64,000 bases of DNA from Stenotrophomonas sp. 169 (GTDB taxonomy: Bacteria > Pseudomonadota > Gammaproteobacteria > Xanthomonadales > Xanthomonadaceae): assembly GCF_014621775.1 (NCBI RefSeq), contig NZ_CP061204.1:1694501-1758500 (forward strand), in the 5' to 3' direction. The translations under genes were made by a program, and so were the position numbers. Position 1 is the first letter of the stretch. The number at the start of each line of letters is the position of its first letter. Shown here one piece after another: positions 1-64,000 of this stretch. A model generated the notes under the pieces. That model was given only the letters and a program-made list of their open reading frames with translations, had not been told where the DNA came from and made no database searches.

Positions 1-670
1 GGCTGCCTTGGCTGCCATTGTTTCTGTCCGGATGCGCGGACGGATTTCGCCGCGAGGGCTGGAATCCGGGCATACCCCGCACCACTTCACTGCTGCCTGC
101 GCCGAAGTCGCCCACGATCAGGCTCGGATGTCCTTCCGCCGTGGCCGCGATCCAGGCCATCAGGTCGTTGGCCTGGTGCTGCCGGTTGGCGGCCGAGTCC
201 GGATCCGTACGCAGCCGCGCCGCATAGATGTTGACCTGGGTCTCGCCCAGTGCCACCCGCATCATGCCGGCCGCGCTGTAGGGCCCCGGCGGATGCAGCA
301 GGGTCACCCCGTCTTCTTCAACCCGCAGGCGGCTGAGCAGCGCACTGCCATGGCGTTCTGCCTGGCTGGGCGGATCGGCGGTAATGAAATCGCAGCTGTA
401 ACGCAGGCGGCTGGCCAACCAGCAGGCCGGATTGCGTCGACCCTCCTGCAGTACCTGTTGTACCGAGATGACATCCGGCCGCAGCGTGGACAGCAACTGC
501 GCGATGGCCTCCCGGCGCGCCAGCCAGGCCGGATCGTCCTGTGCGGGAAGATGCAGGGTGGCCACAGTGAGCTCGGGAACCGGCGCGGACGCGGCAGGCT
601 GCGCACGTAATGCCAACGGAGTCAGCAGAAGGCCAAGGCAGAGCAACACGGGGGAGGGCAGGGCGCGCAT
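1..670 (-). CDS. Endonuclease/exonuclease/phosphatase (EEP) family protein, secreted, partial
   Basis: The gene starts at ATG 670 and runs off the left edge of the window, so about 223 residues of its N-terminal part are visible. The first 20 or so residues (MRALPSPVLLCLGLLLTPLA, then LRAQPA) look like a Sec signal peptide. The following text has the EEP pattern: strand TVATLHL, the helix-strand LLSTLRPDVISVQQV where the metal-binding Glu normally follows, and later LIVGDFGAG, which resembles the conserved GDFN motif. The usual catalytic Glu in the xQE position appears as Gln-Gln (VQQV), and Asn of GDFN is Gly, so activity is uncertain. It is the first gene leftward from a divergent region shared with the peptide transporter at 835. 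The C-terminal half with the catalytic His cannot be seen. Confidence 0.72.
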   Translation of the reverse strand, partial: MRALPSPVLLCLGLLLTPLALRAQPAASAPVPELTVATLHLPAQDDPAWLARREAIAQLLSTLRPDVISVQQVLQEGRRNPACWLASRLRYSCDFITADPPSQAERHGSALLSRLRVEEDGVTLLHPPGPYSAAGMMRVALGETQVNIYAARLRTDPDSAANRQHQANDLMAWIAATAEGHPSLIVGDFGAGSSEVVRGMPGFQPSRRNPSAHPDRNNGSQGS

Positions 671-834
671 AACGATAAGTTTACGCTTGTGCCGTGCAGG
701 TATCGTGACCCCGGATCCACCACAGCTGCGCCTGCCACGCTTTCATGTGCGTGTCATGCAGCCCTGCAGCGTGCGCAGGGCTGGCCCATTCCGGTAACCT
801 TGGCGCTTTCGTGTCCGCAGGAAAGCATCACAGG

Positions 835-2397
835 ATGAGCCATAACGCAGCCGCCCCCGCCGGCAAGGGCACCATGCCGCGCCAGATTCCCTACATCATC
901 GGCAACGAGGCCTGCGAACGGTTCAGTTTCTACGGGATGCGCAACATCCTGGTGCAGTTCCTGATCACCTCGCTGCTGCTGCAGGAGCTCACCGCGGAAG
1001 GACGCGCCGGTGAGGCCAAAGACATCATGCACAGCTTCATGATCGGCGTGTATTTCTTCCCGCTGCTCGGTGGCTGGCTGGCCGACAAGTTCTTCGGCAA
1101 GTACCACACCATTCTGTGGTTCAGCCTTATCTACTGCCTGGGGCACCTGTGCCTGGCGCTGTTTGAAGGCAGCCGCGAAGGCTTCTTCTTCGGGCTTGGG
1201 TTGATCGCGCTCGGTGCCGGTGGCATCAAGCCGCTGGTCGCTTCGTTCATGGGCGACCAGTTCGACCAGAGCAACAAGCACCTGGCGAAACTGGTGTTCG
1301 ATGCCTTCTACTGGATCATCAACTTCGGCTCGCTGTTCGCCTCGCTGCTGATTCCGTTGGTGCTGAAGAACTGGGGCCCGCAGTGGGCCTTCGGCATCCC
1401 CGGCATCCTGATGTTCATCGCGACCTTCGTGTTCTGGCTGGGGCGCAAGCGCTACGTGTTGACTCCGCTGCCGCCGAAGGACCCGCATTCCTTCTCCAAC
1501 GTGGTGCGCACGGCACTGACCGCGCGCGTACCGGGCCGCGGTCGCCCCGGCCTGGCCATTGCGGTGGCCGGCATCGTGCTCGCGGTCGCCTCGTTCGGCC
1601 TGGTGGGATCGCTGGGCATCGTGATCTGCCTGTGCCTCGCGCTGGTGGCCATCCTGGCGGGCATCGGCGGCGGTACGTGGATGCAGCTGGATCGTGCACG
1701 CAGCGTGCATCCGGCCGAGGCGGTGGAGGGCGTGCGCTCGGTCCTGCGCGTGCTGGTGATCTTCGCGCTGACCACGCCGTTCTTCTCGCTGTTCGATCAG
1801 AAAGCATCCACGTGGGTGCTGCAGGGGCAGCAGATGGAGATGCCGAGCTGGTTCACCGCCTCGCAGATGCAGGCGTTGAATCCGCTGCTGGTGATGATCC
1901 TGATCCCGTTCAACAACCTGGTGCTGTACCCGGCACTGCGTCGCTTCGGTTTCGAGCCGACCGCGCTGCGCCGGATGACCGTGGGCATCGCCTTCAGTGG
2001 GCTGGCGTGGATCGTGGTGGGTGGCATCCAGGTGGTGATGGACGGCGGCAACGCGATGTCCATCTTCTGGCAGATGCTGCCGTATGCGCTGTTGACCTTC
2101 GGCGAAGTGCTGGTCTCGGCCACCGGCCTGGAGTTCGCCTACAGCCAGGCCCCGCAGGCGATGAAGGGCGTGGTGATGAGCTTCTGGAACCTGACCACGA
2201 CAATCGGCAACCTGTGGGTGCTGCTGTCCAACGCCGCAGTGCGCAACGATACGGTGACCCATCGGATTGCCAGTACAGGCTTGAGCGAAGCCGCTTTCCT
2301 GATGTTCTTCTTCGCTGGCTTTGCGTTCGTGGCGGCACTGGCCTTCGGCTGGTATGCACGCCGTTACCGCATGGTCGACAACTACCGCGCTGCCTGA
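835..2397 (+). CDS. POT/PTR2 family proton-coupled oligopeptide transporter
   Basis: A protein of 520 residues from ATG 835 that would import di- and tripeptides across the inner membrane with protons. The family signature ExxERFxYYG is seen near residues 25-34 as NEACERFSFYG. It is followed by many hydrophobic segments, consistent with a 12-14 helix MFS-type protein, and by the POT loop ALGAGGIKPLVASFMGDQF. Length fits the family. The ATG at 835 was preferred over an in-frame ATG at 745 because the extra 30 residues do not resemble a family N-terminus and the hydrophobic core starts just after PRQIPYIIGNE. The rhomboid gene follows after 7 nt, so the two may be cotranscribed. Substrate range cannot be judged from sequence. 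Confidence 0.93.
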   Translation: MSHNAAAPAGKGTMPRQIPYIIGNEACERFSFYGMRNILVQFLITSLLLQELTAEGRAGEAKDIMHSFMIGVYFFPLLGGWLADKFFGKYHTILWFSLIYCLGHLCLALFEGSREGFFFGLGLIALGAGGIKPLVASFMGDQFDQSNKHLAKLVFDAFYWIINFGSLFASLLIPLVLKNWGPQWAFGIPGILMFIATFVFWLGRKRYVLTPLPPKDPHSFSNVVRTALTARVPGRGRPGLAIAVAGIVLAVASFGLVGSLGIVICLCLALVAILAGIGGGTWMQLDRARSVHPAEAVEGVRSVLRVLVIFALTTPFFSLFDQKASTWVLQGQQMEMPSWFTASQMQALNPLLVMILIPFNNLVLYPALRRFGFEPTALRRMTVGIAFSGLAWIVVGGIQVVMDGGNAMSIFWQMLPYALLTFGEVLVSATGLEFAYSQAPQAMKGVVMSFWNLTTTIGNLWVLLSNAAVRNDTVTHRIASTGLSEAAFLMFFFAGFAFVAALAFGWYARRYRMVDNYRAA

Positions 2398-2404
2398 GCC
2401 TGAC

Positions 2405-3028
2405 ATGACGCCCGTAAATCTTCTCCTGATCGCCATCACCGTCATCGTGTCCTGGATGGCATTCAACAACCGCAAGCTGGCGGACCGGCTGATCCTGTGG
2501 CCGCCGGCGGTTGACCGCCATCGTCAGTACGACCGCCTGATCACGTATGGCTTCCTGCATGCGGACTGGCCGCATCTGATCTTCAACATGATCACGCTGT
2601 TTTTCTTTGGTGGTCAGATCGAAGGCTTGATGGTGCAGTTGTCAGGCAGCTATCTGACGTATCCGGCGTTCTATCTGGGTGCGCTGGTGATTTCCATCCT
2701 GCCGAGCTACATCAAGAACCAGAAGAACCCGAACTACCTGAGCCTGGGTGCATCGGGCGCGGTGTCGGCGGTGCTGTTCGCCTTCATCCTGCTCAGCCCG
2801 TGGACACTCATCTTCGTGTTCTTCATCCCGGCACCGGCGATCCTCTACGCGGTCTTCTATGTCGGCTACAGCATCTGGATGGACAAGCGCGGTGGCGATC
2901 AGGTCAACCACAGTGCCCACTTGGCCGGCGCCGCGTTCGGCGTGCTGTTCATGCTCGCGATGCAGCCCAGCATCTTCAACCACTTCCTGACCGAGCTGGC
3001 GAACCCGCGCTTCGGCCTCGGCGGCTGA
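2405..3028 (+). CDS. Rhomboid family intramembrane serine protease
   Basis: A 207-residue polytopic inner-membrane protein expected to cleave transmembrane substrates. The catalytic dyad of rhomboids is visible: Ser in GASGAVSA (about residue 117) and His in HSAHLAGAAFG (about residue 172). The upstream HADWPHLIFNM segment matches the HxxxN oxyanion region. Hydrophobic segments precede, contain and follow these motifs, as in the six-helix bacterial core. Start ATG 2405 lies 7 nt after the transporter stop; the longer frame from 2321 is overlap with that gene. A cluster of GTAG palindromes follows immediately. The physiological substrate is unknown. Confidence 0.9.
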   Translation: MTPVNLLLIAITVIVSWMAFNNRKLADRLILWPPAVDRHRQYDRLITYGFLHADWPHLIFNMITLFFFGGQIEGLMVQLSGSYLTYPAFYLGALVISILPSYIKNQKNPNYLSLGASGAVSAVLFAFILLSPWTLIFVFFIPAPAILYAVFYVGYSIWMDKRGGDQVNHSAHLAGAAFGVLFMLAMQPSIFNHFLTELANPRFGLGG

Positions 3029-3044
3029 CACGCGCGCGGGGCGG

Positions 3045-3154
3045 GTAGAGCCGACTTCAGTCGGCTGGGCGGAGCGCGTGCAACATCAGCCGACTGAAGT
3101 CGGCTCTACCAGGGCAGAGCGCGTGCAACGTCAGCCGACTGAAGTCGGCTCTAC
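3045..3154. repeat. GTAG (SMAG/REP-type) palindromes, three copies, two in a 45-bp direct repeat
   Basis: One forward element starting GTAGAGCCGACTTCAGTCGG at 3045 and two reverse elements ending CTAC at 3109 and 3154. Each is a hairpin with complementary arms AGCCGACT/AGTCGGCT. The last two lie in a duplicated block of about 45 bp (roughly 3071-3109 and 3116-3154) that also carries the flank GAGCGCGTGCAAC. Confidence 0.9.
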
Positions 3155-3170
3155 CTCCCGGGGCTGGCGG

Positions 3171-3347
3171 TTACCGTGAGACGGTGTCTACGCCATAGGT
3201 GTCCAGCAGGCGGGTGAAGACTTCCTCGCCGATCTGCTGGAACTGACGGTCGTCAGTATGGCCTTCAACGGCAAGCTGCAGCAGCCCTTCCAGCAGGGTG
3301 GCATCGCTGGCTGTTCCGTCGGGGGCCGGGGTGGGGTAGTGGCGCAT
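3171..3347 (-). CDS. Small conserved-looking hypothetical protein (58 aa)
   Basis: Start ATG 3347 is chosen because an excellent Shine-Dalgarno sequence (AAGGAGGTT on the minus strand, 3351-3359) lies at ideal distance. A longer frame from 3395 would bury this site. The product is acidic, with a helical centre (SDATLLEGLLQLAVEGH, then QQIGEEVFTRLLDTYGVD) and no signal peptide or membrane segment. I do not recognise the family. It is convergent with the rhomboid gene across the repeat cluster and divergent from the GNAT gene at 3538. Confidence 0.7.
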   Translation of the reverse strand: MRHYPTPAPDGTASDATLLEGLLQLAVEGHTDDRQFQQIGEEVFTRLLDTYGVDTVSR

Positions 3348-3537
3348 CAGAACCTCCTTGGTACGGGGGCGGGGTGCAGCGGCAAGCCACCCCATCGACC
3401 CTGTGAGCGGCCGCGCGGCGGATTTCTTTAGCGTGGCCGCCTGCGATACCTCAAAACCCCTTGCCCCTGTTCAGGCTTCACACGATCATGGCGGCTGGCT
3501 GCGCACCATCGGCAGTGCCGCCCAAGGAGTAAGGTCC

Positions 3538-3840
3538 ATGGCTTCGGTCACGCCCCCCGGATTGGCCTATGAGGTCGACCATGATCTGGCCGGCCACCGC
3601 TTCACCGCCCGTGTCCGCGGGCATCTGGCGTTGCTGGAGTACCAGCTGAAGCGCCGCCGCATGGTGATCACCCATACGGAAGTGCCCGAGGCGATCGGGG
3701 GCCGCGGTGTTGCCGGCGAGCTGACCAAAGTGGCGCTGCGCTGGGCGCGCGAGAACAAATACAAGGTGGTCCCCGCCTGCGCATACGCAGAGGCGTTCTT
3801 CGACCGCCACGAGGAGTTTCATGACCTGTTGGCCGGATGA
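3538..3840 (+). CDS. GNAT-type N-acetyltransferase, small YidJ/COG2388-like
   Basis: A protein of 100 residues from ATG 3538 with Shine-Dalgarno AAGGAGT just upstream. The short single-domain GNAT pattern is clear: HxFTARVRGHLALLEYQ for the first strands, ITHTEVPEAIGGRGVAGELTKVALRWARE carrying the acetyl-CoA loop (GGRGVA), and KVVPACAYAEAFFDRHEEF at the end. That last segment is the hallmark of this minimal subfamily. The substrate is unknown in the family. The DUF3298-like lipoprotein gene follows after about 60 nt. Confidence 0.88.
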   Translation: MASVTPPGLAYEVDHDLAGHRFTARVRGHLALLEYQLKRRRMVITHTEVPEAIGGRGVAGELTKVALRWARENKYKVVPACAYAEAFFDRHEEFHDLLAG

Positions 3841-3903
3841 CCCGGCAAGGTCCGTTCTAGCAAGGGAACTACAGTGATGTTGTCTGAAAATCAGGGGAAA
3901 TGC

Positions 3904-4767
3904 ATGGAGCCGGCACCGCGCCGAATTCTCACCGCCTCGCTGCTGAGCCTGGCGGTCACCGTCGTGCTGCTGGCCGGCTGCGGTCGCCAGGGCGATGCGG
4001 ACGGCACCGCGCAGGCACCGGCGTCGTCGGCGGAGAGCGCCCTGCCTGCACCGGTGGCCGAGGCCCCGGCCGACGCACCGGTTGCGTTGACCGATGTCAT
4101 CGAGACCAGCGGACAAGCGGTGGTAGGCATCAGTTATCCCGCCGGGCTGGATCGTTACCCCGGTCTGGCCAAGGCATTACAGGATTACGCCGCCGTCGCG
4201 CGTGGCGAGCTGCAGCAGGCGGTGGACGGGCTGGGCAATGACAAACCGAGCATGCCGTACGAGCTGTCCCTGGCCTTCGAGAAGCAGTTGGAGACCGCTG
4301 ATCTGGTCGTAGTCAAAGCGGAGGGAAGCCGGTACACCGGCGGGGCGCACGGCGAACCCCTGGTGGCACGCTTTGTGTGGCTGCCGCAGCAGGGCCGGAT
4401 GCTGACCGCCGATGAGCTGGTGGCCGATGCGAAGGGATGGAAGGCGATCAGCGATCACGTGGCCGACCAGCTGCGCGAGCGCGTGGCGACCCGCCTGAGC
4501 AGCGAGGATATGGAGCCCGGCGAACTGCAGGAGTCGTTGCGCAGCGCATCGCGGATGATCGCCGATGGTACCGGCGCGAAGGCGGACAATTTCCGTCAGT
4601 TCGAACCGCTGACCGACGCCAGCGGCAAGGTCACCGCGCTGCGGTTCGTGTTCCCGCCCTATCAGGTGGGACCGTATTCCGAAGGCACGCAGACCGCCGA
4701 CGTGCCGGCGGCCGTACTGGCGCCGCTGGTCGCGCCGGAGTACGCCCCCTTGTTCGCGCACAGCTGA
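3904..4767 (+). CDS. Lipoprotein with DUF3298/RsiV-like domain
   Basis: A 287-residue protein from ATG 3904. An in-frame ATG at 3874 exists, but AGGGGAA sits correctly before 3904 and that start gives a normal lipoprotein signal: MEPAPRR, a hydrophobic stretch, then LLAGC with the lipidated Cys near residue 26. After an Ala/Pro-rich linker (about 30-60) comes a globular domain with the DUF4163/DUF3298 style: YPGLAKALQDYAA, GGAHGEPLVARFVWLPQQGRMLTADEL and, near the end, FVFPPYQVGPYSEG, the typical C-terminal strand of DUF3298. In other bacteria such domains occur in anti-sigma factor RsiV and lysozyme-binding proteins. No sigma gene is adjacent, so an envelope role is inferred only. Cfa follows 11 nt later. 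Confidence 0.82.
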   Translation: MEPAPRRILTASLLSLAVTVVLLAGCGRQGDADGTAQAPASSAESALPAPVAEAPADAPVALTDVIETSGQAVVGISYPAGLDRYPGLAKALQDYAAVARGELQQAVDGLGNDKPSMPYELSLAFEKQLETADLVVVKAEGSRYTGGAHGEPLVARFVWLPQQGRMLTADELVADAKGWKAISDHVADQLRERVATRLSSEDMEPGELQESLRSASRMIADGTGAKADNFRQFEPLTDASGKVTALRFVFPPYQVGPYSEGTQTADVPAAVLAPLVAPEYAPLFAHS

Positions 4768-4778
4768 CAGGGGACGGG

Positions 4779-5897
4779 GTGGACGCGGCGCTGCAGGCAC
4801 GTGTCACCACCCTCCTGCATGACGCCGGCATCGAGGTCGGCGGGCCATGTGGACACGATATCCAGGTGCATGACCGGCGCTTCTTCGCGCGGGTCATCGC
4901 CGGTGGTTCGCTGGCGCTGGGCGAAAGCTACATGGACGGCTGGTGGGACGCGCGCCAGCTTGACGATCTGCTGCTGCGTTTGATGCAGGCGCATCTGGAC
5001 CAGCGCGTGCAGGGATGGCGCGACCTGGCTGATGCAGTGCGTGCACGGGTGCTCAATGCGCAGGCGGGGCAGGGCAGCTACGAGGTCGGTCGGCGACATT
5101 ATGATCTGGGCAATGATCTCTACCAGGCGATGCTGGGCCGACGCTTGGTTTACAGCTGTGGCTACTGGCCCAAGGCGCGCGACCTGGATGGCGCGCAGGA
5201 GGCCAAGCTGGACCTGGTGTGCCGCAAGCTTGGCCTGCGCCCAGGGCAGCGTGTGCTGGACATCGGCTGTGGCTGGGGCGAGGCACTGAAGTTCGCCAGT
5301 GAACGGTATGGCGTGAGCGGCGTCGGGGTGACCATCTCCGAGGAGCAGTCGACGCACGCACGCGAGCTGTGTGCGGGGCTACCGGTGGAGATCCGCCTGC
5401 AGGACTATCGCCAACTGGACGAACACTTCGACGCGGTGTTTTCGATCGGCATGTTCGAGCATGTCGGCGTGCGCAATTACCGGCATTTCTTCGACGTGGC
5501 ACGGCGCTGCCTGGCACCGCACGGATTGCTGTTGCTGCACACGATCGGCGGTAATGTCAGCCGCTATCGCACCGATCCCTGGATCGCCCGCTACATCTTC
5601 CCCAACTCGATGCTGCCATCCGCCGCGCAGATCACCCGCGCATTCGAAGGACGCTTCGTGTTGGAGGACTGGCACGGTTTCGGCGCGGACTACGACCTCA
5701 CCCTGCAGGCGTGGCGAAGCAACATTGAACGCGCGTGGGCGTCGCTGGATCCCCGGCGTTACGACGAGCGGTTCAAGCGGATGTGGCGATTCTATCTTGC
5801 GGCGTCGATGGCCAGCTTCCGCTGTCGCCACGCCCAGTTGTGGCAGCTGGTCCTGTCGCCTGATGGCGTGCCGGGCGGTTACACCGCGGCACGTTGA
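4779..5897 (+). CDS. cfa: Cyclopropane-fatty-acyl-phospholipid synthase
   Basis: A 372-residue protein that transfers a methylene from S-adenosylmethionine to unsaturated acyl chains in membrane phospholipids. GTG 4779 is taken as start: AGGGGA lies upstream and the preceding lipoprotein ends at 4767. The N-terminal region has GESYMDGWWD, typical of the family. The lipid-binding switch region shows SYEVGRRHYDLGNDLYQAMLG, and the SAM motif LDIGCGWGEA sits near residues 160-170. The catalytic-site run FSIGMFEHVGVRNY and the signature HTIGGNVSRYRTDPWIARYIFPN follow. Length matches Escherichia coli Cfa. A strong hairpin terminator sits right behind the stop codon. Confidence 0.95.
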   Translation: MDAALQARVTTLLHDAGIEVGGPCGHDIQVHDRRFFARVIAGGSLALGESYMDGWWDARQLDDLLLRLMQAHLDQRVQGWRDLADAVRARVLNAQAGQGSYEVGRRHYDLGNDLYQAMLGRRLVYSCGYWPKARDLDGAQEAKLDLVCRKLGLRPGQRVLDIGCGWGEALKFASERYGVSGVGVTISEEQSTHARELCAGLPVEIRLQDYRQLDEHFDAVFSIGMFEHVGVRNYRHFFDVARRCLAPHGLLLLHTIGGNVSRYRTDPWIARYIFPNSMLPSAAQITRAFEGRFVLEDWHGFGADYDLTLQAWRSNIERAWASLDPRRYDERFKRMWRFYLAASMASFRCRHAQLWQLVLSPDGVPGGYTAAR

Positions 5898-5930
5898 AAA
5901 AAAAATCGCCCGGTTTCCCGGGCGATTCTG
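5898..5930. terminator. Bidirectional rho-independent terminator between cfa and dcp
   Basis: A run of nine A is followed by AATCGCCCGG-TTT-CCGGGCGATT, a near-perfect stem at about 5904-5928. The A tract serves as the U tract for the convergent dcp gene. On the cfa side the hairpin is followed only by TCTGGTC, so termination there is probably weaker. Confidence 0.8.
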
Positions 5931-5959
5931 GTCACACGTTACGTTTTACGCTGAGTCGC

Positions 5960-8128
5960 TCAGTTGCCAGCGCCGGTCAGGCCACGCTTCTCCAGCAGCG
6001 GCTCGATCTGCGGCTCGTGGCCAGCGAAATCGCGGAACAGCTGCATGGCATCGACGCTACCGCCGCGCGACAGCAGGGTCTTGCGGAAATGGTCACCGTT
6101 CTTGCGGCTGAGGCCGCCGTTCTCGTTGAACCACTTCTGGGTGTTGGCATCCAGCACTTCCGACCAGATGTAGGCGTAATAGCCGGCCGAGTAGCCGCCC
6201 ATGATGTGGCTGAAGTACGGGGTCTTGTAGCGCGGCGGAACCGGCGCGTAGAAGATGCCGTCCTTGACCAGCGCATCGGCTTCGAACTTCATCACATCCG
6301 CTGGCGCCGGCACCTGGTCGGCACTGATCTGGTGCCAGCGCTGGTCGAGCATGGCCGCACCCAGATACTCGGTGGTGGCGAAGCCCTGGTTGAACTTGGC
6401 AGCCGCCACGACCTTGTCCAGCAGCGCCTGCGGCATCGCCGAACCATTCTGGTAGTGCTTGGCGTAGTTCTTCAGGATGACCGGATTGTCGGCCCACATC
6501 TCATTGACCTGCGAGGGGAACTCGACGAAGTCGCGCGGCACGGCGGTGCCGGAGAAGTACGGGTACTTCACATCGGAGAACATGCCATGCAGGGCGTGGC
6601 CGAACTCATGGAAGGTGGTGGTCACTTCGTCCCAAGTCAGCAGCGTCGGCTTGCCGGCCGGCGGCTTGGGGATGTTGAGGTGGTTGGCCACCACCGGCTT
6701 GAAGCCGGTCAGTTCGGACTGGGACACATACGAGTTCATCCACGCACCACCGCGCTTGGACGCGCGCGCATACGGGTCGAAGATGAAGATCGCCAGCTGG
6801 CTGCCATCGGCATCGAAGACGTCATACACGGTGACATCGTCGTGGTACACCGGCAGGTCGGTGCGCTGCTTGAAGGTCAGGCCGAACTCCAGCTGCGCGG
6901 CATGGAACACGCCGTTTTCCAGCACGTTCTTCATCTCGAAGTACGGCTTCAGCTGCGATTCGTCGAAGTTGTACTTCGCCTGGCGCACCTTCTCGCTGTA
7001 GAACGCCCAGTCCCAGGCTTCCAGTTTGAAGGTCGGCTTGCCGGCGGCCTTCTGCTCCTGGTCGATCATCGCCTGCAGGTCGGCGGCTTCGCGCTTGGCA
7101 TTGGCCACGGCGGCCGGTGCCAACTGGCCCAGCATCGCATTGACCGCTTCCGGCGTCTTCGCGGTCTGGTTGGTCAGGTTGTAGGCAGCGAAATTCGGGA
7201 AGCCCATCAGCTTGGCCTTGTCGGCGCGCAGCTGCATGATCCGCGATACCAGCGCGGTGTTGTCGAACTCACCGCCGCGGCTGCCGCGGGTCGTCGATGC
7301 CTCGAAGATCTTCTGGCGCAGCGCACGGTTGGCCAGGTTGGTCAGCGGCGGCTGGCCGGTGGTGTTGAGCAGGGTGATCACGTACTTGCCGTCCAGGCCG
7401 CGTGCCTTGGCGGCTTCGGCAGCGGCGCTGATCTGCTCCTGCGACAGCCCGTCGAGTTCCTTGACGTCATCCACGGTGAGCGCCGAGGCATTCACTTCGG
7501 ACTGCACGTTCTGGCTGAACTTCGTGCCCAGGTTGGCCAGCTCGGCATTCATTTCCTTGAGCTTGGTCTTGTCCGCCTCGGACAGCTTGGCACCGGCGCG
7601 GACGTAGTTCTCGTAGTACTTCTCGACCAGGCGCACGCCCTCGGCGTCCAGGCCCAGCTTCTGGCGGCCGTCGTACAGCGCCTGGATGCGGGCGAACAGC
7701 TTGCCGTTCAGTGCGATGGTGTCGCTGTGCGCGGCGAAGCGGGCCGAGTAGTCAGCCTGCAGCTTTTTGCGCGCATCGTTGGTATCGGCACCGACCAGCG
7801 AGAAGAACACGGTGGTGGCACGATCCAGCGTCTCACCGCTCTTTTCCAGCGCGATCAGTGTGTTTTCAAAGGTCGGCTTGGCCTTGTTGTTGGCGATCGC
7901 CTCCACTTCCTTCAGCTGCTGCGCCATGCCGGCGTCGAAGGCCGGGGCGAAGTCGCTATCGGTGATCTTGTCGAACTGCGGGTAGTGCAGCGCAAGGGGG
8001 CTGTCAGCGAAGAACCGGTTGGCCTGCTGTGCAGCAGGGCTGGCTGCCGGGGTGGCGGCGCCGGCCGAATAGGCGGGCAGGGCAAGGCCGAGGGTCATGG
8101 CCACGGCAAGGGCAAGGCGGGTGGTCAA
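5960..8128 (-). CDS. dcp: M3 family zinc metallopeptidase, peptidyl-dipeptidase Dcp
   Basis: A 722-residue protein that would remove C-terminal dipeptides. The zinc site TTFHEFGHALHGMFS lies near residues 504-518 (HExxH at about 507-511), followed about 25 residues later by DFVEFPSQVNEMW with the third ligand Glu. The substrate region GGYSAGYYAYIWSEVLD near the C-terminus is typical of M3 dipeptidyl carboxypeptidases. A signal peptide is visible (MTTRLALAVAMTLGLALPAYSAGAA), so the enzyme is likely periplasmic, unlike cytoplasmic E. coli Dcp. The gene is convergent with cfa and divergent from the glutathione peroxidase at 8244, with a 115-bp promoter region between them. Confidence 0.94.
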   Translation of the reverse strand: MTTRLALAVAMTLGLALPAYSAGAATPAASPAAQQANRFFADSPLALHYPQFDKITDSDFAPAFDAGMAQQLKEVEAIANNKAKPTFENTLIALEKSGETLDRATTVFFSLVGADTNDARKKLQADYSARFAAHSDTIALNGKLFARIQALYDGRQKLGLDAEGVRLVEKYYENYVRAGAKLSEADKTKLKEMNAELANLGTKFSQNVQSEVNASALTVDDVKELDGLSQEQISAAAEAAKARGLDGKYVITLLNTTGQPPLTNLANRALRQKIFEASTTRGSRGGEFDNTALVSRIMQLRADKAKLMGFPNFAAYNLTNQTAKTPEAVNAMLGQLAPAAVANAKREAADLQAMIDQEQKAAGKPTFKLEAWDWAFYSEKVRQAKYNFDESQLKPYFEMKNVLENGVFHAAQLEFGLTFKQRTDLPVYHDDVTVYDVFDADGSQLAIFIFDPYARASKRGGAWMNSYVSQSELTGFKPVVANHLNIPKPPAGKPTLLTWDEVTTTFHEFGHALHGMFSDVKYPYFSGTAVPRDFVEFPSQVNEMWADNPVILKNYAKHYQNGSAMPQALLDKVVAAAKFNQGFATTEYLGAAMLDQRWHQISADQVPAPADVMKFEADALVKDGIFYAPVPPRYKTPYFSHIMGGYSAGYYAYIWSEVLDANTQKWFNENGGLSRKNGDHFRKTLLSRGGSVDAMQLFRDFAGHEPQIEPLLEKRGLTGAGN

Positions 8129-8243
8129 GGTCAGTACTCCACGAAAACAAGTCCCCGAGGGTAACCCGGCGTTGAACGGGGCGGCTTGTGTCGAAAGGCA
8201 TGGACGTTCAGGCTGGGCTGTCTCCTTTCAGGACCGGACCGCC

Positions 8244-8702
8244 ATGGGCAGTGCCTACGACTTCGACATCACGACCCTGGAGGGGGAAACGTACGCGTTG
8301 TCCCGGTATCGCGGTCAGCCCTTGCTGCTGGTCAACGTGGCCAGCCGCTGCGGCTTCACCCCGCAATACGCGGGGTTGGAACAGCTGTGGCAGGAGCGGC
8401 GCGGACAGGGGCTGGTGGTCATCGGCTTTCCGTGCAACCAGTTCGGCGCGCAGGAACCGGGCGACGCCGCGCAGATCCGTGCCTTCTGCTCGCTGGATTA
8501 TCCCGTAACGTTCCCGCTGTCGGCCAAGATCGACGTCAACGGTCCGCACGCCGACCCGCTCTGGCAATGGCTGTCCACGCAGAAGCGTGGCGTGCTGGGC
8601 ACCGCGCGTATCAAGTGGAACTTCACCAAGTTCCTGATCGACCGAGAGGGCCAGGTCGAGGCACGCTTTGCCCCGACCACGAAGCCGGAGCAGATCTTCT
8701 GA
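8244..8702 (+). CDS. Glutathione peroxidase family thiol peroxidase (cytoplasmic)
   Basis: A 152-residue protein from ATG 8244 without signal peptide. The peroxidatic Cys lies in NVASRCGFTPQY (about residue 36), the Gln of the catalytic tetrad in FGAQEPG (about 70), and Trp-Asn in IKWNFTKFLID (about 125). A further Cys in AFCSLDYPVTFPL is at the position used as resolving Cys in thioredoxin-dependent members. This suggests that thioredoxin rather than glutathione is the reductant. An extension of the frame to 8097 overlaps the dcp promoter and has no family match. A second, exported paralogue lies at 43821. Confidence 0.93.
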   Translation: MGSAYDFDITTLEGETYALSRYRGQPLLLVNVASRCGFTPQYAGLEQLWQERRGQGLVVIGFPCNQFGAQEPGDAAQIRAFCSLDYPVTFPLSAKIDVNGPHADPLWQWLSTQKRGVLGTARIKWNFTKFLIDREGQVEARFAPTTKPEQIF

Positions 8703-8721
8703 AAAAAGGGGACGGATCCCG

Positions 8722-8798
8722 GTAGCGCCGAGCCATGCTCGGCGGGCCTTTTATGGTGCCACGGCCCGCTGCGCTCGCCGAGCGTGGCTCGGCGTTAC
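8722..8798. repeat. GTAG palindrome dimer (SMAG/REP-type)
   Basis: GTAGCGCCGAGCCATGCTCGGCG is followed about 30 bp later by its inverted partner CGCCGAGCGTGGCTCGGCGTTAC. The two hairpins face each other between the convergent peroxidase and fpr genes. Confidence 0.88.
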
Positions 8799-8819
8799 CG
8801 CGCTTCAGCCAGCTTCTGC

Positions 8820-9599
8820 TTATTTTTCGACGAAGGCGCGTTCGAAGACGTAGTGGCCGGGGCTGCCGATGCGTGGGGAGACCTGGAAGCCCTTGGCATC
8901 CAGCACCGTACGCAGGTCAGCCAGCATCTGCGGGCTGCCGCAGATCATGGCGCGATCATGGGCCGGATCAAGTTCCGCAAGGCCCAGCGTGCGCTGCATT
9001 TCGCCGCTCTCCATGAGCGAGGTCAGGCGGCCCTGGTTCGCGAACGGTTCGCGCGTGACCGCCGGGTAATACAGCAGCTTGTCGCCGATCATCTCGCCCA
9101 GGAACTCATGCTCGCGCAGCTCCTTCTCGAAGTAATCGCGGTAAGCGAGGTCCTTTTCGTAACGCACGCCGTGGGTCAGGATCACCTTGTCGAAACGCTC
9201 GTAGGTTTCCGGGTCCTTGATGATCGACAGCCACGGTGCCATGCCGGTGCCGGTGCCCAGCAGGTACAGGTTCTTGCCCGGGTGCAGGTCGCTGATCAGC
9301 AGCGTGCCGGTCGGCTTCTTGCCCACCAGCACCTTGTCACCCGGTTTGATGTGCTGCAGGCGAGAGGTCAGGGGGCCGTCCTGGACCTTGATGCTGAAGA
9401 ACTCCAGGTTCTCTTCCCAGTTCGCGCTGGCGATCGAGTACGCACGCAGCAGCGGGCGCGCTTCGGTTTCAAGGCCGATCATTACGAACTGGCCGTTCTC
9501 GAAGCGGAACCCGCTGTCACGGGTGAGGGTGAAACTGAAGTAGGCATCGGTCCAGTGGCGGACCTCAAGCACCGTCTCGGCGCCGAAAGCAGCAGACAT
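8820..9599 (-). CDS. fpr: Ferredoxin--NADP(+) reductase
   Basis: A 259-residue FAD enzyme that moves electrons between NADPH and ferredoxin or flavodoxin, probably also bacterioferritin-associated ferredoxin. The FAD motif RAYSIAS is near residues 53-59 and the NADP-binding glycine motif LLGTGTGMAPWLSII near 112-126. MICGSPQMLADL precedes the C-terminus, which ends in YVFERAFVEK, the aromatic-rich terminus of bacterial class-I FPRs. Start ATG 9599 gives the usual length. A Fur-box-like palindrome lies 44-62 nt upstream of the start, suggesting iron-responsive expression (inference). The gene is followed by a GTAG palindrome dimer. Confidence 0.95.
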   Translation of the reverse strand: MSAAFGAETVLEVRHWTDAYFSFTLTRDSGFRFENGQFVMIGLETEARPLLRAYSIASANWEENLEFFSIKVQDGPLTSRLQHIKPGDKVLVGKKPTGTLLISDLHPGKNLYLLGTGTGMAPWLSIIKDPETYERFDKVILTHGVRYEKDLAYRDYFEKELREHEFLGEMIGDKLLYYPAVTREPFANQGRLTSLMESGEMQRTLGLAELDPAHDRAMICGSPQMLADLRTVLDAKGFQVSPRIGSPGHYVFERAFVEK

Positions 9600-9642
9600 G
9601 GGGGTAGCGTATCCAGGAAATCGTCCGCGCCATTCTACCTCA

Positions 9643-9661
9643 AATGAGACAGGTTCTCATT
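9643..9661. promoter_or_regulatory. Fur-box-like palindrome upstream of fpr
   Basis: AATGAGACAGGTTCTCATT is a 19-bp palindrome with perfect 7-bp arms, AATGAGA and TCTCATT, the layout of the 19-bp Fur site. A further AATGAGA half-site starts at 9668. It lies 44-62 nt upstream of fpr on the minus strand and downstream of the ABC exporter stop (9693). Confidence 0.65.
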
Positions 9662-9692
9662 GAGGGAAATGAGAGTCGTTCTTGATGGTCGC

Positions 9693-11570
9693 TCAGCGGT
9701 AGCCAGCGGCCTGCAGTTCGAACAGTTCGGCATAGCGGCCACCCTCGGCCATCAGCTGCGCATGGCTGCCACTGGCCTCGATCCGACCATCGGCCAGCAC
9801 CAGGATGCGGTCGGCCATGCGTACCGACGAGAAACGATGCGAGATCAGCACTGCCGTACGTTGTTCGGACAGTTCGCGGAAGCGCTGGAACACCTCGTAC
9901 TCGGCCCGTGCATCCAGCGCCGCGGTGGGCTCGTCGAGGATCATCACCTGCGCCTGGCGCATGTAGGCACGGGCAATGGCGATTTTCTGCCACTGGCCGC
10001 CCGACAGGTCCACACCCTGTTTGAAGCGCCGGCCGATGACCTGTTGGTAGCCGCCCGGCAGTGCCTCGATGACATCGGCGGCCATGCCACGGCGGGCGGC
10101 CTCGCGGATGCGTTGTTCGTCATCCAGCGCGTCGACCTGGCCCACGCCGATGTTCTCGCCGGCGGTCAGGTTGTAGCGCACGAAGTCCTGGAAGATCACC
10201 CCCATGTTCGCCCGCAGGTCGTCCAGGTCGTAGTCGCGCAGGTCACGTCCGTCCAGCAGGATGCGCCCTTCATCGGGGTCGTACAGACGGGCCAGCAGTT
10301 TCACCAGAGTGGTTTTGCCTGCCCCGTTCTCACCCACCAGGGCCAACACTTCGCCAGCGTGCAGCTGGAAATCCAGATGGCGCACCGCCCAGGTCTCTGC
10401 ATCCGGGTAGCGGAACCCCACGTCTTCGAAGACGAAGCCCTGGCGGATCGGGCGCGGTATCGGCACGGCATCGGCGCGGCTGTGGATCTCCGGTTGGATC
10501 TGGAAGAACGTGAACAGGTCATCCAGGTACAGCGCCTGGCTGGCGACCTGCGAGAAGCCGATCAGCAGCCCTTCCAGCAGTTGCCGCAGGCGCAGGAAGC
10601 TGCCGGCGAGGAAGGTGAGGTCGCCGATGCTGAAATCGCCGCGCACCGTGCGCCATGCGATGTACGCATAGGCGGTGTAGTAGCCCAGCGTACCCAGCGC
10701 GGCCAGCAGCGTGCCCCATATCGCACGGCGCCGTGCCAGCGTCCGGTTGGCCAGGAAGAAGCGGTCGGCGAGCAGCTTGTAGCGGTTGATCAGGAAGCGG
10801 TGGAGGTTGAAGATCTTCACCTCTTTCGCGGTCTCGACGCTGGCGCCCACCTGACGCAGGTAATCCAACTGACGGCGCTCGGGCGTCCACTGGAAATTGA
10901 GGCTGTAGCCGGCGGCGTTGAAGTGCGACTCGCCGATGAACGCCGGCACCAGGGCGAGGGCGAGCAGCACGATCAGCCAAGGCGCATACACCAGCAGGCC
11001 CACGGCAAGGCTGGCCACGGTGATCGCATCCTGCACCTGGCCGAACAGCTGGCTCATCAGGTTCATCCGGCCCATGGTCTGGCGCCGCGCACGTTCCAGC
11101 TTGTCCTGCAGTTCCGGGTCTTCGAAGTCTTCCAGGTCCAGCGATGCGGCGTGCTCCATCAGGCGCACGCTGGTGACATTGGTGAACAGCTCCGACAGCA
11201 GGGCGTCGGCGTAGCTGACGATGCGCCCCAACAGGTCCGACGCGATCGCCAGGCCGAACTCGAGCGCCAGCAGATACAACAGGGGATTGAGCAGGCCGCT
11301 GGCGAGGGCATCACCGAAAGGCGGGAAGCCGGCATCGTGCTGGCTGAGCTGCACCGCCGAGTCGATGATGAGCTTGCCGACGTACAGCATCGCCACCGGC
11401 AGCAGCGCGCGGATGATGCGCAGGCCAAGGCTGGCACTGGCCAGGCCCGGACTGGTCTGCCACACCTGGCGCAGGAACGGTGGCAGGTTGCGCATGGCGG
11501 AGAAGCGCTGGCGCAGGCTGGGGCGGGCGGACGCGGGGATATCGGGCATGCCGGTAGTGTGCGCCGTCAT
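9693..11570 (-). CDS. ABC exporter, fused permease and ATPase (half-transporter)
   Basis: A 625-residue subfamily-B exporter. The N-terminal half has about six hydrophobic segments, beginning LPPFLRQVWQTSPGLASASLG. The C-terminal ATPase shows Walker A ALVGENGAGKTTLVKLL near residue 410, the Q-loop IFQDFVRYNLTAGENIG, signature LSGGQWQKIAIARAY near 520, and Walker B VMILDEPTAALDA. The H-loop is AVLISHRFSSVR. Signature and H-loop residues are intact, so it should be active as a homodimer. ATG 11570 is used, but no clear ribosome site is visible and ATG 11549 is also possible. No substrate-specific neighbour is present: upstream is only a GTAG repeat, downstream is fpr. The substrate is therefore undetermined. 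Confidence 0.92.
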   Translation of the reverse strand: MTAHTTGMPDIPASARPSLRQRFSAMRNLPPFLRQVWQTSPGLASASLGLRIIRALLPVAMLYVGKLIIDSAVQLSQHDAGFPPFGDALASGLLNPLLYLLALEFGLAIASDLLGRIVSYADALLSELFTNVTSVRLMEHAASLDLEDFEDPELQDKLERARRQTMGRMNLMSQLFGQVQDAITVASLAVGLLVYAPWLIVLLALALVPAFIGESHFNAAGYSLNFQWTPERRQLDYLRQVGASVETAKEVKIFNLHRFLINRYKLLADRFFLANRTLARRRAIWGTLLAALGTLGYYTAYAYIAWRTVRGDFSIGDLTFLAGSFLRLRQLLEGLLIGFSQVASQALYLDDLFTFFQIQPEIHSRADAVPIPRPIRQGFVFEDVGFRYPDAETWAVRHLDFQLHAGEVLALVGENGAGKTTLVKLLARLYDPDEGRILLDGRDLRDYDLDDLRANMGVIFQDFVRYNLTAGENIGVGQVDALDDEQRIREAARRGMAADVIEALPGGYQQVIGRRFKQGVDLSGGQWQKIAIARAYMRQAQVMILDEPTAALDARAEYEVFQRFRELSEQRTAVLISHRFSSVRMADRILVLADGRIEASGSHAQLMAEGGRYAELFELQAAGYR

Positions 11571-11595
11571 GGCGTGACGAGGGTATAGCCGACGG

Positions 11596-11690
11596 GTAGA
11601 GCCGACTTCAGTCGGCTGCGTTGCCCACAGCCGACTGAAGTCGGCTCTACCCGTCGCCTCTACCCGTCAGCGCAACCCGTCGGCTCTACC
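11596..11690. repeat. GTAG palindromes, one facing pair plus fragments
   Basis: GTAGAGCCGACTTCAGTCGGCT at 11596 and the inverted AGCCGACTGAAGTCGGCTCTAC ending at 11650 form a facing pair. Remnants reading CCTCTACCCGTC and GTCGGCTCTACC extend to about 11690. Confidence 0.88.
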
Positions 11691-11709
11691 GGCCGGCATC
11701 GCAGCGGGC

Positions 11710-12156
11710 TTATGCCAGCGGCGGTAGCAGCCCGGCGCCCAGCCGGTTCCATGCGTTGATCACGGCCACTGCCATGCTCAGGTCGCTGATCGCCTGCTCA
11801 TCGAAATGCGGTGCCAGCGCATTGAACGCGGCATCGGACGGGGCACCGTCGGGCAGCCGGGTGAGGGCCTCGGCCCAGCCCAGGGCCGCGCGCTCGCGTG
11901 CATCGAAGAAGCGGCTCTCGCGCCACGCCGCAACGGTATCCAGCTTGCGCGGTTCGACGCCAGCTTTCCGCAGCGCTGTCGCGTGCATGTCCAAGCAGTA
12001 AGCGCAGCCGTTGATCTGCGAAACGCGCAGGAACACCAGCTGCTGCAGCTCACTGTCCAAGGTGCTGCCATGGACCGTACGGCTGACCGCCAGCAGGCCG
12101 TTATAGGCGTCGGCCGACAGGCGGGTGTAGGGCACGCGCGGGGTGGTGTGACTCAT
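11710..12156 (-). CDS. Carboxymuconolactone decarboxylase (AhpD-like) family protein, ECF41 partner
   Basis: A 148-residue protein with the AhpD-type redox motif QINGCAYCLDMHATALRKAG (CxxC-x3-H) near residues 50-69, followed by the helical ERAALGWAEALTRL segment of the CMD fold. Such proteins act as peroxidases or redox partners. In many genomes this family (CMD, also termed COE with related oxidoreductases) sits beside ECF41 sigma factors, as here. It lies 36 nt downstream of the sigma gene on the same strand and has its own TGTCACA-N16-CGTC promoter inside the 3' end of that gene. It is thus very likely the direct target of the sigma factor. The physiological substrate is unknown. Confidence 0.93.
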   Translation of the reverse strand: MSHTTPRVPYTRLSADAYNGLLAVSRTVHGSTLDSELQQLVFLRVSQINGCAYCLDMHATALRKAGVEPRKLDTVAAWRESRFFDARERAALGWAEALTRLPDGAPSDAAFNALAPHFDEQAISDLSMAVAVINAWNRLGAGLLPPLA

Positions 12157-12192
12157 GTCAAAGCTCCAAGGGCGAGCCGGAATGGCCGCCTC

Positions 12193-13092
12193 TCATGCCA
12201 AAGACGCGTCGCCATCGCGCGCTGTGACAGCCCCGCGCAATTTGTTTGGATTCAGCACGCTGTACACCGCACTGATGCGTCCGTCGTCCACCACGATGGT
12301 GGTGACCGACTGCAGCCGCGTACCGTCGAAACGCAGGATGGCCGGCTCGCCGTTCACCGTCCCCAACCGCGCCGGCAACGCACCACCGCGACGCGCGATC
12401 GCCCAGTACAAGCGACCGATGCGTTCGGCGCCCAGCAGCGGGCGGATACCGGCGGTGACCACGCCGCCGCCGTCGGAAACGTGACGTGCATTGGCATGCA
12501 GCAGTGCCTGGATCGCCTCGCTGTCGCCGCGCTGGGACGCGTCCAGGAAGCGCGCAAGCAGGCGGCGATGCTGTCCGGCATCGGCGCTGAAGCGCGGCCG
12601 GCCTTCCTGCAGGCGCCTGCGCGCCCGATGCACCATCTGCCGGCAGTTGGCTTGGCTGTGCCCCAGCAGGGCGGCCACCTGCGGGTAGTCGTGGTCGAAG
12701 ACCTCCTTCAGCAGAAAGGCCGCGCGCTCTTCCGGGGCCAGTTGCTCCAGCAACGCGAGGAAGGCCAGTGAGACGTCTTCGGCCACGGCATGCACCTGTG
12801 CCGGATCGGGCTCAGGTGGCAGGTCGAGGGCGATATGCAGGGGTTCGGGCAACCAAGGGCCCACATAGTCCGTGCGGTGCCGCTTGACGGCGCGCAGGCG
12901 GTCCAGCCCCAGCCGGGTGGTTGCGGTCACCAGCCATGCGAGCGGATCGACGATGTGGGCATGATCGGCGGCGGCCCAGCGCAGCCACGCATCCTGCACC
13001 ACGTCCTCGGCATCGGCACGGCTGCCCAGCAGGCGATAGGCCAGCGCCAGCAGGCGGGGGCGGTGCTCATGGAAAGCGGATTCGGTGCTCAT
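12193..13092 (-). CDS. ECF41-family RNA polymerase sigma factor with C-terminal SnoaL-like domain
   Basis: A 299-residue protein starting at ATG 13092 (the frame is open further upstream, but the family begins here). Sigma-2 covers roughly residues 8-75 (LALAYRLLGSRADAEDVVQDAWLRW) and sigma-4 about 120-175 (LEQLAPEERAAFLLKEVF, then VAALLGHSQANCRQMVHRAR). ECF41 hallmarks are present: WLPEP in the linker, a roughly 110-residue SnoaL-like extension with DGGG, and NPNKL near the C-terminus (NPDKL in the family consensus). In ECF41 proteins the extension replaces an anti-sigma factor, first enhancing then inhibiting activity. The stop lies 36 nt before the CMD gene. Matching promoters precede both genes, so autoregulation is expected. 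Confidence 0.95.
   Translation of the reverse strand: MSTESAFHEHRPRLLALAYRLLGSRADAEDVVQDAWLRWAAADHAHIVDPLAWLVTATTRLGLDRLRAVKRHRTDYVGPWLPEPLHIALDLPPEPDPAQVHAVAEDVSLAFLALLEQLAPEERAAFLLKEVFDHDYPQVAALLGHSQANCRQMVHRARRRLQEGRPRFSADAGQHRRLLARFLDASQRGDSEAIQALLHANARHVSDGGGVVTAGIRPLLGAERIGRLYWAIARRGGALPARLGTVNGEPAILRFDGTRLQSVTTIVVDDGRISAVYSVLNPNKLRGAVTARDGDASLA
12203..12229 (-). promoter_or_regulatory. ECF41-type promoter for the CMD gene (TGTCACA-N16-CGTC)
   Basis: On the minus strand TGTCACA (12229-12223) is followed by exactly 16 nt and CGTC (12206-12203), the published ECF41 promoter layout. It lies inside the last codons of the sigma gene, 46 nt before the CMD start at 12156. Confidence 0.85.
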
Positions 13093-13100
13093 GGACCCAG

Positions 13101-13127
13101 GACGCGGCGGCGGCATGCGGTGTGACA
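13101..13127 (-). promoter_or_regulatory. ECF41-type promoter for the sigma gene (TGTCACA-N16-CGTC)
   Basis: TGTCACA (13127-13121) is followed by 16 nt and CGTC (13104-13101) on the minus strand. Only 8 nt separate the -10 element from ATG 13092, so the mRNA would be leaderless or nearly so if transcription starts at the usual distance. Confidence 0.85.
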
Positions 13128-13275
13128 GCCATGGCGGCAAGTGAAGCACGGTTCGCGTTTGCGGGATGGCGGGAGTCGGCTCTACCGGCGGCGCGAACGG
13201 TTGAAGCCACATGCGCGGGCGCCCGGGGGTAAAATGGGCGGATTACCCCGCCAGCCCCCAGCAAGCGAGCAGCCC

Positions 13276-14793
13276 GTGACATCGATCAAGCAGGAAGACC
13301 TCATCCAGTCCATCGCCGACGCGTTGCAGTACATTTCGTACTACCACCCGGTCGACTACATCAAGAGCCTGTCCGCTGCCTACGAGCGCGAGGAATCGCC
13401 GGCGGCCAAGGAAGCGATGGCGCAGATCCTGATCAATTCGCGTATGTGCGCCGAGGGCCACCGGCCGATCTGCCAGGACACCGGCATCGTCACCGTGTTC
13501 CTGGAAATCGGCATGAACGTGCGCTGGGACGACGCCACGATGGGCGTGGAAGACATGGCCAACGAAGGCGTGCGCCGTGCCTACAACCATCCAGACAACA
13601 AGCTGCGCGCTTCGGTATTGGCTGATCCCGCGGGCAAGCGCACCAACACCAAGGACAACACTCCGGGCGTGGTCAACGTCAAGGTGGTGCCGGGCAATAC
13701 GGTGGACGTCATCGTCGCGGCCAAGGGCGGTGGCTCGGAAGCGAAGAGCAAGTTCGCGATGCTCAATCCCTCCGACTCGATCGTCGACTGGGTGCTGAAG
13801 ACGGTGCCGACCATGGGGGCTGGCTGGTGCCCGCCGGGCATGCTCGGTATCGGCATCGGCGGCACGGCTGAAAAGGCGATGCTGTTGGCGAAGGAGTCGC
13901 TGATGGAGCCGATCGACATCAACGAACTGAAGGCACGCGGAGCGTCGAACCGCGCCGAAGAACTGCGCCTTGAGCTGTTCGACAAGGTCAACGCGCTGGG
14001 CATCGGCGCGCAGGGCCTGGGCGGCCTGACCACGGTGCTGGACATCAAGGTCAAGGACTTCCCGACCCATGCGGCGAACCTGCCGGTGGCGATGATTCCG
14101 AATTGCGCGGCGACCCGCCATGCGCACTTCACCCTGGATGGCAGCGGCCCGGTGATGCTGGACCCGCCGTCGTTGGCCGACTGGCCGCAGATCACCTATG
14201 ACGCGTCGAAGGGCACGCGCGTTGACCTGGATACGATCACCCCGGACGACGTGGCCAGCTGGAAGCCGGGCCAGACCCTGCTGCTCAACGGCAAGCTGCT
14301 GACCGGGCGCGACGCAGCGCACAAGCGCATCGTGGAGATGCTGGACAAGGGCGAGCCGCTGCCGGTGGACCTGAAGGGACGCTTCATCTACTACGTCGGC
14401 CCGGTGGATCCGGTGCGCGACGAAGTCGTGGGCCCGGCCGGCCCGACCACCGCAACGCGGATGGACAAGTTCACCCGTCAGGTGCTGGAACAGACCGGCC
14501 TGCTGGGCATGGTCGGCAAGGCCGAGCGCGGCCCGGCGGCGATCGAAGCGATCCGTGACAACAAGTCGGCCTATCTGATGGCCGTGGGCGGATCGGCGTA
14601 CCTAGTGTCCAAGGCGATCAAGGCTGCCAGGGTGGTGGGTTTCGCCGACCTGGGCATGGAAGCCATCTACGAGTTCACGGTGGAGGACATGCCGGTGACC
14701 GTGGCGGTGGATTCCACCGGCGAATCGGTGCATGTCACCGGCCCGCGCGAGTGGCAGGCCCGCATCGGCAAGATCCCGCTCGTGGTGGTGTAA
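13276..14793 (+). CDS. Fumarate hydratase class I ([4Fe-4S])
   Basis: A 505-residue protein that interconverts fumarate and malate in the TCA cycle. The iron-sulphur cluster cysteines are visible: GHRPICQDTG (about Cys66), GAGWCPPGMLGIGIGG (about Cys185) and IPNCAATRHAHF (about Cys277). Alpha and beta domains are fused, as in E. coli FumA/FumB: the beta part starts near LKAGQ-like LDTITPDDVASWKPGQTLL, with a typical VGPAGPTTATRMD motif. GTG 13276 is chosen because family N-termini begin just before IKQEDLIQSIADALQYISYYHP. The frame upstream is open but unrelated. An oxygen-stable class II enzyme (fumC) lies at 37422, so this strain carries both types. Confidence 0.95.
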   Translation: MTSIKQEDLIQSIADALQYISYYHPVDYIKSLSAAYEREESPAAKEAMAQILINSRMCAEGHRPICQDTGIVTVFLEIGMNVRWDDATMGVEDMANEGVRRAYNHPDNKLRASVLADPAGKRTNTKDNTPGVVNVKVVPGNTVDVIVAAKGGGSEAKSKFAMLNPSDSIVDWVLKTVPTMGAGWCPPGMLGIGIGGTAEKAMLLAKESLMEPIDINELKARGASNRAEELRLELFDKVNALGIGAQGLGGLTTVLDIKVKDFPTHAANLPVAMIPNCAATRHAHFTLDGSGPVMLDPPSLADWPQITYDASKGTRVDLDTITPDDVASWKPGQTLLLNGKLLTGRDAAHKRIVEMLDKGEPLPVDLKGRFIYYVGPVDPVRDEVVGPAGPTTATRMDKFTRQVLEQTGLLGMVGKAERGPAAIEAIRDNKSAYLMAVGGSAYLVSKAIKAARVVGFADLGMEAIYEFTVEDMPVTVAVDSTGESVHVTGPREWQARIGKIPLVVV

Positions 14794-14826
14794 GCCGTCG
14801 CATCCGGAATGCAAGCGCATTCCACG

Positions 14827-14956
14827 GTAGCGCCGAGCCATGCTCGGCGAGCGCAGCGGGCTCCCGGCAAGGATCGGTACGGTAGCGCCGAGCCATGCTC
14901 GGCGAGCGCAGCGGGGCTTTTGCAGAGCCAGGGCAGCCGACTGAAGTCGGCTCTAC
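14827..14956. repeat. GTAG palindromes, two direct copies plus one inverted of the second type
   Basis: Two forward copies of GTAGCGCCGAGCCATGCTCG (14827 and 14882) each continue GCGAGCGCAGCGGG. They are followed by AGCCGACTGAAGTCGGCTCTAC ending at 14956, so both sequence types of the element occur side by side. Confidence 0.88.
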
Positions 14957-14980
14957 CAGGGCGGCTCTACCCGCCAGTAC

Positions 14981-15322
14981 TCAAAGGATGTCCAGCACCC
15001 GTTCCGGCGGGCGACACAGGCGCGTGCCATTGTCGGTGATCACGATGGGCCGGTTGATCAGGCGCGGATGCGCGGCCATTGCCGCCACCAGAGCAGCTTC
15101 GTCCGCACCGGACAGCCCCAACTCGGTGAACAGCGGCTCCTTACTGCGCACCAGCTCCAGCGCGCCCAGCCCGGCATCGTCGAGCACCCGGCGCAACGTC
15201 GCCGCATCGGGCGGTGTCGCCACATAGTCCACGATGACCGGCTCCACGCCGGCATCGCGGATCAGCTTCAACGCACCGCGCGAGTTGCCGCACGCCGCGT
15301 TGTGCCAGATCGTCACCGCCAT
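14981..15322 (-). CDS. arsC: Arsenate reductase (glutaredoxin type)
   Basis: A 113-residue protein of the ArsC/Spx fold. The active-site Cys is in IWHNAACGNSR (Cys11, matching H-N-x-x-C-x-x-S-R of plasmid R773 ArsC). The downstream signature LINRPIVITDNGTRLCRPPE contains the Arg-Pro motif that stabilises the thiolate and arsenite. It would reduce arsenate to arsenite with glutaredoxin. No arsR, arsB or other resistance gene is adjacent. The ATG shares one base with the stop of the phospholipase gene (TGATG at 15324-15320), so translation is probably coupled to it. The homologous YffB/Spx-like proteins are an alternative, but the arginine pattern favours ArsC. Confidence 0.88.
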   Translation of the reverse strand: MAVTIWHNAACGNSRGALKLIRDAGVEPVIVDYVATPPDAATLRRVLDDAGLGALELVRSKEPLFTELGLSGADEAALVAAMAAHPRLINRPIVITDNGTRLCRPPERVLDIL

Positions 15323-16476
15323 CAGAACCATTCCAGCAGCGACACACCCACGCCGATGTAGGTGGCCTTGTGGTTGTAGTCGATCATGCTCTCGCCATAG
15401 CCGTCGAACACCTGCACATGGCCGCGCAGCAGGTTGCTGATGGGGAAGCCATAATCCAGCTGCAGCGCGCCGTGCGAGCGGTCGCCGCCGCGCAGCGAGT
15501 GGCGGGCCAGCAGCGCGACCTCGTGGCCCTTGTGGTTCCAGACCAAGGTGGCATCGCCACGGCCCATGTAATCTTCGATGTCCGGATTGTTGTCTTCGCT
15601 GCGCGACTCGGGAATGCGGTACCACGGACGCAGGGTAAGGGCCCAGTTCTCGCGGTCCAGGCCGACACTGACGATCACCCGGTTCCAGCTGCGCGAGAAC
15701 GGATCGGAGCGTCCGTTGGACTGATGGTTGACGCCGATCGTGCTCATCCGGCCACGCCAGCCGCCGATGGAGTAACCGTTGCGGAACACGGCCATGACCT
15801 CCGGCTCATAGTTCGTTTCGCGGAACGGTCGCGAGTTGTCCGCGTTGTAGGCCTGCCAGCGCGAGCTCTGCGTGTAAGCGGCCCAGATATCGCCGTTATC
15901 GCCGAACAGGTTCTCGACGATCTTGGTCTTGAAGCTGAGCTGGAACTTCAGCTCGTTGCTGTCCAGCAGCTGCGGCGTGGTCACCGTGTTGGCCGGGTTC
16001 GGCGACTGCGGCATCAGGTTCTTGTCGCTGGTCCAGAAGGCGGGCAGCAGATAGACCGGCTTGTAGGCGCGCAGCTGGAAGGGGCCGAGCTTGGAGGCCT
16101 CCGCCAGTTCCCAGCGGCTGTCCAGCAGCGAGCCGCGACCGGCATTGGCCACCGCTTCATCGTGCGGGGCGGGGCGAAATAGATCGCCCACGCGCGAGCG
16201 GATCTTTTCCTCGCCCTCGCTCACGCGCACGGTCTGGCGTTCTTCGCGACGGTCCTGCTTGGCCGCTTCGGCAGCCGCGTCGGCCTGCGCGGTGGTTTCC
16301 TGGGTCGGACCAAACAGCTGGTCATAGCACGCAAGGCGCGCGGCATCGACGGTGATGGCGGCGCAACCGGTGGGCGTGGTCGCTGCAGAGGAAGTGAACT
16401 CCTGCGCGGCCAACGGCGCGCTGGCCATGGCGAGCACCAGCGGGGCGATGCGGGGAAAGTGAGAGGTGAGGGTCAT
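15322..16476 (-). CDS. pldA: Outer membrane phospholipase A
   Basis: A 384-residue beta-barrel enzyme that hydrolyses phospholipids in the outer leaflet. ATG 16476 gives a clean signal peptide (MTLTSHFPRIAPLVLAMASAPLAAQ); an in-frame GTG at 16494 is a weaker choice. The catalytic signature VNHQSNGRSDPFSRSWNRV has His and Ser near residues 251 and 253. YTQSSRWQAYN and the strand FRETNYEPE are also family marks. The protein ends in a Phe (LLEWF), as expected for BAM-dependent barrels. An Ala/Arg/Glu-rich segment (about 60-105) precedes the barrel and is longer than in E. coli PldA. The downstream arsC overlaps by one nucleotide. Confidence 0.93.
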   Translation of the reverse strand: MTLTSHFPRIAPLVLAMASAPLAAQEFTSSAATTPTGCAAITVDAARLACYDQLFGPTQETTAQADAAAEAAKQDRREERQTVRVSEGEEKIRSRVGDLFRPAPHDEAVANAGRGSLLDSRWELAEASKLGPFQLRAYKPVYLLPAFWTSDKNLMPQSPNPANTVTTPQLLDSNELKFQLSFKTKIVENLFGDNGDIWAAYTQSSRWQAYNADNSRPFRETNYEPEVMAVFRNGYSIGGWRGRMSTIGVNHQSNGRSDPFSRSWNRVIVSVGLDRENWALTLRPWYRIPESRSEDNNPDIEDYMGRGDATLVWNHKGHEVALLARHSLRGGDRSHGALQLDYGFPISNLLRGHVQVFDGYGESMIDYNHKATYIGVGVSLLEWF

Positions 16477-16606
16477 TGCTGCGGGCCCTTGCACAGGATG
16501 CGAAGTAAGGAGAATGGGCGACAGTGTGCTGCCTGCGGTGCATGCAGGCCAGTACCGGCGGCGATATGCCCGCCACTATCGTGAGGTGACCGTGAAGGCG
16601 GTGCGT

Positions 16607-17092
16607 TCAGAAGAACCAGGCAAAGGCGAACAGGCCCAGCATCGCCACCCCCAACGCAAGCTTGAGCGCGAGGCCCAGCAGGATACCCAGCCAGGTGGAC
16701 AGCCCCACGCGCGTAGAGCGGCCGAGTTCGCGGGTGTGCCAGTACTCGCCCAGCAGCGCACCGACCAATGGGCCGAGGAACAGGCCGATCGGCATGAAGA
16801 ACAGCCCCGCGATGCTGCCGACGAAGGTGCCCCACAGCGCTTTGCGACTGGCCCCCACCCGCTTGGCACCGACGACCGTTGCCAGGATGTCGACCACGAA
16901 GGACAGTACGGTCAGTAGGGCCAGCACGAGCAGGGTGGGCCAGCCGACATGGACGAATCCGTCAGCCCACGCGGCAAGCAGCAGGCCGAGGAAGACCAGC
17001 GGGATACCCGGCAGGGCGGGCAGGGCAATGCCCGCGATGCCGACAACAACGAGGAGTGCCGCTAGCAGGTACAAGATGAATGAAAGGTCCAT
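16607..17092 (-). CDS. DUF456 family inner-membrane protein
   Basis: A 161-residue protein with about four hydrophobic helices and the glycine-rich family core. Segments seen are LLAALLVVVGIAGIALPALPG, LVFLGLLLAAWAD, LAT-VVGAKRVGASRKALWGTFVGSIAG and FLGPLVGALLGEY. The KRxGASKxxxxGxxxGxxxG pattern is typical of DUF456. ATG 17092 begins the usual N-terminus (MDLSFILYLL); an open extension to 17149 has no membrane character. Function in the family is unknown. The gene is alone between pldA and the divergent cold-shock gene. Confidence 0.88.
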   Translation of the reverse strand: MDLSFILYLLAALLVVVGIAGIALPALPGIPLVFLGLLLAAWADGFVHVGWPTLLVLALLTVLSFVVDILATVVGAKRVGASRKALWGTFVGSIAGLFFMPIGLFLGPLVGALLGEYWHTRELGRSTRVGLSTWLGILLGLALKLALGVAMLGLFAFAWFF

Positions 17093-17323
17093 GCTTATCC
17101 GTAGGGAGGTCGAAATGGTCTTGACACCCGGCAAATCTACCCGTTGCAAATTCGTTTTGCTCGGGTTAAGTTGACCTCGCTGAGCTTGGCAAGGTCACCG
17201 TGGATCGTGGCCTGGTGTTGGTGGATCGTCACGAACCGCTGCATCGTTGCACCTCGCTTCCCCCTTGCTGTCAGCCGCCTGCCAGGGCGTATCCAACAAC
17301 AAGACAGTCAGGGAGTAGGCAAG

Positions 17324-17527
17324 ATGAGTGAGAAGGGCACCGTCAAGTGGTTCAACGACGCCAAGGGCTTTGGTTTCATCAGCCGTGAGAGCGGCGAAGA
17401 TGTGTTCGTGCACTTCCGTGCGATCGAATCCCAGGGCTTCAAAAGCCTGAAGGAAGGTCAAGAGGTCGAGTTCGAAGTCGTGACCGGCCAGAAGGGTCTG
17501 CAGGCGGACAAGGTGAAGCCGCTCTAA
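17324..17527 (+). CDS. cspA: Cold shock protein, CspA family
   Basis: A 67-residue single OB-fold nucleic-acid chaperone. Both RNA-binding motifs are intact: KGFGFI (RNP1, residues 16-21) and DVFVHF (RNP2, residues 27-32). The surrounding sequence [19 protein letters not shown] is standard. GGGAG precedes ATG 17324. About 230 bp separate it from the divergent DUF456 gene, leaving room for the long 5' leader typical of cold-shock mRNAs. A TTGACA at 17121 could be a -35 box, but no convincing -10 box follows it. TGACCT (17172) and AGGTCA (17192) could pair in the leader. A strong terminator follows. Confidence 0.96.
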
Positions 17528-17560
17528 GCGCGCACCGCACATCCTGCGGGAGAGACACCA

Positions 17561-17590
17561 GAAGGGCCCGCTCGCGCGGGCCCTTCTTTG
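17561..17590 (+). terminator. Rho-independent terminator of the cold-shock gene
   Basis: GAAGGGCCCG-CTCGCG-CGGGCCCTTC stem (17561-17586) followed by TTTG. GAAG/CTTC extends the GC stem. Confidence 0.85.
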
Positions 17591-17625
17591 CTTTCATCCG
17601 CTTGGAATGCAGAGCAGGCGGACGA

Positions 17626-18117
17626 TCAGCGCAGGATCACGCGGCCATTCACCACGCGAACGTAAGTGTTCTCGCGGATGCCGGCCAGGTCACGCTGGTT
17701 GACCACGATGGTGCGCCCGTCGTCCATGCGCACCGAGATGTCGTAGGTATCGCTGGTGACGTTCTTCTGGATCTGGTTGCCTGCCAGGGCACCACCGACC
17801 GCGCCTGCTGCAGCGGCGATGTTCTTGTTGCCGCGGCTGCCGCCGGTGTGGTCGGAGATCTCATGGCCGGCAACGGCGCCGACGATGCCACCCAGCACGG
17901 CGCCGGTGGCGCTCGGTGCAGCGCGGCCGGAGGCGACGGTGTTGATGCGGGTCACGATGCCGCAGTCCGCACAGCGATTGGTGTTGTAGTTGCCGCCGCT
18001 GTTGCCGTAGCTGTTGTTGTTGTTGTTGTAACCGCCGCCGCCGTAACCCGGGGAGGTGGCACAACCGGCCAGGGCGAGCGTGGCAATGGCACTTGCGGCG
18101 ATGAGCTGGATCTTCAT
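17626..18117 (-). CDS. Glycine-zipper 2TM (SlyB/OsmB-like) outer-membrane lipoprotein
   Basis: A 163-residue lipoprotein: MKIQLIAASAIATLALAGC has the lipobox LAGC with Cys at residue 19. An unusual Gly/Asn-rich linker follows (GYGGGGYNNNNNSYGNSGG), then CADCGIVTRI, a two-helix glycine zipper (GAVLGGIVGAVAGHEISDHTGG and AGAVGGALAGNQIQ, residues about 70-115), and a C-terminal domain with YDISVRMDDGRTIVV, as in SlyB-like proteins. Such proteins sit in the outer membrane and respond to envelope stress. ATG 18117 has AGGAGAA upstream. A related zipper protein lies at 20461. Confidence 0.9.
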   Translation of the reverse strand: MKIQLIAASAIATLALAGCATSPGYGGGGYNNNNNSYGNSGGNYNTNRCADCGIVTRINTVASGRAAPSATGAVLGGIVGAVAGHEISDHTGGSRGNKNIAAAAGAVGGALAGNQIQKNVTSDTYDISVRMDDGRTIVVNQRDLAGIRENTYVRVVNGRVILR

Positions 18118-18296
18118 GGTGGTTCTCCTGGCCAGAATGAGGTGGTGGAGCGTCTGGTGCGCGTGGGGGGATCGTCCTGCTTTGAACGTGAACGGAGCGC
18201 CAACCACGCCAGGTTTAGATGGCTGGCGGATGAACCGTTTCCGCTTCGCCCCTCGAATGAGTGGGATGCGAGGGAACGCGCGAGCCGCTTTACACT

Positions 18297-19097
18297 ATGC
18301 CGATGAATGAATCGATCAAAGAGCGCTTCGCCGGCGTTGAACGGCTGTATGGGCGGGGGGCACTGGAGACGCTGCAGGCACGCCGGGTCGCGGTGGTCGG
18401 CATGGGAGGGGTGGGGTCGTGGGTGGTGGAGGCACTGGCGCGGTCGGCCGTGGGCCACCTGACCCTGATCGACGCCGATGACATCTGTGTCTCCAACACC
18501 AACCGGCAACTGCCCGCGCTGGAGGGCAACTACGGCCGTAACAAGGCGGTCGCGATGGCGGAACGGTGTCGCGCCATCAATCCCGCCATCGACGCGGCCG
18601 CGGTCGAGTCGTTCTTGACGCCTGCGAACATGGCGGACCTGCTGGACCACGGATTCGATCTGGTGATCGACGCCTGTGACAGCTTCCGGGTGAAGGTGGA
18701 AACCATCGCCTGGTGCCGCCGCCGCAAGCTGCCGCTGCTGACCGTGGGCGCCGCCGGTGGACGCACCGACCCCACCCTGGTGCGCGTGCGTGATGTGTCG
18801 CGCACCGAGCACGATGCCATGTTGGCGATGATCCGCAAGAAGCTGCGCAGTGAGTTCAATTTCCCGAAGAACGCGAAGCGCTACTTCGGCGTCCCGGCGG
18901 TGTATTCGCTGGAGAACGTGCGTTACCCGCAGGCCGATGGCAGTGTCTGCGGGATCCGCCCGAACCTGGGCGCCGATGCGGCGATGAAGCTCGATTGCGG
19001 TGCTGGGCTGGGTGCAGCCACCCACATCACCGGCGCCTTCGCCTTCGTTGCCGTGGCCAAGGCACTGGAGATGCTGCTGGCCCCGGCAAAGCCGTAA
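18297..19097 (+). CDS. tcdA: tRNA threonylcarbamoyladenosine dehydratase
   Basis: A 266-residue E1-like enzyme that cyclises t6A37 of tRNA to ct6A using ATP. The nucleotide motif VAVVGMGGVGSWVVEALARS is near residues 30-49, followed by LIDADDICVSNTNRQ and, later, IDACDSFRVKVETI. The C-terminal part (GVPAVYSLENVRYP) fits TcdA. ATG 18297 and ATG 18303 are both possible. TACACT just upstream (18291) resembles a -10 box, which would make the message very short-leadered; this is uncertain. The gene is divergent from the glycine-zipper lipoprotein. Confidence 0.94.
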   Translation: MPMNESIKERFAGVERLYGRGALETLQARRVAVVGMGGVGSWVVEALARSAVGHLTLIDADDICVSNTNRQLPALEGNYGRNKAVAMAERCRAINPAIDAAAVESFLTPANMADLLDHGFDLVIDACDSFRVKVETIAWCRRRKLPLLTVGAAGGRTDPTLVRVRDVSRTEHDAMLAMIRKKLRSEFNFPKNAKRYFGVPAVYSLENVRYPQADGSVCGIRPNLGADAAMKLDCGAGLGAATHITGAFAFVAVAKALEMLLAPAKP

Positions 19098-19126
19098 CGA
19101 CCGCCGCCATCGGCGGCGCGATCCAG

Positions 19127-19304
19127 GTAGAGCCGACTTCAGTCGGCTGCTTGGGGGCGACCGCCCGGGTAGCGCCGAGCCACGCTCGGCGAGCGCAGCG
19201 GCAGCGTCATCACGATGCGCGGTCCGGGCCACGATACGAATGCGCAGGACAGCAGCCGACTGAAGTCGGCTCTACCAAGCTGCCTCTACCAAGTCGGCTC
19301 TATC
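19127..19304. repeat. GTAG palindrome cluster of both sequence types
   Basis: GTAGAGCCGACTTCAGTCGG at 19127 and GTAGCGCCGAGCCACGCTCG at 19169 are followed by an inverted AGCCGACTGAAGTCGGCTCTAC ending at 19275. Two decayed fragments (CCTCTACC and GTCGGCTCTAT) extend to about 19304. Confidence 0.87.
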
Positions 19305-19313
19305 CCATGCCGG

Positions 19314-20081
19314 TTACACCACAGGCAGGCCGAACAGTCGCTGCGCGTTGGCCGTGGTCGCTTCCGCAAGGACATCTAGCGAAATGCCGCGTAGCGCCGC
19401 AATCTCGCTGGCGATGTGATGCAACCGCGCCGGTTCGTTGCGTTCGCCGCGTATGCCGCTGTCCGGCTGATCGGGCGCATCGGTCTCCAGCAGCAATTGT
19501 TCCAGCGGCATGTTCTGCACCAAGCGGTGCAGCCGTTGCGCGCGGTCGTAGGTGACCGGTCCACCCAGGCCGAGCAGGAAGCCGGCCTTGTGCAGCAGCG
19601 CGGCCTGCTCGGGGCTGCCGGAGAAGCTGTGCACCACACCGCGCAGCCCGCCGACCCGTCGAATGGCGGCGATCACCGCATCGACGGCGCGCCGTGCGTG
19701 CACGATCACCGGCAGATCGAACGCGCGTGCCAACTCCAGCTGTCCCACGAAGTACAACTGCTGCTGCTCGCGGTCCAGGTCATCGATGAAGAAGTCCAGC
19801 CCGCACTCGCCGATGGCACAAGGACGCTCGCGCTCGATCCACTGACGCAGCGTCGCCAGATCGGCAGGGGCGTGGTCGGCGAGGAAGACAGGATGCAACC
19901 CATAGGCGGGGAACAACCCCGTGTCCTGCTGGCAGACCGCCCGCAGCTTCGGCCAGCTGGCGGCGGTGACGGCGGGTACCACCTGCTGCCGCACCCCGGC
20001 CGCGCGTGCCCTCGCCACTACCGCGCTGCGGTCGACATCGAACTCGCCCGCGTCCAGATGGCAATGGCTGTCGATCAGCAC
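19314..20081 (-). CDS. TatD family metal-dependent hydrolase
   Basis: A 255-residue protein starting at GTG 20081. Metal ligands of the TatD barrel are visible: IDSHCHLDAG at the N-terminus, IGECGLDFF (Glu), VIVHARRAVD (His), GVVHSFSGS (His) and LLLETDAPD (Asp). TatD proteins are 3'-5' exonucleases or DNases of the amidohydrolase superfamily. The start is two nucleotides behind the stop of the small DUF6116-like gene, so the pair is likely translationally coupled. A much longer open frame upstream runs through that gene in another frame and is not used. Confidence 0.93.
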   Translation of the reverse strand: MLIDSHCHLDAGEFDVDRSAVVARARAAGVRQQVVPAVTAASWPKLRAVCQQDTGLFPAYGLHPVFLADHAPADLATLRQWIERERPCAIGECGLDFFIDDLDREQQQLYFVGQLELARAFDLPVIVHARRAVDAVIAAIRRVGGLRGVVHSFSGSPEQAALLHKAGFLLGLGGPVTYDRAQRLHRLVQNMPLEQLLLETDAPDQPDSGIRGERNEPARLHHIASEIAALRGISLDVLAEATTANAQRLFGLPVV

Positions 20082-20083
20082 GG

Positions 20084-20296
20084 TCAGCGCAGCTCCAACG
20101 GCGGCGCCGCAGGTTTGCGCGTTTTCCAGCTCGCCAGCAACAGCGTGCCCATGCCCAGCAGGAGTTCGTCGACAAAGGGAATCGGATCGGGCACCACCAA
20201 GGTGATCGCAAACAGCCCGGCAGTGAGCTTGAACAGGGTGGGGAAGCGCAGGCGGCGCGCCCAGCCCAGCACGGGCAGCAGCATCGGATTGGCCAT
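20084..20296 (-). CDS. Small membrane protein, DUF6116-like
   Basis: A 70-residue protein from ATG 20296 with GAGGAAAT at good distance. It has two hydrophobic stretches (LPVLGWARRLRFPTLFKLTAGLFAI and PFVDELLLGMGTLLLASW), matching small xanthomonad proteins labelled DUF6116 (from memory). Stop TGA 20086-20084 is followed two nucleotides later by the tatD start. Function is unknown. Confidence 0.82.
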   Translation of the reverse strand: MANPMLLPVLGWARRLRFPTLFKLTAGLFAITLVVPDPIPFVDELLLGMGTLLLASWKTRKPAAPPLELR

Positions 20297-20460
20297 CTTG
20301 GATTTCCTCGCAGGACAGGCTGCAAACGCTACCACGGCGTCCGGATGGCCGTTTCCTGAATGGGAGGCGGAAAGATAAAGGTCTTGTCGAGATTCCGTTC
20401 AGGGAGCGCGTGCTGCAATCCGCATTGTGAACGTTGCGGGTGGTCCGCAAGGAGCAGGTC

Positions 20461-21285
20461 ATGAAAACTACTACTACTACGGTCCTGGTCGCTGCAGGTG
20501 CATTGCTGGTCGGTGGCATTGCCACGGCTGCCTTCATGAAAAGCGGCGACAAGAGCCCGGGTTACGTGACCGCCGCCGATGGAACGGTGCTGCCGGACGC
20601 TGCGCTGGCCGATGACGGCGCGCGCACCGACGCGCTGGATGTCGATGCCAAGCGCGGCCTGGAATATGCCGACGTGATGAAAGTCGCCCCGATCACCCAG
20701 AAAGAAAAAGCCTATGCGACCGTGATCGGGACCGAGGCGGTGCGCCAGACCTCCAGCACCCAGACGCCGCATGAAGTCTGCGAAGACGTCGTGGTGCAGG
20801 AACGACTGCCCGAGCGCGACGGCAACGTGGGTGGCACGGTCGCCGGTGCGGTGATCGGCGGCCTGCTGGGCAACCAGGTAGGCGGCGGCAATGGCCGCAA
20901 GGTCGCCACCGCAGCGGGCGCCGTGGCGGGTGGCATGATCGGCAACAACGTCGACAAGCGCCACGTCGGCGGTCGCGTGGTCAATCGCACCGAGCGCCAG
21001 TGCCACACCGAAACCACCACCTCCGAGTCCAGCCAGGTCACCGGCTACAACGTGACCTATCGCAACGAAGACGGCACCACCGGGACGATGCGCATGGACA
21101 GCAAGCCGGGCACCCGGATCGCCATGGGGACTTCCGATGTGGTCAAGGGCTACGACGTGACGTATCGCTACGACGGCGCTGAGAAGACCATCCGCATGAA
21201 CGACAAGCCGGCCAGCGATCGTCTGCCGGTGGTCGATGGCCAGTTGGTGACCCAGACCGCTGCAGCCGCGAGCAACCACCAGTAA
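20461..21285 (+). CDS. Glycine-zipper 2TM domain protein, envelope-anchored
   Basis: A 274-residue protein from ATG 20461 with AAGGAGCAGG upstream. The N-terminus MKTTTTTVLVAAGALLVGG is a signal or anchor helix without lipobox. In the middle a glycine zipper is clear (GTVAGAVIGGLLGNQVGGGNGRK and AAGAVAGGMIGNNVD, about residues 125-165). The C-terminal half holds a duplicated strand motif: VTGYNVTYRNEDGTTGTMRM and VKGYDVTYRYDGAEKTIRM. Both are seen in xanthomonad periplasmic zipper proteins. Cys pairs flank the zipper (HEVCEDV and RQCHTE). Function is not established; an outer-membrane or peptidoglycan-associated role is inferred. A terminator follows. Confidence 0.87.
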   Translation: MKTTTTTVLVAAGALLVGGIATAAFMKSGDKSPGYVTAADGTVLPDAALADDGARTDALDVDAKRGLEYADVMKVAPITQKEKAYATVIGTEAVRQTSSTQTPHEVCEDVVVQERLPERDGNVGGTVAGAVIGGLLGNQVGGGNGRKVATAAGAVAGGMIGNNVDKRHVGGRVVNRTERQCHTETTTSESSQVTGYNVTYRNEDGTTGTMRMDSKPGTRIAMGTSDVVKGYDVTYRYDGAEKTIRMNDKPASDRLPVVDGQLVTQTAAAASNHQ

Positions 21286-21318
21286 CGCGCTTCACTGACC
21301 GCAGTCGCTGCAAGGACG

Positions 21319-21342
21319 AGGCCGGCGCAAGCCGGCCTTTTC
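21319..21342 (+). terminator. Rho-independent terminator of the glycine-zipper gene
   Basis: GGCCGGC-GCAA-GCCGGCC (21320-21337) followed by TTTTCC. Confidence 0.8.
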
Positions 21343-21443
21343 CGTATCCAGCGGTGGCTGCAGCCCGCTTGGCAAGGCGGCGCACAGTTGCCAGACTGCC
21401 CAGCACGCGCCGGCGTGGCTGGCGGCCCAGAGGGAGTGCAGTG

Positions 21444-22100
21444 ATGGCGGATGAGCGGGTAGGTCTGACAGTCCATGGGATGTCCGTATCGGGCAACTGC
21501 CACAAGGTGCGGCTGCTGCTGGAGCAGCTCGGCACGCGCTATCGCTGGGTAGAGGTGGACAGCGCGCACGGACAGACCCACGAGCCCGGGTTTCTGGCGC
21601 TCAACTTGAATGCCAAGGTACCCGTCGTCGTACGCGATGACGGGCGGGTACTGCCCGAGTCCAACGCCATTCTGTTCTGGTTGGCGGAAGGCACGCCGTT
21701 CCTGTCCAGTGATGGCTGGGAGCGCGCACAGACCCTGCGCTGGATGTTCTTCGAACAGTACAGTCATGAACCGTACGTCGCCGTGGCGCGCTTCATCCGC
21801 GGATGGGTGGCTGCGGATTCGCCGCGGCATGCAGAGCTGCCGCAGTTGCGCGAGCGCGCGGCGCAGTCGCTCGCCGTGATGGAGCAGCACTTGGCCGGCG
21901 CATCGTGGTTCAGTGGCCGCCAGTACGGGATCGCCGACATCGCACTGTTCGCCTATACGCACGTCGCGGGCGATGGCGGCATTTCCCTGCAGGCGTTTCC
22001 GTTGATCAGCGCATGGCTGCAGCGTGTCCGCGCGCAGCCTGGGTTCGTGCCGATGCCTGCGGTGACGGCCGAGGTGCAGGCGCGGTTCGACGCGCAATAG
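21444..22100 (+). CDS. Glutathione S-transferase family protein
   Basis: A 218-residue protein from ATG 21444 (AGGGAG upstream). The thioredoxin-like N-terminal domain reads VHGMSVSGNCHKVRLLLEQLG, with Ser or Cys as possible active residue, and NAKVPVVVRDDGRVLPESNAILFWLAEG provides the cis-Pro and the glutathione-binding ES motif. The all-helical C-terminal domain contains GRQYGIADIALFAYTHVA, the N-capping GxxxxxAD motif. It probably conjugates glutathione to electrophiles or reduces hydroperoxides. Substrate unknown. Confidence 0.92.
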   Translation: MADERVGLTVHGMSVSGNCHKVRLLLEQLGTRYRWVEVDSAHGQTHEPGFLALNLNAKVPVVVRDDGRVLPESNAILFWLAEGTPFLSSDGWERAQTLRWMFFEQYSHEPYVAVARFIRGWVAADSPRHAELPQLRERAAQSLAVMEQHLAGASWFSGRQYGIADIALFAYTHVAGDGGISLQAFPLISAWLQRVRAQPGFVPMPAVTAEVQARFDAQ

Positions 22101-22184
22101 CCGGGCCGGTCATGGACCCGCCCTGCGCCACGGGCGACAATGTGCAGGTAGCGTCCCATCGCCCTGGGCGCAGGAAGCAGATGC

Positions 22185-24149
22185 ATGTGTGGATTGGCGG
22201 GAATGCTGTTGCCGGCACCTTCGATGGAGGCCGGACCCCTGCAGGCGCTGGCCGGGCGGATGGGCGATGCGTTGCTGCATCGCGGACCGGATGATCGCGG
22301 TGTGTGGGCTGATGAAGCGGCGGGCGTGGCCCTCGCACATCGTCGCCTGAGCATCCTCGATCTTTCACCGCTGGGCCACCAGCCGATGGCCTCGGCCGAT
22401 GGCCGCTACGTGATGGCCTACAACGGCGAGGTCTACAACTTCGCTGCGCTGCGTGCCGAGCTGGAGCCGCATGGTCACCCGTTCCGGGGTCACTCCGATA
22501 CCGAAGTGCTGCTCGCGGCGATCCTGCAATGGGGGCTGGACGATACCCTGCAGCGCTGCAACGGCATGTTCGCCATCGCGCTCTGGGATCGCCACGAGCA
22601 GTGCCTGTGGCTGGCGCGCGATCGCGTCGGCAAGAAACCGCTGTATTACGGCTGGGCGGGTAGCACGCTGGTGTTCGGATCGGAGTTGAAAGCGCTGTGG
22701 CAGCATCCCGATTTCGACAACGACATTGACCGCGACGCGCTGACCCTGCTGCTGCGGCTGGACTACATTCCCGCGCCGCACAGCATCCACCAGGCATGCT
22801 TCAAGATGATGCCGGGCCGTGTGCTGCGGCTGGATGCGGCCATGGTGGAGGCGGGCGCCTCCGCGCATCGGCCGGAGCAGGCGCAACGTCCGTTCTGGGA
22901 CGCGCGTGCGCGCATGCAGGCTGCCTTGGCCAACCCCTTCCGCGGCAGCATCGACGACGCCGAACAGCAGCTCGATACCTTGTTGCAGGATGCGGTTGGC
23001 CTGCGCATGGTCGCCGACGTGCCGGTCGGCGTGTTCTTGTCCGGCGGCACCGATTCTTCACTGGTCGCCGCGCTCATGCAGGCGCAGAGCAGCAAGCCGG
23101 TGCACAGCTTCAGCATCGGCTTCAGTGATTCGCACCACGATGAAGCGCCGCTTGCCAAGGAGCTGGCCGCGCACCTGGGTTGCGACCACACCGAGCTGTA
23201 TGTCAGTGGGGCCGATGCGCTGGCGGTGGTGCCGCAGCTGCCGACGATGTTCGATGAACCCTTCGCCGACGCCTCGCAGGTACCGACGGCCCTGGTGGCC
23301 CGACTGGCGCGGCAGGGTGTCACCGTGGCGTTGTCCGGTGATGGCGGCGATGAACTGTTCTTCGGCTACATGCGCTACGTGCGCGCGCTGCGCAACTGGC
23401 AGATGCTCGGCCGTGTCCCGGCCCCGCTGCGGCGCTGGCTGGGTGCGCGTTCGACGGGGCAGGGCGAGGCCTCGCGCACGGGGGGGCTTGCGGCATTGCT
23501 CGCCGAGACCGGCGCGCGCGGCATCGGCGATGTGTACCGCAACCGGATCTCACGCTGGCGCGACCCGCTGGCTGCCGTGCAGGGTGCCCGCGGGGCGGGG
23601 AGTTTCTATGACCTGGCCGATCCGCTGCATGGCGCCGGCACACCCGCCGACGCGATGATGCTGGCCGACTTCGTGAGCTATCTGCCCGATGACCTGCTGT
23701 GCAAGGTCGACCGCACTTCGATGGCGGTAAGCCTGGAAGCGCGTGCGCCCCTGCTGGACTGGCGGGTGGCTGAGTTTGCGTGGTCGTTGCCGCTGGCGTT
23801 CAAGCGTCAGGACGATGTGAGCAAGGTACTGCTGAAGCGCGTACTCGGACGCTATGTGCCGCAGTCGATGGTGCACCGACCCAAGCGCGGCTTCGGCGCG
23901 CCGGTCAGCGACTGGCTGCGTGGCGACCTGCGCCCGTGGGCCGAGGCGCTGCTGGATCCGGGCCGGCTGCAGCGTGAGGGCGTGCTGTCCGCTGCGGCCA
24001 TCCAGCCGCTGTGGCAGCAGTTCATCGGCGGCCAGCGCAAGTGGCATACCCACCTGTGGAACGTGCTGATGTTCCAGGCGTGGCAGGCGCACTGGCGTGA
24101 GACGCGCGACAGCATCCGTGCAGCCAGTCGGCAGGGCGGATCTGTGTGA
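22185..24149 (+). CDS. asnB: Asparagine synthetase, glutamine-hydrolysing
   Basis: A 654-residue protein that makes asparagine from aspartate, ATP and glutamine. Cys2 (MCGLAG) is the glutaminase nucleophile. YNGEVYNFAALRAEL, FRGHSDTEVLL and FAIALWDRHEQCLWLARDRVGKKPLYY complete the class II amidotransferase domain (to about 190). The synthetase domain has the PP-loop VFLSGGTDSSLVAALM near residues 280-295 and ALSGDGGDELFFGY, CKVDRTSMAVSLEARAPLLD later. Length is longer than E. coli AsnB (554) and fits the B. subtilis AsnO/AsnB-like group, some members of which amidate cell-surface polymers. No polysaccharide genes adjoin, so the generic call is kept. Confidence 0.92.
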   Translation: MCGLAGMLLPAPSMEAGPLQALAGRMGDALLHRGPDDRGVWADEAAGVALAHRRLSILDLSPLGHQPMASADGRYVMAYNGEVYNFAALRAELEPHGHPFRGHSDTEVLLAAILQWGLDDTLQRCNGMFAIALWDRHEQCLWLARDRVGKKPLYYGWAGSTLVFGSELKALWQHPDFDNDIDRDALTLLLRLDYIPAPHSIHQACFKMMPGRVLRLDAAMVEAGASAHRPEQAQRPFWDARARMQAALANPFRGSIDDAEQQLDTLLQDAVGLRMVADVPVGVFLSGGTDSSLVAALMQAQSSKPVHSFSIGFSDSHHDEAPLAKELAAHLGCDHTELYVSGADALAVVPQLPTMFDEPFADASQVPTALVARLARQGVTVALSGDGGDELFFGYMRYVRALRNWQMLGRVPAPLRRWLGARSTGQGEASRTGGLAALLAETGARGIGDVYRNRISRWRDPLAAVQGARGAGSFYDLADPLHGAGTPADAMMLADFVSYLPDDLLCKVDRTSMAVSLEARAPLLDWRVAEFAWSLPLAFKRQDDVSKVLLKRVLGRYVPQSMVHRPKRGFGAPVSDWLRGDLRPWAEALLDPGRLQREGVLSAAAIQPLWQQFIGGQRKWHTHLWNVLMFQAWQAHWRETRDSIRAASRQGGSV

Positions 24150-24245
24150 CTGCGCGAGCGGGCAACATGGGCCTGCTCGCGTGCCTTCACCCAGCCACAA
24201 GGCGGCCGCCACTAGGGTGAAACATCCCCAACGCGAGACCATCCC

Positions 24246-24806
24246 ATGGCCGAGTTCACCATTGCCGTCCTTGTCGGCAGCCTTCGAAAAGAGTCGATCA
24301 ACCGCAAGCTGGCGCGCGCGCTGGAAAAACTGGCAGCGGGCAAGGCGCGCTTCGACTTCGTGCAGATCGGCGACCTGCCGCTGTATGACCAGGATTTCGA
24401 CAGCGACTATCCGGCCGAAGGCAAGCGGCTGAAGGACCAGATCAAGCAGGCGGACGCCGTGCTGTTCGTCAGCCCTGAATACAATCGCTCGGTGCCCGGT
24501 GTGCTGAAGAACGCCATCGACATCGGCTCCCGGCCGTATGGACACAGCGCGTTCGCTGGCAAGCCCGCCGCCGTGATCGGTGCCTCCATCGGCGTCATCG
24601 GGACGGCGGTCGCCCAGCAGCACCTGCGCAACATCCTGGCCTACCTGGACATGCAGGTGCTGGGTCAGCCAGAGGCCTTCCTGCATTTCAAGGAAGGGCT
24701 GATCGATGACAACGGCACGATCACCAACGAAGGGACGCAGAAGTTCCTGCAGGACTTCGTCGACCGTTTCATCGCGCTGGTGCAGGTCCACGCCAAGGCT
24801 GTCTGA
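24246..24806 (+). CDS. NAD(P)H-dependent FMN reductase (ChrR-like)
   Basis: A 186-residue flavodoxin-fold protein. The FMN phosphate loop VLVGSLRKESINRKLARAL is near residues 8-26, and the characteristic FVSPEYNRSVPGVLKNAIDIGSRP follows near 80-100. GKPAAVIGASIGVIGTAVAQQHLR is the third flavin-binding part. Proteins of this type reduce quinones, chromate or azo compounds in two-electron steps. ATG 24246 matches the usual N-terminus. Single gene between asnB and dnaB. Confidence 0.92.
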   Translation: MAEFTIAVLVGSLRKESINRKLARALEKLAAGKARFDFVQIGDLPLYDQDFDSDYPAEGKRLKDQIKQADAVLFVSPEYNRSVPGVLKNAIDIGSRPYGHSAFAGKPAAVIGASIGVIGTAVAQQHLRNILAYLDMQVLGQPEAFLHFKEGLIDDNGTITNEGTQKFLQDFVDRFIALVQVHAKAV

Positions 24807-24951
24807 ACACCCCGGTCGCGGTCGCCGGCTGGCGGCCGCGATCTGCGATAATGCACCACGCGGGCGTCGCAACGATGCCTGCCATCGGCACCACGACATC
24901 GCAGCGCCACGTTGGTCATGCACCGGTGGATATCCCCCGTTTGCCCACGGC

Positions 24952-24960
24952 TTATCCACA
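24952..24960 (+). promoter_or_regulatory. DnaA-box consensus upstream of dnaB
   Basis: TTATCCACA, a perfect high-affinity DnaA box, lies 72-80 nt before dnaB ATG 25032. A weaker TTGTCCATG lies a few bases further on. Confidence 0.5.
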
Positions 24961-25031
24961 GGCTTGTCCATGGCGGCAGGGGTTCGCGCGTGCCTACACT
25001 GATCTCGCCAACCCGTAGGAAATTCCGCCGT

Positions 25032-26456
25032 ATGTCTGCCCGTTCCGGCTTCCGTTCCGACCGTCGTGAGCGTTCCGACCGCCACGACCGCGATGACTCG
25101 CGCATTGATTCGCTGCGTGTGCCGCCGCATTCGGTGGAAGCCGAGCAGGCCGTGCTGGGCGGCCTGATGCTCGCGCCGGAGGCCTTCGACCGCGTCAACG
25201 AGCAACTGGCCGAGGGAGACTTCTACCGGCGCGACCACCAGATGATCTACCGCGCCATCCGCGAGCTGTCCGAGCGTGACCGTCCGTTCGATGCGGTCAC
25301 GCTGGGCGAGTGGTTCGAATCGCAGGGCAAGATGGAGCTGGTCGGCGACGGTGCCTACCTCATCGAGCTGGCCAGCACCACGCCATCGGCGGCGAACATC
25401 GTGGCCTACGCGGAGATCGTGCGTGACAAGGCGGTGCTGCGCCAGTTGATCCAGGTCGGCACGGACATCGTCAACGACGGCTTCCAGCCCGAAGGCCGCG
25501 AAAGCAGCGAACTGCTGGCCAGCGCGGAAAAATCCGTGTTCGCCATCGCCGAGCAGGGCGCTCGCGGGCGGACGGATTTCGTGGCGATGCCGGGTGCGCT
25601 GAAGGACGCCTTCGAGGAGCTGCGCAACCGCTTCGAGAACGGCGGCAACATCACCGGACTGCCGACCGGGTACAACGATTTCGATGCGATGACCGCCGGC
25701 CTGCAACCGACCGACCTGATCATCCTCGCGGCTCGTCCCGCGATGGGCAAGACAACCCTGGCGCTGAACATCGCCGAGTACGCAGCAATCAAGTCGAAGA
25801 AGGGCGTCGCGATCTTCTCGATGGAAATGTCGGCCTCGCAGTTGGCGATGCGCCTGATTTCATCGAATGGCCGCATCAACGCCCAGCGCCTGCGCACCGG
25901 TCAGCTGGAAGATGAGGATTGGAGCCGGGTGACCGGCGCCATCCGCATGCTGAAAGAGACCAAGATCTTCATCGACGATACGCCCGGCGTGTCGCCGGAG
26001 ATCCTGCGGTCCAAATGCCGTCGTCTGAAGCGCGAGCATGACCTGGGCCTGATCGTGATCGACTACCTGCAGTTGATGAGCGTGCCGGGCAACAGCGAAA
26101 ACCGCGCGACGGAAATCTCCGAAATCTCGCGAGGCCTGAAGGGCCTGGCGAAGGAGCTCAACGTGCCGGTGATCGCGCTGTCCCAGCTCAACCGATCGCT
26201 GGAAACGCGTACCGACAAGCGCCCGGTGATGGCCGATCTTCGCGAATCCGGCGCTATCGAGCAGGATGCGGACATGATCGTCTTCATCTACCGCGATGAT
26301 TACTACAACAAAGAAAACTCGCCGGACAAGGGCTTGGCCGAGATCATCATCGGCAAGCACCGTGGTGGCCCCACCGGCTCGTGCAAACTGAAGTTCTTCG
26401 GTGAGTACACCCGGTTCGACAACCTGTCGCACGATTCGGTGGGGTCGTTCGAGTAA
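25032..26456 (+). CDS. dnaB: Replicative DNA helicase DnaB
   Basis: A 474-residue hexameric helicase that unwinds DNA at the fork. The N-terminal domain begins LRVPPHSVEAEQAVLGGLML near residue 28. The RecA-like domain has Walker A ARPAMGKTTLALNIAEYA near residue 233, Walker B LGLIVIDYLQLM, and the loop LSQLNRSLETRTDKRP. The arginine finger sits in GKHRGGPTG near the end. ATG 25032 is chosen because TAGGAAA precedes it. The open frame from 24912 adds unconserved residues. An Arg/Ser/Asp-rich stretch (residues 5-27) precedes the conserved part and is specific to this group. No intein is present. Confidence 0.97.
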   Translation: MSARSGFRSDRRERSDRHDRDDSRIDSLRVPPHSVEAEQAVLGGLMLAPEAFDRVNEQLAEGDFYRRDHQMIYRAIRELSERDRPFDAVTLGEWFESQGKMELVGDGAYLIELASTTPSAANIVAYAEIVRDKAVLRQLIQVGTDIVNDGFQPEGRESSELLASAEKSVFAIAEQGARGRTDFVAMPGALKDAFEELRNRFENGGNITGLPTGYNDFDAMTAGLQPTDLIILAARPAMGKTTLALNIAEYAAIKSKKGVAIFSMEMSASQLAMRLISSNGRINAQRLRTGQLEDEDWSRVTGAIRMLKETKIFIDDTPGVSPEILRSKCRRLKREHDLGLIVIDYLQLMSVPGNSENRATEISEISRGLKGLAKELNVPVIALSQLNRSLETRTDKRPVMADLRESGAIEQDADMIVFIYRDDYYNKENSPDKGLAEIIIGKHRGGPTGSCKLKFFGEYTRFDNLSHDSVGSFE

Positions 26457-26461
26457 GGGAC

Positions 26462-26488
26462 GTAGCGCCGAGCCCTGCTCGGCGCTAC
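26462..26488. repeat. Single GTAG palindrome directly behind dnaB
   Basis: GTAGCGCCGAGCCCTGCTCGGCGCTAC forms one complete hairpin; it may act as an mRNA 3' end structure for dnaB. Confidence 0.85.
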
Positions 26489-26617
26489 CAGCATCATGGA
26501 TGCGCGCGCGGGGTTCGTCGGCGCATCCGGCGTTTCGTCGCATTCCGCTTGCACCGCGCACAGCGGGAGGGAAGGATGGTCTCCAGGCGGCGCGGTGCCG
26601 TCGTAGGAGCCCCTGTC

Positions 26618-26839
26618 ATGAAGACCCTGTTCGCGCTCGGCGTGTGGTGCCTGCTGTTCGTGCTGTGCTGGCCGCTGGCGATACTCGCCCTGATCGCGTG
26701 GCCGTTCGTGTGGTTGATCAGCCTGCCGTTCCGCCTGGTGGGAGTGACCCTGTCGGCCGTGTTCGCGTTCCTGTCGGCGGTCTTGATGCTGCCCGCGCGC
26801 CTGCTCGGCGGTGGGCGACAGCCAGCCGCCGCTCGGTAG
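26618..26839 (+). CDS. Small hydrophobic membrane protein (73 aa)
   Basis: ATG 26618 has TAGGAGC at good spacing. The product is almost wholly hydrophobic: LFALGVWCLLFVLCWPLAIL, IAWPFVWLISLPFRL and VTLSAVFAFLSAVLML suggest two or three membrane helices, ending in a short Arg-rich tail. No family is recognised. The stop codon TAG is contributed by the GTAG end of the adjoining palindrome (26836-26839), so the element may have set the end of the gene. Confidence 0.72.
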   Translation: MKTLFALGVWCLLFVLCWPLAILALIAWPFVWLISLPFRLVGVTLSAVFAFLSAVLMLPARLLGGGRQPAAAR

Positions 26840-26904
26840 AGCCGACTTCAGTCGGCTGGCGGTCGTAGGTCATGTAGCCCGCAGCCGACTGAAGTCGGCT
26901 CTAC
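26836..26904. repeat. GTAG palindrome facing pair
   Basis: GTAGAGCCGACTTCAGTCGGCT at 26836 and its inverted copy ending CTAC at 26904, separated by about 24 bp. The first GTAG contains the stop codon of the preceding gene. Confidence 0.88.
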
Positions 26905-26939
26905 CCAGGGCAAAGCAGCCGGCCGGCCCCCTGAGGCCA

Positions 26940-26968
26940 CAAAAAAACCCCGCCGAAGCGGGGTTTTT
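26940..26968. terminator. Bidirectional rho-independent terminator downstream of lpd
   Basis: Seven A, then CCCCGC-CGAA-GCGGGG (26948-26963), then TTTTT. It serves lpd (minus) and the small membrane gene (plus). Confidence 0.88.
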
Positions 26969-26989
26969 CGTTACGCCACCAAAGCGGTA

Positions 26990-28426
26990 TCAGTTCGCCT
27001 TGTGGATCGCGCGCTTGCTGACCGCCATCGCGGCGTCGTGCACCACTTCCGACAGCGACGGATGGGCGTGGCAGATGCGCGCGAGATCATCGGCCGAACC
27101 GCTGAACTCCATGGTCAGCACGCCTTCGTGCACCAGCTCGGACACATTCGCGCCGACCAGGTGCATGCCCAGGATGCGATCGGTTTCGGCGTGTGCCAGC
27201 ACCTTGACGAAGCCGGTCGGCTCGATCATCGCAACCGCACGGCCATTGGCGGCGAACGGGAAGCTGCCAGCCTTGTACGGAATGCCTTCCGCCTTCAGCT
27301 GCTGCTCGGTCTTGCCGACCCAGGCCAGCTCCGGCTCGGTATAGATGACCCACGGGATGGTGTCGAAGTTGACGTGGCCCGGCAGGCCCGCGATCAGCTC
27401 GGCCACGGCGATGCCTTCCTCGAAGCCCTTGTGTGCCAGCATCGGGCCGCGCACGCAGTCACCGACCGCCCACACGCCATTGACGCCGGTGTGGCAGTGC
27501 GCGTCCACTTCGATCTGGCCACGCTCGTTGATCTTGACGCCGGTGCCTTCAGCCAGCAGGCCCTTGGTCGCTGCGCGACGGCCGACGGCCACCAGCAGCT
27601 TGTCCACGGTCAGCGACTTCTCGCCTTCGCTGTCAGTGTAGGTCAGCGCGACTTCGGCCTTCTTGCCCTTGCCGGTGACTTCAGCCTTGGACACCTTGGC
27701 GCCCAGCTTGATGTCCAGGCCCTGCTTCTTGAACTCCTTCAACGCGACCTTGCCCACTTCGGCGTCGGCGGCGGCCAGGAAGTCCGGCAGTGCTTCCAGG
27801 ATCGTCACTTCCGACCCCAGGCGCTTCCACACGCTGCCCAGTTCCAGGCCGATCACACCGGCGCCGATCACGGCCAGGCGCTTCGGGACTTCGGTGAAAT
27901 CCAGGCCGCCGACGTTGTCGACGATGGTCTCACCGTCGAACTTGGCGAACGGCAGTTCGATCGAGTCCGAGCCAGCGGCGATGATCACGTTGGTGCCCTT
28001 CAGCTCGACGATCGAGCCGTCGTGCTGGGTCACCTTGACCACGTTGTCCTTCTGCAGCTCGCCGAAACCGTAATACGCAGCCACCTTGTTCGCCTTGAAC
28101 AGCATGGCGATGCCACCGGTGAACTGCTTGACGATCTTGTCCTTGCGGCCAACCATCGCCTCGACGTCCATCTTGGCATCCTTGAAGCTGATGCCGTGGT
28201 CGCCAAAGATGTGGCCCATGTTCCAGTACTGGCGCGAGGAATCCAGCAGCGCCTTGGACGGGATGCAGCCCACGCGCAGGCAGGTGCCGCCGAGCGCCGG
28301 CTTGCCGTCCTTGCCCAGCGCCGCGTCGATGCAGGCCGTCTTCAGGCCCAGCTGCGCGGCACGGATGGCGGCGTGGTAACCGGCCGGGCCGGCACCGATG
28401 ACGACGACGTCGAATTGTTCAGCCAT
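26990..28426 (-). CDS. lpdA: Dihydrolipoyl dehydrogenase (E3)
   Basis: A 478-residue FAD enzyme that reoxidises the lipoyl arm of SucB with NAD+. The FAD motif VVVIGAGPAGYHAAIRAAQLG is N-terminal. The redox disulphide is in GGTCLRVGCIPSK near residues 48-53, where Arg replaces the usual Asn. The NAD motif LAVIGAGVIGLELGSVWKRLG is near 185, and the C-terminal dimer-site HAHPSLSE holds the catalytic His-Glu pair. Third gene of the sucA-sucB-lpd set; the 132-bp gap from sucB contains a GC-rich stem-loop, which may lower lpd expression relative to sucAB (inference). Confidence 0.97.
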   Translation of the reverse strand: MAEQFDVVVIGAGPAGYHAAIRAAQLGLKTACIDAALGKDGKPALGGTCLRVGCIPSKALLDSSRQYWNMGHIFGDHGISFKDAKMDVEAMVGRKDKIVKQFTGGIAMLFKANKVAAYYGFGELQKDNVVKVTQHDGSIVELKGTNVIIAAGSDSIELPFAKFDGETIVDNVGGLDFTEVPKRLAVIGAGVIGLELGSVWKRLGSEVTILEALPDFLAAADAEVGKVALKEFKKQGLDIKLGAKVSKAEVTGKGKKAEVALTYTDSEGEKSLTVDKLLVAVGRRAATKGLLAEGTGVKINERGQIEVDAHCHTGVNGVWAVGDCVRGPMLAHKGFEEGIAVAELIAGLPGHVNFDTIPWVIYTEPELAWVGKTEQQLKAEGIPYKAGSFPFAANGRAVAMIEPTGFVKVLAHAETDRILGMHLVGANVSELVHEGVLTMEFSGSADDLARICHAHPSLSEVVHDAAMAVSKRAIHKAN

Positions 28427-28524
28427 TTGAAGGTTCCTTGTTGCATTCCTCGACCCGTGGAACGGATCGGTGGCGCGAGGCGCCGGGAGGCGGGCAGGGC
28501 GGTGGCCGTGCCCCTGAATCGACA

Positions 28525-28550
28525 GACCCCTCCCGCGGGCGGGAGGGGTC
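28525..28550 (-). other. GC-rich stem-loop between sucB and lpd
   Basis: GACCCCTCCCGC-GGGCGGGAGGGGTC-type inverted repeat at 28525-28550. There is no U tract on the minus strand (GTCTGTCG follows), so it looks more like an intercistronic mRNA stabiliser or attenuator than a full terminator. Confidence 0.6.
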
Positions 28551-28558
28551 GGCGGGTC

Positions 28559-29770
<1,212 letters not shown>

Positions 29771-29810
29771 GCGGGGGCTTCCTGGGTTCTTTTTTCGTGG
29801 AATGGGGGGG

Positions 29811-32642
29811 TTATTCGGCGACCGAGTCGTCGAACGGGTTGACCAGCGCATCGGCGACCAGCTTCTGCTGCTCGATGACGTGGTCAGCCATGTGGCCGGC
29901 TGCCGGCGATGCCGACCGTGCACGACCTGCGTAATGGAGGCTCTGGCCTTCGCCGACGCAGAACTGCAGGTGGTGGCGGATCTGGTACCACGCACCCTGG
30001 TTCTGCGGCTCTTCCTGCGTCCACACCACGTCGGTGGCATTGCCGTACTTCTTCAGTTCGGCAGCCAGCAGCGCGCGCGGGAACGGGTACAGCTGCTCCA
30101 CGCGGATGATCGCCACGTCGTCCTGGCCCCGCTTGGTCTGGTCTTCCAGCAGGTCGTAGTAGACCTTGCCCGAGCACAGCACCACGCGCTTGACCTTCTT
30201 CGGATCTGCCTTGGCATCACCGATGAGGTGCTGGAACTCGCCATTGGCCAGTTCTTCCAGCGTCGACACGGCCAGCTTGTGGCGCAGCAGCGACTTGGGC
30301 GACATCACGATCAGCGGCTTGCGCGTGGTCAGGTGCTGCTGGCGACGCAGCATGTGGAAGGCCTGCGCCGGCGTGGACGGGACCACCACCAGCATGTTTT
30401 CCAGCGCACACAACTGCAGGAAGCGCTCAAGGCGCGCCGAGCTGTGTTCCGGACCCTGGCCTTCATACCCATGCGGCAGCAGCAGGGTTAGACCGGTCAG
30501 GCGGCCCCACTTGGCTTCACCGGCGGCGATGAACTGGTCGATCACCACCTGGGCGCCGTTGGCGAAATCGCCGAACTGGCCTTCCCAGATGCACAGGGTG
30601 CCCGGGTCGGTGGTGGAGAACCCGTACTCGAATGCCATCACGGCTTCTTCGCTGAGCAGCGAATCGATGATGGTGGCTTTTTCCGGCGCGTCCACCAGCT
30701 GCCGCAGCGGCAGGTAGTAGTTGTCGGTGTTCTGGTCGTGCAGGATCGCGTGGCGGTGCGTGAACGTACCGCGGCCGACGTCCTGACCGACCAGACGCAG
30801 GCGATGGCCTTCGTCGAGCAGGGTGGCGTAGGCCAGGTTTTCCGCAAAGCCCCAGTCGCCCGGGATCTCGCCGGCGGCCATCTTGCGACGGTCGTCATAC
30901 ACCTTGGCCACGCGCGAATGGACCTGCACGCTTTCCGGGATGGTGGTGATCCGCTTGGCCAGATCGGTCAGCTTCTCCATGCCTACCGCAGTGCTGATGC
31001 TGTCCGACAGCTTGCCGTCCAGCAGCTTCGGCCAGTCCACGAACAGCGGGCTGGTCGGCGGGGTCTTCTCCACCTTGGCCAGCTCGGTGGTGTACTCGCC
31101 GCTGTCCAGCTTGACGCGGTAGCCATCCACCAGTGCCTTGCCGCCACCGGATTCGATCACGCCGGCCTGCTCAAGCTGCTCGGCGTACATCTCACGGGTG
31201 GTCTTGTGCTTGCGGATCACCTGGTACATCAACGGCTGGGTGATGGCCGGTTCGTCGGCTTCGTTATGGCCCCAGCGGCGGTAGCACATCAGGTCGATGA
31301 CCACGTCCTTGGCAAACTTCTGCCGGAACTCGAAGGCCAGCTTGGCAGCGAACACCACGGCCTCGGGATCATCACCGTTCACGTGGAAGACCGGTGCGGC
31401 AATCATCTTGGCCACATCGGTGCAGTACAGCGTGGAGCGCGAGTCTTCCGGGTTCGACGTGGTGAAGCCGACCTGGTTGTTGACCACGATGTGCACGGTG
31501 CCGCCGACGGCGAAACCGCGCGCCTGCGACATCTGGAACAGCTCCATCACCACGCCCTGACCGGCAAACGCCGCATCACCGTGGATCAGGATCGGCATCA
31601 CCTGCTTGCGCTCGGTGTCGCTGCGGCGTTCCTGGCGCGACCGCACCGAACCGGCCACCACCGGATCGGCGATTTCCAGGTGCGACGGGTTGAACGCCAG
31701 CGCCAGATGAACCGGGCCGCCGTCAGTGCTGACATCGGCGGAGAAGCCCATGTGGTACTTCACGTCACCGGCGGAGGCATGGTTGTCGTGCTCGAACTTG
31801 CCTTCGAATTCGTCGAACAGCTTGCGCGGGTTCTTGCCCAGCGTGTTGACCAGCACATTCAAGCGGCCACGGTGGGCCATGCCGATCACTACGTCCTTGA
31901 CGCCGTCCTTGCCGGCATCACGGATGATGGTGTCCATCATCGGGATCAGCGCGTCGCCGCCTTCCAGCGAGAAGCGCTTCTGGCCCACGTACTTGGTGTG
32001 CAGGTAGCGTTCCAGGCCTTCCGCAGCGGTCAGGCGCTCCAGCGTGCGGCGCTTGGTCTCTGCATCCAGCGCGTAGTCGCCACCGGCGAGCTCGAGCTTT
32101 TTGTAGATCCACTGGCGCTGCTCGACCTCGGAGATGTGCATGAACTCCGCACCGATCGAACCGGTGTAGGTCGCCTTCAGGCGCGCCAGCAGGTCACGCA
32201 GTTTCATGCGCGGCTGGCCACCCACGCCGCCGGTGCTGAACTCTGCGTTCAGGTCACCATCGGACAGGCTGTGGAAGGGCAGGCCAAGGTCCGGCGGGTT
32301 GGTCGGTTCGGCCAGGCCAAGCGGATCCAGGCGCGCACCGAGGTGGCCGCGCGAACGGTAGGCGGTGATCAGGCGGCCGACATTGCGCTCGCGCTCGTCA
32401 CCGGCACCTTCGCCCGTACCGCTCTTCAGCGCACCCTTGGCGGCGTCTGCGATGTGCGCGATGACGGCCGAGTGCGGGATGTCACCGGCTTCGCGACCCT
32501 GGAAGCCATCGAAGTAGGCCTTCCATTTGGGATCGACACTGTCCGGCGAGACGAGGTACTGCTCGTACAGATCCTCGACATAGGAGGCGTTGCCGCCGGC
32601 GAGTTGCGATGATTGCGCAAACTGCTTCAGTAGATTGTCCAC
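29811..32642 (-). CDS. sucA: 2-oxoglutarate dehydrogenase E1 component
   Basis: A 943-residue thiamine-diphosphate enzyme that decarboxylates 2-oxoglutarate. The N-terminal segment ([24 protein letters not shown]) is the SucB-binding arm. [14 protein letters not shown] and [13 protein letters not shown] are in the first catalytic domain. The TPP/Mg site reads [17 protein letters not shown], followed by [36 protein letters not shown] marks the C-terminal half. GTG 32642 is the start. A TACAAT hexamer upstream (about 32736-32741, minus strand) could be a -10 box, but no clear -35 box is seen. First gene of sucA-sucB-lpd. Confidence 0.97.
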
Positions 32643-32829
32643 GATGGAGAGTGATTATTCGCTTGTGGGGTAGGGCTCTGGAAGTACCCGGCCGACTGGA
32701 TGAATAGCCATGCACGGGCGCGTTCAAACACTTGAATTGTACCCCTATCCGCCGAATGAAGGGGCGCTGCGGGGTGCTTTGGGTGGCCTGCCGTGCCGCT
32801 GGCAGACAGGTTGCAGTGGGGTGCCAGGC

Positions 32830-33732
32830 TCAGATCCCGAGAGCCCGCAGCTCGTTGCATTCGCGCGAACGGTCCCAGACCCGCTGCAATTGTTGCTCGA
32901 ACGGCTGCGAACGTGATGGCAGGGCAATGCCCGCTTCGCCGTCCAGTCGATGGCCCATCAGACGAAAGTAGTAGTCGCCGCTGTCATTGCAGGCACAGGC
33001 CGATGCCAGTGCGCGATCGACCGGGTCGCTGACCTCGCGGAACTGGAAGACGCTGGGCAGTCGTTGCGCCAGCGCCAGCAGCGGTGCGCCCCCCGCCTGC
33101 ACCGCGGCCGCATCGTGCACGATCACCCGCACCTGCTTGTCGTGCGTACGGGTGGCAAAGCGTCGCAGCGCCTGCTGCACGGCGGGTGCGTCCAGCAGGC
33201 CGGGGTCCAGTTGGCGGCTGTGGATCCACAGGCGGCGGCGCGCGCGATGGATGATGGCCGTGGTCACCGCCAGCGCGGCTTCTCGACCGTCGACCGCCAT
33301 CGGTGCACCCAGCGCGCGGCGCATCTGCAGGTGGGTGATGCCGGCCTCTTCGAACCGGCCGCCCTCTGGCACGAAGCCCTGCCGCGCATAGAACTCGCAG
33401 GCGGGCAGCTGCGCATGCAGGCTGACCTGTGGCAGGCCGGCGTCCATGGCTGCCTGCACCAAGGCCTGCAGCAGCGCTTCGCCCACGCCGCGGCTGCGCC
33501 ATCCCGGCAGCACCGCCATCCGGCCGATGCGGCCATCGGGCAGCAGACGGCCGGTGCCGCTCGGCGCGCCGTCGGCGTCGCGGGCCAGCACTTGCACGCA
33601 GACCGCGTCCAGTTCGTCGCGCTCCAGATCAGCGGGCACGCTCTGCTCGACGACGAACACCTGCTGGCGCACGCGGTGAAGGTCGGCGTGGTGGAGCGCA
33701 TAGTCAGCGCGCTCGACGTGGAAGGCCGTCAT
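32830..33732 (-). CDS. GNAT N-acetyltransferase fused to a C-terminal DUF7931-type domain
   Basis: A 300-residue protein. Residues 1-145 form a GNAT domain of the ElaA-like kind: RQQVFVVEQSVPADLERDELD, GRIGRMAVLPGWRSRGVGEALLQAL (acetyl-CoA loop RGVGEA) and LHAQLPACEFYARQGFVPEG. Residues about 155-300 form a separate domain with AIIHRARRRLWIHSRQLDPGLLD, VRVIVHDAAA and FRLMGHRLDGEAGIALPSRS. It resembles a degenerate phospholipase-D-like fold found behind GNAT domains in xanthomonads (DUF7931, from memory). The start is two nucleotides behind the stop of the JmjC gene, so the two are likely coupled. Substrate unknown. Confidence 0.87.
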   Translation of the reverse strand: MTAFHVERADYALHHADLHRVRQQVFVVEQSVPADLERDELDAVCVQVLARDADGAPSGTGRLLPDGRIGRMAVLPGWRSRGVGEALLQALVQAAMDAGLPQVSLHAQLPACEFYARQGFVPEGGRFEEAGITHLQMRRALGAPMAVDGREAALAVTTAIIHRARRRLWIHSRQLDPGLLDAPAVQQALRRFATRTHDKQVRVIVHDAAAVQAGGAPLLALAQRLPSVFQFREVSDPVDRALASACACNDSGDYYFRLMGHRLDGEAGIALPSRSQPFEQQLQRVWDRSRECNELRALGI

Positions 33733-33734
33733 GC

Positions 33735-35165
33735 TCAGTGGCGGCGCTGGCCGGCGCCGTCCTCCTGCTCATCTTCTTCATCGTCCTCGTCGAAGCTCAC
33801 CACCACTTCCACGCCGTCTTCGTGCACGTTGACTTCGCGCACATCGTCGGAGAAGTCGTCGACCTCGATGGTCTCGACCGTTTCCACCGCCTCGACCACC
33901 TCCGCGCTCGCATCCAGCACGTCGTCCTGCTCGTCGTCCGTATCGCGGGGATCGGTGAGCTGGTAGAAGCCCAGCACCATCAGCTCCTGCAGCGCCTGGC
34001 GCCCCTTCGCCGACAGGCCGCGCCAAGCTGCCTCGTCCAGCCGTTCGGCCGCCGCGATGCGCTGCGCGTCCTTGACCGGCACACTCAGGTCCAGACCGCT
34101 GCAATACAGGCTGGCACCGCGCTTTGCACGACGCCATGCCAGCCGCGCCCAGGGGTGCCGCTCCAGCAGCAGCCCATGCGCCAGCGCCTGGTCGACCTCG
34201 TCCAACGACGGTGCCGGCCCGCTGGGCATGACTTCACCGGCGGCCCGGTAGGTGGTGATGAACCGGCCGAACCAGTCACCCAGCTTGTCCGGGTCATTCA
34301 TGCGGATGGCATTGAGCGCGGCGACGACCCGGTTCATGGCCGCCACGTCGATTTCGTTGGGATCTTCCGGCAGCTTGAGGTCCGGGTCCTGATAGCGGAT
34401 GGACTCGTCGGCGTCCACGACCAGCGTATCCAGGTAATCGCTGATCAGCTCGGCCGAGGCCGGCGCGCGCATGCCGAAGGAGAACGTCAGGCACGCATCC
34501 TCGGCCACGCCGTTGTGCGGTACGTTCGGCGGCAGGTAGAGCATGTCGCCCGGCGCCAGCACCCAGTCGTGGGTCGGCTTGAATTTCGTGAGCTGCTTGA
34601 GCTCGATGTCAGGGCGGAAATCCAGCGCTGGCCGCTTGCCCTTGGTCGATTCGCTGGCGTCGATCTGCCAGCGCCGGTGGCCGTGGCCCTGCAGCAGGAA
34701 TACGTCGTACTGGTCCACGTGCGCGCCCACCGAGCCGCCGGCGGCAGCGAAGCTGATCATCACGTCGTCCATCCGCCAGCGGGGCAGGAAGTCGAACCGT
34801 GCGATCAGCGCCCGCACGTCCGGGTCCCACTTGTCCACGTCCTGCACCAGCAGGGTCCAGTCCTGTTCGGGCAGGGCAGGGAACACCGCTTCCTGGAAGG
34901 GGCCGGTACGCACGCGCCAGCCGTCGGTGCCGCGGTCGTGTTCGATCAGGCGGGCCAGCACGCCGTCCTCGCAGGCCAGGCCCGCCAGGTCTTCCGGGGT
35001 CACCGGGGTCTGGAAATCAGCGAAGGCGTTGCGGATCAGCAGCGGGCGCTTCTGCCAGTAGTCGCGCAGGAAGGTCGCGGGGGCCATGCCCAGCGGCTTG
35101 GCGGCGGTCGCGTGGACTTCGATGGCGAAGGGCTTGGGGCGGGGGGCGGGTGTGCGTGCGGCCAT
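33735..35165 (-). CDS. JmjC/cupin 2-oxoglutarate oxygenase, ribosomal uL16 arginine hydroxylase-like
   Basis: A 476-residue protein from ATG 35165 (AAGGA upstream). It resembles E. coli RoxA/YcfD, which hydroxylates an arginine of ribosomal protein uL16. The segment MAPATFLRDYWQKRPLLIRNAF starts the fold. The Fe(II) ligands are in GGSVGAHVDQYDVFLLQGHGHR (HxD) and LYLPPNVPHNGVA (His), and WQID precedes the 2-oxoglutarate Lys/Arg region. The C-terminal winged-helix dimer part follows. Residues about 410-476 form an extremely acidic tail (DEQDDV, VDDFSDDV, FDEDDEEDEQED) that E. coli YcfD lacks. The GNAT fusion gene follows two nucleotides later. Confidence 0.9.
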   Translation of the reverse strand: MAARTPAPRPKPFAIEVHATAAKPLGMAPATFLRDYWQKRPLLIRNAFADFQTPVTPEDLAGLACEDGVLARLIEHDRGTDGWRVRTGPFQEAVFPALPEQDWTLLVQDVDKWDPDVRALIARFDFLPRWRMDDVMISFAAAGGSVGAHVDQYDVFLLQGHGHRRWQIDASESTKGKRPALDFRPDIELKQLTKFKPTHDWVLAPGDMLYLPPNVPHNGVAEDACLTFSFGMRAPASAELISDYLDTLVVDADESIRYQDPDLKLPEDPNEIDVAAMNRVVAALNAIRMNDPDKLGDWFGRFITTYRAAGEVMPSGPAPSLDEVDQALAHGLLLERHPWARLAWRRAKRGASLYCSGLDLSVPVKDAQRIAAAERLDEAAWRGLSAKGRQALQELMVLGFYQLTDPRDTDDEQDDVLDASAEVVEAVETVETIEVDDFSDDVREVNVHEDGVEVVVSFDEDDEEDEQEDGAGQRRH

Positions 35166-35321
35166 GGGGGAGATCCTTGCAGCGGAAACAGGGGCGGCCT
35201 GTCGGGGCCGCTGATGGCCTATTGTCCGCGCTCGGGCGGGGTGGTGTCGAACGGGTGGAACCCCCTCGCGGTGGGGGCTGCGAAAGCGGGTTACGTGCTT
35301 GGGGCCGGGCGGTGGGGCTGT

Positions 35322-35738
35322 GCGGGGGACGGCAAGAGCCGCATCCATGCGTGCCTCGTTTCGTGCCATCCATGGCGCGGGACCGCGTCATCGCATTCGC
35401 GCTGCCGCTCCCACGCTTTGCTTCGCAAACCGTGGGCCCCGTCTCACCAGCACCCACACCCCGCCGCTTCGCGGCCGCCCCTGACTCAGGGGCTCCCTCC
35501 GCCCGACGGGTCAACGAGGCCTGTGGTAGCGCCGACCCATGGTCGGCGGAAACCATCAGATCCCATCCCCCAAGAATCCGCCGACCATGGGTCGGCGCTA
35601 CCGAAATCGGGAGGCACCACGGTCCCAAGGCCGCCATGGACCTGTCGAAGGTGGGGCGGGGGTGGGCTGGCGGGGGCGTTAAGCGCCATGGATGGCGCGC
35701 AACGAGGCCCGCAGGATGCGGCTCTTGCCGTCCCCCGC
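35322..35738. repeat. Imperfect 56-57 bp inverted repeat pair (35322-35378 / 35683-35738)
   Basis: The left arm begins GCGGGGGACGGCAAGAGCCG and ends CCATCCATGGCGC. The right arm is its near-identical reverse complement, with a handful of mismatches in the middle. The arms are 304 bp apart and enclose a GTAG dimer. The arms' own ends contain the palindrome GCGCCATGGATGGCGC (35683-35698). Confidence 0.85.
35526..35601. repeat. GTAG palindrome dimer inside the inverted-repeat interval
   Basis: GTAGCGCCGACCCATGGTCG at 35526 and the inverted CCGACCATGGGTCGGCGCTAC ending 35601. Unlike the dimers near 53-54 kb, both hairpins carry the same CCCATGG loop type. Confidence 0.88.
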
Positions 35739-35755
35739 CAGCCCACCCCCGCCCC
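35653..35755. repeat. Perfect 24-bp inverted repeat with 55-nt loop
   Basis: Arms 35653-35676 (GGGGCGGGGGTGGGCTGGCG then GGGG) and 35732-35755 are exact reverse complements. The loop contains the 16-bp palindrome GCGCCATGGATGGCGC, so a branched cruciform or long RNA hairpin is possible. Confidence 0.85.
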
Positions 35756-35783
35756 GCCAACACGCAGCCCTGCAGCCTTTGAC

Positions 35784-35807
35784 GTTGCTGTTGCTGTTGC
35801 TGTTGCT
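35784..35807. repeat. Hexanucleotide microsatellite (GTTGCT)4
   Basis: Four exact GTTGCT units, directly followed by TGAAAAGC and then the purB terminator hairpin. Confidence 0.9.
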
Positions 35808-35809
35808 TG

Positions 35810-35838
35810 AAAAGCAGGTGCCGGGCGCAGCCCGGCAC
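35810..35838 (-). terminator. Rho-independent terminator of purB
   Basis: On the minus strand GTGCCGGGC-TGC-GCCCGGCAC (35838-35818) is followed by CTGCTTTTC, four nucleotides behind the purB stop codon. Confidence 0.8.
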
Positions 35839-35842
35839 ACAC

Positions 35843-37246
<1,404 letters not shown>

Positions 37247-37421
37247 CTAATCCAGCTGGGCATACGGCATGCCCCGCAGGCCGCCGCCGGTTGCCGCCGC
37301 CCGTGCGTTGACGGCCCGTCGCCATCCCCACGCGGTATCCTGAAAGCAGACGCCAGCCAGGGACTCTGCCCGATGCCAGCCGCAGTGTCCCTTTCCCCCT
37401 GAAAGATTGCGGAGTTGATCG

Positions 37422-38846
37422 ATGAGCAAGCGTTCCAGCACCATTTCCAGCACCGGTTTCCGGACCGAACATGACAGCATGGGCGAGCTGCAGGTGCCCG
37501 CGGACGCCCTGTGGGGCGCGCAGACCCAGCGTGCCGTGGACAACTTCCCGGTGTCCGGCCAGCGCATGCCGCGGGGCTTCATCCGCGCACTTGGCCTGGT
37601 CAAGGGCGCGGCCGCCGAGGTCAATGCCGATCTGGGCCACCTGCCGAAGAACATCGCCAAGGCCGTGCAGTTGGCGGCGGCCGAAGTGGCGGGTGGCGAG
37701 TGGGACGCGCACTTCCCGATCGATGTCTACCAGACCGGCTCGGGTACCTCCTCGAACATGAATGCCAACGAGGTCATCGCCACGCTGGCCAACCGCGCCG
37801 GCAAGGCGGGCCGCATCACGGTGCACCCCAATGACCATGTCAACCAGGGCCAGAGCTCTAACGATGTGATTCCCACTGCGCTGCGGGTGTCTGCCGCGCT
37901 GGCGGCACAGGAAGACCTGCTGCCCGCGCTGGCCCACCTGCGCAAGGTCATCGACCGCAAGGGCCGCAGCCTGCGCAAGGTGGTCAAGACGGGCCGTACC
38001 CATCTCATGGATGCGATGCCGCTGACCTTCGAGCAGGAATTCTCGGCGTGGTCGGCGCAGTTGTCTTCGGCACAGGACCGGTTCGACGACAGCCTGAAGC
38101 GTCTGCGCCGCCTGCCGTTGGGAGGCACCGCCATCGGTACCGGCATCAACGCCGACCCGCGTTTCGGCGAGCGCGTGGCCAAGGTCCTGAAAAGCAGTAC
38201 CGGGGTGAAGTTCGAGAGCGCCGCCAACAAGTTCGAAGGGCTCGCCGCGCAGGATGATGCGGTGGAAATCTCCGGCCAGCTCAACGCCCTCGCGGTGGCG
38301 CTGATCAAGATCGCCAACGACCTGCGCTGGATGAATGCCGGTCCGTTGGCCGGTCTGGGCGAGATCGAGCTGCCCGCGCTGCAGCCTGGCAGCTCGATCA
38401 TGCCGGGCAAGGTCAACCCGGTGATTCCGGAAGCGACGGTAATGGCCTGCGCGCAGGTGATCGGCCACCACACGGCGATCACCGTGGCCGGGCAGACGGG
38501 CAACTTCCAGTTGAACGTGACCCTGCCGCTGATCGCGGTGAACCTGCTGGACAGCATCAATCTGCTGGCGAATGTGTCACGGCTGCTTGCCGACAGCGCC
38601 ATCGACGGACTGACCGTGCGCGAGGACCGCGTGCGTGAGGCGCTGGACCGCAATCCGATCCTGGTCACCGCGCTGAATCCGATCATCGGCTATGAAAAAG
38701 CGGCGGCGATCGCCAAGCGCGCGTACAAGGAGCAGCGTCCGGTGCTGGACGTCGCCTTGGAAGACAGCGGCCTGGAGGAAGCCGAGCTGCGTCGGCTGCT
38801 GGATCCGAAGGCCTTGACCGCTGGCGGAATCCCCGCCGGCGGTTGA
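37422..38846 (+). CDS. fumC: Fumarate hydratase class II
   Basis: A 474-residue iron-free, oxygen-stable fumarase of the aspartase/fumarase superfamily. TGSGTSSNMNANEVIATLANR, HPNDHVNQGQSSNDVIPTA and TGRTHLMDAMPLTFEQEF carry the substrate and catalytic residues. The mobile loop GSSIMPGKVNPVIPEA is intact. It complements the class I enzyme at 13276; class II enzymes are often used under oxidative stress or iron limitation in other bacteria. ATG 37422 is well placed and the frame is closed upstream. Confidence 0.96.
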   Translation: MSKRSSTISSTGFRTEHDSMGELQVPADALWGAQTQRAVDNFPVSGQRMPRGFIRALGLVKGAAAEVNADLGHLPKNIAKAVQLAAAEVAGGEWDAHFPIDVYQTGSGTSSNMNANEVIATLANRAGKAGRITVHPNDHVNQGQSSNDVIPTALRVSAALAAQEDLLPALAHLRKVIDRKGRSLRKVVKTGRTHLMDAMPLTFEQEFSAWSAQLSSAQDRFDDSLKRLRRLPLGGTAIGTGINADPRFGERVAKVLKSSTGVKFESAANKFEGLAAQDDAVEISGQLNALAVALIKIANDLRWMNAGPLAGLGEIELPALQPGSSIMPGKVNPVIPEATVMACAQVIGHHTAITVAGQTGNFQLNVTLPLIAVNLLDSINLLANVSRLLADSAIDGLTVREDRVREALDRNPILVTALNPIIGYEKAAAIAKRAYKEQRPVLDVALEDSGLEEAELRRLLDPKALTAGGIPAGG

Positions 38847-38927
38847 TTAACCGGCGCCGGACGGTCTGCGTCGCCGAGCGTGCCTCGGCGCTCCAGACTG
38901 TCCGGATCCTGCGTGATCGGCGGGCCC

Positions 38928-39353
38928 TCAGCGGCGGTCGGCCTGCAGGTTGCCGAACGTCTCGGTGTAATCCTTGAACTCCGGGATCACCTGCACCAGG
39001 TCGGCCGGGATCGGATTGCCCCCTTCGGGTGGCACGATCTTCACCGGCTTCCTGTCCGGGTCGGCCGGCGCATCGACCAGCGTGTTCTGCCGCAGTACCT
39101 GCAGGTGGCCGAACATCTGCTGCAGCATCTGCTGCTGGTTGGGCTGCAACGGTATCTCGATCTCGTCCACTTTCATGTGGCCGTTGGCCAGGATGATGAT
39201 GTTGGGCGCTGGCGCGCGGCGCACGGTGACCATCGTGTCGCTGACGGTGATCTTGGGCTTGCTGCGCTCCACGCGGTGGTTGCGGTACTCCTGGTCACAG
39301 CCAGCGAGCATCAGGCAGGACAGGGCGGCCAGCAGCAGGAACAGCTTCTTCAT
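38928..39353 (-). CDS. Lipoprotein of the YtrA-type operon (related to DUF2884/YggN?)
   Basis: A 141-residue lipoprotein: MKKLFLLLAALSCLMLAGC has lipobox LAGC with Cys19. The mature part contains MVTVRRAPAPNIIILANGHMKVDE and PLQPNQQQMLQQMFGHLQVLRQN. Its order (anchored strand, NG turn, then a QR/QQ-rich helix) resembles the first part of the preceding gene product, so the two may be distant paralogues. No family can be named with confidence. Last gene of a seven-gene minus-strand run, 91 nt behind the DUF2884-like gene. Confidence 0.78.
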   Translation of the reverse strand: MKKLFLLLAALSCLMLAGCDQEYRNHRVERSKPKITVSDTMVTVRRAPAPNIIILANGHMKVDEIEIPLQPNQQQMLQQMFGHLQVLRQNTLVDAPADPDRKPVKIVPPEGGNPIPADLVQVIPEFKDYTETFGNLQADRR

Positions 39354-39444
39354 GGCGGTCCAGAGAGGGGGAGGGGAGCCCCCTAGTGTAATACCGGCAA
39401 CGCGCTCCGGCCGCCCCCGCAGGGGCGGTGGCGGCCGGGTGCGC

Positions 39445-40020
39445 TCATTTGCCGCAGTCGACGATGTCGTTGTGGTCCATCTTCGCGTAAGGCGCGAACT
39501 CGGGCAGCGTCGCCGCGAGGGCCTGCTGGGACGCCATCATCGCCGGCAGCTGGTCGCAGATGCCTTTTGCCTGTTCTTTCATCTTGTCGGCCTCGGCGTT
39601 GATGCGCTCTTCGATGCCGTCGGTCTTTCCGCTGAAGACCCCTTTCAACGCCTCACCGGCTGCCTTGACGCCCAGGTTCGCCCCGGACACGCCGATCTGC
39701 ATGCCGGCTTCGGCAATGCGTTCGATCTGGTGCCGGTACTCCAGCAGTTGGGCGCGTTGTTCGGCGGTGGTCACCACGTCCTTGCCCTGGATCAGCAAGC
39801 CCCCCTGCGGGGTGATCTCCGCCGTCGGCAGCCCGTCGACGGTCAGCTTGAAGTTGGTGGTCGCCATTTCTTTGCGCGCCGTGTCGGTGGCTTCCTGCAC
39901 CGTGCGGCCGATGGTGCTGGTGGAGTCGGTGACCGATTTGGCTGCATCGTTCCCTGCCCGGTCGCAGGCGGTGAGGGACAGGGCGAGCAGGGCAGGCAGG
40001 AGCAGGGGACGCAGGTTCAT
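39445..40020 (-). CDS. Lipoprotein, DUF2884/YggN-like
   Basis: A 191-residue protein from ATG 40020. MNLRPLLLPALLALSLTAC is a lipoprotein signal with Cys19. Residues 55-100 read FKLTVDGLPTAEITPQGGLL, then IQGKDVVTTAEQRAQLLEYRHQIERIAEAG, matching the strand-turn-helix pattern of E. coli YggN (DUF2884). A long amphipathic helix around EERINAEADKMKEQAKGICDQLPAM follows. Function in the family is unknown. It lies 29 nt behind the GSGD-repeat gene on the same strand, so it belongs to the operon. Confidence 0.8.
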   Translation of the reverse strand: MNLRPLLLPALLALSLTACDRAGNDAAKSVTDSTSTIGRTVQEATDTARKEMATTNFKLTVDGLPTAEITPQGGLLIQGKDVVTTAEQRAQLLEYRHQIERIAEAGMQIGVSGANLGVKAAGEALKGVFSGKTDGIEERINAEADKMKEQAKGICDQLPAMMASQQALAATLPEFAPYAKMDHNDIVDCGK

Positions 40021-40049
40021 GATGGGATTCCGTGTCAAAGGATCAGGGG

Positions 40050-40934
40050 TTACTTGCCACGCGGCAGGCTGACAGTGCCGCGCACGCCGTCATGGCGGAT
40101 GCTGCCGCTGCCACTGCGTTCGACGGTCAGGTTGCCGCCGACACCGTTGACGCGTACATCCCCCGAGCCGTGTGCGCCGACCTTCAGGTTGCCGGTGATG
40201 TCGCGCAGCTCGACGTCACCAGAGCCGACCACGCCGATGTCCGCATTGCCGCTTACCACGCGCACGTCCGCGTCGCCCGATCCGATGGTGTCGATGCGCA
40301 CGTTGCCGCCGATTTCGCGCAGGTCCGCATCGCCGGAACCGATGGTGCCCACGTGCAGGTCGCGACGAACATGCGACACCTTGGCGTCGCCGGAGCCGAC
40401 CGACAGCAGGTTCACGCTCTCGGCGCCGTCGATCATGAGATCGCCCGAGCCCACCGTCGCGTGCACGGCGCCCTGCGTGCGCAGGACATCGGCATCGCCG
40501 GAGCCCACGTCCACGCTCAGCGACCTGGCGCCATCGACGTGTGCATCACCGGAACCCACCTTCAGCTGCACCATCACATCGGCCGGCACGCTGCCGCGGA
40601 TATCCAGCCAGGCATAGCTGTCCGATCCCATCGACCACGACTGCTTGCCCTCGCGGCGCAGGCTCACCACCAGCTTGTCGCCACTGCGCTGCTGGGTCAG
40701 CGTCAACTCGCGCAGCCAGTCGGCATTGGAGGCGCAGGCCCGGCCGGACAACTGGGCGGGACCCTTGCCGGCCAGCAGATGCAGGTCGTGCTGGTTGACC
40801 TCGAAGACGACCGTCTTCGCACCGTCCAGCTGCAGGGTGAGGTCCCGGGTCTCGGTGAACTTGCAGGGCGCGTCGTTGGCCAGGGCGGACAGCGGCAGCA
40901 GCATCAGCGTGGTGAAAGCGAGCAGGGTACGCAT
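40050..40934 (-). CDS. Secreted DUF4097/GIN-domain-like protein with GSGD repeats
   Basis: A 294-residue protein from ATG 40934 with AAGGAG upstream. MRTLLAFTTLMLLPLSALA is a signal peptide without lipobox. Residues about 25-125 form a beta-rich head (LTLQLDGAKTVVFEVNQHDL, SWSMGSDSYAWLDIRGSVP). From about 125 to 285 the motif GSGD recurs eight times (KVGSGDAHV, DVGSGDADV, TVGSGDLMI, SVGSGDAKV, TIGSGDADL, TIGSGDADV, VVGSGDVEL, AHGSGDVRV), ending in GSGSIRHDG. Spacing of about 18-20 residues fits one turn of a right-handed beta-helix. Together with the ABC genes upstream, it may act in the envelope. No function is known for this subfamily. Confidence 0.88.
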   Translation of the reverse strand: MRTLLAFTTLMLLPLSALANDAPCKFTETRDLTLQLDGAKTVVFEVNQHDLHLLAGKGPAQLSGRACASNADWLRELTLTQQRSGDKLVVSLRREGKQSWSMGSDSYAWLDIRGSVPADVMVQLKVGSGDAHVDGARSLSVDVGSGDADVLRTQGAVHATVGSGDLMIDGAESVNLLSVGSGDAKVSHVRRDLHVGTIGSGDADLREIGGNVRIDTIGSGDADVRVVSGNADIGVVGSGDVELRDITGNLKVGAHGSGDVRVNGVGGNLTVERSGSGSIRHDGVRGTVSLPRGK

Positions 40935-40953
40935 GGCGGGTGGCTCCTTGGAG

Positions 40954-41970
40954 TTAGATTTCGCCAGCGCGACGGCGCAGGCGGATGGCGATGAAGATGA
41001 AGACGATGCCGACGGCGGCGCCGATCCAGATCTCCGGCAGGGCCAGTGCACCCAGCTGATGCGACGGCGACAGCAGCTCGACGATCGAATCACGCGACAT
41101 CGCAGCCTCGGGCCGGTAGGCCAGTTCCACGCCCGGGATGGTGCCCAGCAGCAGGCGGCCGACGATGTGCTGCCAGAACCAGCCGCTGGTCATGTCAAAC
41201 AGGCCCATCACCTTGGTCGTGCTGACCACGATGCCGGCGAACAGCGGCAGCATCACTGCCCACAGGAAGGGCTTGCTCTTGGCCCACGACGAGCACAGCA
41301 GCAGCCAGCCCACGGTCGGCAGCGACCACAGCATGAACACCGGGATCCAGCTGAGGTGGCCGGCGGCGAGCAGCAGCGGGCTGGAGGGCCCCCAGATCAG
41401 CGCCATCGGATCACCGCCATGGGTCAGGGCGACGATCGAGATCACCACCAGGAAGCACAGCATGGTCACGATCGACGCCACTACGGCGATGATCGGCGCC
41501 ACCAGCACGGCACTGATCAGCTTGGACAGCACGGTCTGGGTGTCGGACAGTGGCAGCGACTTCCAGAACAGGATGCTGCGGTCGCGGCGGTCGTCATACA
41601 GCGCGCCCAGGCAGTAGAAGAACACCACGAAGCCAAGCACCACGAAGGGCCATGCCGAGCTCAGGGCCAGGGTGGCGTCCAGGCCGTTGCCCAGTTCGAC
41701 CAGGTCCTTCGGATTGAGCTGGCGGGTCAGCAGGTCCAGGTCCAGGCCATTGACCTGGATGTCACTGTTGTTGATGTGCAGGTCGCCCTGCGAGGCGGCG
41801 CGGCGCAGGACGAACAGGCCGATGACGATGCCGACCGTGCTCATTACCAGCGAGGCGATGCCCGCGATGAAAGGGGCATACAGGAAACCGCCGCGGTTTT
41901 CCCAGTATTCGCGCTTGAGCAGCCAGCGCAGCGTGGAGACCTTGCTGATGGGATGGTTCACGGCGTTCAT
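40954..41970 (-). CDS. ABC transporter permease (YtrC/D-like)
   Basis: A 338-residue membrane protein with about six hydrophobic helices (VMSTVGIVIGLFVL, PFVVLGFVVFFYCLGALY, LISAVLVAPIIAVVASIVTML and others) and a long periplasmic loop between helices one and two. The conserved cytoplasmic motif DDRRDRSILFWKSLPLSDTQTVLSK is the coupling helix region of ABC-2 type permeases that work with YtrB-like ATPases. The start overlaps the ATPase stop by four bases (ATGA), so the two are coupled. The GSGD-repeat gene begins 19 nt downstream. Confidence 0.91.
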   Translation of the reverse strand: MNAVNHPISKVSTLRWLLKREYWENRGGFLYAPFIAGIASLVMSTVGIVIGLFVLRRAASQGDLHINNSDIQVNGLDLDLLTRQLNPKDLVELGNGLDATLALSSAWPFVVLGFVVFFYCLGALYDDRRDRSILFWKSLPLSDTQTVLSKLISAVLVAPIIAVVASIVTMLCFLVVISIVALTHGGDPMALIWGPSSPLLLAAGHLSWIPVFMLWSLPTVGWLLLCSSWAKSKPFLWAVMLPLFAGIVVSTTKVMGLFDMTSGWFWQHIVGRLLLGTIPGVELAYRPEAAMSRDSIVELLSPSHQLGALALPEIWIGAAVGIVFIFIAIRLRRRAGEI

Positions 41971-42848
41971 GCGTAGGTTCCCTTCATGATGGCAACGAAC
42001 AGATCGGCCAGGCCGGGGCTGCGGATTTCGCCCAGGGTGGACAGCTGCGTGCGCGGTACGTTGTCGAACAACAGCACGGATTTGCCGAACGGCAGGGCGC
42101 GCTCGTCGATGGGCTTCAGCGCGCGGGCGTTGTCGACCTGGTCGGCGTTCACCAGCACCTCGGTGTAGCGCTCGCCCACTTCATCCATCTCGGCACTGAG
42201 CACGACCTTGCCATCACGAATGAACATCACGTCGGTAAGGATGTGCTCGATCTCTTCCACCTGGTGGGTGGTGACGATGATCGTCTTCTGTTCGTCGAAA
42301 TAGTCTTCCAGCAAGCGCTGGTAGAACTCCTTGCGGTACAGGATGTCCAGGCCAAGTGTGGGCTCGTCGAGCACCAGCACGCGTGCGTCGATGGCCATCA
42401 CCAGGGCCAGGTGCAGCTGCACGATCATGCCCTTGGACAGTTCGCGTACCCGCTGCTTCGGCTGCAGCTTGGTGGTGGACAGAAAGCGTTCGCAGCGGGC
42501 ACGGTCGAAGCGCGGGTGCACGCCGGCGACAAAGTCGATCGCCTCCCGCACCTTCAGCCAGCGCGGCAGCACGGCAACGTCGGCGATGAAGCAGATGTCA
42601 TTCATCAGCTCATCGCGGTGGGTGCGCGGATCCTTGCCCAGTACGCTCAGCTCGCCCTCCACCGCGGTCAGGCCGAGCAGGGCCTTCAGCGCGGTGGTCT
42701 TGCCTGCACCGTTGGGTCCGATCAGGCCGACGATGCGGCCGGACGGAATGCTGAAACTGGTGTTGTCCAGGGCCAGCGTGCGCTTGTAGGCCTTGCGCAG
42801 GCCCCGCGCGGTAATGACATCCACATCCTGGGTTGCTACGGCATTCAT
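41967..42848 (-). CDS. ABC transporter ATP-binding protein (YtrB-like)
   Basis: A 293-residue ATPase. Walker A is GLIGPNGAGKTTALKALLGL near residues 42-61, Walker B VLVLDEPTLGLDI, and the H-loop TIIVTTHQVEEIEHIL. The signature reads LSKGMIVQL rather than LSGGQ, which is normal for the YtrB/EcsA branch of ABC-2 transporters. ATG 42848 overlaps the GntR stop by four bases. The length beyond the nucleotide-binding domain (residues 230-293) is a short C-terminal extension. Forms the energising subunit for the permease at 40954. Confidence 0.93.
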   Translation of the reverse strand: MNAVATQDVDVITARGLRKAYKRTLALDNTSFSIPSGRIVGLIGPNGAGKTTALKALLGLTAVEGELSVLGKDPRTHRDELMNDICFIADVAVLPRWLKVREAIDFVAGVHPRFDRARCERFLSTTKLQPKQRVRELSKGMIVQLHLALVMAIDARVLVLDEPTLGLDILYRKEFYQRLLEDYFDEQKTIIVTTHQVEEIEHILTDVMFIRDGKVVLSAEMDEVGERYTEVLVNADQVDNARALKPIDERALPFGKSVLLFDNVPRTQLSTLGEIRSPGLADLFVAIMKGTYA

Positions 42849-43207
42849 TGGATTTTCCCCTGGGTCAGCAGATCGTTGACGTTCAGGCCCAGGCGCTGGA
42901 TGCGCTCGAGCACGGCCGGCCATTCTTCGTTGAGGAAACGGTCGCGTTCGCTGCTGCGCAGCTGCGTGGCCGCTTCTTCGGTCATGAACATGCCCAGACC
43001 GCGGCGCTTCTCGACCAGGCCCTCATCGGCGAGCTCCTGGTAGGCACGGGACACGGTGATGGGATTCAACTGGTAATCGGCGGCCACCTGGCGCACCGAG
43101 GGCAGGGCGTCGCCCGGCTTGATTATTCCGTCAAGCATCATGGCGATCACGCGCTCCTTCAGCTGACGGTAGATAGGAGCGCCATCGCTCCACTGGATAT
43201 CGCTCAT
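42845..43207 (-). CDS. GntR family regulator, YtrA subfamily
   Basis: A 120-residue repressor: an N-terminal winged helix (PIYRQLKERVIAMMLDGIIKPGDALPSVRQVAADYQL pattern, residues 11-47, with NPITVSRAYQELADEGLVEKRRGLGMFM as recognition helix and wing) and a short helical tail of about 45 residues. The missing large effector domain defines the YtrA subfamily. Such regulators repress their own ABC operons and respond to cell-envelope antibiotics in some bacteria. A GGTG-N16-CACC palindrome lies in the operon promoter. The gene overlaps the ATPase gene by 4 nt and begins two nucleotides behind a small upstream gene. Confidence 0.94.
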   Translation of the reverse strand: MSDIQWSDGAPIYRQLKERVIAMMLDGIIKPGDALPSVRQVAADYQLNPITVSRAYQELADEGLVEKRRGLGMFMTEEAATQLRSSERDRFLNEEWPAVLERIQRLGLNVNDLLTQGKIQ

Positions 43208-43209
43208 GG

Positions 43210-43467
43210 TCAGCTCCGGGAATTCAGCGACTGTGCGAAAGAAAAATACGGCATGGACAAAGAGCTGTTCAGCCGCCGCGGGGGGGAGGGTGCCGGCGGT
43301 GCTTTCCCAGCTTCCGGCACGCCCGCATCCTGCAGGCTTTGAAGGGCGGGGGAGGTGTCGACGTTGCCGGCGCCCCCCGGCGCTGCACCAAACCACAATG
43401 AGAACAGCAGCAGACCCGCCGCGGTGGCGGCTGTGCGGGTGGTACGACGTCGGTATGACGTATTCAT
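43210..43467 (-). CDS. Small exported or anchored protein leading the YtrA-type operon (85 aa)
   Basis: ATG 43467 has AGGGG at good distance and is the first start codon behind the operon promoter. The product begins MNTSYRRRTTRTAATAAGLL then LFSLWFGAAPGGAG, which looks like an Arg-rich n-region and a short hydrophobic core. The rest is Pro/Ser-rich with no recognisable domain. Stop TGA 43212-43210 is followed after two bases by the GntR start, so its translation would set the level of the repressor. Whether it is a real protein or a leader peptide cannot be told from one sequence. Confidence 0.55.
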   Translation of the reverse strand: MNTSYRRRTTRTAATAAGLLLFSLWFGAAPGGAGNVDTSPALQSLQDAGVPEAGKAPPAPSPPRRLNSSLSMPYFSFAQSLNSRS

Positions 43468-43491
43468 CGGCTGCCCCTGTCTCAGGTGACT

Positions 43492-43515
43492 GGTGTTGTA
43501 GTCAACTATAACACC
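43492..43515. promoter_or_regulatory. YtrA-type operator, GGTG-N16-CACC palindrome
   Basis: On the minus strand GGTGTTATAGTTGACTACAA is followed by CACC. Arms GGTGTT/AACACC and inner TAGT/ACTA are symmetric. It overlaps the -10 box of the operon. GGTG-N16-CACC is the pattern I recall for a YtrA regulator in Xanthomonas. Confidence 0.75.
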
Positions 43516-43532
43516 ACCGATTCAGAGTGCAA
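43505..43532 (-). promoter_or_regulatory. Sigma-70-like promoter of the YtrA-type operon
   Basis: -35 TTGCAC (43532-43527), 16-nt spacer, -10 TATAGT (43510-43505) on the minus strand, about 38 nt before ATG 43467. Confidence 0.6.
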
Positions 43533-43820
43533 GCCTTCTGTATGACCAACTGATGGCATAGGACGGCAGCCGCCGCTTTGGCCACGTAACCTGTTGAATA
43601 TAAACAGGACGCTCTCATCGCGTAGGCTTCACCTCGATGACGGCGCGTTCAGGGCGCCGTGCGTCGCCGGCGTGCTGCTCTGGATTCGACGCCCGTCATC
43701 GGTGTTGTCTGGCGTACCGCGCGGTGCTCCGGGCAAGGCGGCGAAAGCCCCGGTGCTATAGTTCGCGGCGAAATCCGGGCCCCGTGTCCGGCCCGAAACT
43801 TCCCACCAGGATCATCCGCC

Positions 43821-44420
43821 ATGCTGCGTTCCGTAACCTCCCAGCGCCGCACTCCCCGCGCGCTTTCTTCCGTGCTTGGCGCGTTCCTCGTGGCGGGCAG
43901 CCTGGCCCTGCCGTTGGTGGCCTCCGCCGCCGGCCTGCTGGATGTCTCTTACCGCCAGTTGGCGGGCAAGGAGCAGGTCAATCTGGCCCAGCGTTACCAC
44001 GGTCGCGTGCTGCTGGTGGTCAACACGGCCAGCAAGTGTGGGTTTACCCCGCAGTACGAGGCCCTTGAGGCGCTGCAGAAGAACTACTCCCCGCGCGGCC
44101 TGAGCGTGCTGGGCTTCCCGTCCAATGATTTCAAGGGACAGGAGCCGGGCGACGAAAAGGATATCCAGGACTTCTGCACGCTGACCTATGGCGTCAAGTT
44201 CCCGATGTTCGAGAAGGTGCATGTGATCGGTGACCAGGCCACGCCGCTGTACAAGGGCCTGACCGCCGCCACCGGCGTCGCGCCGGGCTGGAACTTCCAC
44301 AAGTACCTGATTGGCCGGGACGGCAAGGTCATTGCCCAGTTCCCGAGCAAGGTCAAGCCGGATGCACCGGAGCTGGTCGCTGCCATCGAGCGCGCACTGG
44401 CTGCGCCAGCGGGCCATTGA
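43821..44420 (+). CDS. Glutathione peroxidase family protein, exported
   Basis: A 199-residue protein. Residues 1-36 are a signal peptide (hydrophobic core LGAFLVAGSLALPLVASAA), so unlike the paralogue at 8244 it acts outside the cytoplasm. The peroxidatic Cys is in NTASKCGFTPQYEAL, the tetrad Gln in FKGQEPGDEKDIQDFC and Trp-Asn in GWNFHKYLIG. The Cys of the usual FPCNQF motif is Ser (FPSNDF), but the likely resolving Cys in DFCTLTYGVKFP is kept. ATG 43821 is chosen because the signal peptide begins there; the open frame continues upstream without meaning. Confidence 0.91.
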   Translation: MLRSVTSQRRTPRALSSVLGAFLVAGSLALPLVASAAGLLDVSYRQLAGKEQVNLAQRYHGRVLLVVNTASKCGFTPQYEALEALQKNYSPRGLSVLGFPSNDFKGQEPGDEKDIQDFCTLTYGVKFPMFEKVHVIGDQATPLYKGLTAATGVAPGWNFHKYLIGRDGKVIAQFPSKVKPDAPELVAAIERALAAPAGH

Positions 44421-44515
44421 AACCAGCGCGCGCGCCTCGACATATCCAGCGTGCGTGCGACAATGAACGTTTTAGCGCCGACGTCGGCGTCTTTTCACTT
44501 CCAGGAATGCAACAC

Positions 44516-45496
44516 ATGAAGATGGGAATGCGTGGCGCCGCGGCGTCGGTTCTGATTCTGGCGATGGGCACCACGGGCGTGGCGCTCTCGCAGCAACCGG
44601 CTGCCGCCCCGGCAGCTGCCAAGGAGACCAGCAGTTTGAATTCAAAGCAGAAGCTCGGCTACGCCATCGGCGCCGACGTCGCCCGTTCGCTTGAAGCGAT
44701 CAAGGCCCACATCGATCTGGCCGCCATGCGCGAAGCCGTGCAGGCCACCTTCGACGGCAAGCAGCCGCTGATCACCCAGGCCGACGCGCAGAAGACCGAC
44801 GCCGCCCTGCGCGAGTCGATGGCCATCGCCAGCGGCCAGCAGGTACCGGGCCGTGCCCCGGGCAGCGCAGCGCCGAAGGTGGACAGCCGCCAGGTCGGCC
44901 TGATGCTGGGCAGCTACATGGTCGGTCCGTCGCTGGCCGAGCTGAAGGATGACATCGAGCTCGATGCGCTGTTTGATTCGGTGAAGACCGCCTTCGCCGG
45001 TGGCCAGCCGAAGATCAGCCAGGAAGAGGGCGCAGCCATCCTGCAGTCCTTCATGGCCGGCAAGCAGGCGGAAATGCAGGCCAAGGCCGCGCAGCTGGGC
45101 CAGACCAACCGTCAGGAAGGCAACGCGTTCCTGTCCAAGAACAAGACCGTGCCCGGCGTGGTCACCACCGCATCGGGCCTGCAGTACCAGGTCATCCGCC
45201 CGGGCAGCGGCGAACGTCCGATGCCGACCAGCAAGGTCAAGGTCAACTACGAAGGCAAGCTGCTGGACGGCACCGTGTTCGACAGCAGCTACCAGCGTGG
45301 CCAGCCGGTCGAGTTCGGCCTGGACCAGGTGATCAAGGGCTGGACCGAAGGCGTGTCGCTGATGCCGGTGGGCTCGAAGTACCGCTTCTGGATTCCCGGC
45401 GAGCTGGCCTATGGCGAAAACGGCACCCAGGGCGGTCCGATCGGCCCGAACGCCACGCTGACCTTCGACGTTGAACTTCTGTCCGTGCAGCCGTAA
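44516..45496 (+). CDS. FKBP-type peptidyl-prolyl cis-trans isomerase, periplasmic
   Basis: A 326-residue protein with signal peptide (MKMGMRGAAASVLILAMGTT, cleavage near ALSQQ). ATG 44516 has AGGA at better spacing than ATG 44507. The C-terminal FKBP domain (about 215-326) is complete: VKVNYEGKLLDGTVFDSSYQ, GWTEGVSLMPVGSKYRFWIP and LAYGENGTQGGPIGPNATLTF. The FKBP_N helical region is present twice: LGYAIGADVARSLEAIKAHIDL-type at about 45-95 and LMLGSYMVGPSLAELKDDIEL-type at about 125-175. Mip/FkpA proteins have only one copy. Probably a dimeric periplasmic folding factor. Confidence 0.94.
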   Translation: MKMGMRGAAASVLILAMGTTGVALSQQPAAAPAAAKETSSLNSKQKLGYAIGADVARSLEAIKAHIDLAAMREAVQATFDGKQPLITQADAQKTDAALRESMAIASGQQVPGRAPGSAAPKVDSRQVGLMLGSYMVGPSLAELKDDIELDALFDSVKTAFAGGQPKISQEEGAAILQSFMAGKQAEMQAKAAQLGQTNRQEGNAFLSKNKTVPGVVTTASGLQYQVIRPGSGERPMPTSKVKVNYEGKLLDGTVFDSSYQRGQPVEFGLDQVIKGWTEGVSLMPVGSKYRFWIPGELAYGENGTQGGPIGPNATLTFDVELLSVQP

Positions 45497-45579
45497 GGCA
45501 CGCAGGCGCCCTGCCAAGCCCGCCGGTGCAGCATCGGCGGGACTGGCCTGATTCGGCATTGGCCGGGGATCCTCACTGC

Positions 45580-45822
45580 ATGTCTGATATTCCGTCAAGC
45601 GAACGCGAGCAGGCGCTGGAAGCGCGTCTGGTCGAGCTGGAAATGCGTGTCTCCTTCCAGGAGCAGGCATTGGCCGAGCTGAGCGAGGCGTTGGCTGACG
45701 CGCGCATGGAAGGTACCCGCAACGCGGGCCTGATGCGCGTGCTGCTGGAGGACCTGGGCAAGGTCCGCAATGCGCTGCATTCCTCTGATCCGGTGGATGA
45801 GCCGCCACCGCCGCACTACTGA
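45580..45822 (+). CDS. slyX: SlyX family protein
   Basis: An 80-residue coiled-coil protein: QALEARLVELEMRVSFQEQALAELSEAL-type heptads followed by a Pro/His C-terminus (DEPPPPHY), both hallmarks of SlyX. ATG 45580 begins the usual N-terminus. In many proteobacteria slyX lies beside an FKBP gene, as here (84 nt behind it). Function is not established. Confidence 0.93.
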   Translation: MSDIPSSEREQALEARLVELEMRVSFQEQALAELSEALADARMEGTRNAGLMRVLLEDLGKVRNALHSSDPVDEPPPPHY

Positions 45823-45832
45823 CGTCCCCCTT

Positions 45833-46528
45833 ATGACCGATTCCCTCCGCGACCAGCTGATGGGCCTGGGCTTCAAGCCTGCGCCGAAGCCTGAACGCAG
45901 CAATGAGCGCAAGCCGGACCGCAAACCGGACGCGCGCCGCGATGCGCGACCGGGCAGCGGCAAGCCGGCACATGCCGGTGCCCGTCCCGGCGGCAAGCCG
46001 GGCGAAAACCGCTCGCCGGCCTCTCGCCCCGGCAACGCCGGTAACCCTGGCAACCGTGCGAACGCCAACCGTCCGCAGGGTGCGCGCAAACCGCGTTCGC
46101 AGGAAGAAATGGATCTGGCCAAGGCCTACGCCATCCGTGCGCAACGCGAGAAGGAAGAGCGCATCGAAGGCGAGCGCCTGAAGCAGGAAGAAGCACGCGT
46201 GCGCCGCGAGGCGAAGGCGAAGCTGGAAGAGCTGCTGAAGGACAAGTCGCTCAATGCCGAAGAAGCCGACATCGCACGGCACTTCCCGTATGGCGGCAAG
46301 ATCAAGCGCATCTACGTCACCGCCGATCAGTTGAAGGCCCTCAACGCCGGTGAACTGGGCGTCGTGCAGGTGGCGGGGCGTTACATCCTGGTCACCGCCG
46401 AACTGGTGCTGCAGACCGAGGCGATCTTCGCCCAGGCCGTCGCGCTGAAGGTCGATCCGAACGCGCCTGCCGAAGACGATCCCTATGCGGACCCGCAGTA
46501 CCAAGTGCCTGACGACCTGGTCTGGTAG
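45833..46528 (+). CDS. DUF2058 family protein (YaiL-like), nucleoid- or RNA-associated
   Basis: A 231-residue protein. The N-terminus MTDSLRDQLMGLGFKPAPKP is the DUF2058 start. A low-complexity Arg/Pro/Gly/Asn stretch (residues 20-88) is longer than in E. coli YaiL. A coiled-coil Arg/Glu/Lys helix (KEERIEGERLKQEEARVRRE) follows, then the conserved domain: ADIARHFPYGGKIKRIYVTADQ, LNAGELGVVQVAGRYILV and DPYADPQYQVPDDLVW at the end. Ten nucleotides separate it from slyX, so the two are probably cotranscribed. Confidence 0.9.
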   Translation: MTDSLRDQLMGLGFKPAPKPERSNERKPDRKPDARRDARPGSGKPAHAGARPGGKPGENRSPASRPGNAGNPGNRANANRPQGARKPRSQEEMDLAKAYAIRAQREKEERIEGERLKQEEARVRREAKAKLEELLKDKSLNAEEADIARHFPYGGKIKRIYVTADQLKALNAGELGVVQVAGRYILVTAELVLQTEAIFAQAVALKVDPNAPAEDDPYADPQYQVPDDLVW

Positions 46529-46539
46529 TAGCGGTTGCG

Positions 46540-46615
46540 GTATCGCCGACCCATGGTCGGCGAGCGCAGCGGGCCTTTCGCAGGAATCCAACCGCCGAGC
46601 AGCGCTCGGCGTTAC
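46540..46615. repeat. GTAG palindrome dimer, partly decayed
   Basis: The first hairpin reads GTATCGCCGACCCATGGTCGG (GTAG mutated to GTAT). The second, inverted, is CCGCCGAGCAGCGCTCGGCGTTAC (CTAC mutated to TTAC). Confidence 0.8.
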
Positions 46616-46642
46616 TGCGACAATCTTCCCGCACCTCTTGCA

Positions 46643-47977
46643 TCACTCGATGATCGGGCCGCTCACTTCCCGACCGGCCTGCCACACCGCGCGGATCTGC
46701 CGCGTATTGTCGATATCCGCCAGCGGATCCGCATCGAGCACCAGCAGATCCGCGCGCTTGCCTGCAGCAATCCTGCCGCGATCGGCAAGCCCCAGCAGAT
46801 CCGCTGCATCGGCGGTGGCGACCTGCAGCGCACGCGCTGGGGTCAAGCCGGCTTCGGTCAGCAGCTTCAGCTCACGATGCTCGGCAAAGCCGATCACCCG
46901 CTGCGGCATTGCGCCAGAATCCGTACCGAAGCCCAGTTTGACCCCGCCGGCATGTAGCCGGCGCAGGTTTTCCAGGCTCATCTCCACCGCCTTGCGTGCG
47001 CCGGCGATGTTCGCGCCTGCCAACTGTTCGCTCTGCCACTGCGGCTGCTGCCAACGGGCAAGCACCTCGGCCGGCAGGGCGGCACGCAGGAACGCTGTCT
47101 GCAGTTGCTGCGGGTTTTCCGCATACCAGTAATTGGCCTCGTCGATGTTGACGGTGGCGATGTAGCCGGTGCCTTGCTCGCGCATTTTGCGCACCAGCAT
47201 CGGGTCGATCGCGCGGTCGCGGATGCCATGGGCGATGATGTCGACCTTGGCATCGATCAGGTCACGGGCCTGGTCCAGATCGTGGATATGCGCGGCGACC
47301 TTCAGGTCGCGGGCGTGCGCTTCGGCAATGGCGGCGCGATAGATCTCCGGCGGCATCATCGGCACCTTACCGCCGAGGTTGTCCACCCACAGCTTGATCA
47401 GGTCCACCCCGTCGGCCTGTTGGGTGGCAACGGCGGCACGGGCTTCCTCGGCATTGCGCGGGCGGGCCACCGCATCACGCTGCAGGCCCATCGCCGCCGC
47501 AGGCGGTGCACCGTCCACCGCGCCAATGCCCCCACCTGCGCCGTACAACTGCGCGCCGAGCGTCGGATCGGCATTGACCTCGGTGCGGATGGCGGAAAAT
47601 TCGTGGCCGTTCATGCCCAGCGCAGTGACGGTGGTGATGCCGAAGCGCTGGAACTGGCGCAGGTCACGCACCACGTTGTCGCGCGTGTAGTAGCGATCGC
47701 CGTGCTGCAGGCCTTCGGTATTGCCGACATGCGCATGGTCGCTGACCAGTCCCGGCAGCAGGGTCTTGCCGCTGTAATCAACGCGGCGGGCACCGGTTGC
47801 CGCCGCAGGCAGCGGCGCGCCGACATGCACGATGCGCGTTCCATCAATGAGCACCGGCGTCACACCGAGATCGCGCGTGCCATCGAAGACGCGGGCATGC
47901 TCCAGCAACACCGGCTCGGCGGCAGCGGGCAGGGCGATCGCGGCAAGCAGCACAGACCACAGGCGATTGAGGCGCAT
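46643..47977 (-). CDS. Amidohydrolase family protein, exported (imidazolonepropionase/prolidase-like)
   Basis: A 444-residue metal-dependent hydrolase with a signal peptide (LWSVLLAAIALPAAAEP). Metal ligands: VSDHAHVGN (variant of HxH), DLIKLWVDN (Lys in the bridging position), KVAAHIHDL, and IIAHGIRD for the histidines, and GFGTDSG for the catalytic Asp. KRADLLVLDADPLADIDN is the typical C-terminal beta-sandwich. It resembles exported Xaa-Pro or Xaa-Arg dipeptidases (Sgx9260 type), but the substrate is not certain. ATG 47977 starts the signal peptide. The upstream 48042-48125 tandem repeat is read through in frame but is not thought to be coding. Confidence 0.88.
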   Translation of the reverse strand: MRLNRLWSVLLAAIALPAAAEPVLLEHARVFDGTRDLGVTPVLIDGTRIVHVGAPLPAAATGARRVDYSGKTLLPGLVSDHAHVGNTEGLQHGDRYYTRDNVVRDLRQFQRFGITTVTALGMNGHEFSAIRTEVNADPTLGAQLYGAGGGIGAVDGAPPAAAMGLQRDAVARPRNAEEARAAVATQQADGVDLIKLWVDNLGGKVPMMPPEIYRAAIAEAHARDLKVAAHIHDLDQARDLIDAKVDIIAHGIRDRAIDPMLVRKMREQGTGYIATVNIDEANYWYAENPQQLQTAFLRAALPAEVLARWQQPQWQSEQLAGANIAGARKAVEMSLENLRRLHAGGVKLGFGTDSGAMPQRVIGFAEHRELKLLTEAGLTPARALQVATADAADLLGLADRGRIAAGKRADLLVLDADPLADIDNTRQIRAVWQAGREVSGPIIE

Positions 47978-48041
47978 CGGCGATTCCTTTTTCAAGACGT
48001 ACCCCGAGCCTAACCCGCACACCGTGACGGCACCAACGCCC

Positions 48042-48125
48042 GCTACCGCGCAACACATCCCCGCTACCGCGCGACACATCCCCGACGCCGCGCAACACAT
48101 CCATGTACCGCGCGACACATCCAAG
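48042..48125. repeat. 21-bp tandem repeat, four units
   Basis: Units start at 48042, 48063, 48084 and 48105. The common core is CCGCGCRACACATCC, with A and G alternating at R in successive units. The block lies 65-148 nt upstream of the amidohydrolase start. Confidence 0.88.
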
Positions 48126-48126
48126 G

Positions 48127-48201
48127 GTAGCGCCGACCCATGGTCGGCGAGCGCAGCGGGCGCTACGCGGAACGCGTCCGCCGAGCACGGCTCGGCGCTA
48201 C
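48127..48201. repeat. GTAG palindrome dimer
   Basis: GTAGCGCCGACCCATGGTCG at 48127 and the inverted GCCGAGCACGGCTCGGCGCTAC ending at 48201, of the same composite form as the units near 53-54 kb. Confidence 0.9.
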
Positions 48202-48231
48202 CGACAAGGGTGCCACGTTCAAGACCCGGCC

Positions 48232-50915
<2,684 letters not shown>

Positions 50916-50919
<4 letters not shown>

Positions 50920-52022
50920 GCCGCCTGCTCCCGCTCGCGCGGCAGGGCGCGCGGTGGCAGCCCGGACACGGCGTCGGCGATGGCGCGGATATGCGCGGGC
51001 GTGCTGCCACAGCAGCCGCCTACCAGGTTCAGCAGGCCGTCGGTGGCGAATCCACGCAGCGTCGCCGCCATTTCCTCCGGCGTCTCGTCGTACTCGCCAA
51101 AGGCGTTGGGCAGGCCGGCGTTCGGATGAGCGCTGACGAAGCAGTCCGCTACCTGGGACAAGGTCTCCACGTGCGGACGCATCGCGTCCGCGCCGAGCGC
51201 ACAGTTCAGGCCGATGGAGAGCGGGCGGGCATGCGCCAACGAAGCATGGAACGCCTCTGCCGTCTGCCCGGACAGGGTGCGTCCGGACGCATCGGTGATC
51301 GTGCCGGAGATCATCACCGGCAAGCGGCCGCCGCGTGCATCGAAGACTTCTTCCACCGCGAACAAAGCGGCCTTGGCGTTGAGCGTGTCGAAGATGGTCT
51401 CGACCATGATGGTGTCCGCGCCGCCATCGATCAGCCCTTCAATGGCCTCGCGGTAGGTGCCGCGCAGTTCGTCGAAGCTGGTGTTGCGGAAGCCGGGATC
51501 GTTGACATCCGGGCTGATGGAGGCCGTCCGGCTGGTCGGTCCGAGCACGCCTATGACGAAACGTGGCTTGTCCGGCGTGGTCACCGTCATCGCATCGCAG
51601 CAGGCACGGGCAACAGCTGCGCCTGCCTTGTTCAACTCGTAAACCAGATGCTCAAGGTGGTAGTCCGCCTGGCTGACCGACGTTGCATTGAACGTGTTGG
51701 TTTCCACCAGGTCCGCGCCCGCCTGCAGATACTCGGTGTGGATGCCGGCGATGATCTCCGGCCGCGTCAGCAGCAGCAGATCGTTGTTGCCCTTCAGATC
51801 CTGCTCCTCCACCGGCCCATGATCGCAACCGGCACCGTGCACGTGATGGTCCGCGTGCGTGTCGCTCCCGTCGCTGAAGCGCTCACCGCGGTAGTCCGCT
51901 TCCTGCAGGCCGTGGCGCTGGATCATCGTGCCCATTGCACCGTCGATGATCAGGATGCGCTCGCCGAGTGCGGCAAGCAGGGACGTGGCACGTTCGGGAT
52001 GCAACCAGGGTAGGGCGGGCAC
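50916..52022 (-). CDS. metH: Methionine synthase, N-terminal polypeptide (homocysteine S-methyltransferase domain)
   Basis: A 368-residue protein: [20 protein letters not shown] starts the barrel. The zinc-binding cysteines lie in [11 protein letters not shown] (about 273) and [12 protein letters not shown] (about 337-338). [20 protein letters not shown] matches the homocysteine-binding loop. GTG 52022 is chosen because TGAGG lies six bases upstream, and the regulator stop precedes by seven bases. A TTG start at 52046 would overlap the regulator. A His-rich insertion ([16 protein letters not shown], about residues 53-68) replaces the short loop seen in E. coli MetH and may be a metal-binding feature; its role is unknown. 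Confidence 0.94.
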
Positions 52023-52029
52023 GGCAACC

Positions 52030-52959
52030 TCAGGGTTTGTTGGCAATCAGCGAAATGACTTCGAAATGGGGTGGCCGTTTTTCACGTGTCACCGTTTCCA
52101 GGCTGGATACCTGCAGGCCGGCCTTGTCGACGAACTTCTTCAGTTCTTTGTCGCTGAAGCCAAGATTCACGTGGCCATACGCGTCAACCGCCGCCTTGTG
52201 TTCATGGCGGGCCAGGCTGCACAGCAGCAGGCGACCGCCGGGACGCAGGACGCGCGCTGCCTCGGTGACGGCCTGCGCCGGTTTGGCTGCATAGGTAAGC
52301 GCGTGCATCAGCACGACCAGGTCGAAGCTGCGGTCCTTGAAGGGCAGGGCATGCATATCACCCTCGCGCACTTCCACATTCGGCAGACGGCGCAGGCGCT
52401 CGCTCGCAGCGGCGACCACGCGCGCGCTGGTATCGATGCAGACATAGCGGCTGGCATGGGGGGCCACCAACTCGGCCAGCACGCCATCGCCCGAGGCGAT
52501 GTCGAGCACATCTCCGGTTTCCAGCAGTGGCAGCGCGGTGCGCGCCAGTGCTTCCCAGGTCCGGCCGGGGGAGTAGTGGCGTTCCATGTCGCCGGCGACG
52601 CTGTCCGCCCAGTTCTGGTCAGCCGCACGGCTGGCCAGCACCGAGGCCACGCGCTCGGCGTCCTGGCGCAGCAGCGGGTCATCGCTGCCAGTGCTCAAGG
52701 CATGCCACAATGCGCGCTGCGCAGGATCCAGCTGCGCGTCATCGAAGCGGTAGTACGCCGAAACGCCTGCACGGCGGTCGCGCACCAGGCCGGCTTCCTT
52801 GAGCCGGGCCAGATGGGTCGACACCCGCGGCTGCGCCAGACGGGTGATTGCCGAGAGCTCGGCCACCGTCAGTTCTTCCTGCTCCAGCAGCGCCAGCAGC
52901 CGCACCCGGGTGGCGTCGGCAAACACCTTCAGCCGAACCGACCAATCCTCGAGATCCAT
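52030..52959 (-). CDS. ArsR-family regulator fused to a SAM-dependent methyltransferase domain (SahR-like)
   Basis: A 309-residue protein. Residues 1-90 are an ArsR winged helix ([48 protein letters not shown]). Residues about 120-309 are a class I methyltransferase: [20 protein letters not shown] is motif I and [20 protein letters not shown] motif IV. Such fusions next to metH or sahH genes are known as SahR-type regulators sensing S-adenosylhomocysteine (established for relatives; inference here). It is the first gene of the metH operon. A 32-bp palindrome overlaps the region one base before ATG 52959. Whether the methyltransferase is active or only a sensor is not visible. Confidence 0.92.
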
Positions 52960-52991
52960 AAATATCCACCTATCGCGATAGAGAGATATTT
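52960..52991. promoter_or_regulatory. 32-bp palindromic operator of the ArsR-methyltransferase/metH operon
   Basis: Symmetric layout: AAATATC (52960-52966), 4 bp, TATCGCGATA (52971-52980, perfect palindrome), 4 bp, GATATTT (52985-52991). Twenty-four of 32 bases are in perfect symmetry. It ends one base before the start codon and covers the ribosome-binding region. Confidence 0.78.
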
Positions 52992-53404
52992 TCACCGCCA
53001 ACCGTCTCGTGGTCAAGGCGGTAACGAAACGGGTGTTCAGTGAAACCCAGCGTCGGGGAAGCGTCGGGGACCGGTAGCGCCGACCCATGGTCGGCGAGCG
53101 CAGCGGGCCGTTGGCGGATTGATCCCGCCGAGCGTGGCTCGGCGCTACCAGAGCGTCCGGGACCGGTAGCGCTGACCCACGGTCGGCGAGCGCAGCGGGC
53201 CGTAGGCGGAGAGATTCCGCCGAGCGCGGCTCGGCGCTACCAGAGCGTCCGGGACCGGTAGCGCCGACCCACGGTCGGCGAGCGCAGCGGGCCGTGGGCG
53301 GAGGGATCCGCCGAGCGCGGCTCGGCGCCACCGGGAGCATTTCCCACGCCTGCAAATCGCGTTCCCTGATCGTGACGTGTGGTGCATCCCCGGATACTGG
53401 ACCC
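52992..53404. repeat. Left part of the RAYT island: three GTAG palindrome dimers
   Basis: Dimers at 53074-53148, 53166-53240 and 53258-53331. Each starts GTAGCGCYGACCCAYGGTCG and continues GCGAGCGCAGCGGGC, then ends in an inverted CCGAGCGYGGCTCGGCGCYAC. They are separated by 17 bp reading CAGAGCGTCCGGGACCG. No other gene is seen in this stretch. Confidence 0.92.
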
Positions 53405-53860
53405 ATGTCCAGCCGTCATCTCCAGCGCGGTCGTGCGTCCATCCCCGGTGGGTATTACGTTTTGACCACAGTCACCCACTGCCGCCGCCCGGTCTTCGAG
53501 TTCCCTTGCAACGCTCAGATCATTATCGAATCGCTGCGTGACGTAGAGCGGGCAGCGATCAGCCGCTCGTTCGCCTGGGTCGTCATGCCCGACCATGTGC
53601 ATTGGCTGCTGCAATTGCGTCAAGGCACCTTGGGCGCCTGCATGCAGCGATTCAAATCCCGAAGCAGCCGGTTGATCGGCAGGACGTCTGGATCCGGAGC
53701 GCGGCTATGGCAGCCCAGCTACTTCGATCACGCCTTGCGATCGGAAGAGTCATTGCGTACGCAGGCCCTCTACATCGTGGCCAATCCTGTGCGCGCCGGG
53801 TTATCCGAGAACCTCGACGACTACCCCTACGCCTGGTGCCGCTGGCCCCTGCATCCGTGA
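53405..53860 (+). CDS. REP-associated tyrosine transposase (RAYT, Y1/HUH superfamily)
   Basis: A 151-residue protein of the TnpA_REP family, which binds and cuts GTAG/REP hairpins. The metal-binding HUH motif is MPDHVHWLLQL near residues 60-70. FKSRSSRLIGR is the conserved basic segment. The catalytic Tyr is in ALYIVANPVRAGL near residues 118-130, and the C-terminus ends in the usual DDYPYAWCRW form. The N-terminus RASIPGGYYVLTTVTHCRRPVF is also typical. Reading frame and motifs are intact, so it is probably functional. It sits between three palindrome dimers on its left and seven on its right, the classic RAYT-REP context. Confidence 0.95.
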   Translation: MSSRHLQRGRASIPGGYYVLTTVTHCRRPVFEFPCNAQIIIESLRDVERAAISRSFAWVVMPDHVHWLLQLRQGTLGACMQRFKSRSSRLIGRTSGSGARLWQPSYFDHALRSEESLRTQALYIVANPVRAGLSENLDDYPYAWCRWPLHP

Positions 53861-53874
53861 AAAGCGCAGCGCAG

Positions 53875-54592
53875 GTAGCGCCGACCCATGGTCGGCGAGC
53901 GCAGCGGGCCGTGAGCGGAGGGATTCCGCCGAGCGTGGCTCGGCGCTACCGCAGCGTCCGGGGTCGGTAGCGCCGACCCACGGTCGGCGAGCGCAGCGGG
54001 CCGTGGGCAGGAAGATTCCGCCGAGCGCGGCTCGGCGCTACCGCAGCGTCCGGGGTCGGTAGCGCCGACCCATGGTCGGCGAGCGCAGCGGGCTGTGGGC
54101 TGATAGATTCCGCCGAGCGTGGCTCGGCGCTACCGAGGTGCCAGGATCGGTCGGCGAGCGCGGTAGCGCCGTATCCGAAAGAATTGCGCCAGCGCATCCG
54201 GGATCGGTAGCGCCGACCCATGGTCGGCGAGCGCAGCGGGCTGTGGGCGGAGAGATTCCGCCGAGCGCGGCTCGGCGCTACCAGAGCGTCCGGGATCGGT
54301 AGCGCCGACCCATGGTCGGCGAGCGCAGCGGGCCGTTGGCGGAGGGATTCCGCCGAGCGCGGCTCGGCGCTACCGCAGCATCCGGGATCGGTAGCGCCGA
54401 CCCATGGTCGGCGAGCGCAGCGGGCTGTTGGCGGAGGGATTCCGCCGAGCGTGGCTCGGCGCTACCGAGGTGGCAGGCAGGCAGTGACCGGACGGATTCC
54501 ACCAGCATCCGGGATCGGTAGCGCCGACCCATGGTCGGCGAGCGCAGCGGGCCGTTGGCGGATTGATCCCGCCGAGCGCGGCTCGGCGCTAC
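53875..54592. repeat. Right part of the RAYT island: seven GTAG palindrome dimers
   Basis: Dimers at 53875-53949, 53967-54041, 54059-54133, 54207-54281, 54299-54373, 54391-54465 and 54518-54592, each 75 bp. All begin GTAGCGCCGACCCAYGGTCG and end CCGAGCGYGGCTCGGCGCTAC. Most spacers are 17 bp (CGCAGCGTCCGGGGTCG or similar); the two longer ones hold debris (CGGTCGGCGAGCGCGGTAGC near 54150; GGCAGGCAGGCAGTG near 54473). No gene is seen between the RAYT stop and the acyl-CoA dehydrogenase start at 54676. Confidence 0.94.
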
Positions 54593-54675
54593 CGGACGGG
54601 GTTGTCGCCGCGCAGTCAGCTGCAATCACGGCGCCCCCAGTACAATCCCGTATTCGTTACCCGGGAGGGGTTGTT

Positions 54676-55824
54676 GTGGATTTCAGCTTTACCGAAGAGC
54701 AGTTGATGCTGCAGGACGTTGCGCGCCGCATTGCGCAGGAAAAGATCGGCCCCAGCGCCGAACACCATGACCAGACCGGCGAGTTCCCGCTGGCCAATAT
54801 CCAGCTGCTCGGTGAGAACGGGCTGATGGGGATCGAGGTGCCAACGGAGTACGGCGGCGCGGGCATGGACCCGATCGCCTATGTGCTGGCGATGGTGGAA
54901 ATCGCCGCGGGTGATGCCGCTCATTCGACCATCATGTCGGTCAACAATTCGTTGTTCTGCAACGGCATCCTGACCTACGGCACCGAAGCGCAGAAGCAGA
55001 AGTACGTGCGCGCCATCGCCGAAGGTACGGCCATCGGGGCGTTCGCGCTGACCGAGCCGCAGTCGGGCTCGGACGCCACCGCCATGCGCTGCCGCGCGGT
55101 GAAGCAGGCTGACGGCACGTATGTGATCAACGGCAAGAAGAGCTGGATCACGTCCGGTCCGGTGGCAAAGTACATCGTGCTCTTCGCGATGACCGACCCG
55201 GACAAAGGTGCCAAGGGCATTACGGCCTTCCTGATCGACACCGACAACGCCGGCTTCGGCCGCGGCAAGACCGAGCCGAAGCTGGGCATCCGCGCGTCGG
55301 CCACCTGCGAAATCGAGTTCGATGACTACGTTGCGCAGGCAGGCGACGTGCTCGGCCAGGAAGGCGAGGGCTTCAAGATCGCGATGGGCGTACTGGACGC
55401 GGGCCGTATCGGTATTGCGTCGCAGGCCATCGGCATCGCGCGTGCGGCGTACGAAGCCACGCTGGAATACGTGAAGGAGCGAAAGGCCTTTGGCGCGCCG
55501 ATCGGCACCTTCCAGATGACCCAGTCCAAGATCGCGGACATGAAGTGCAAGCTGGACGCGTCCCTGCTGCTGACCCTGCGCGCGGCGTGGGTGAAGGGCG
55601 AGGGCAAGCGCTTCAGCAACGAAGCGGCCATCGCCAAGCTGACTGCATCGGAAGCTGCGATGTGGATCACCCACCAGGCCGTGCAGATCCATGGCGGCAT
55701 GGGGTACTCCAAGGAAATGCCGCTGGAGCGTTACTTCCGTGATGCCAAGATCACCGAGATCTACGAAGGCACTTCGGAGATCCAGCGGCTGGTGATCGCC
55801 CGCAACGAAACGGGCCTGCGCTGA
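54676..55824 (+). CDS. Acyl-CoA dehydrogenase
   Basis: A 382-residue FAD enzyme of the short/medium-chain type. GTG 54676 is preceded by GGAGGGG; the open frame upstream reads through palindrome repeats and is rejected. DFSFTEEQLMLQDVARRIAQ starts the helical domain. FALTEPQSGSDATAMRCRA and INGKKSWITSGPVA bind FAD. The C-terminal domain holds the catalytic Glu in RYFRDAKITEIYEGTSEIQR, the position used by short- and medium-chain enzymes. Its place in beta-oxidation or branched-chain degradation cannot be fixed, as no electron-transfer or thiolase gene adjoins. Confidence 0.93.
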   Translation: MDFSFTEEQLMLQDVARRIAQEKIGPSAEHHDQTGEFPLANIQLLGENGLMGIEVPTEYGGAGMDPIAYVLAMVEIAAGDAAHSTIMSVNNSLFCNGILTYGTEAQKQKYVRAIAEGTAIGAFALTEPQSGSDATAMRCRAVKQADGTYVINGKKSWITSGPVAKYIVLFAMTDPDKGAKGITAFLIDTDNAGFGRGKTEPKLGIRASATCEIEFDDYVAQAGDVLGQEGEGFKIAMGVLDAGRIGIASQAIGIARAAYEATLEYVKERKAFGAPIGTFQMTQSKIADMKCKLDASLLLTLRAAWVKGEGKRFSNEAAIAKLTASEAAMWITHQAVQIHGGMGYSKEMPLERYFRDAKITEIYEGTSEIQRLVIARNETGLR

Positions 55825-55913
55825 CCCAGTGGCGTGCGCGCTGAAGCGGGTCCATGACCCGCTTCGTGTCGCTGATCACCTAGAATGCCCGTCCTTTCAA
55901 AGCAGGTACGGGC

Positions 55914-56207
55914 ATGATCATTTACCGCGGCGCAGGGTTCTTCACCCTGCTCACTCCCATCGTGGCTGTGTTGCTGCTGATGTGGCTGCAACAGGATCCG
56001 ACCGTGGCCAAGGGCAACATGACGTTGCCGCAATTCCTGCTGGGCTGCGGCATCGGTGCGGCGATCAATACGCTGCTGGGCTTCGTGCTCAATCGTGGCG
56101 TGCGGGCAGACGGCGAGCCGGCGAAGCATCATTTCTTCTACCTGCCCATGCAGTGGCCTTCGTTGGCCATCGTGGTCGTCTGTGCGGTAGTTGCGGCCGT
56201 TCGCTGA
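55914..56207 (+). CDS. Small integral membrane protein (97 aa)
   Basis: ATG 55914 follows GGTACGGGC. Three hydrophobic helices are visible: GFFTLLTPIVAVLLLMWLQQ, FLLGCGIGAAINTLLGFVLN and LAIVVVCAVVAAVR. The central motif GxGxAINxxLGxxLNRG and the short HHFFYLPMQWPS loop resemble small xanthomonad proteins of unknown function. No family name is offered. A bidirectional terminator separates it from the efflux pump gene. Confidence 0.78.
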   Translation: MIIYRGAGFFTLLTPIVAVLLLMWLQQDPTVAKGNMTLPQFLLGCGIGAAINTLLGFVLNRGVRADGEPAKHHFFYLPMQWPSLAIVVVCAVVAAVR

Positions 56208-56221
56208 GTCAGCGTCCCCCG

Positions 56222-56262
56222 AAAATGAAAAAGGCCCCGGATCGCTCCGGGGCCTTTTCATT
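56222..56262. terminator. Bidirectional rho-independent terminator
   Basis: AAAAAGGCCCCGGA-TCGC-TCCGGGGCCTTTT (about 56229-56257), with A and T tracts on both sides, between the convergent membrane gene and the RND permease. Confidence 0.88.
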
Positions 56263-56276
56263 TCAACCGCAGCGGA

Positions 56277-59200
56277 TCAACGATCCGGGCGGTGCGGGCC
56301 ATTGGCCTCGCTCTGGCTCTGCAGGAACTCCTTGGACGGCTCGTCGATCTTGTCACCCAGCATGCGGCGGACCACGACGAAGAACACCGGAATCATCAGC
56401 AGGCCCAGGAACGTGGCGAACACCATGCCGCCGATCACGCCCGTACCAATGGCGTGACGCGAGTTGGCGCCGGCACCGGTGCTGATCGCCATCGGGATGA
56501 CGCCCATGATGAAGGCGAAGGAGGTCATCAGGATCGGGCGGAAGCGCAGGCGTGCCGCCTCGATGGTGGCATCGCGCAGCGTCTTGCCGGCCGCACGCTG
56601 TTCCACCGCGAACTCCACGATCAGGATCGCGTTCTTCGCCGCCAGGCCGATCACGGTGATCAGGCCGATCTTGAAGAACAGATCGTTGGGCAGGCCACGC
56701 GCCATCGAGAACACCAGCGCACCCAACACGCCCAGCGGCACCACCAGCAGCACCGCCACCGGGATGGACCAGCTTTCATACAGGGCGGCCAGGCACAGGA
56801 ACACCACCACGATGGACAACACCATCAGCAGCGTGGCAGCGTTGCCGGCGAGGATTTCCTGGTAGGACATGCCGGACCAGTCGAAGCCGAAGCCCGGCGG
56901 CAGCTCATCGCGGACGATCTCTTCCATGGCGGTCATGGCTTCGCCGGAGCTGCGCCCCGGAGCCTGCGAGCCGACGATGTTGAACGCCGAGTAGCCGTTG
57001 TAGCGGCTGAGCGAGGGCGGAGCGGACACCCACTCCGAGCGCACCACGGTGTTCAGCGGGATCATTGCGTTGGTGCCATCGGCATTCTGGGTCAGCGACG
57101 AAGGACTGTAGAAGCTCTTCAGCGATTCCTCACCGGTGCGGAACGGCGCGTCGGCCTGCATGGTCACGCGCTTGATGCGGCCTTCGCTGAAGAAGTCGTT
57201 GACATACACCGGGGCCAGCATCAGCTGGATGGTGCTGTAGACATCAGTCACCGACATGCCCATCGCCTGCGCCTGCACACGGTCGACATGCAGGGCCAGC
57301 TGCGGGGCGTTTTCCAGTCCGTTGGGACGCACGCCGGTCAGCAGGTCGCTCTTCTGCGCCGCCGCACCCAGCAGGGTGTTGCGCGCGCTGGTCAGCTGGT
57401 CGAAGCCCGCACCGGCACGATCCTGCAGCCACATGTCAAAGCCGCCGAACTGGCCCAGTCCCTGCACGGTAGGCAGGTTGACCACGAAGATCTGCGCTTC
57501 CTTGATGCCGTAGAACGCGCCGTTCATGTTCTTGATCAGCTCGGGCACGGTGACGTCGCGGTCGGCCCAAGGCTTGAGGCGGATGAAGCCCATGCCCACG
57601 TTCTCGCCGGAACCGACGAAGCTGAAGCCGGCAATCTGCAGCAGGCCTTCGAAGCCTTCCTGCTTTTCCAGGATGCCGCGCATCTGCGTGAATACTTCGT
57701 TGGTCTGGCTCTTGCTCGACCCCGGCGGCAGCTGCACGATCGCCAGCGCGTAGCCCTGGTCTTCTTCGGGCAGGAAGCTTCCCGGGATGCGGGTGAACAT
57801 GAAGGCACACAGCGCACCCAGCACCACGAACAGGATCATCCAGCGCGGCGCATGCTTCACCGCCGAGGTGATGTGGCCCACGTAGGTGCCACTGATCTTG
57901 TCGTAGTACTTGTTGAACGTGCGGTAGACGATGTTCGGGTGGTCGTTGTGCGTCGGCTTCAGGAACGTGGCACACAGTGCGGGGGTGAAGCCCAGCGCCA
58001 GGAACGCGGAGAACCCCATCGAGATGGCGATGGTCAGTGCGAACTGCTTGTAGATCTCACCGGCCGCACCGCCCTGCAGGGCGGAGGGAATGAACACCGC
58101 CGCCAGCACGACGGTGATCGCCACCACCGCGCCGGTGATCTGGGTCATCGCCTTCTGCGTTGCCTGCTTGGGCGGCAGTTTTTCCTCGGTCATGATGCGT
58201 TCGACGTTCTCGATCACCACGATCGCATCATCGACCACGATGCCGATCGCCAGCACCAGCGCGAACAGGGTCAGCTGGTTGATCGTGAAGCCGATCATCC
58301 ACATGCCCAGGAACGTACCCAGCAGCGCGACCGGAATCACCAGCGTGGGGATCAGCGTGGCGCGGAGGTTCTGCAGGAAGATCAACATCACCAGGAACAC
58401 CAGCACCATGGCCTCGATCAGGGTCTTGATGACTTCCTCGATCGAGATCTTGACGAAGGTGGTGCTGTCATACGGCGAGAACCAACTGACGCCTGCCGGG
58501 AAGCTGGGCTGCAGCTCTTCCATTTTCGCGCGCACCGCGTCGGCCACGTTCAGCGCGTTCGCGCCGGGCAGCAGCTGGATCGCGAAGGCGCCGGTGGGCT
58601 TGCCGTTGTACTGGGTATCAAAGCCGTAGTTGCCGGCACCGAAACCAATGCGGGCAATGTCCTTGAGCAGCACGCGCGAGCCATCCGGATTGGCGCGCAG
58701 GATGATGTTCTCGAACTCTTCCGGGGTGCTGAAACGGCCTTCGGCCGATACCGTGGCGGTGAAGTGCTGGCCGGCGGGCGCCGGATCCGAGCCCAGTGAA
58801 CCCGCTGCGAACTGTACGTTCTGCTCGCGCACGGCCGCCAGCACCTGGCTGGCCGACAGACCGTAACCCTGCATGCGTTCGGGGTTGAGCCAGATGTTCA
58901 TGGCGTACTCGCCGCCGAACTGCTGGGTGCTGCCGACGCCGGGGATACGCGAAATCTGCTCGAGCACGCGCGAGGCCACGATGTCGTTGAGCGCATCGCG
59001 GCTGACGCTTCCCGAATCCGAGCGCAGTGCCACCACCATCAGGAAGCCGGCGTTGGCCTTGGCCACCACCACACCCTGCTGGGTCACTTCGGTGGGCAGG
59101 CGCGGCGTGGCCAGCGACACCTTGTTCTGCACCTGTACCTGGGCGATATCGGGATCGGTGCCGGTCTCAAAGGTGACCGTGATCGTGGCCCGGCCATTGG

Positions 59201-59450
59201 ACGACGACGAGGAGCTGAAGTACAGCAGATGATCGATACCGGTCATCTGCTGCTCGATCACCTGGGTGACCGACTTTTCCGTGGTGTCCGCACTGGCACC
59301 GGGGTAGGTAGCCGACACGGTGACCTGCGGCGGGGCAATGGTGGGGTAGGACTCCACACCCAGGTTGAGGATCGCGATCACGCCGCTGAGCGAGATAAGG
59401 ATCGCTACCACCCAGGCAAAGACCGGATGTTCGATGAAAAATTTAGGCAT
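56277..59450 (-). CDS. RND multidrug efflux permease (HAE-1 family, SmeH-like)
   Basis: A 1057-residue inner-membrane pump. The N-terminus MPKFFIEHPVFAWVVAILIS is the standard first helix. The proton relay pair Asp-Asp is in GIVVDDAIVVIENVERIM near residue 407, and a second Asp/Lys network lies in GLITVIGLAAKNAILIVEF. Duplicated halves with two large periplasmic loops are evident; the substrate loop has the run FSSSSSSNGRATITV. Its adaptor gene lies 15 nt upstream, but there is no outer-membrane channel gene, so a shared TolC-like channel must serve. Stenotrophomonas SmeGH fits this layout from memory; assignment needs sequence comparison. Confidence 0.93.
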   Translation of the reverse strand: MPKFFIEHPVFAWVVAILISLSGVIAILNLGVESYPTIAPPQVTVSATYPGASADTTEKSVTQVIEQQMTGIDHLLYFSSSSSSNGRATITVTFETGTDPDIAQVQVQNKVSLATPRLPTEVTQQGVVVAKANAGFLMVVALRSDSGSVSRDALNDIVASRVLEQISRIPGVGSTQQFGGEYAMNIWLNPERMQGYGLSASQVLAAVREQNVQFAAGSLGSDPAPAGQHFTATVSAEGRFSTPEEFENIILRANPDGSRVLLKDIARIGFGAGNYGFDTQYNGKPTGAFAIQLLPGANALNVADAVRAKMEELQPSFPAGVSWFSPYDSTTFVKISIEEVIKTLIEAMVLVFLVMLIFLQNLRATLIPTLVIPVALLGTFLGMWMIGFTINQLTLFALVLAIGIVVDDAIVVIENVERIMTEEKLPPKQATQKAMTQITGAVVAITVVLAAVFIPSALQGGAAGEIYKQFALTIAISMGFSAFLALGFTPALCATFLKPTHNDHPNIVYRTFNKYYDKISGTYVGHITSAVKHAPRWMILFVVLGALCAFMFTRIPGSFLPEEDQGYALAIVQLPPGSSKSQTNEVFTQMRGILEKQEGFEGLLQIAGFSFVGSGENVGMGFIRLKPWADRDVTVPELIKNMNGAFYGIKEAQIFVVNLPTVQGLGQFGGFDMWLQDRAGAGFDQLTSARNTLLGAAAQKSDLLTGVRPNGLENAPQLALHVDRVQAQAMGMSVTDVYSTIQLMLAPVYVNDFFSEGRIKRVTMQADAPFRTGEESLKSFYSPSSLTQNADGTNAMIPLNTVVRSEWVSAPPSLSRYNGYSAFNIVGSQAPGRSSGEAMTAMEEIVRDELPPGFGFDWSGMSYQEILAGNAATLLMVLSIVVVFLCLAALYESWSIPVAVLLVVPLGVLGALVFSMARGLPNDLFFKIGLITVIGLAAKNAILIVEFAVEQRAAGKTLRDATIEAARLRFRPILMTSFAFIMGVIPMAISTGAGANSRHAIGTGVIGGMVFATFLGLLMIPVFFVVVRRMLGDKIDEPSKEFLQSQSEANGPHRPDR

Positions 59451-59465
59451 GACGGATGATTCCCG

Positions 59466-60752
59466 TTACTGCTTGGTCGAATCGGATGCCGGCGCCGCCT
59501 GGTCGGCGGGTGCCGGAGCCTGCGGTGCCTGCGGTGCGGCGTCAGGTGCTGCGGCAGCATCGCCCTGCGCGGCGGGTGCGCCGCCGGTCGGCTTGCCGCC
59601 CGCTGCGCCGCCCTGGGCGGCCGCCTGCTCGGGGGTCCACGGCTTGGCCGTGGCCGGTGCGCCTTCCTTGACCTTCTGGGTACCGGCCACCACGACCTTG
59701 TCGCCCGGCTCCAGGCCGGCGGTGACCAGCCAGTTGCCGCCCTGCGCACCTTCGGTCTTGACGTTGCGGCGGACGACCTTGCCATCGGCACCGACCACCA
59801 TCAGGTAGCCGCCGGTGGCGTCGCGCAGCAGCGCCGGCTGCGGCACCAGGTACGCGTTGTTGCGCTCGCCCAGGGTGGCCTGGAAGCTGACGAAGGCGCC
59901 GGGCAGCAGAATGCGCTGCGGATTGGGCAGCACCGCACGCAGCGACACGGCGCCGGTGGCCGGGTCGACGGTGGTGGACGAGAAGTCCAGCGTGCCGTTT
60001 TCACCGTAGGTGGTGCCATCGGACAGCTTGACCTGCACGGTGGCCTTGCCATCGCCGCTCAGCGCGAGCGCGCCCTTGGCCTGCGCGGCACGCAGCTGCG
60101 ACAGCTCGTCCACGCTCAGCGAGAAGTTCACGTACAGCGGATCAAGCTGGTCCACGGTGGTCAGCAGGGTCACATCACCCTGGCCGACCAGCGCGCCCTC
60201 GGTCACCTGCTGCTTGCCGGCCACGCCGCTGATGGGCGCCTTGACTTCGGCATAGCCCAGGCTGATCCGCGAGCTGCTCACAGCGGCTTCGGACTGCTTC
60301 ACCGCCGCCTGCGCGGTGCGCTCGGCCGACTCGGCGTTGTCCAGGTCTGCCTTGGACACATACTTCTGCGGGGCCAGCGAGCGCGCGCGATCAGCGGCCA
60401 CCTTGGCATTGGCGTACGTGGCACGGGCCGAGGCCAGCTGGGCTTCGGTGGCATTGAGCTCGGCGCGCAGCGGTGCCGGGTCGATCAGGAACAGCGTCTG
60501 GCCCTGCTTGACCTCGCTGCCTTCCTGGTAAACGCGCTTGAGCAGCACGCCCGGGACGCGGGCACGCACATCCGAGCTGCGGTACGGCGACAGGCGGCCG
60601 ACCAGCTCGCGCTGCAGCGGCAGGGTCTGCGGCTTGGCATCGATCACGCCCACTTCCGGCGGCGGCGGTGCTTGCTGCTCTTCTTTCTTGCAGGCAGCCA
60701 GCGCAACGGCGACAGCGCACGTCAAAGCGAGGGTGCGGAGTGGGGCGATCAT
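59466..60752 (-). CDS. RND efflux periplasmic adaptor (membrane fusion lipoprotein, SmeG-like)
   Basis: A 428-residue adaptor. LALTCAVAVALAACKKEE is a lipoprotein signal with lipidated Cys near residue 20. The biotinyl-lipoyl and hairpin regions follow (SDVRARVPGVLLKRVYQEGSEV, coiled coil around LNATEAQLASARATYANAK, AEVKAPISGVAGKQQV). The beta-barrel part includes TVDQLDPLYVNFSLS and the family mark ILLPGAFVSFQATLG. Residues about 365-428 form an Ala/Pro/Gln-rich tail, longer than in most homologues. The gene starts one base into the stop of the TetR gene (TGATG), so it is coupled to the regulator. Confidence 0.93.
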   Translation of the reverse strand: MIAPLRTLALTCAVAVALAACKKEEQQAPPPPEVGVIDAKPQTLPLQRELVGRLSPYRSSDVRARVPGVLLKRVYQEGSEVKQGQTLFLIDPAPLRAELNATEAQLASARATYANAKVAADRARSLAPQKYVSKADLDNAESAERTAQAAVKQSEAAVSSSRISLGYAEVKAPISGVAGKQQVTEGALVGQGDVTLLTTVDQLDPLYVNFSLSVDELSQLRAAQAKGALALSGDGKATVQVKLSDGTTYGENGTLDFSSTTVDPATGAVSLRAVLPNPQRILLPGAFVSFQATLGERNNAYLVPQPALLRDATGGYLMVVGADGKVVRRNVKTEGAQGGNWLVTAGLEPGDKVVVAGTQKVKEGAPATAKPWTPEQAAAQGGAAGGKPTGGAPAAQGDAAAAPDAAPQAPQAPAPADQAAPASDSTKQ

Positions 60753-61408
60753 CAGGAGAAACTCCGGTGTTGGTTTGAAGACGGTTGGGTCGATGCGCCG
60801 GGCGCGAACGCGCGCAGGAAGCTGTCGACAGAGAATTCTGCCCAGCGCCGACGCGCCAGGGCGTCGTCGCGGTGGGTAATGAAGAAGCGTTGCCGGTCGA
60901 AATCCTGCCCGCCGATCATGCTGATCAGCAGCTCGGCCATGAAGTGCGGGTCGTCATGCCTCAGGTGGCCACGCGCAATGGCGTCAGCTATCCATTCAGC
61001 AAGGTGAAGCGTCAGCGTGCCGGTGCCGTCACGGTAGAGGTTGCGCGCCTCATCAGGGAACTGTGCGGCATCGGCCGCGATCAGCCGGCAGGCCTGCGCC
61101 ACGTGCGGCTGGTTGAAATGGTCCAGATAGTCGGTGGCGAACTGCAGCAGGCTGCCGTGCAGATCGTCGCCGCGCAGGCTGCGCAGGCCGGCGGTGGCAC
61201 GGCAGACGTGGCGTTCCACCACCCGGCGCATCAGCTCCTGCTTGCTGCCATAGCGCGAATACAGGGTCTGCTTGGAGCAGCCGGCATGCTGGGCGACCGC
61301 CTCCATGCTCATCTGCATCCCGTGTCGCGCCAACAGTTCGCGCACCGCGTCAAACACACGCAGGTCGCGCGCGTCCGTGTCGGAAGCGGGGAGGGAAGAG
61401 GGGTTCAC
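60752..61408 (-). CDS. TetR family repressor of the RND efflux operon
   Basis: A 218-residue regulator from GTG 61408; the frame is open further upstream but the added sequence is not conserved-looking. The N-terminal HTH is LRVFDAVRELLARHGMQMSM, EAVAQHAGCSKQTLYSRYGSK (residues about 15-60). The ligand-binding domain follows, with a C-terminal helix ARRRWAEFSVDSFLRAFAPG as in AefR/SmeT-like proteins. It lies first in the operon with the adaptor and permease, so it controls its own pump. A 16-bp palindrome overlaps the -10 region of its promoter. Confidence 0.93.
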   Translation of the reverse strand: MNPSSLPASDTDARDLRVFDAVRELLARHGMQMSMEAVAQHAGCSKQTLYSRYGSKQELMRRVVERHVCRATAGLRSLRGDDLHGSLLQFATDYLDHFNQPHVAQACRLIAADAAQFPDEARNLYRDGTGTLTLHLAEWIADAIARGHLRHDDPHFMAELLISMIGGQDFDRQRFFITHRDDALARRRWAEFSVDSFLRAFAPGASTQPSSNQHRSFS

Positions 61409-61412
61409 GGAG

Positions 61413-61428
61413 TGGACTATACCGTCCA
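61413..61428. promoter_or_regulatory. TetR operator overlapping the efflux operon -10 box
   Basis: TGGACTATACCGTCCA: arms TGGAC/GTCCA are perfectly symmetric. On the minus strand the centre contains TATAGT, a -10 box with a TTCCAC -35 box 17 nt upstream (about 61451-61446). Confidence 0.7.
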
Positions 61429-61669
61429 GTTCAGAATTGTGGAATCGTTTTGCAGCCAAACGCCGCCTTGCTGTCACACGCTTTGCCGATCCTGTCGGCA
61501 GCGCTTGCCGATCGCGACAGCCGTACGTCGGCGCATGGGGGCGGGTGTCGGCAATCGCATGTAAACCGCACCCAACCCGCAGATTCATATTCCGTCCTGC
61601 AGCAAGGCCTTTTCGTGCAACAGGGCTACACTTTCATTTTCCCAACTGGGCAACACGACTCGCTCTGCC

Positions 61670-64000
61670 ATGAAATCGCAAAAGTCTGCAGTCAAAACCG
61701 TGAAAACCAAGCCCGCTACGGCGGAAACCCAGCTTGTCCCGGCAACTGGTTTCTCGCTGGAACCGGTGTACACGGCCTTGCGCAAGCGATACCCCGCGGC
61801 GGGGCAGGCCGAGGCCGTGGCTTTCGCCGCCGATTTCTACAAGCGTATGGAGGCGGACGAGTTCCCGCATCACAGCGCTGAAGAATGGGCTGCGCTGGCC
61901 GCCGATACGCTGGAGTTCGCCCGCAACCGCAAGGTCGGCAAGGCCAATGTGCGCGTGTTCAATCCGACGGCCAAGGCCAACGGGTGGGAATCGCCGCATA
62001 CGGTGCTGCAGATCGTCAATGACGACATGCCGTTCCTGGTCGACACCGTGACCATGGCGCTGGCCGAACAGGGCATCGGCGTGCACGTGCTGGGTCACCC
62101 GGTGATCCGCTTCGGGCGCGACAAGGCCGGCAAGCTGTCCACGGTCGGGGAGGGTGACGTCGAGTCGGTGATGTTGCTGGAGATGGACCGTCAGTCGCCC
62201 GAGGCGATGGCCGACATCGAGCAGAGCATCGGCAAGTCGCTGGAAGAAGTGCGCTCGATCGTGCGCGATTGGCAGCCGATGCGTGACAAGGCGCTGGCCG
62301 TGGCCGAAGACCTGGGCAGCCGCCAGCTGCCGGTCGACGATGCCTCGCGTCGCGAGGCGCAGGAGTTCCTGCGCTGGGCGGCCGACAACCACTTCACGTT
62401 CTTCGGCTACCGCGAGTACCGCGTGCAGAAGGAAGGCAAGGAAGACGTGCTGGCGCCGCTCAACGATACCGGCCTGGGCCTGATGCGCGGCCGTGACAAG
62501 TCTGCCGCACGTCCGGTCAAGACGCTGGCCGCCCAAGGTCTGAACACCACCACCGGACTGAAGGATGCGTTGATCCTGACCAAGACCAATGCCCGCTCGC
62601 GCGTGCATCGTGCCGGTTACATGGATTACATCGGCGTGCTGGAGTTCGACGCCAAGGGCCGCATCATCGGCGAGCAGCGCTTCCTGGGCCTGTTCACCTC
62701 CAGTGCCTACAACCGCCGTCCGTGGGAAATTCCGCTCGTGCGCCAGCGCTACGAGCACGTGATGGAGCGTTCGGGTCTGTCGTTGTCCAGCCATAGCGGC
62801 AAGGCACTGCGCCACATCCTGGAAACCCTGCCGCGCGAAGAGCTGTTCCAGTCCAGCGAAGACGAACTGTTCCGCACCGCCATGGGCGTGCTGGGCCTGC
62901 AGGAGCGCGTGCGCAGCCGCCTGTTCCTGCGCCGTGACAAGTATTCCCGCTTCATCTCCGCGCTGGCGTTCCTGCCGCGCGAACGTTTCAACACCGATGT
63001 GCGCCTGCGGATCGAAGCCATGCTGCGCGACGCCCTGCAGGGTGAGCACGTGGACAGTTCGGTGGTGCTCGGCGATTCGCCGCTGGCCCAGGTGCACCTG
63101 ATCGTGCGGCCGAAGGCCGGCCCGGTGGTCGACGTGGACACCAACGCGCTGGAACAGAACCTGGCCCACCTGCTGCGCAACTGGCAGGACGACCTGCGCG
63201 AAGCGCTGGTCACCCGTCACGGTGAGACCGAAGGCCTGCGTATCGCGGCCCGCATCGGCAAGGCATTGCCGGCCGGTTACATCGAAGACAACAGCACCGC
63301 CGTGGCCGCCAGCGATGTCAGCCAGCTTGACGCGCTGACCGGTCCGGACGATCTGCGCCTGAGCCTGCAGACGGTACCGCGCGAGAGCGGTGACGGCCTG
63401 CGCCTGAAGCTGTACCGCCAGCTGGACGACATCCCGTTGTCCGATGCGCTGCCGATGATGGAAAACATGGGCCTGCGGGTCATCTCCGAGCGCCCGTACC
63501 GGCTCTCCGTGGACGACGCGCCGGTGTACGTGCAGGACTTCGAAGTGGAGTCGGTGGCCGGTGCCATCGATGCCGCCAGTGTCGACGAAGCCTTCGGCCA
63601 GACCTTTGCCCGCGTGTGGCACGGTGACGCCGAGAACGACGGCTTCAACCGCCTGGTACTGGCCGCCGGCCTGCATTGGCGCCAGGTCGCCATGCTGCGC
63701 GGTTACTGCAAGTACCTGCTGCAGACCGGCGTGCCGTTCTCGCAGGCCTACGTGGAAGGCACGTTCACCCGCTATCCGCTGCTGGCACGCCTGTTGGTGG
63801 AACTGTTCGAAGCGCGCTTCGATCCGGCGACCGGCAACGAGAGCAAGGACGACATCGCGGCCGGCCAGGCCACGCTGAAGGCGCATCTGGATGTGCTGGC
63901 TGCCGGTGACGACGCCACGCTGAAGGTGCTCAAGGGCGTGGTCGACGCTCGCAAGGGCGACCGCAACTCTCAGATGCAGGCCGCGCGCGATGCGCTGCTG
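61670..64000 (+). CDS. NAD-specific glutamate dehydrogenase, large (about 180-kDa) type, partial
   Basis: The first 777 codons of a gene that runs off the right edge. Members of this family (GdhB of Pseudomonas, Streptomyces) have about 1600-1650 residues and are allosteric. The visible part is the N-terminal regulatory segment: LVPATGFSLEPVYTALRKRY start, DDMPFLVDTVTMALAEQGIG (ACT-like), FLRWAADNHFTFFGYREYRV, and LPREERFNTDVRLRIEAML-like LPRERFNTDVRLRIEAMLRD. The catalytic domain lies outside the window. ATG 61670 is the first start after the divergent TetR promoter region. The enzyme feeds glutamate carbon into the TCA cycle whose 2-oxoglutarate dehydrogenase is encoded at 27-32.6 kb. Confidence 0.93.
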   Translation, partial: MKSQKSAVKTVKTKPATAETQLVPATGFSLEPVYTALRKRYPAAGQAEAVAFAADFYKRMEADEFPHHSAEEWAALAADTLEFARNRKVGKANVRVFNPTAKANGWESPHTVLQIVNDDMPFLVDTVTMALAEQGIGVHVLGHPVIRFGRDKAGKLSTVGEGDVESVMLLEMDRQSPEAMADIEQSIGKSLEEVRSIVRDWQPMRDKALAVAEDLGSRQLPVDDASRREAQEFLRWAADNHFTFFGYREYRVQKEGKEDVLAPLNDTGLGLMRGRDKSAARPVKTLAAQGLNTTTGLKDALILTKTNARSRVHRAGYMDYIGVLEFDAKGRIIGEQRFLGLFTSSAYNRRPWEIPLVRQRYEHVMERSGLSLSSHSGKALRHILETLPREELFQSSEDELFRTAMGVLGLQERVRSRLFLRRDKYSRFISALAFLPRERFNTDVRLRIEAMLRDALQGEHVDSSVVLGDSPLAQVHLIVRPKAGPVVDVDTNALEQNLAHLLRNWQDDLREALVTRHGETEGLRIAARIGKALPAGYIEDNSTAVAASDVSQLDALTGPDDLRLSLQTVPRESGDGLRLKLYRQLDDIPLSDALPMMENMGLRVISERPYRLSVDDAPVYVQDFEVESVAGAIDAASVDEAFGQTFARVWHGDAENDGFNRLVLAAGLHWRQVAMLRGYCKYLLQTGVPFSQAYVEGTFTRYPLLARLLVELFEARFDPATGNESKDDIAAGQATLKAHLDVLAAGDDATLKVLKGVVDARKGDRNSQMQAARDALL

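Follow-up and report, generated by a model that had tools for sequence, protein, structure and literature searches.

REPtrons with REPIN/BIME clusters are a kind of locus that is already published (PMC2817692, PMC3116915, PMC2613905). BIMEs are modules of inverted REPs and inter-REP segments; one third of RAYTs adjoin a BIME, that of E. coli on both sides, and a rolling-circle model of BIME formation has been put forward as a hypothesis (PMC2817692). In P. fluorescens SBW25, near-identical REPINs stand in tandem together with flanking sequence, a cluster lies beside each of three RAYTs, and the largest ordered cluster holds four REPINs and one REP (PMC3116915). The SMAG arrays of S. maltophilia are dimeric GTAG repeats reiterated with flanking DNA, for example a 72-bp dimer plus 31 bp (PMC2613905), and the 23-nt REP of REPtron Sm consists of GTAG, an 8-bp stem and a 3-nt loop (PMC8266576). 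RAYTs are described as single-copy, vertically inherited genes (PMC8049555), and the relevant part of PMC2817692 reports that no change of place was found for them. Changes of REP class ("orthoswitch") have been reported, and in three strains an additional RAYT occupies a new location (PMC3686654).

The island described here lies in a 64,000-nucleotide stretch of DNA (the window, whose positions are used below) of a Stenotrophomonas chromosome that forms one contig of 4,157,065 bases. It is a locus of the known kind with a lineage-specific REP class. It resembles REPtron Sm in the build of its REP, the SBW25 clusters and SMAG arrays in its tandem repetition of dimers with flanking DNA, and BIMEs in its modular order. 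In contrast to the largest ordered SBW25 cluster, it holds ten units. Its 23-nt REP is absent from the 13 Stenotrophomonas classes (SM1-SM13) tabulated in PMC3686654, and its stem sequence also differs from the SMAG consensus GTAGTGCCGGCCGCTGGCCGGCA (PMC2613905). We consider it probable that the island is a REPtron, an intact RAYT with tandem REPIN/BIME clusters of its own REP dimers on both sides, with the mechanism and origin proposed below. The locus bears on how REP dimers spread, how RAYTs move and how ordered arrays form, and copies of its repeat unit elsewhere, relatives with an empty site and a probable earlier home make its history partly readable.

Layout of the island and its transposase

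The features of the locus are as follows.

52030..52959, minus strand: left neighbour, ArsR-type HTH plus SAM-methyltransferase gene, present in 61 of 61 genomes
53074..53331, plus strand: left REPIN array L1-L3 (75, 75 and 74 bp), two identical 17-bp spacers
53074-53148: dimer L1
53166-53240: dimer L2
53258-53331: dimer L3 (74 bp)
53405..53860, plus strand: RAYT, 151 aa, HUH at H64/H66, catalytic tyrosine Y123 by alignment
53875..54133, plus strand: right array units R1-R3, 75 bp each, two identical 17-bp spacers
53875-53949: dimer R1
53967-54041: dimer R2
54059-54133: dimer R3
54134..54206, plus strand: 73-bp gap, with what looks like a degraded unit remnant inside
54207..54465, plus strand: right array units R4-R6
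54207-54281: dimer R4
54299-54373: dimer R5
54391-54465: dimer R6
54466..54517, plus strand: 52-bp gap, its start resembling the R3-R4 gap
54518-54592, plus strand: outermost right dimer R7
54676..55824, plus strand: right neighbour, acyl-CoA dehydrogenase gene, full-length match at the same place in 58 of 59 relatives read

The island (53074-54592) consists of ten dimers of 23-nt GTAG repeats with heads outward, three to the left and seven to the right of the RAYT. Nine dimers measure 75 bp and one 74 bp, all ten share the linker start GGCGAGCGCAGCGGGC, and within a dimer the left REP has the stem CGCCGACC/GGTCGGCG and the right REP CGCCGAGC/GCTCGGCG. The unit coordinates thus confirm what a sequence-only reading had described, namely ten dimers around an intact RAYT, nine of them of 75 bp and all with a constant linker; the near-constant 17-bp spacers of that reading are borne out in six of eight gaps, the exceptions being R3-R4 (73 bp) and R6-R7 (52 bp), both of which seem to hold worn unit remnants. 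In the repeat families found at the island, the start-to-start step is 92, with the exception of one step of 91. Units differ pairwise at one to nine of 75 positions: the outermost units L1 and R7 are one base apart, L2 carries a single stem mismatch and L3 has a GTGG head. Moreover, a 272-bp stretch over R4-R6 is 93% identical to the stretch over R1-R3. Long ORFs across the array are taken as artefacts of the G+C-rich repeats. An RNA element at the island was rejected, as Rfam gave no match at gathering score in 52500-55200.

The RAYT scores 146.4 bits against NCBIfam NF047646 (cut-off 80), matches Pfam Y1_Tnp and aligns with the solved TnpArep structure 4er8, with Y123 falling on chain residue 115. 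H64, H66 and Y123 are invariant among five aligned RAYTs, and the gene lies between two inverted REPs that are abundant in the genome. In its HUH motif and tyrosine, its NCBIfam equivalog and its flanking inverted REPs it is like RAYT/TnpA-REP group 3 (Stenotrophomonas type). Relative to S. chelatiphaga (G029; the present genome is G000), its dN/dS is 0.11. The repeats form REPINs, two inverted, pairable REPs dispersed as a unit, and within the island these REPs alternate in regular tandem modules, as in a BIME or REPIN tandem cluster. They do not belong to REP class SM10 (GTAGCGCCGGGCCATGCCCGGCG), of which this genome has one exact copy and from which the island REPs differ by paired stem changes.

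This genome has three RAYT-like genes, two of them above the cut-off. A second REP class, GTAGAGCCGACTTCAGTCGGCT, occurs in the window at 3045-3154, 11596-11650, 14935-14956, 19127-19275 and 26836-26904; it flanks another RAYT of this genome (L002, G000:C1:1792450) beside a gene read as gyrA-like.

To the left of the island, a palindromic site, ATATC..TATCGCGATA..GATAT, lies at 52962-52989, its core kept in all eight relatives displayed. Behind the ArsR/methyltransferase gene, on the minus strand, a gene read as metH is split into the overlapping ORFs 48232-50919 and 50916-52046; with the ArsR/methyltransferase gene the stretch covers 48232-52959. We take these genes, together with the palindromic site, to be perhaps a SahR-type operon.

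The island site in related species and the history of the RAYT

The sample comprised 60 congeners, one genome per species, of which 59 were read at the island site (G030, whose gene is cut by a contig end, is not among them, and in G016 the right neighbour matched only partly); the remaining 30 of the 91 genus genomes were searched for the RAYT alone. REPs at the relatives' sites and at RAYT loci were found by a perfect stem of at least 7 bp, so that worn REPs, such as one of G029's, are missed.

The locus is lineage-restricted. In 57 of 59 congeners the intergenic site holds neither a RAYT nor intact REPs, and the same ten dimers in distant strains, the finding that would have spoken against recent local amplification, are not what we see. 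The one congener with a RAYT at the site is S. chelatiphaga, with 76% identity, and intact REPs occur there only in this species and in S. pennii (G051), which has one dimer and no RAYT. By eye, the sequence at the edges of the slot is alike in all three genomes. In S. chelatiphaga, one dimer with a worn right REP lies upstream and five whole dimers and one cut dimer lie downstream, with other linkers than the island and spacers of 15-16 bp. Its units differ by 4.6 positions on average among themselves and by 11.49 from the island, and the unit tree splits the two arrays at 100/100. In this tree units group by array, while inner forks are weak and units of one other locus (L176) fall inside the island's group. 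We therefore find that the arrays grew locally and separately in each species, after their split, because the S. chelatiphaga array is differently built and stands apart in both differences and tree.

The RAYT itself has relatives at another place. In a tree of 41 RAYTs, those of G003, this genome and S. chelatiphaga form a group, (G003,(G000,G029)), with support 95/82, and the sister of this group consists of ten RAYTs that all lie between a small gene and an efflux outer-membrane-factor gene (names of the efflux-locus and neighbour genes are our reading of translations). No RAYT was found at the efflux locus in the four clade genomes G000, G029, G003 and G051. In G003 and G051 the small gene and the efflux gene are direct neighbours, and the interval holds no RAYT and four and two REPs, respectively, one of the two in G051 belonging to another class. 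A search for the small gene found nothing in G000 and G029, and the stretch read next to the efflux gene holds no RAYT. The G003 RAYT occupies a third place, beside an AraC-type gene. The counterpart of that gene has no RAYT next to it in the six other genomes inspected, although this may not be the same place, since the other neighbour of the G003 RAYT was likewise not found in them. The nearest flanking REP heads face the gene at the island and in G003, whereas they point outward on both sides in five of eight efflux-locus loci. At least one GTAG-headed hairpin lies within ~700 bp at all 30 RAYT loci considered, one per genome. As a separate observation, another RAYT (L151, in G027) is flanked on each side by tandem arrays whose REP class differs and whose period is ~214-226 bp.

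Sister RAYTs at another locus in ten species suggest that the RAYT relocated, with a change of REP class. Exact copies of the older-type REP GTAGCGCCGGGCCATGCCCGGCG, counted on both strands, number 102-348 in the ten genomes with an efflux-locus RAYT, 257 in G003, 12 in G029, three in G051 and one in G000. Among six other genomes, four have 0-2 copies, while G039 has 185 and G021 has 110; these two count against the relocation model, since neither showed a RAYT similar to the efflux-locus group, their best RAYTs being 56% and 54% identical to the island RAYT, respectively. Against it, too, G003 has 30 dimers, yet among its RAYTs the one most similar to the island RAYT is flanked by the other REP class. 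The order of events is testable, because four states exist: an empty site in most relatives, an orthologous island with its own array in S. chelatiphaga, a RAYT-less single dimer in S. pennii and a probable older locus.

Dispersed dimers, other arrays and a recurrent spacer

A strict dimer pattern (two 23-nt REP ends separated by 15-45 bases, with a few positions free) matches 137 times in this genome and not at all when reversed. Chance origin of the dimers is rejected on this ground; the reversed-pattern control gave 0 in all 61 genomes. Per genome, there are 137 strict dimers in G000, 35 in G029, 30 in G003, 20 in G051, one in G004 and none in the other 56 of the 61. The dimers have thus spread through the genome, and the composite build, dispersed with them, is not peculiar to the island. 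That dimers occur almost exclusively in the clade of this RAYT is consistent with a putative link between the two.

Several other arrays have no RAYT beside them. One, at 1,164,575, has six units of 79 bp, another, at 2,079,060, five units of 88-89 bp, and three have a 92-bp period (~545 kb, ~953 kb and 3.155 Mb); adjacency to the RAYT is therefore not needed. The island is the longest among the arrays observed in this genome, with dimer positions listed up to 2.77 Mb and 40 of 389 candidates scored, and a longer one is possible.

Compared with scattered dimers of its own build, the island shows no greater uniformity. Per 75 positions, nine island units differ by 4.94 on average among themselves, 17 distinct GACC/GAGC dimers from outside arrays by 3.74, and members of one set from those of the other by 6.93; in random draws of labels, 2398 of 5000 were as uniform as the island, while 153 of 5000 were as strong for island units being closer to each other than to the scattered dimers. 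The island units are thus a related group, though not a strikingly fresh one. An apparent unusual uniformity (11 of 5000 draws) was withdrawn, as the 20 "singletons" compared mixed GACC/GACC with GACC/GAGC dimers, counted one unit twice (L020, L181) and included some units from broken arrays; the differences given above for the S. chelatiphaga array do not depend on these singletons. The claim that the island is far more regular than scattered elements does not hold against these means, nor against the RAYT-free arrays with the same period. As for the recent local amplification that had been suggested, local growth of a ~92-bp unit stands: spacers are identical within L1-L3 and likewise within R1-R3, island units are closer to one another than to the scattered dimers and the orthologous S. 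chelatiphaga array is a group of its own. "Recent" is weak, given the pairwise differences within the island.

We searched for the 17-nt island spacer in 67 units from 53 fetched loci elsewhere in this genome. It occurs in register (at least 11 of 17 positions) in ten units at four RAYT-free loci, ~545 kb, 953 kb, 3.155 Mb and 3.741 Mb, the match at the last covering just part of a longer spacer; shuffled spacers gave a mean of 0.185 units and a maximum of eight. Four loci is the fair count, since tandem units are not independent. Among 25 units scored in 99 loci of relatives, those that match the S. chelatiphaga spacer best are four units of its own island (L238), with scores of 11-16, and the next best, at L235, scores 8; the recurrence has thus so far been seen only in this genome. 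The two islands seem to have related spacers, a match as good arising in 19 of 5000 shuffles. The recurrence suggests seeding of the whole ~92-bp module, dimer and spacer together, at other sites rather than of bare dimers; the shared spacer could alternatively stem from gene conversion between arrays. Seeding and local amplification of a module that bears its spacer would agree with the rolling-circle model that PMC2817692 proposes. By contrast, that paper found no mutual homology among the inter-REP segments from ten clusters, and the SMAG passages of PMC2613905 considered here do not mention spacer sharing between distant arrays.

Two distant arrays (L177 at ~212-300 and, on the minus strand, L180 at ~220-305) begin with a near-identical leader whose first REP is split by a hairpin-rich insert. 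In the window, 35322-35738 holds a nested palindromic element of ~420 bp with a REPIN at its centre (35526-35601); its outer arms are complementary at 100% (25 nt) and at 90% (31 nt). A literature search on such large modular repeats gave no fitting description among the top-ranked papers. The flanking modules of the element recur around scattered REPINs of the island class, and any of three module queries matched at no fewer than 32 loci of this genome and at 32 of 99 loci of relatives, among them S. chelatiphaga, S. pennii and S. tumulicola.

Proposed mechanism and rival explanations

In the reading we hold probable, the RAYT would cut single-stranded DNA at GTAG-headed hairpins and then rejoin it, and the module of one dimer and a ~17-bp spacer would be copied in tandem beside the RAYT. 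Now and then a module may be copied to a new site and amplified there again, units being later added and deleted by recombination and slippage. The RAYT would have reached the divergent intergenic region in an ancestor of this species, S. chelatiphaga and S. pennii, presumably from the older locus beside the efflux gene, while the REP stems changed from CGCCGGGC/GCCCGGCG to CGCCGACC/GGTCGGCG and CGCCGAGC/GCTCGGCG. In a bolder version, which we regard as unlikely, the ~92-bp module would move as a whole. It would leave and re-enter the DNA in one piece, perhaps through a circle amplified by rolling-circle copying, and would have reached at least four sites that lack a RAYT, with renewed amplification there, while the RAYT would itself have moved with a change of REP class and left REPs at its earlier locus. 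If true, mobility of both module and RAYT would be at odds with the picture of RAYTs as genes that stay in place and pass on vertically, and would favour the rolling-circle model for the origin of BIMEs.

The closest competitor, to which we give somewhat less than an even chance, makes the RAYT a bystander and ascribes all growth and shrinkage of arrays to replication slippage and unequal crossing-over in hairpin-rich DNA. In its favour, several arrays of this genome have no RAYT near them, the units include flanking DNA as tandem duplications typically do, a block of three units has itself been repeated and strain-to-strain variation in array length is published for such repeats (PMC2613905); slippage leaves unexplained, however, why a spacer recurs at four distant arrays and why there are almost no dimers outside the clade of the RAYT. 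It is possible, if rather doubtful, that a common ancestor gained the island horizontally instead of by movement within the genome from the efflux locus. The RAYT pS of 0.65 between this genome and S. chelatiphaga, about twice the synonymous divergence of a neighbour gene (0.33), and a related RAYT at a third site in G003 speak for such a gain; yet the flanks of the slot are common to G000, G029 and G051, fast evolution is reported as usual for RAYTs (PMC2817692), and REPs occur at the RAYT-less efflux locus of G003 and G051, weak evidence because REPs are common between genes. The ACAD tree, in which G003 is not placed with G000, G029 and G051, also bears on this choice. Relocation with a change of REP class is the reading we prefer over horizontal gain.

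That selection keeps the array as a structural or regulatory device between divergent genes (a terminator, a gyrase or a nucleoid site) appears very unlikely. In five foldings as DNA, three units proved more stable than shuffled sequence (z -3.1 to -4.5); one of these folds pairs the two REPs end to end and the rest fold each REP or one REP separately. In addition, the array begins outside the promoter-like match of the left gene. However, 57 of 59 congeners do without the array, and the two species with an array differ in its copy number and sequence.
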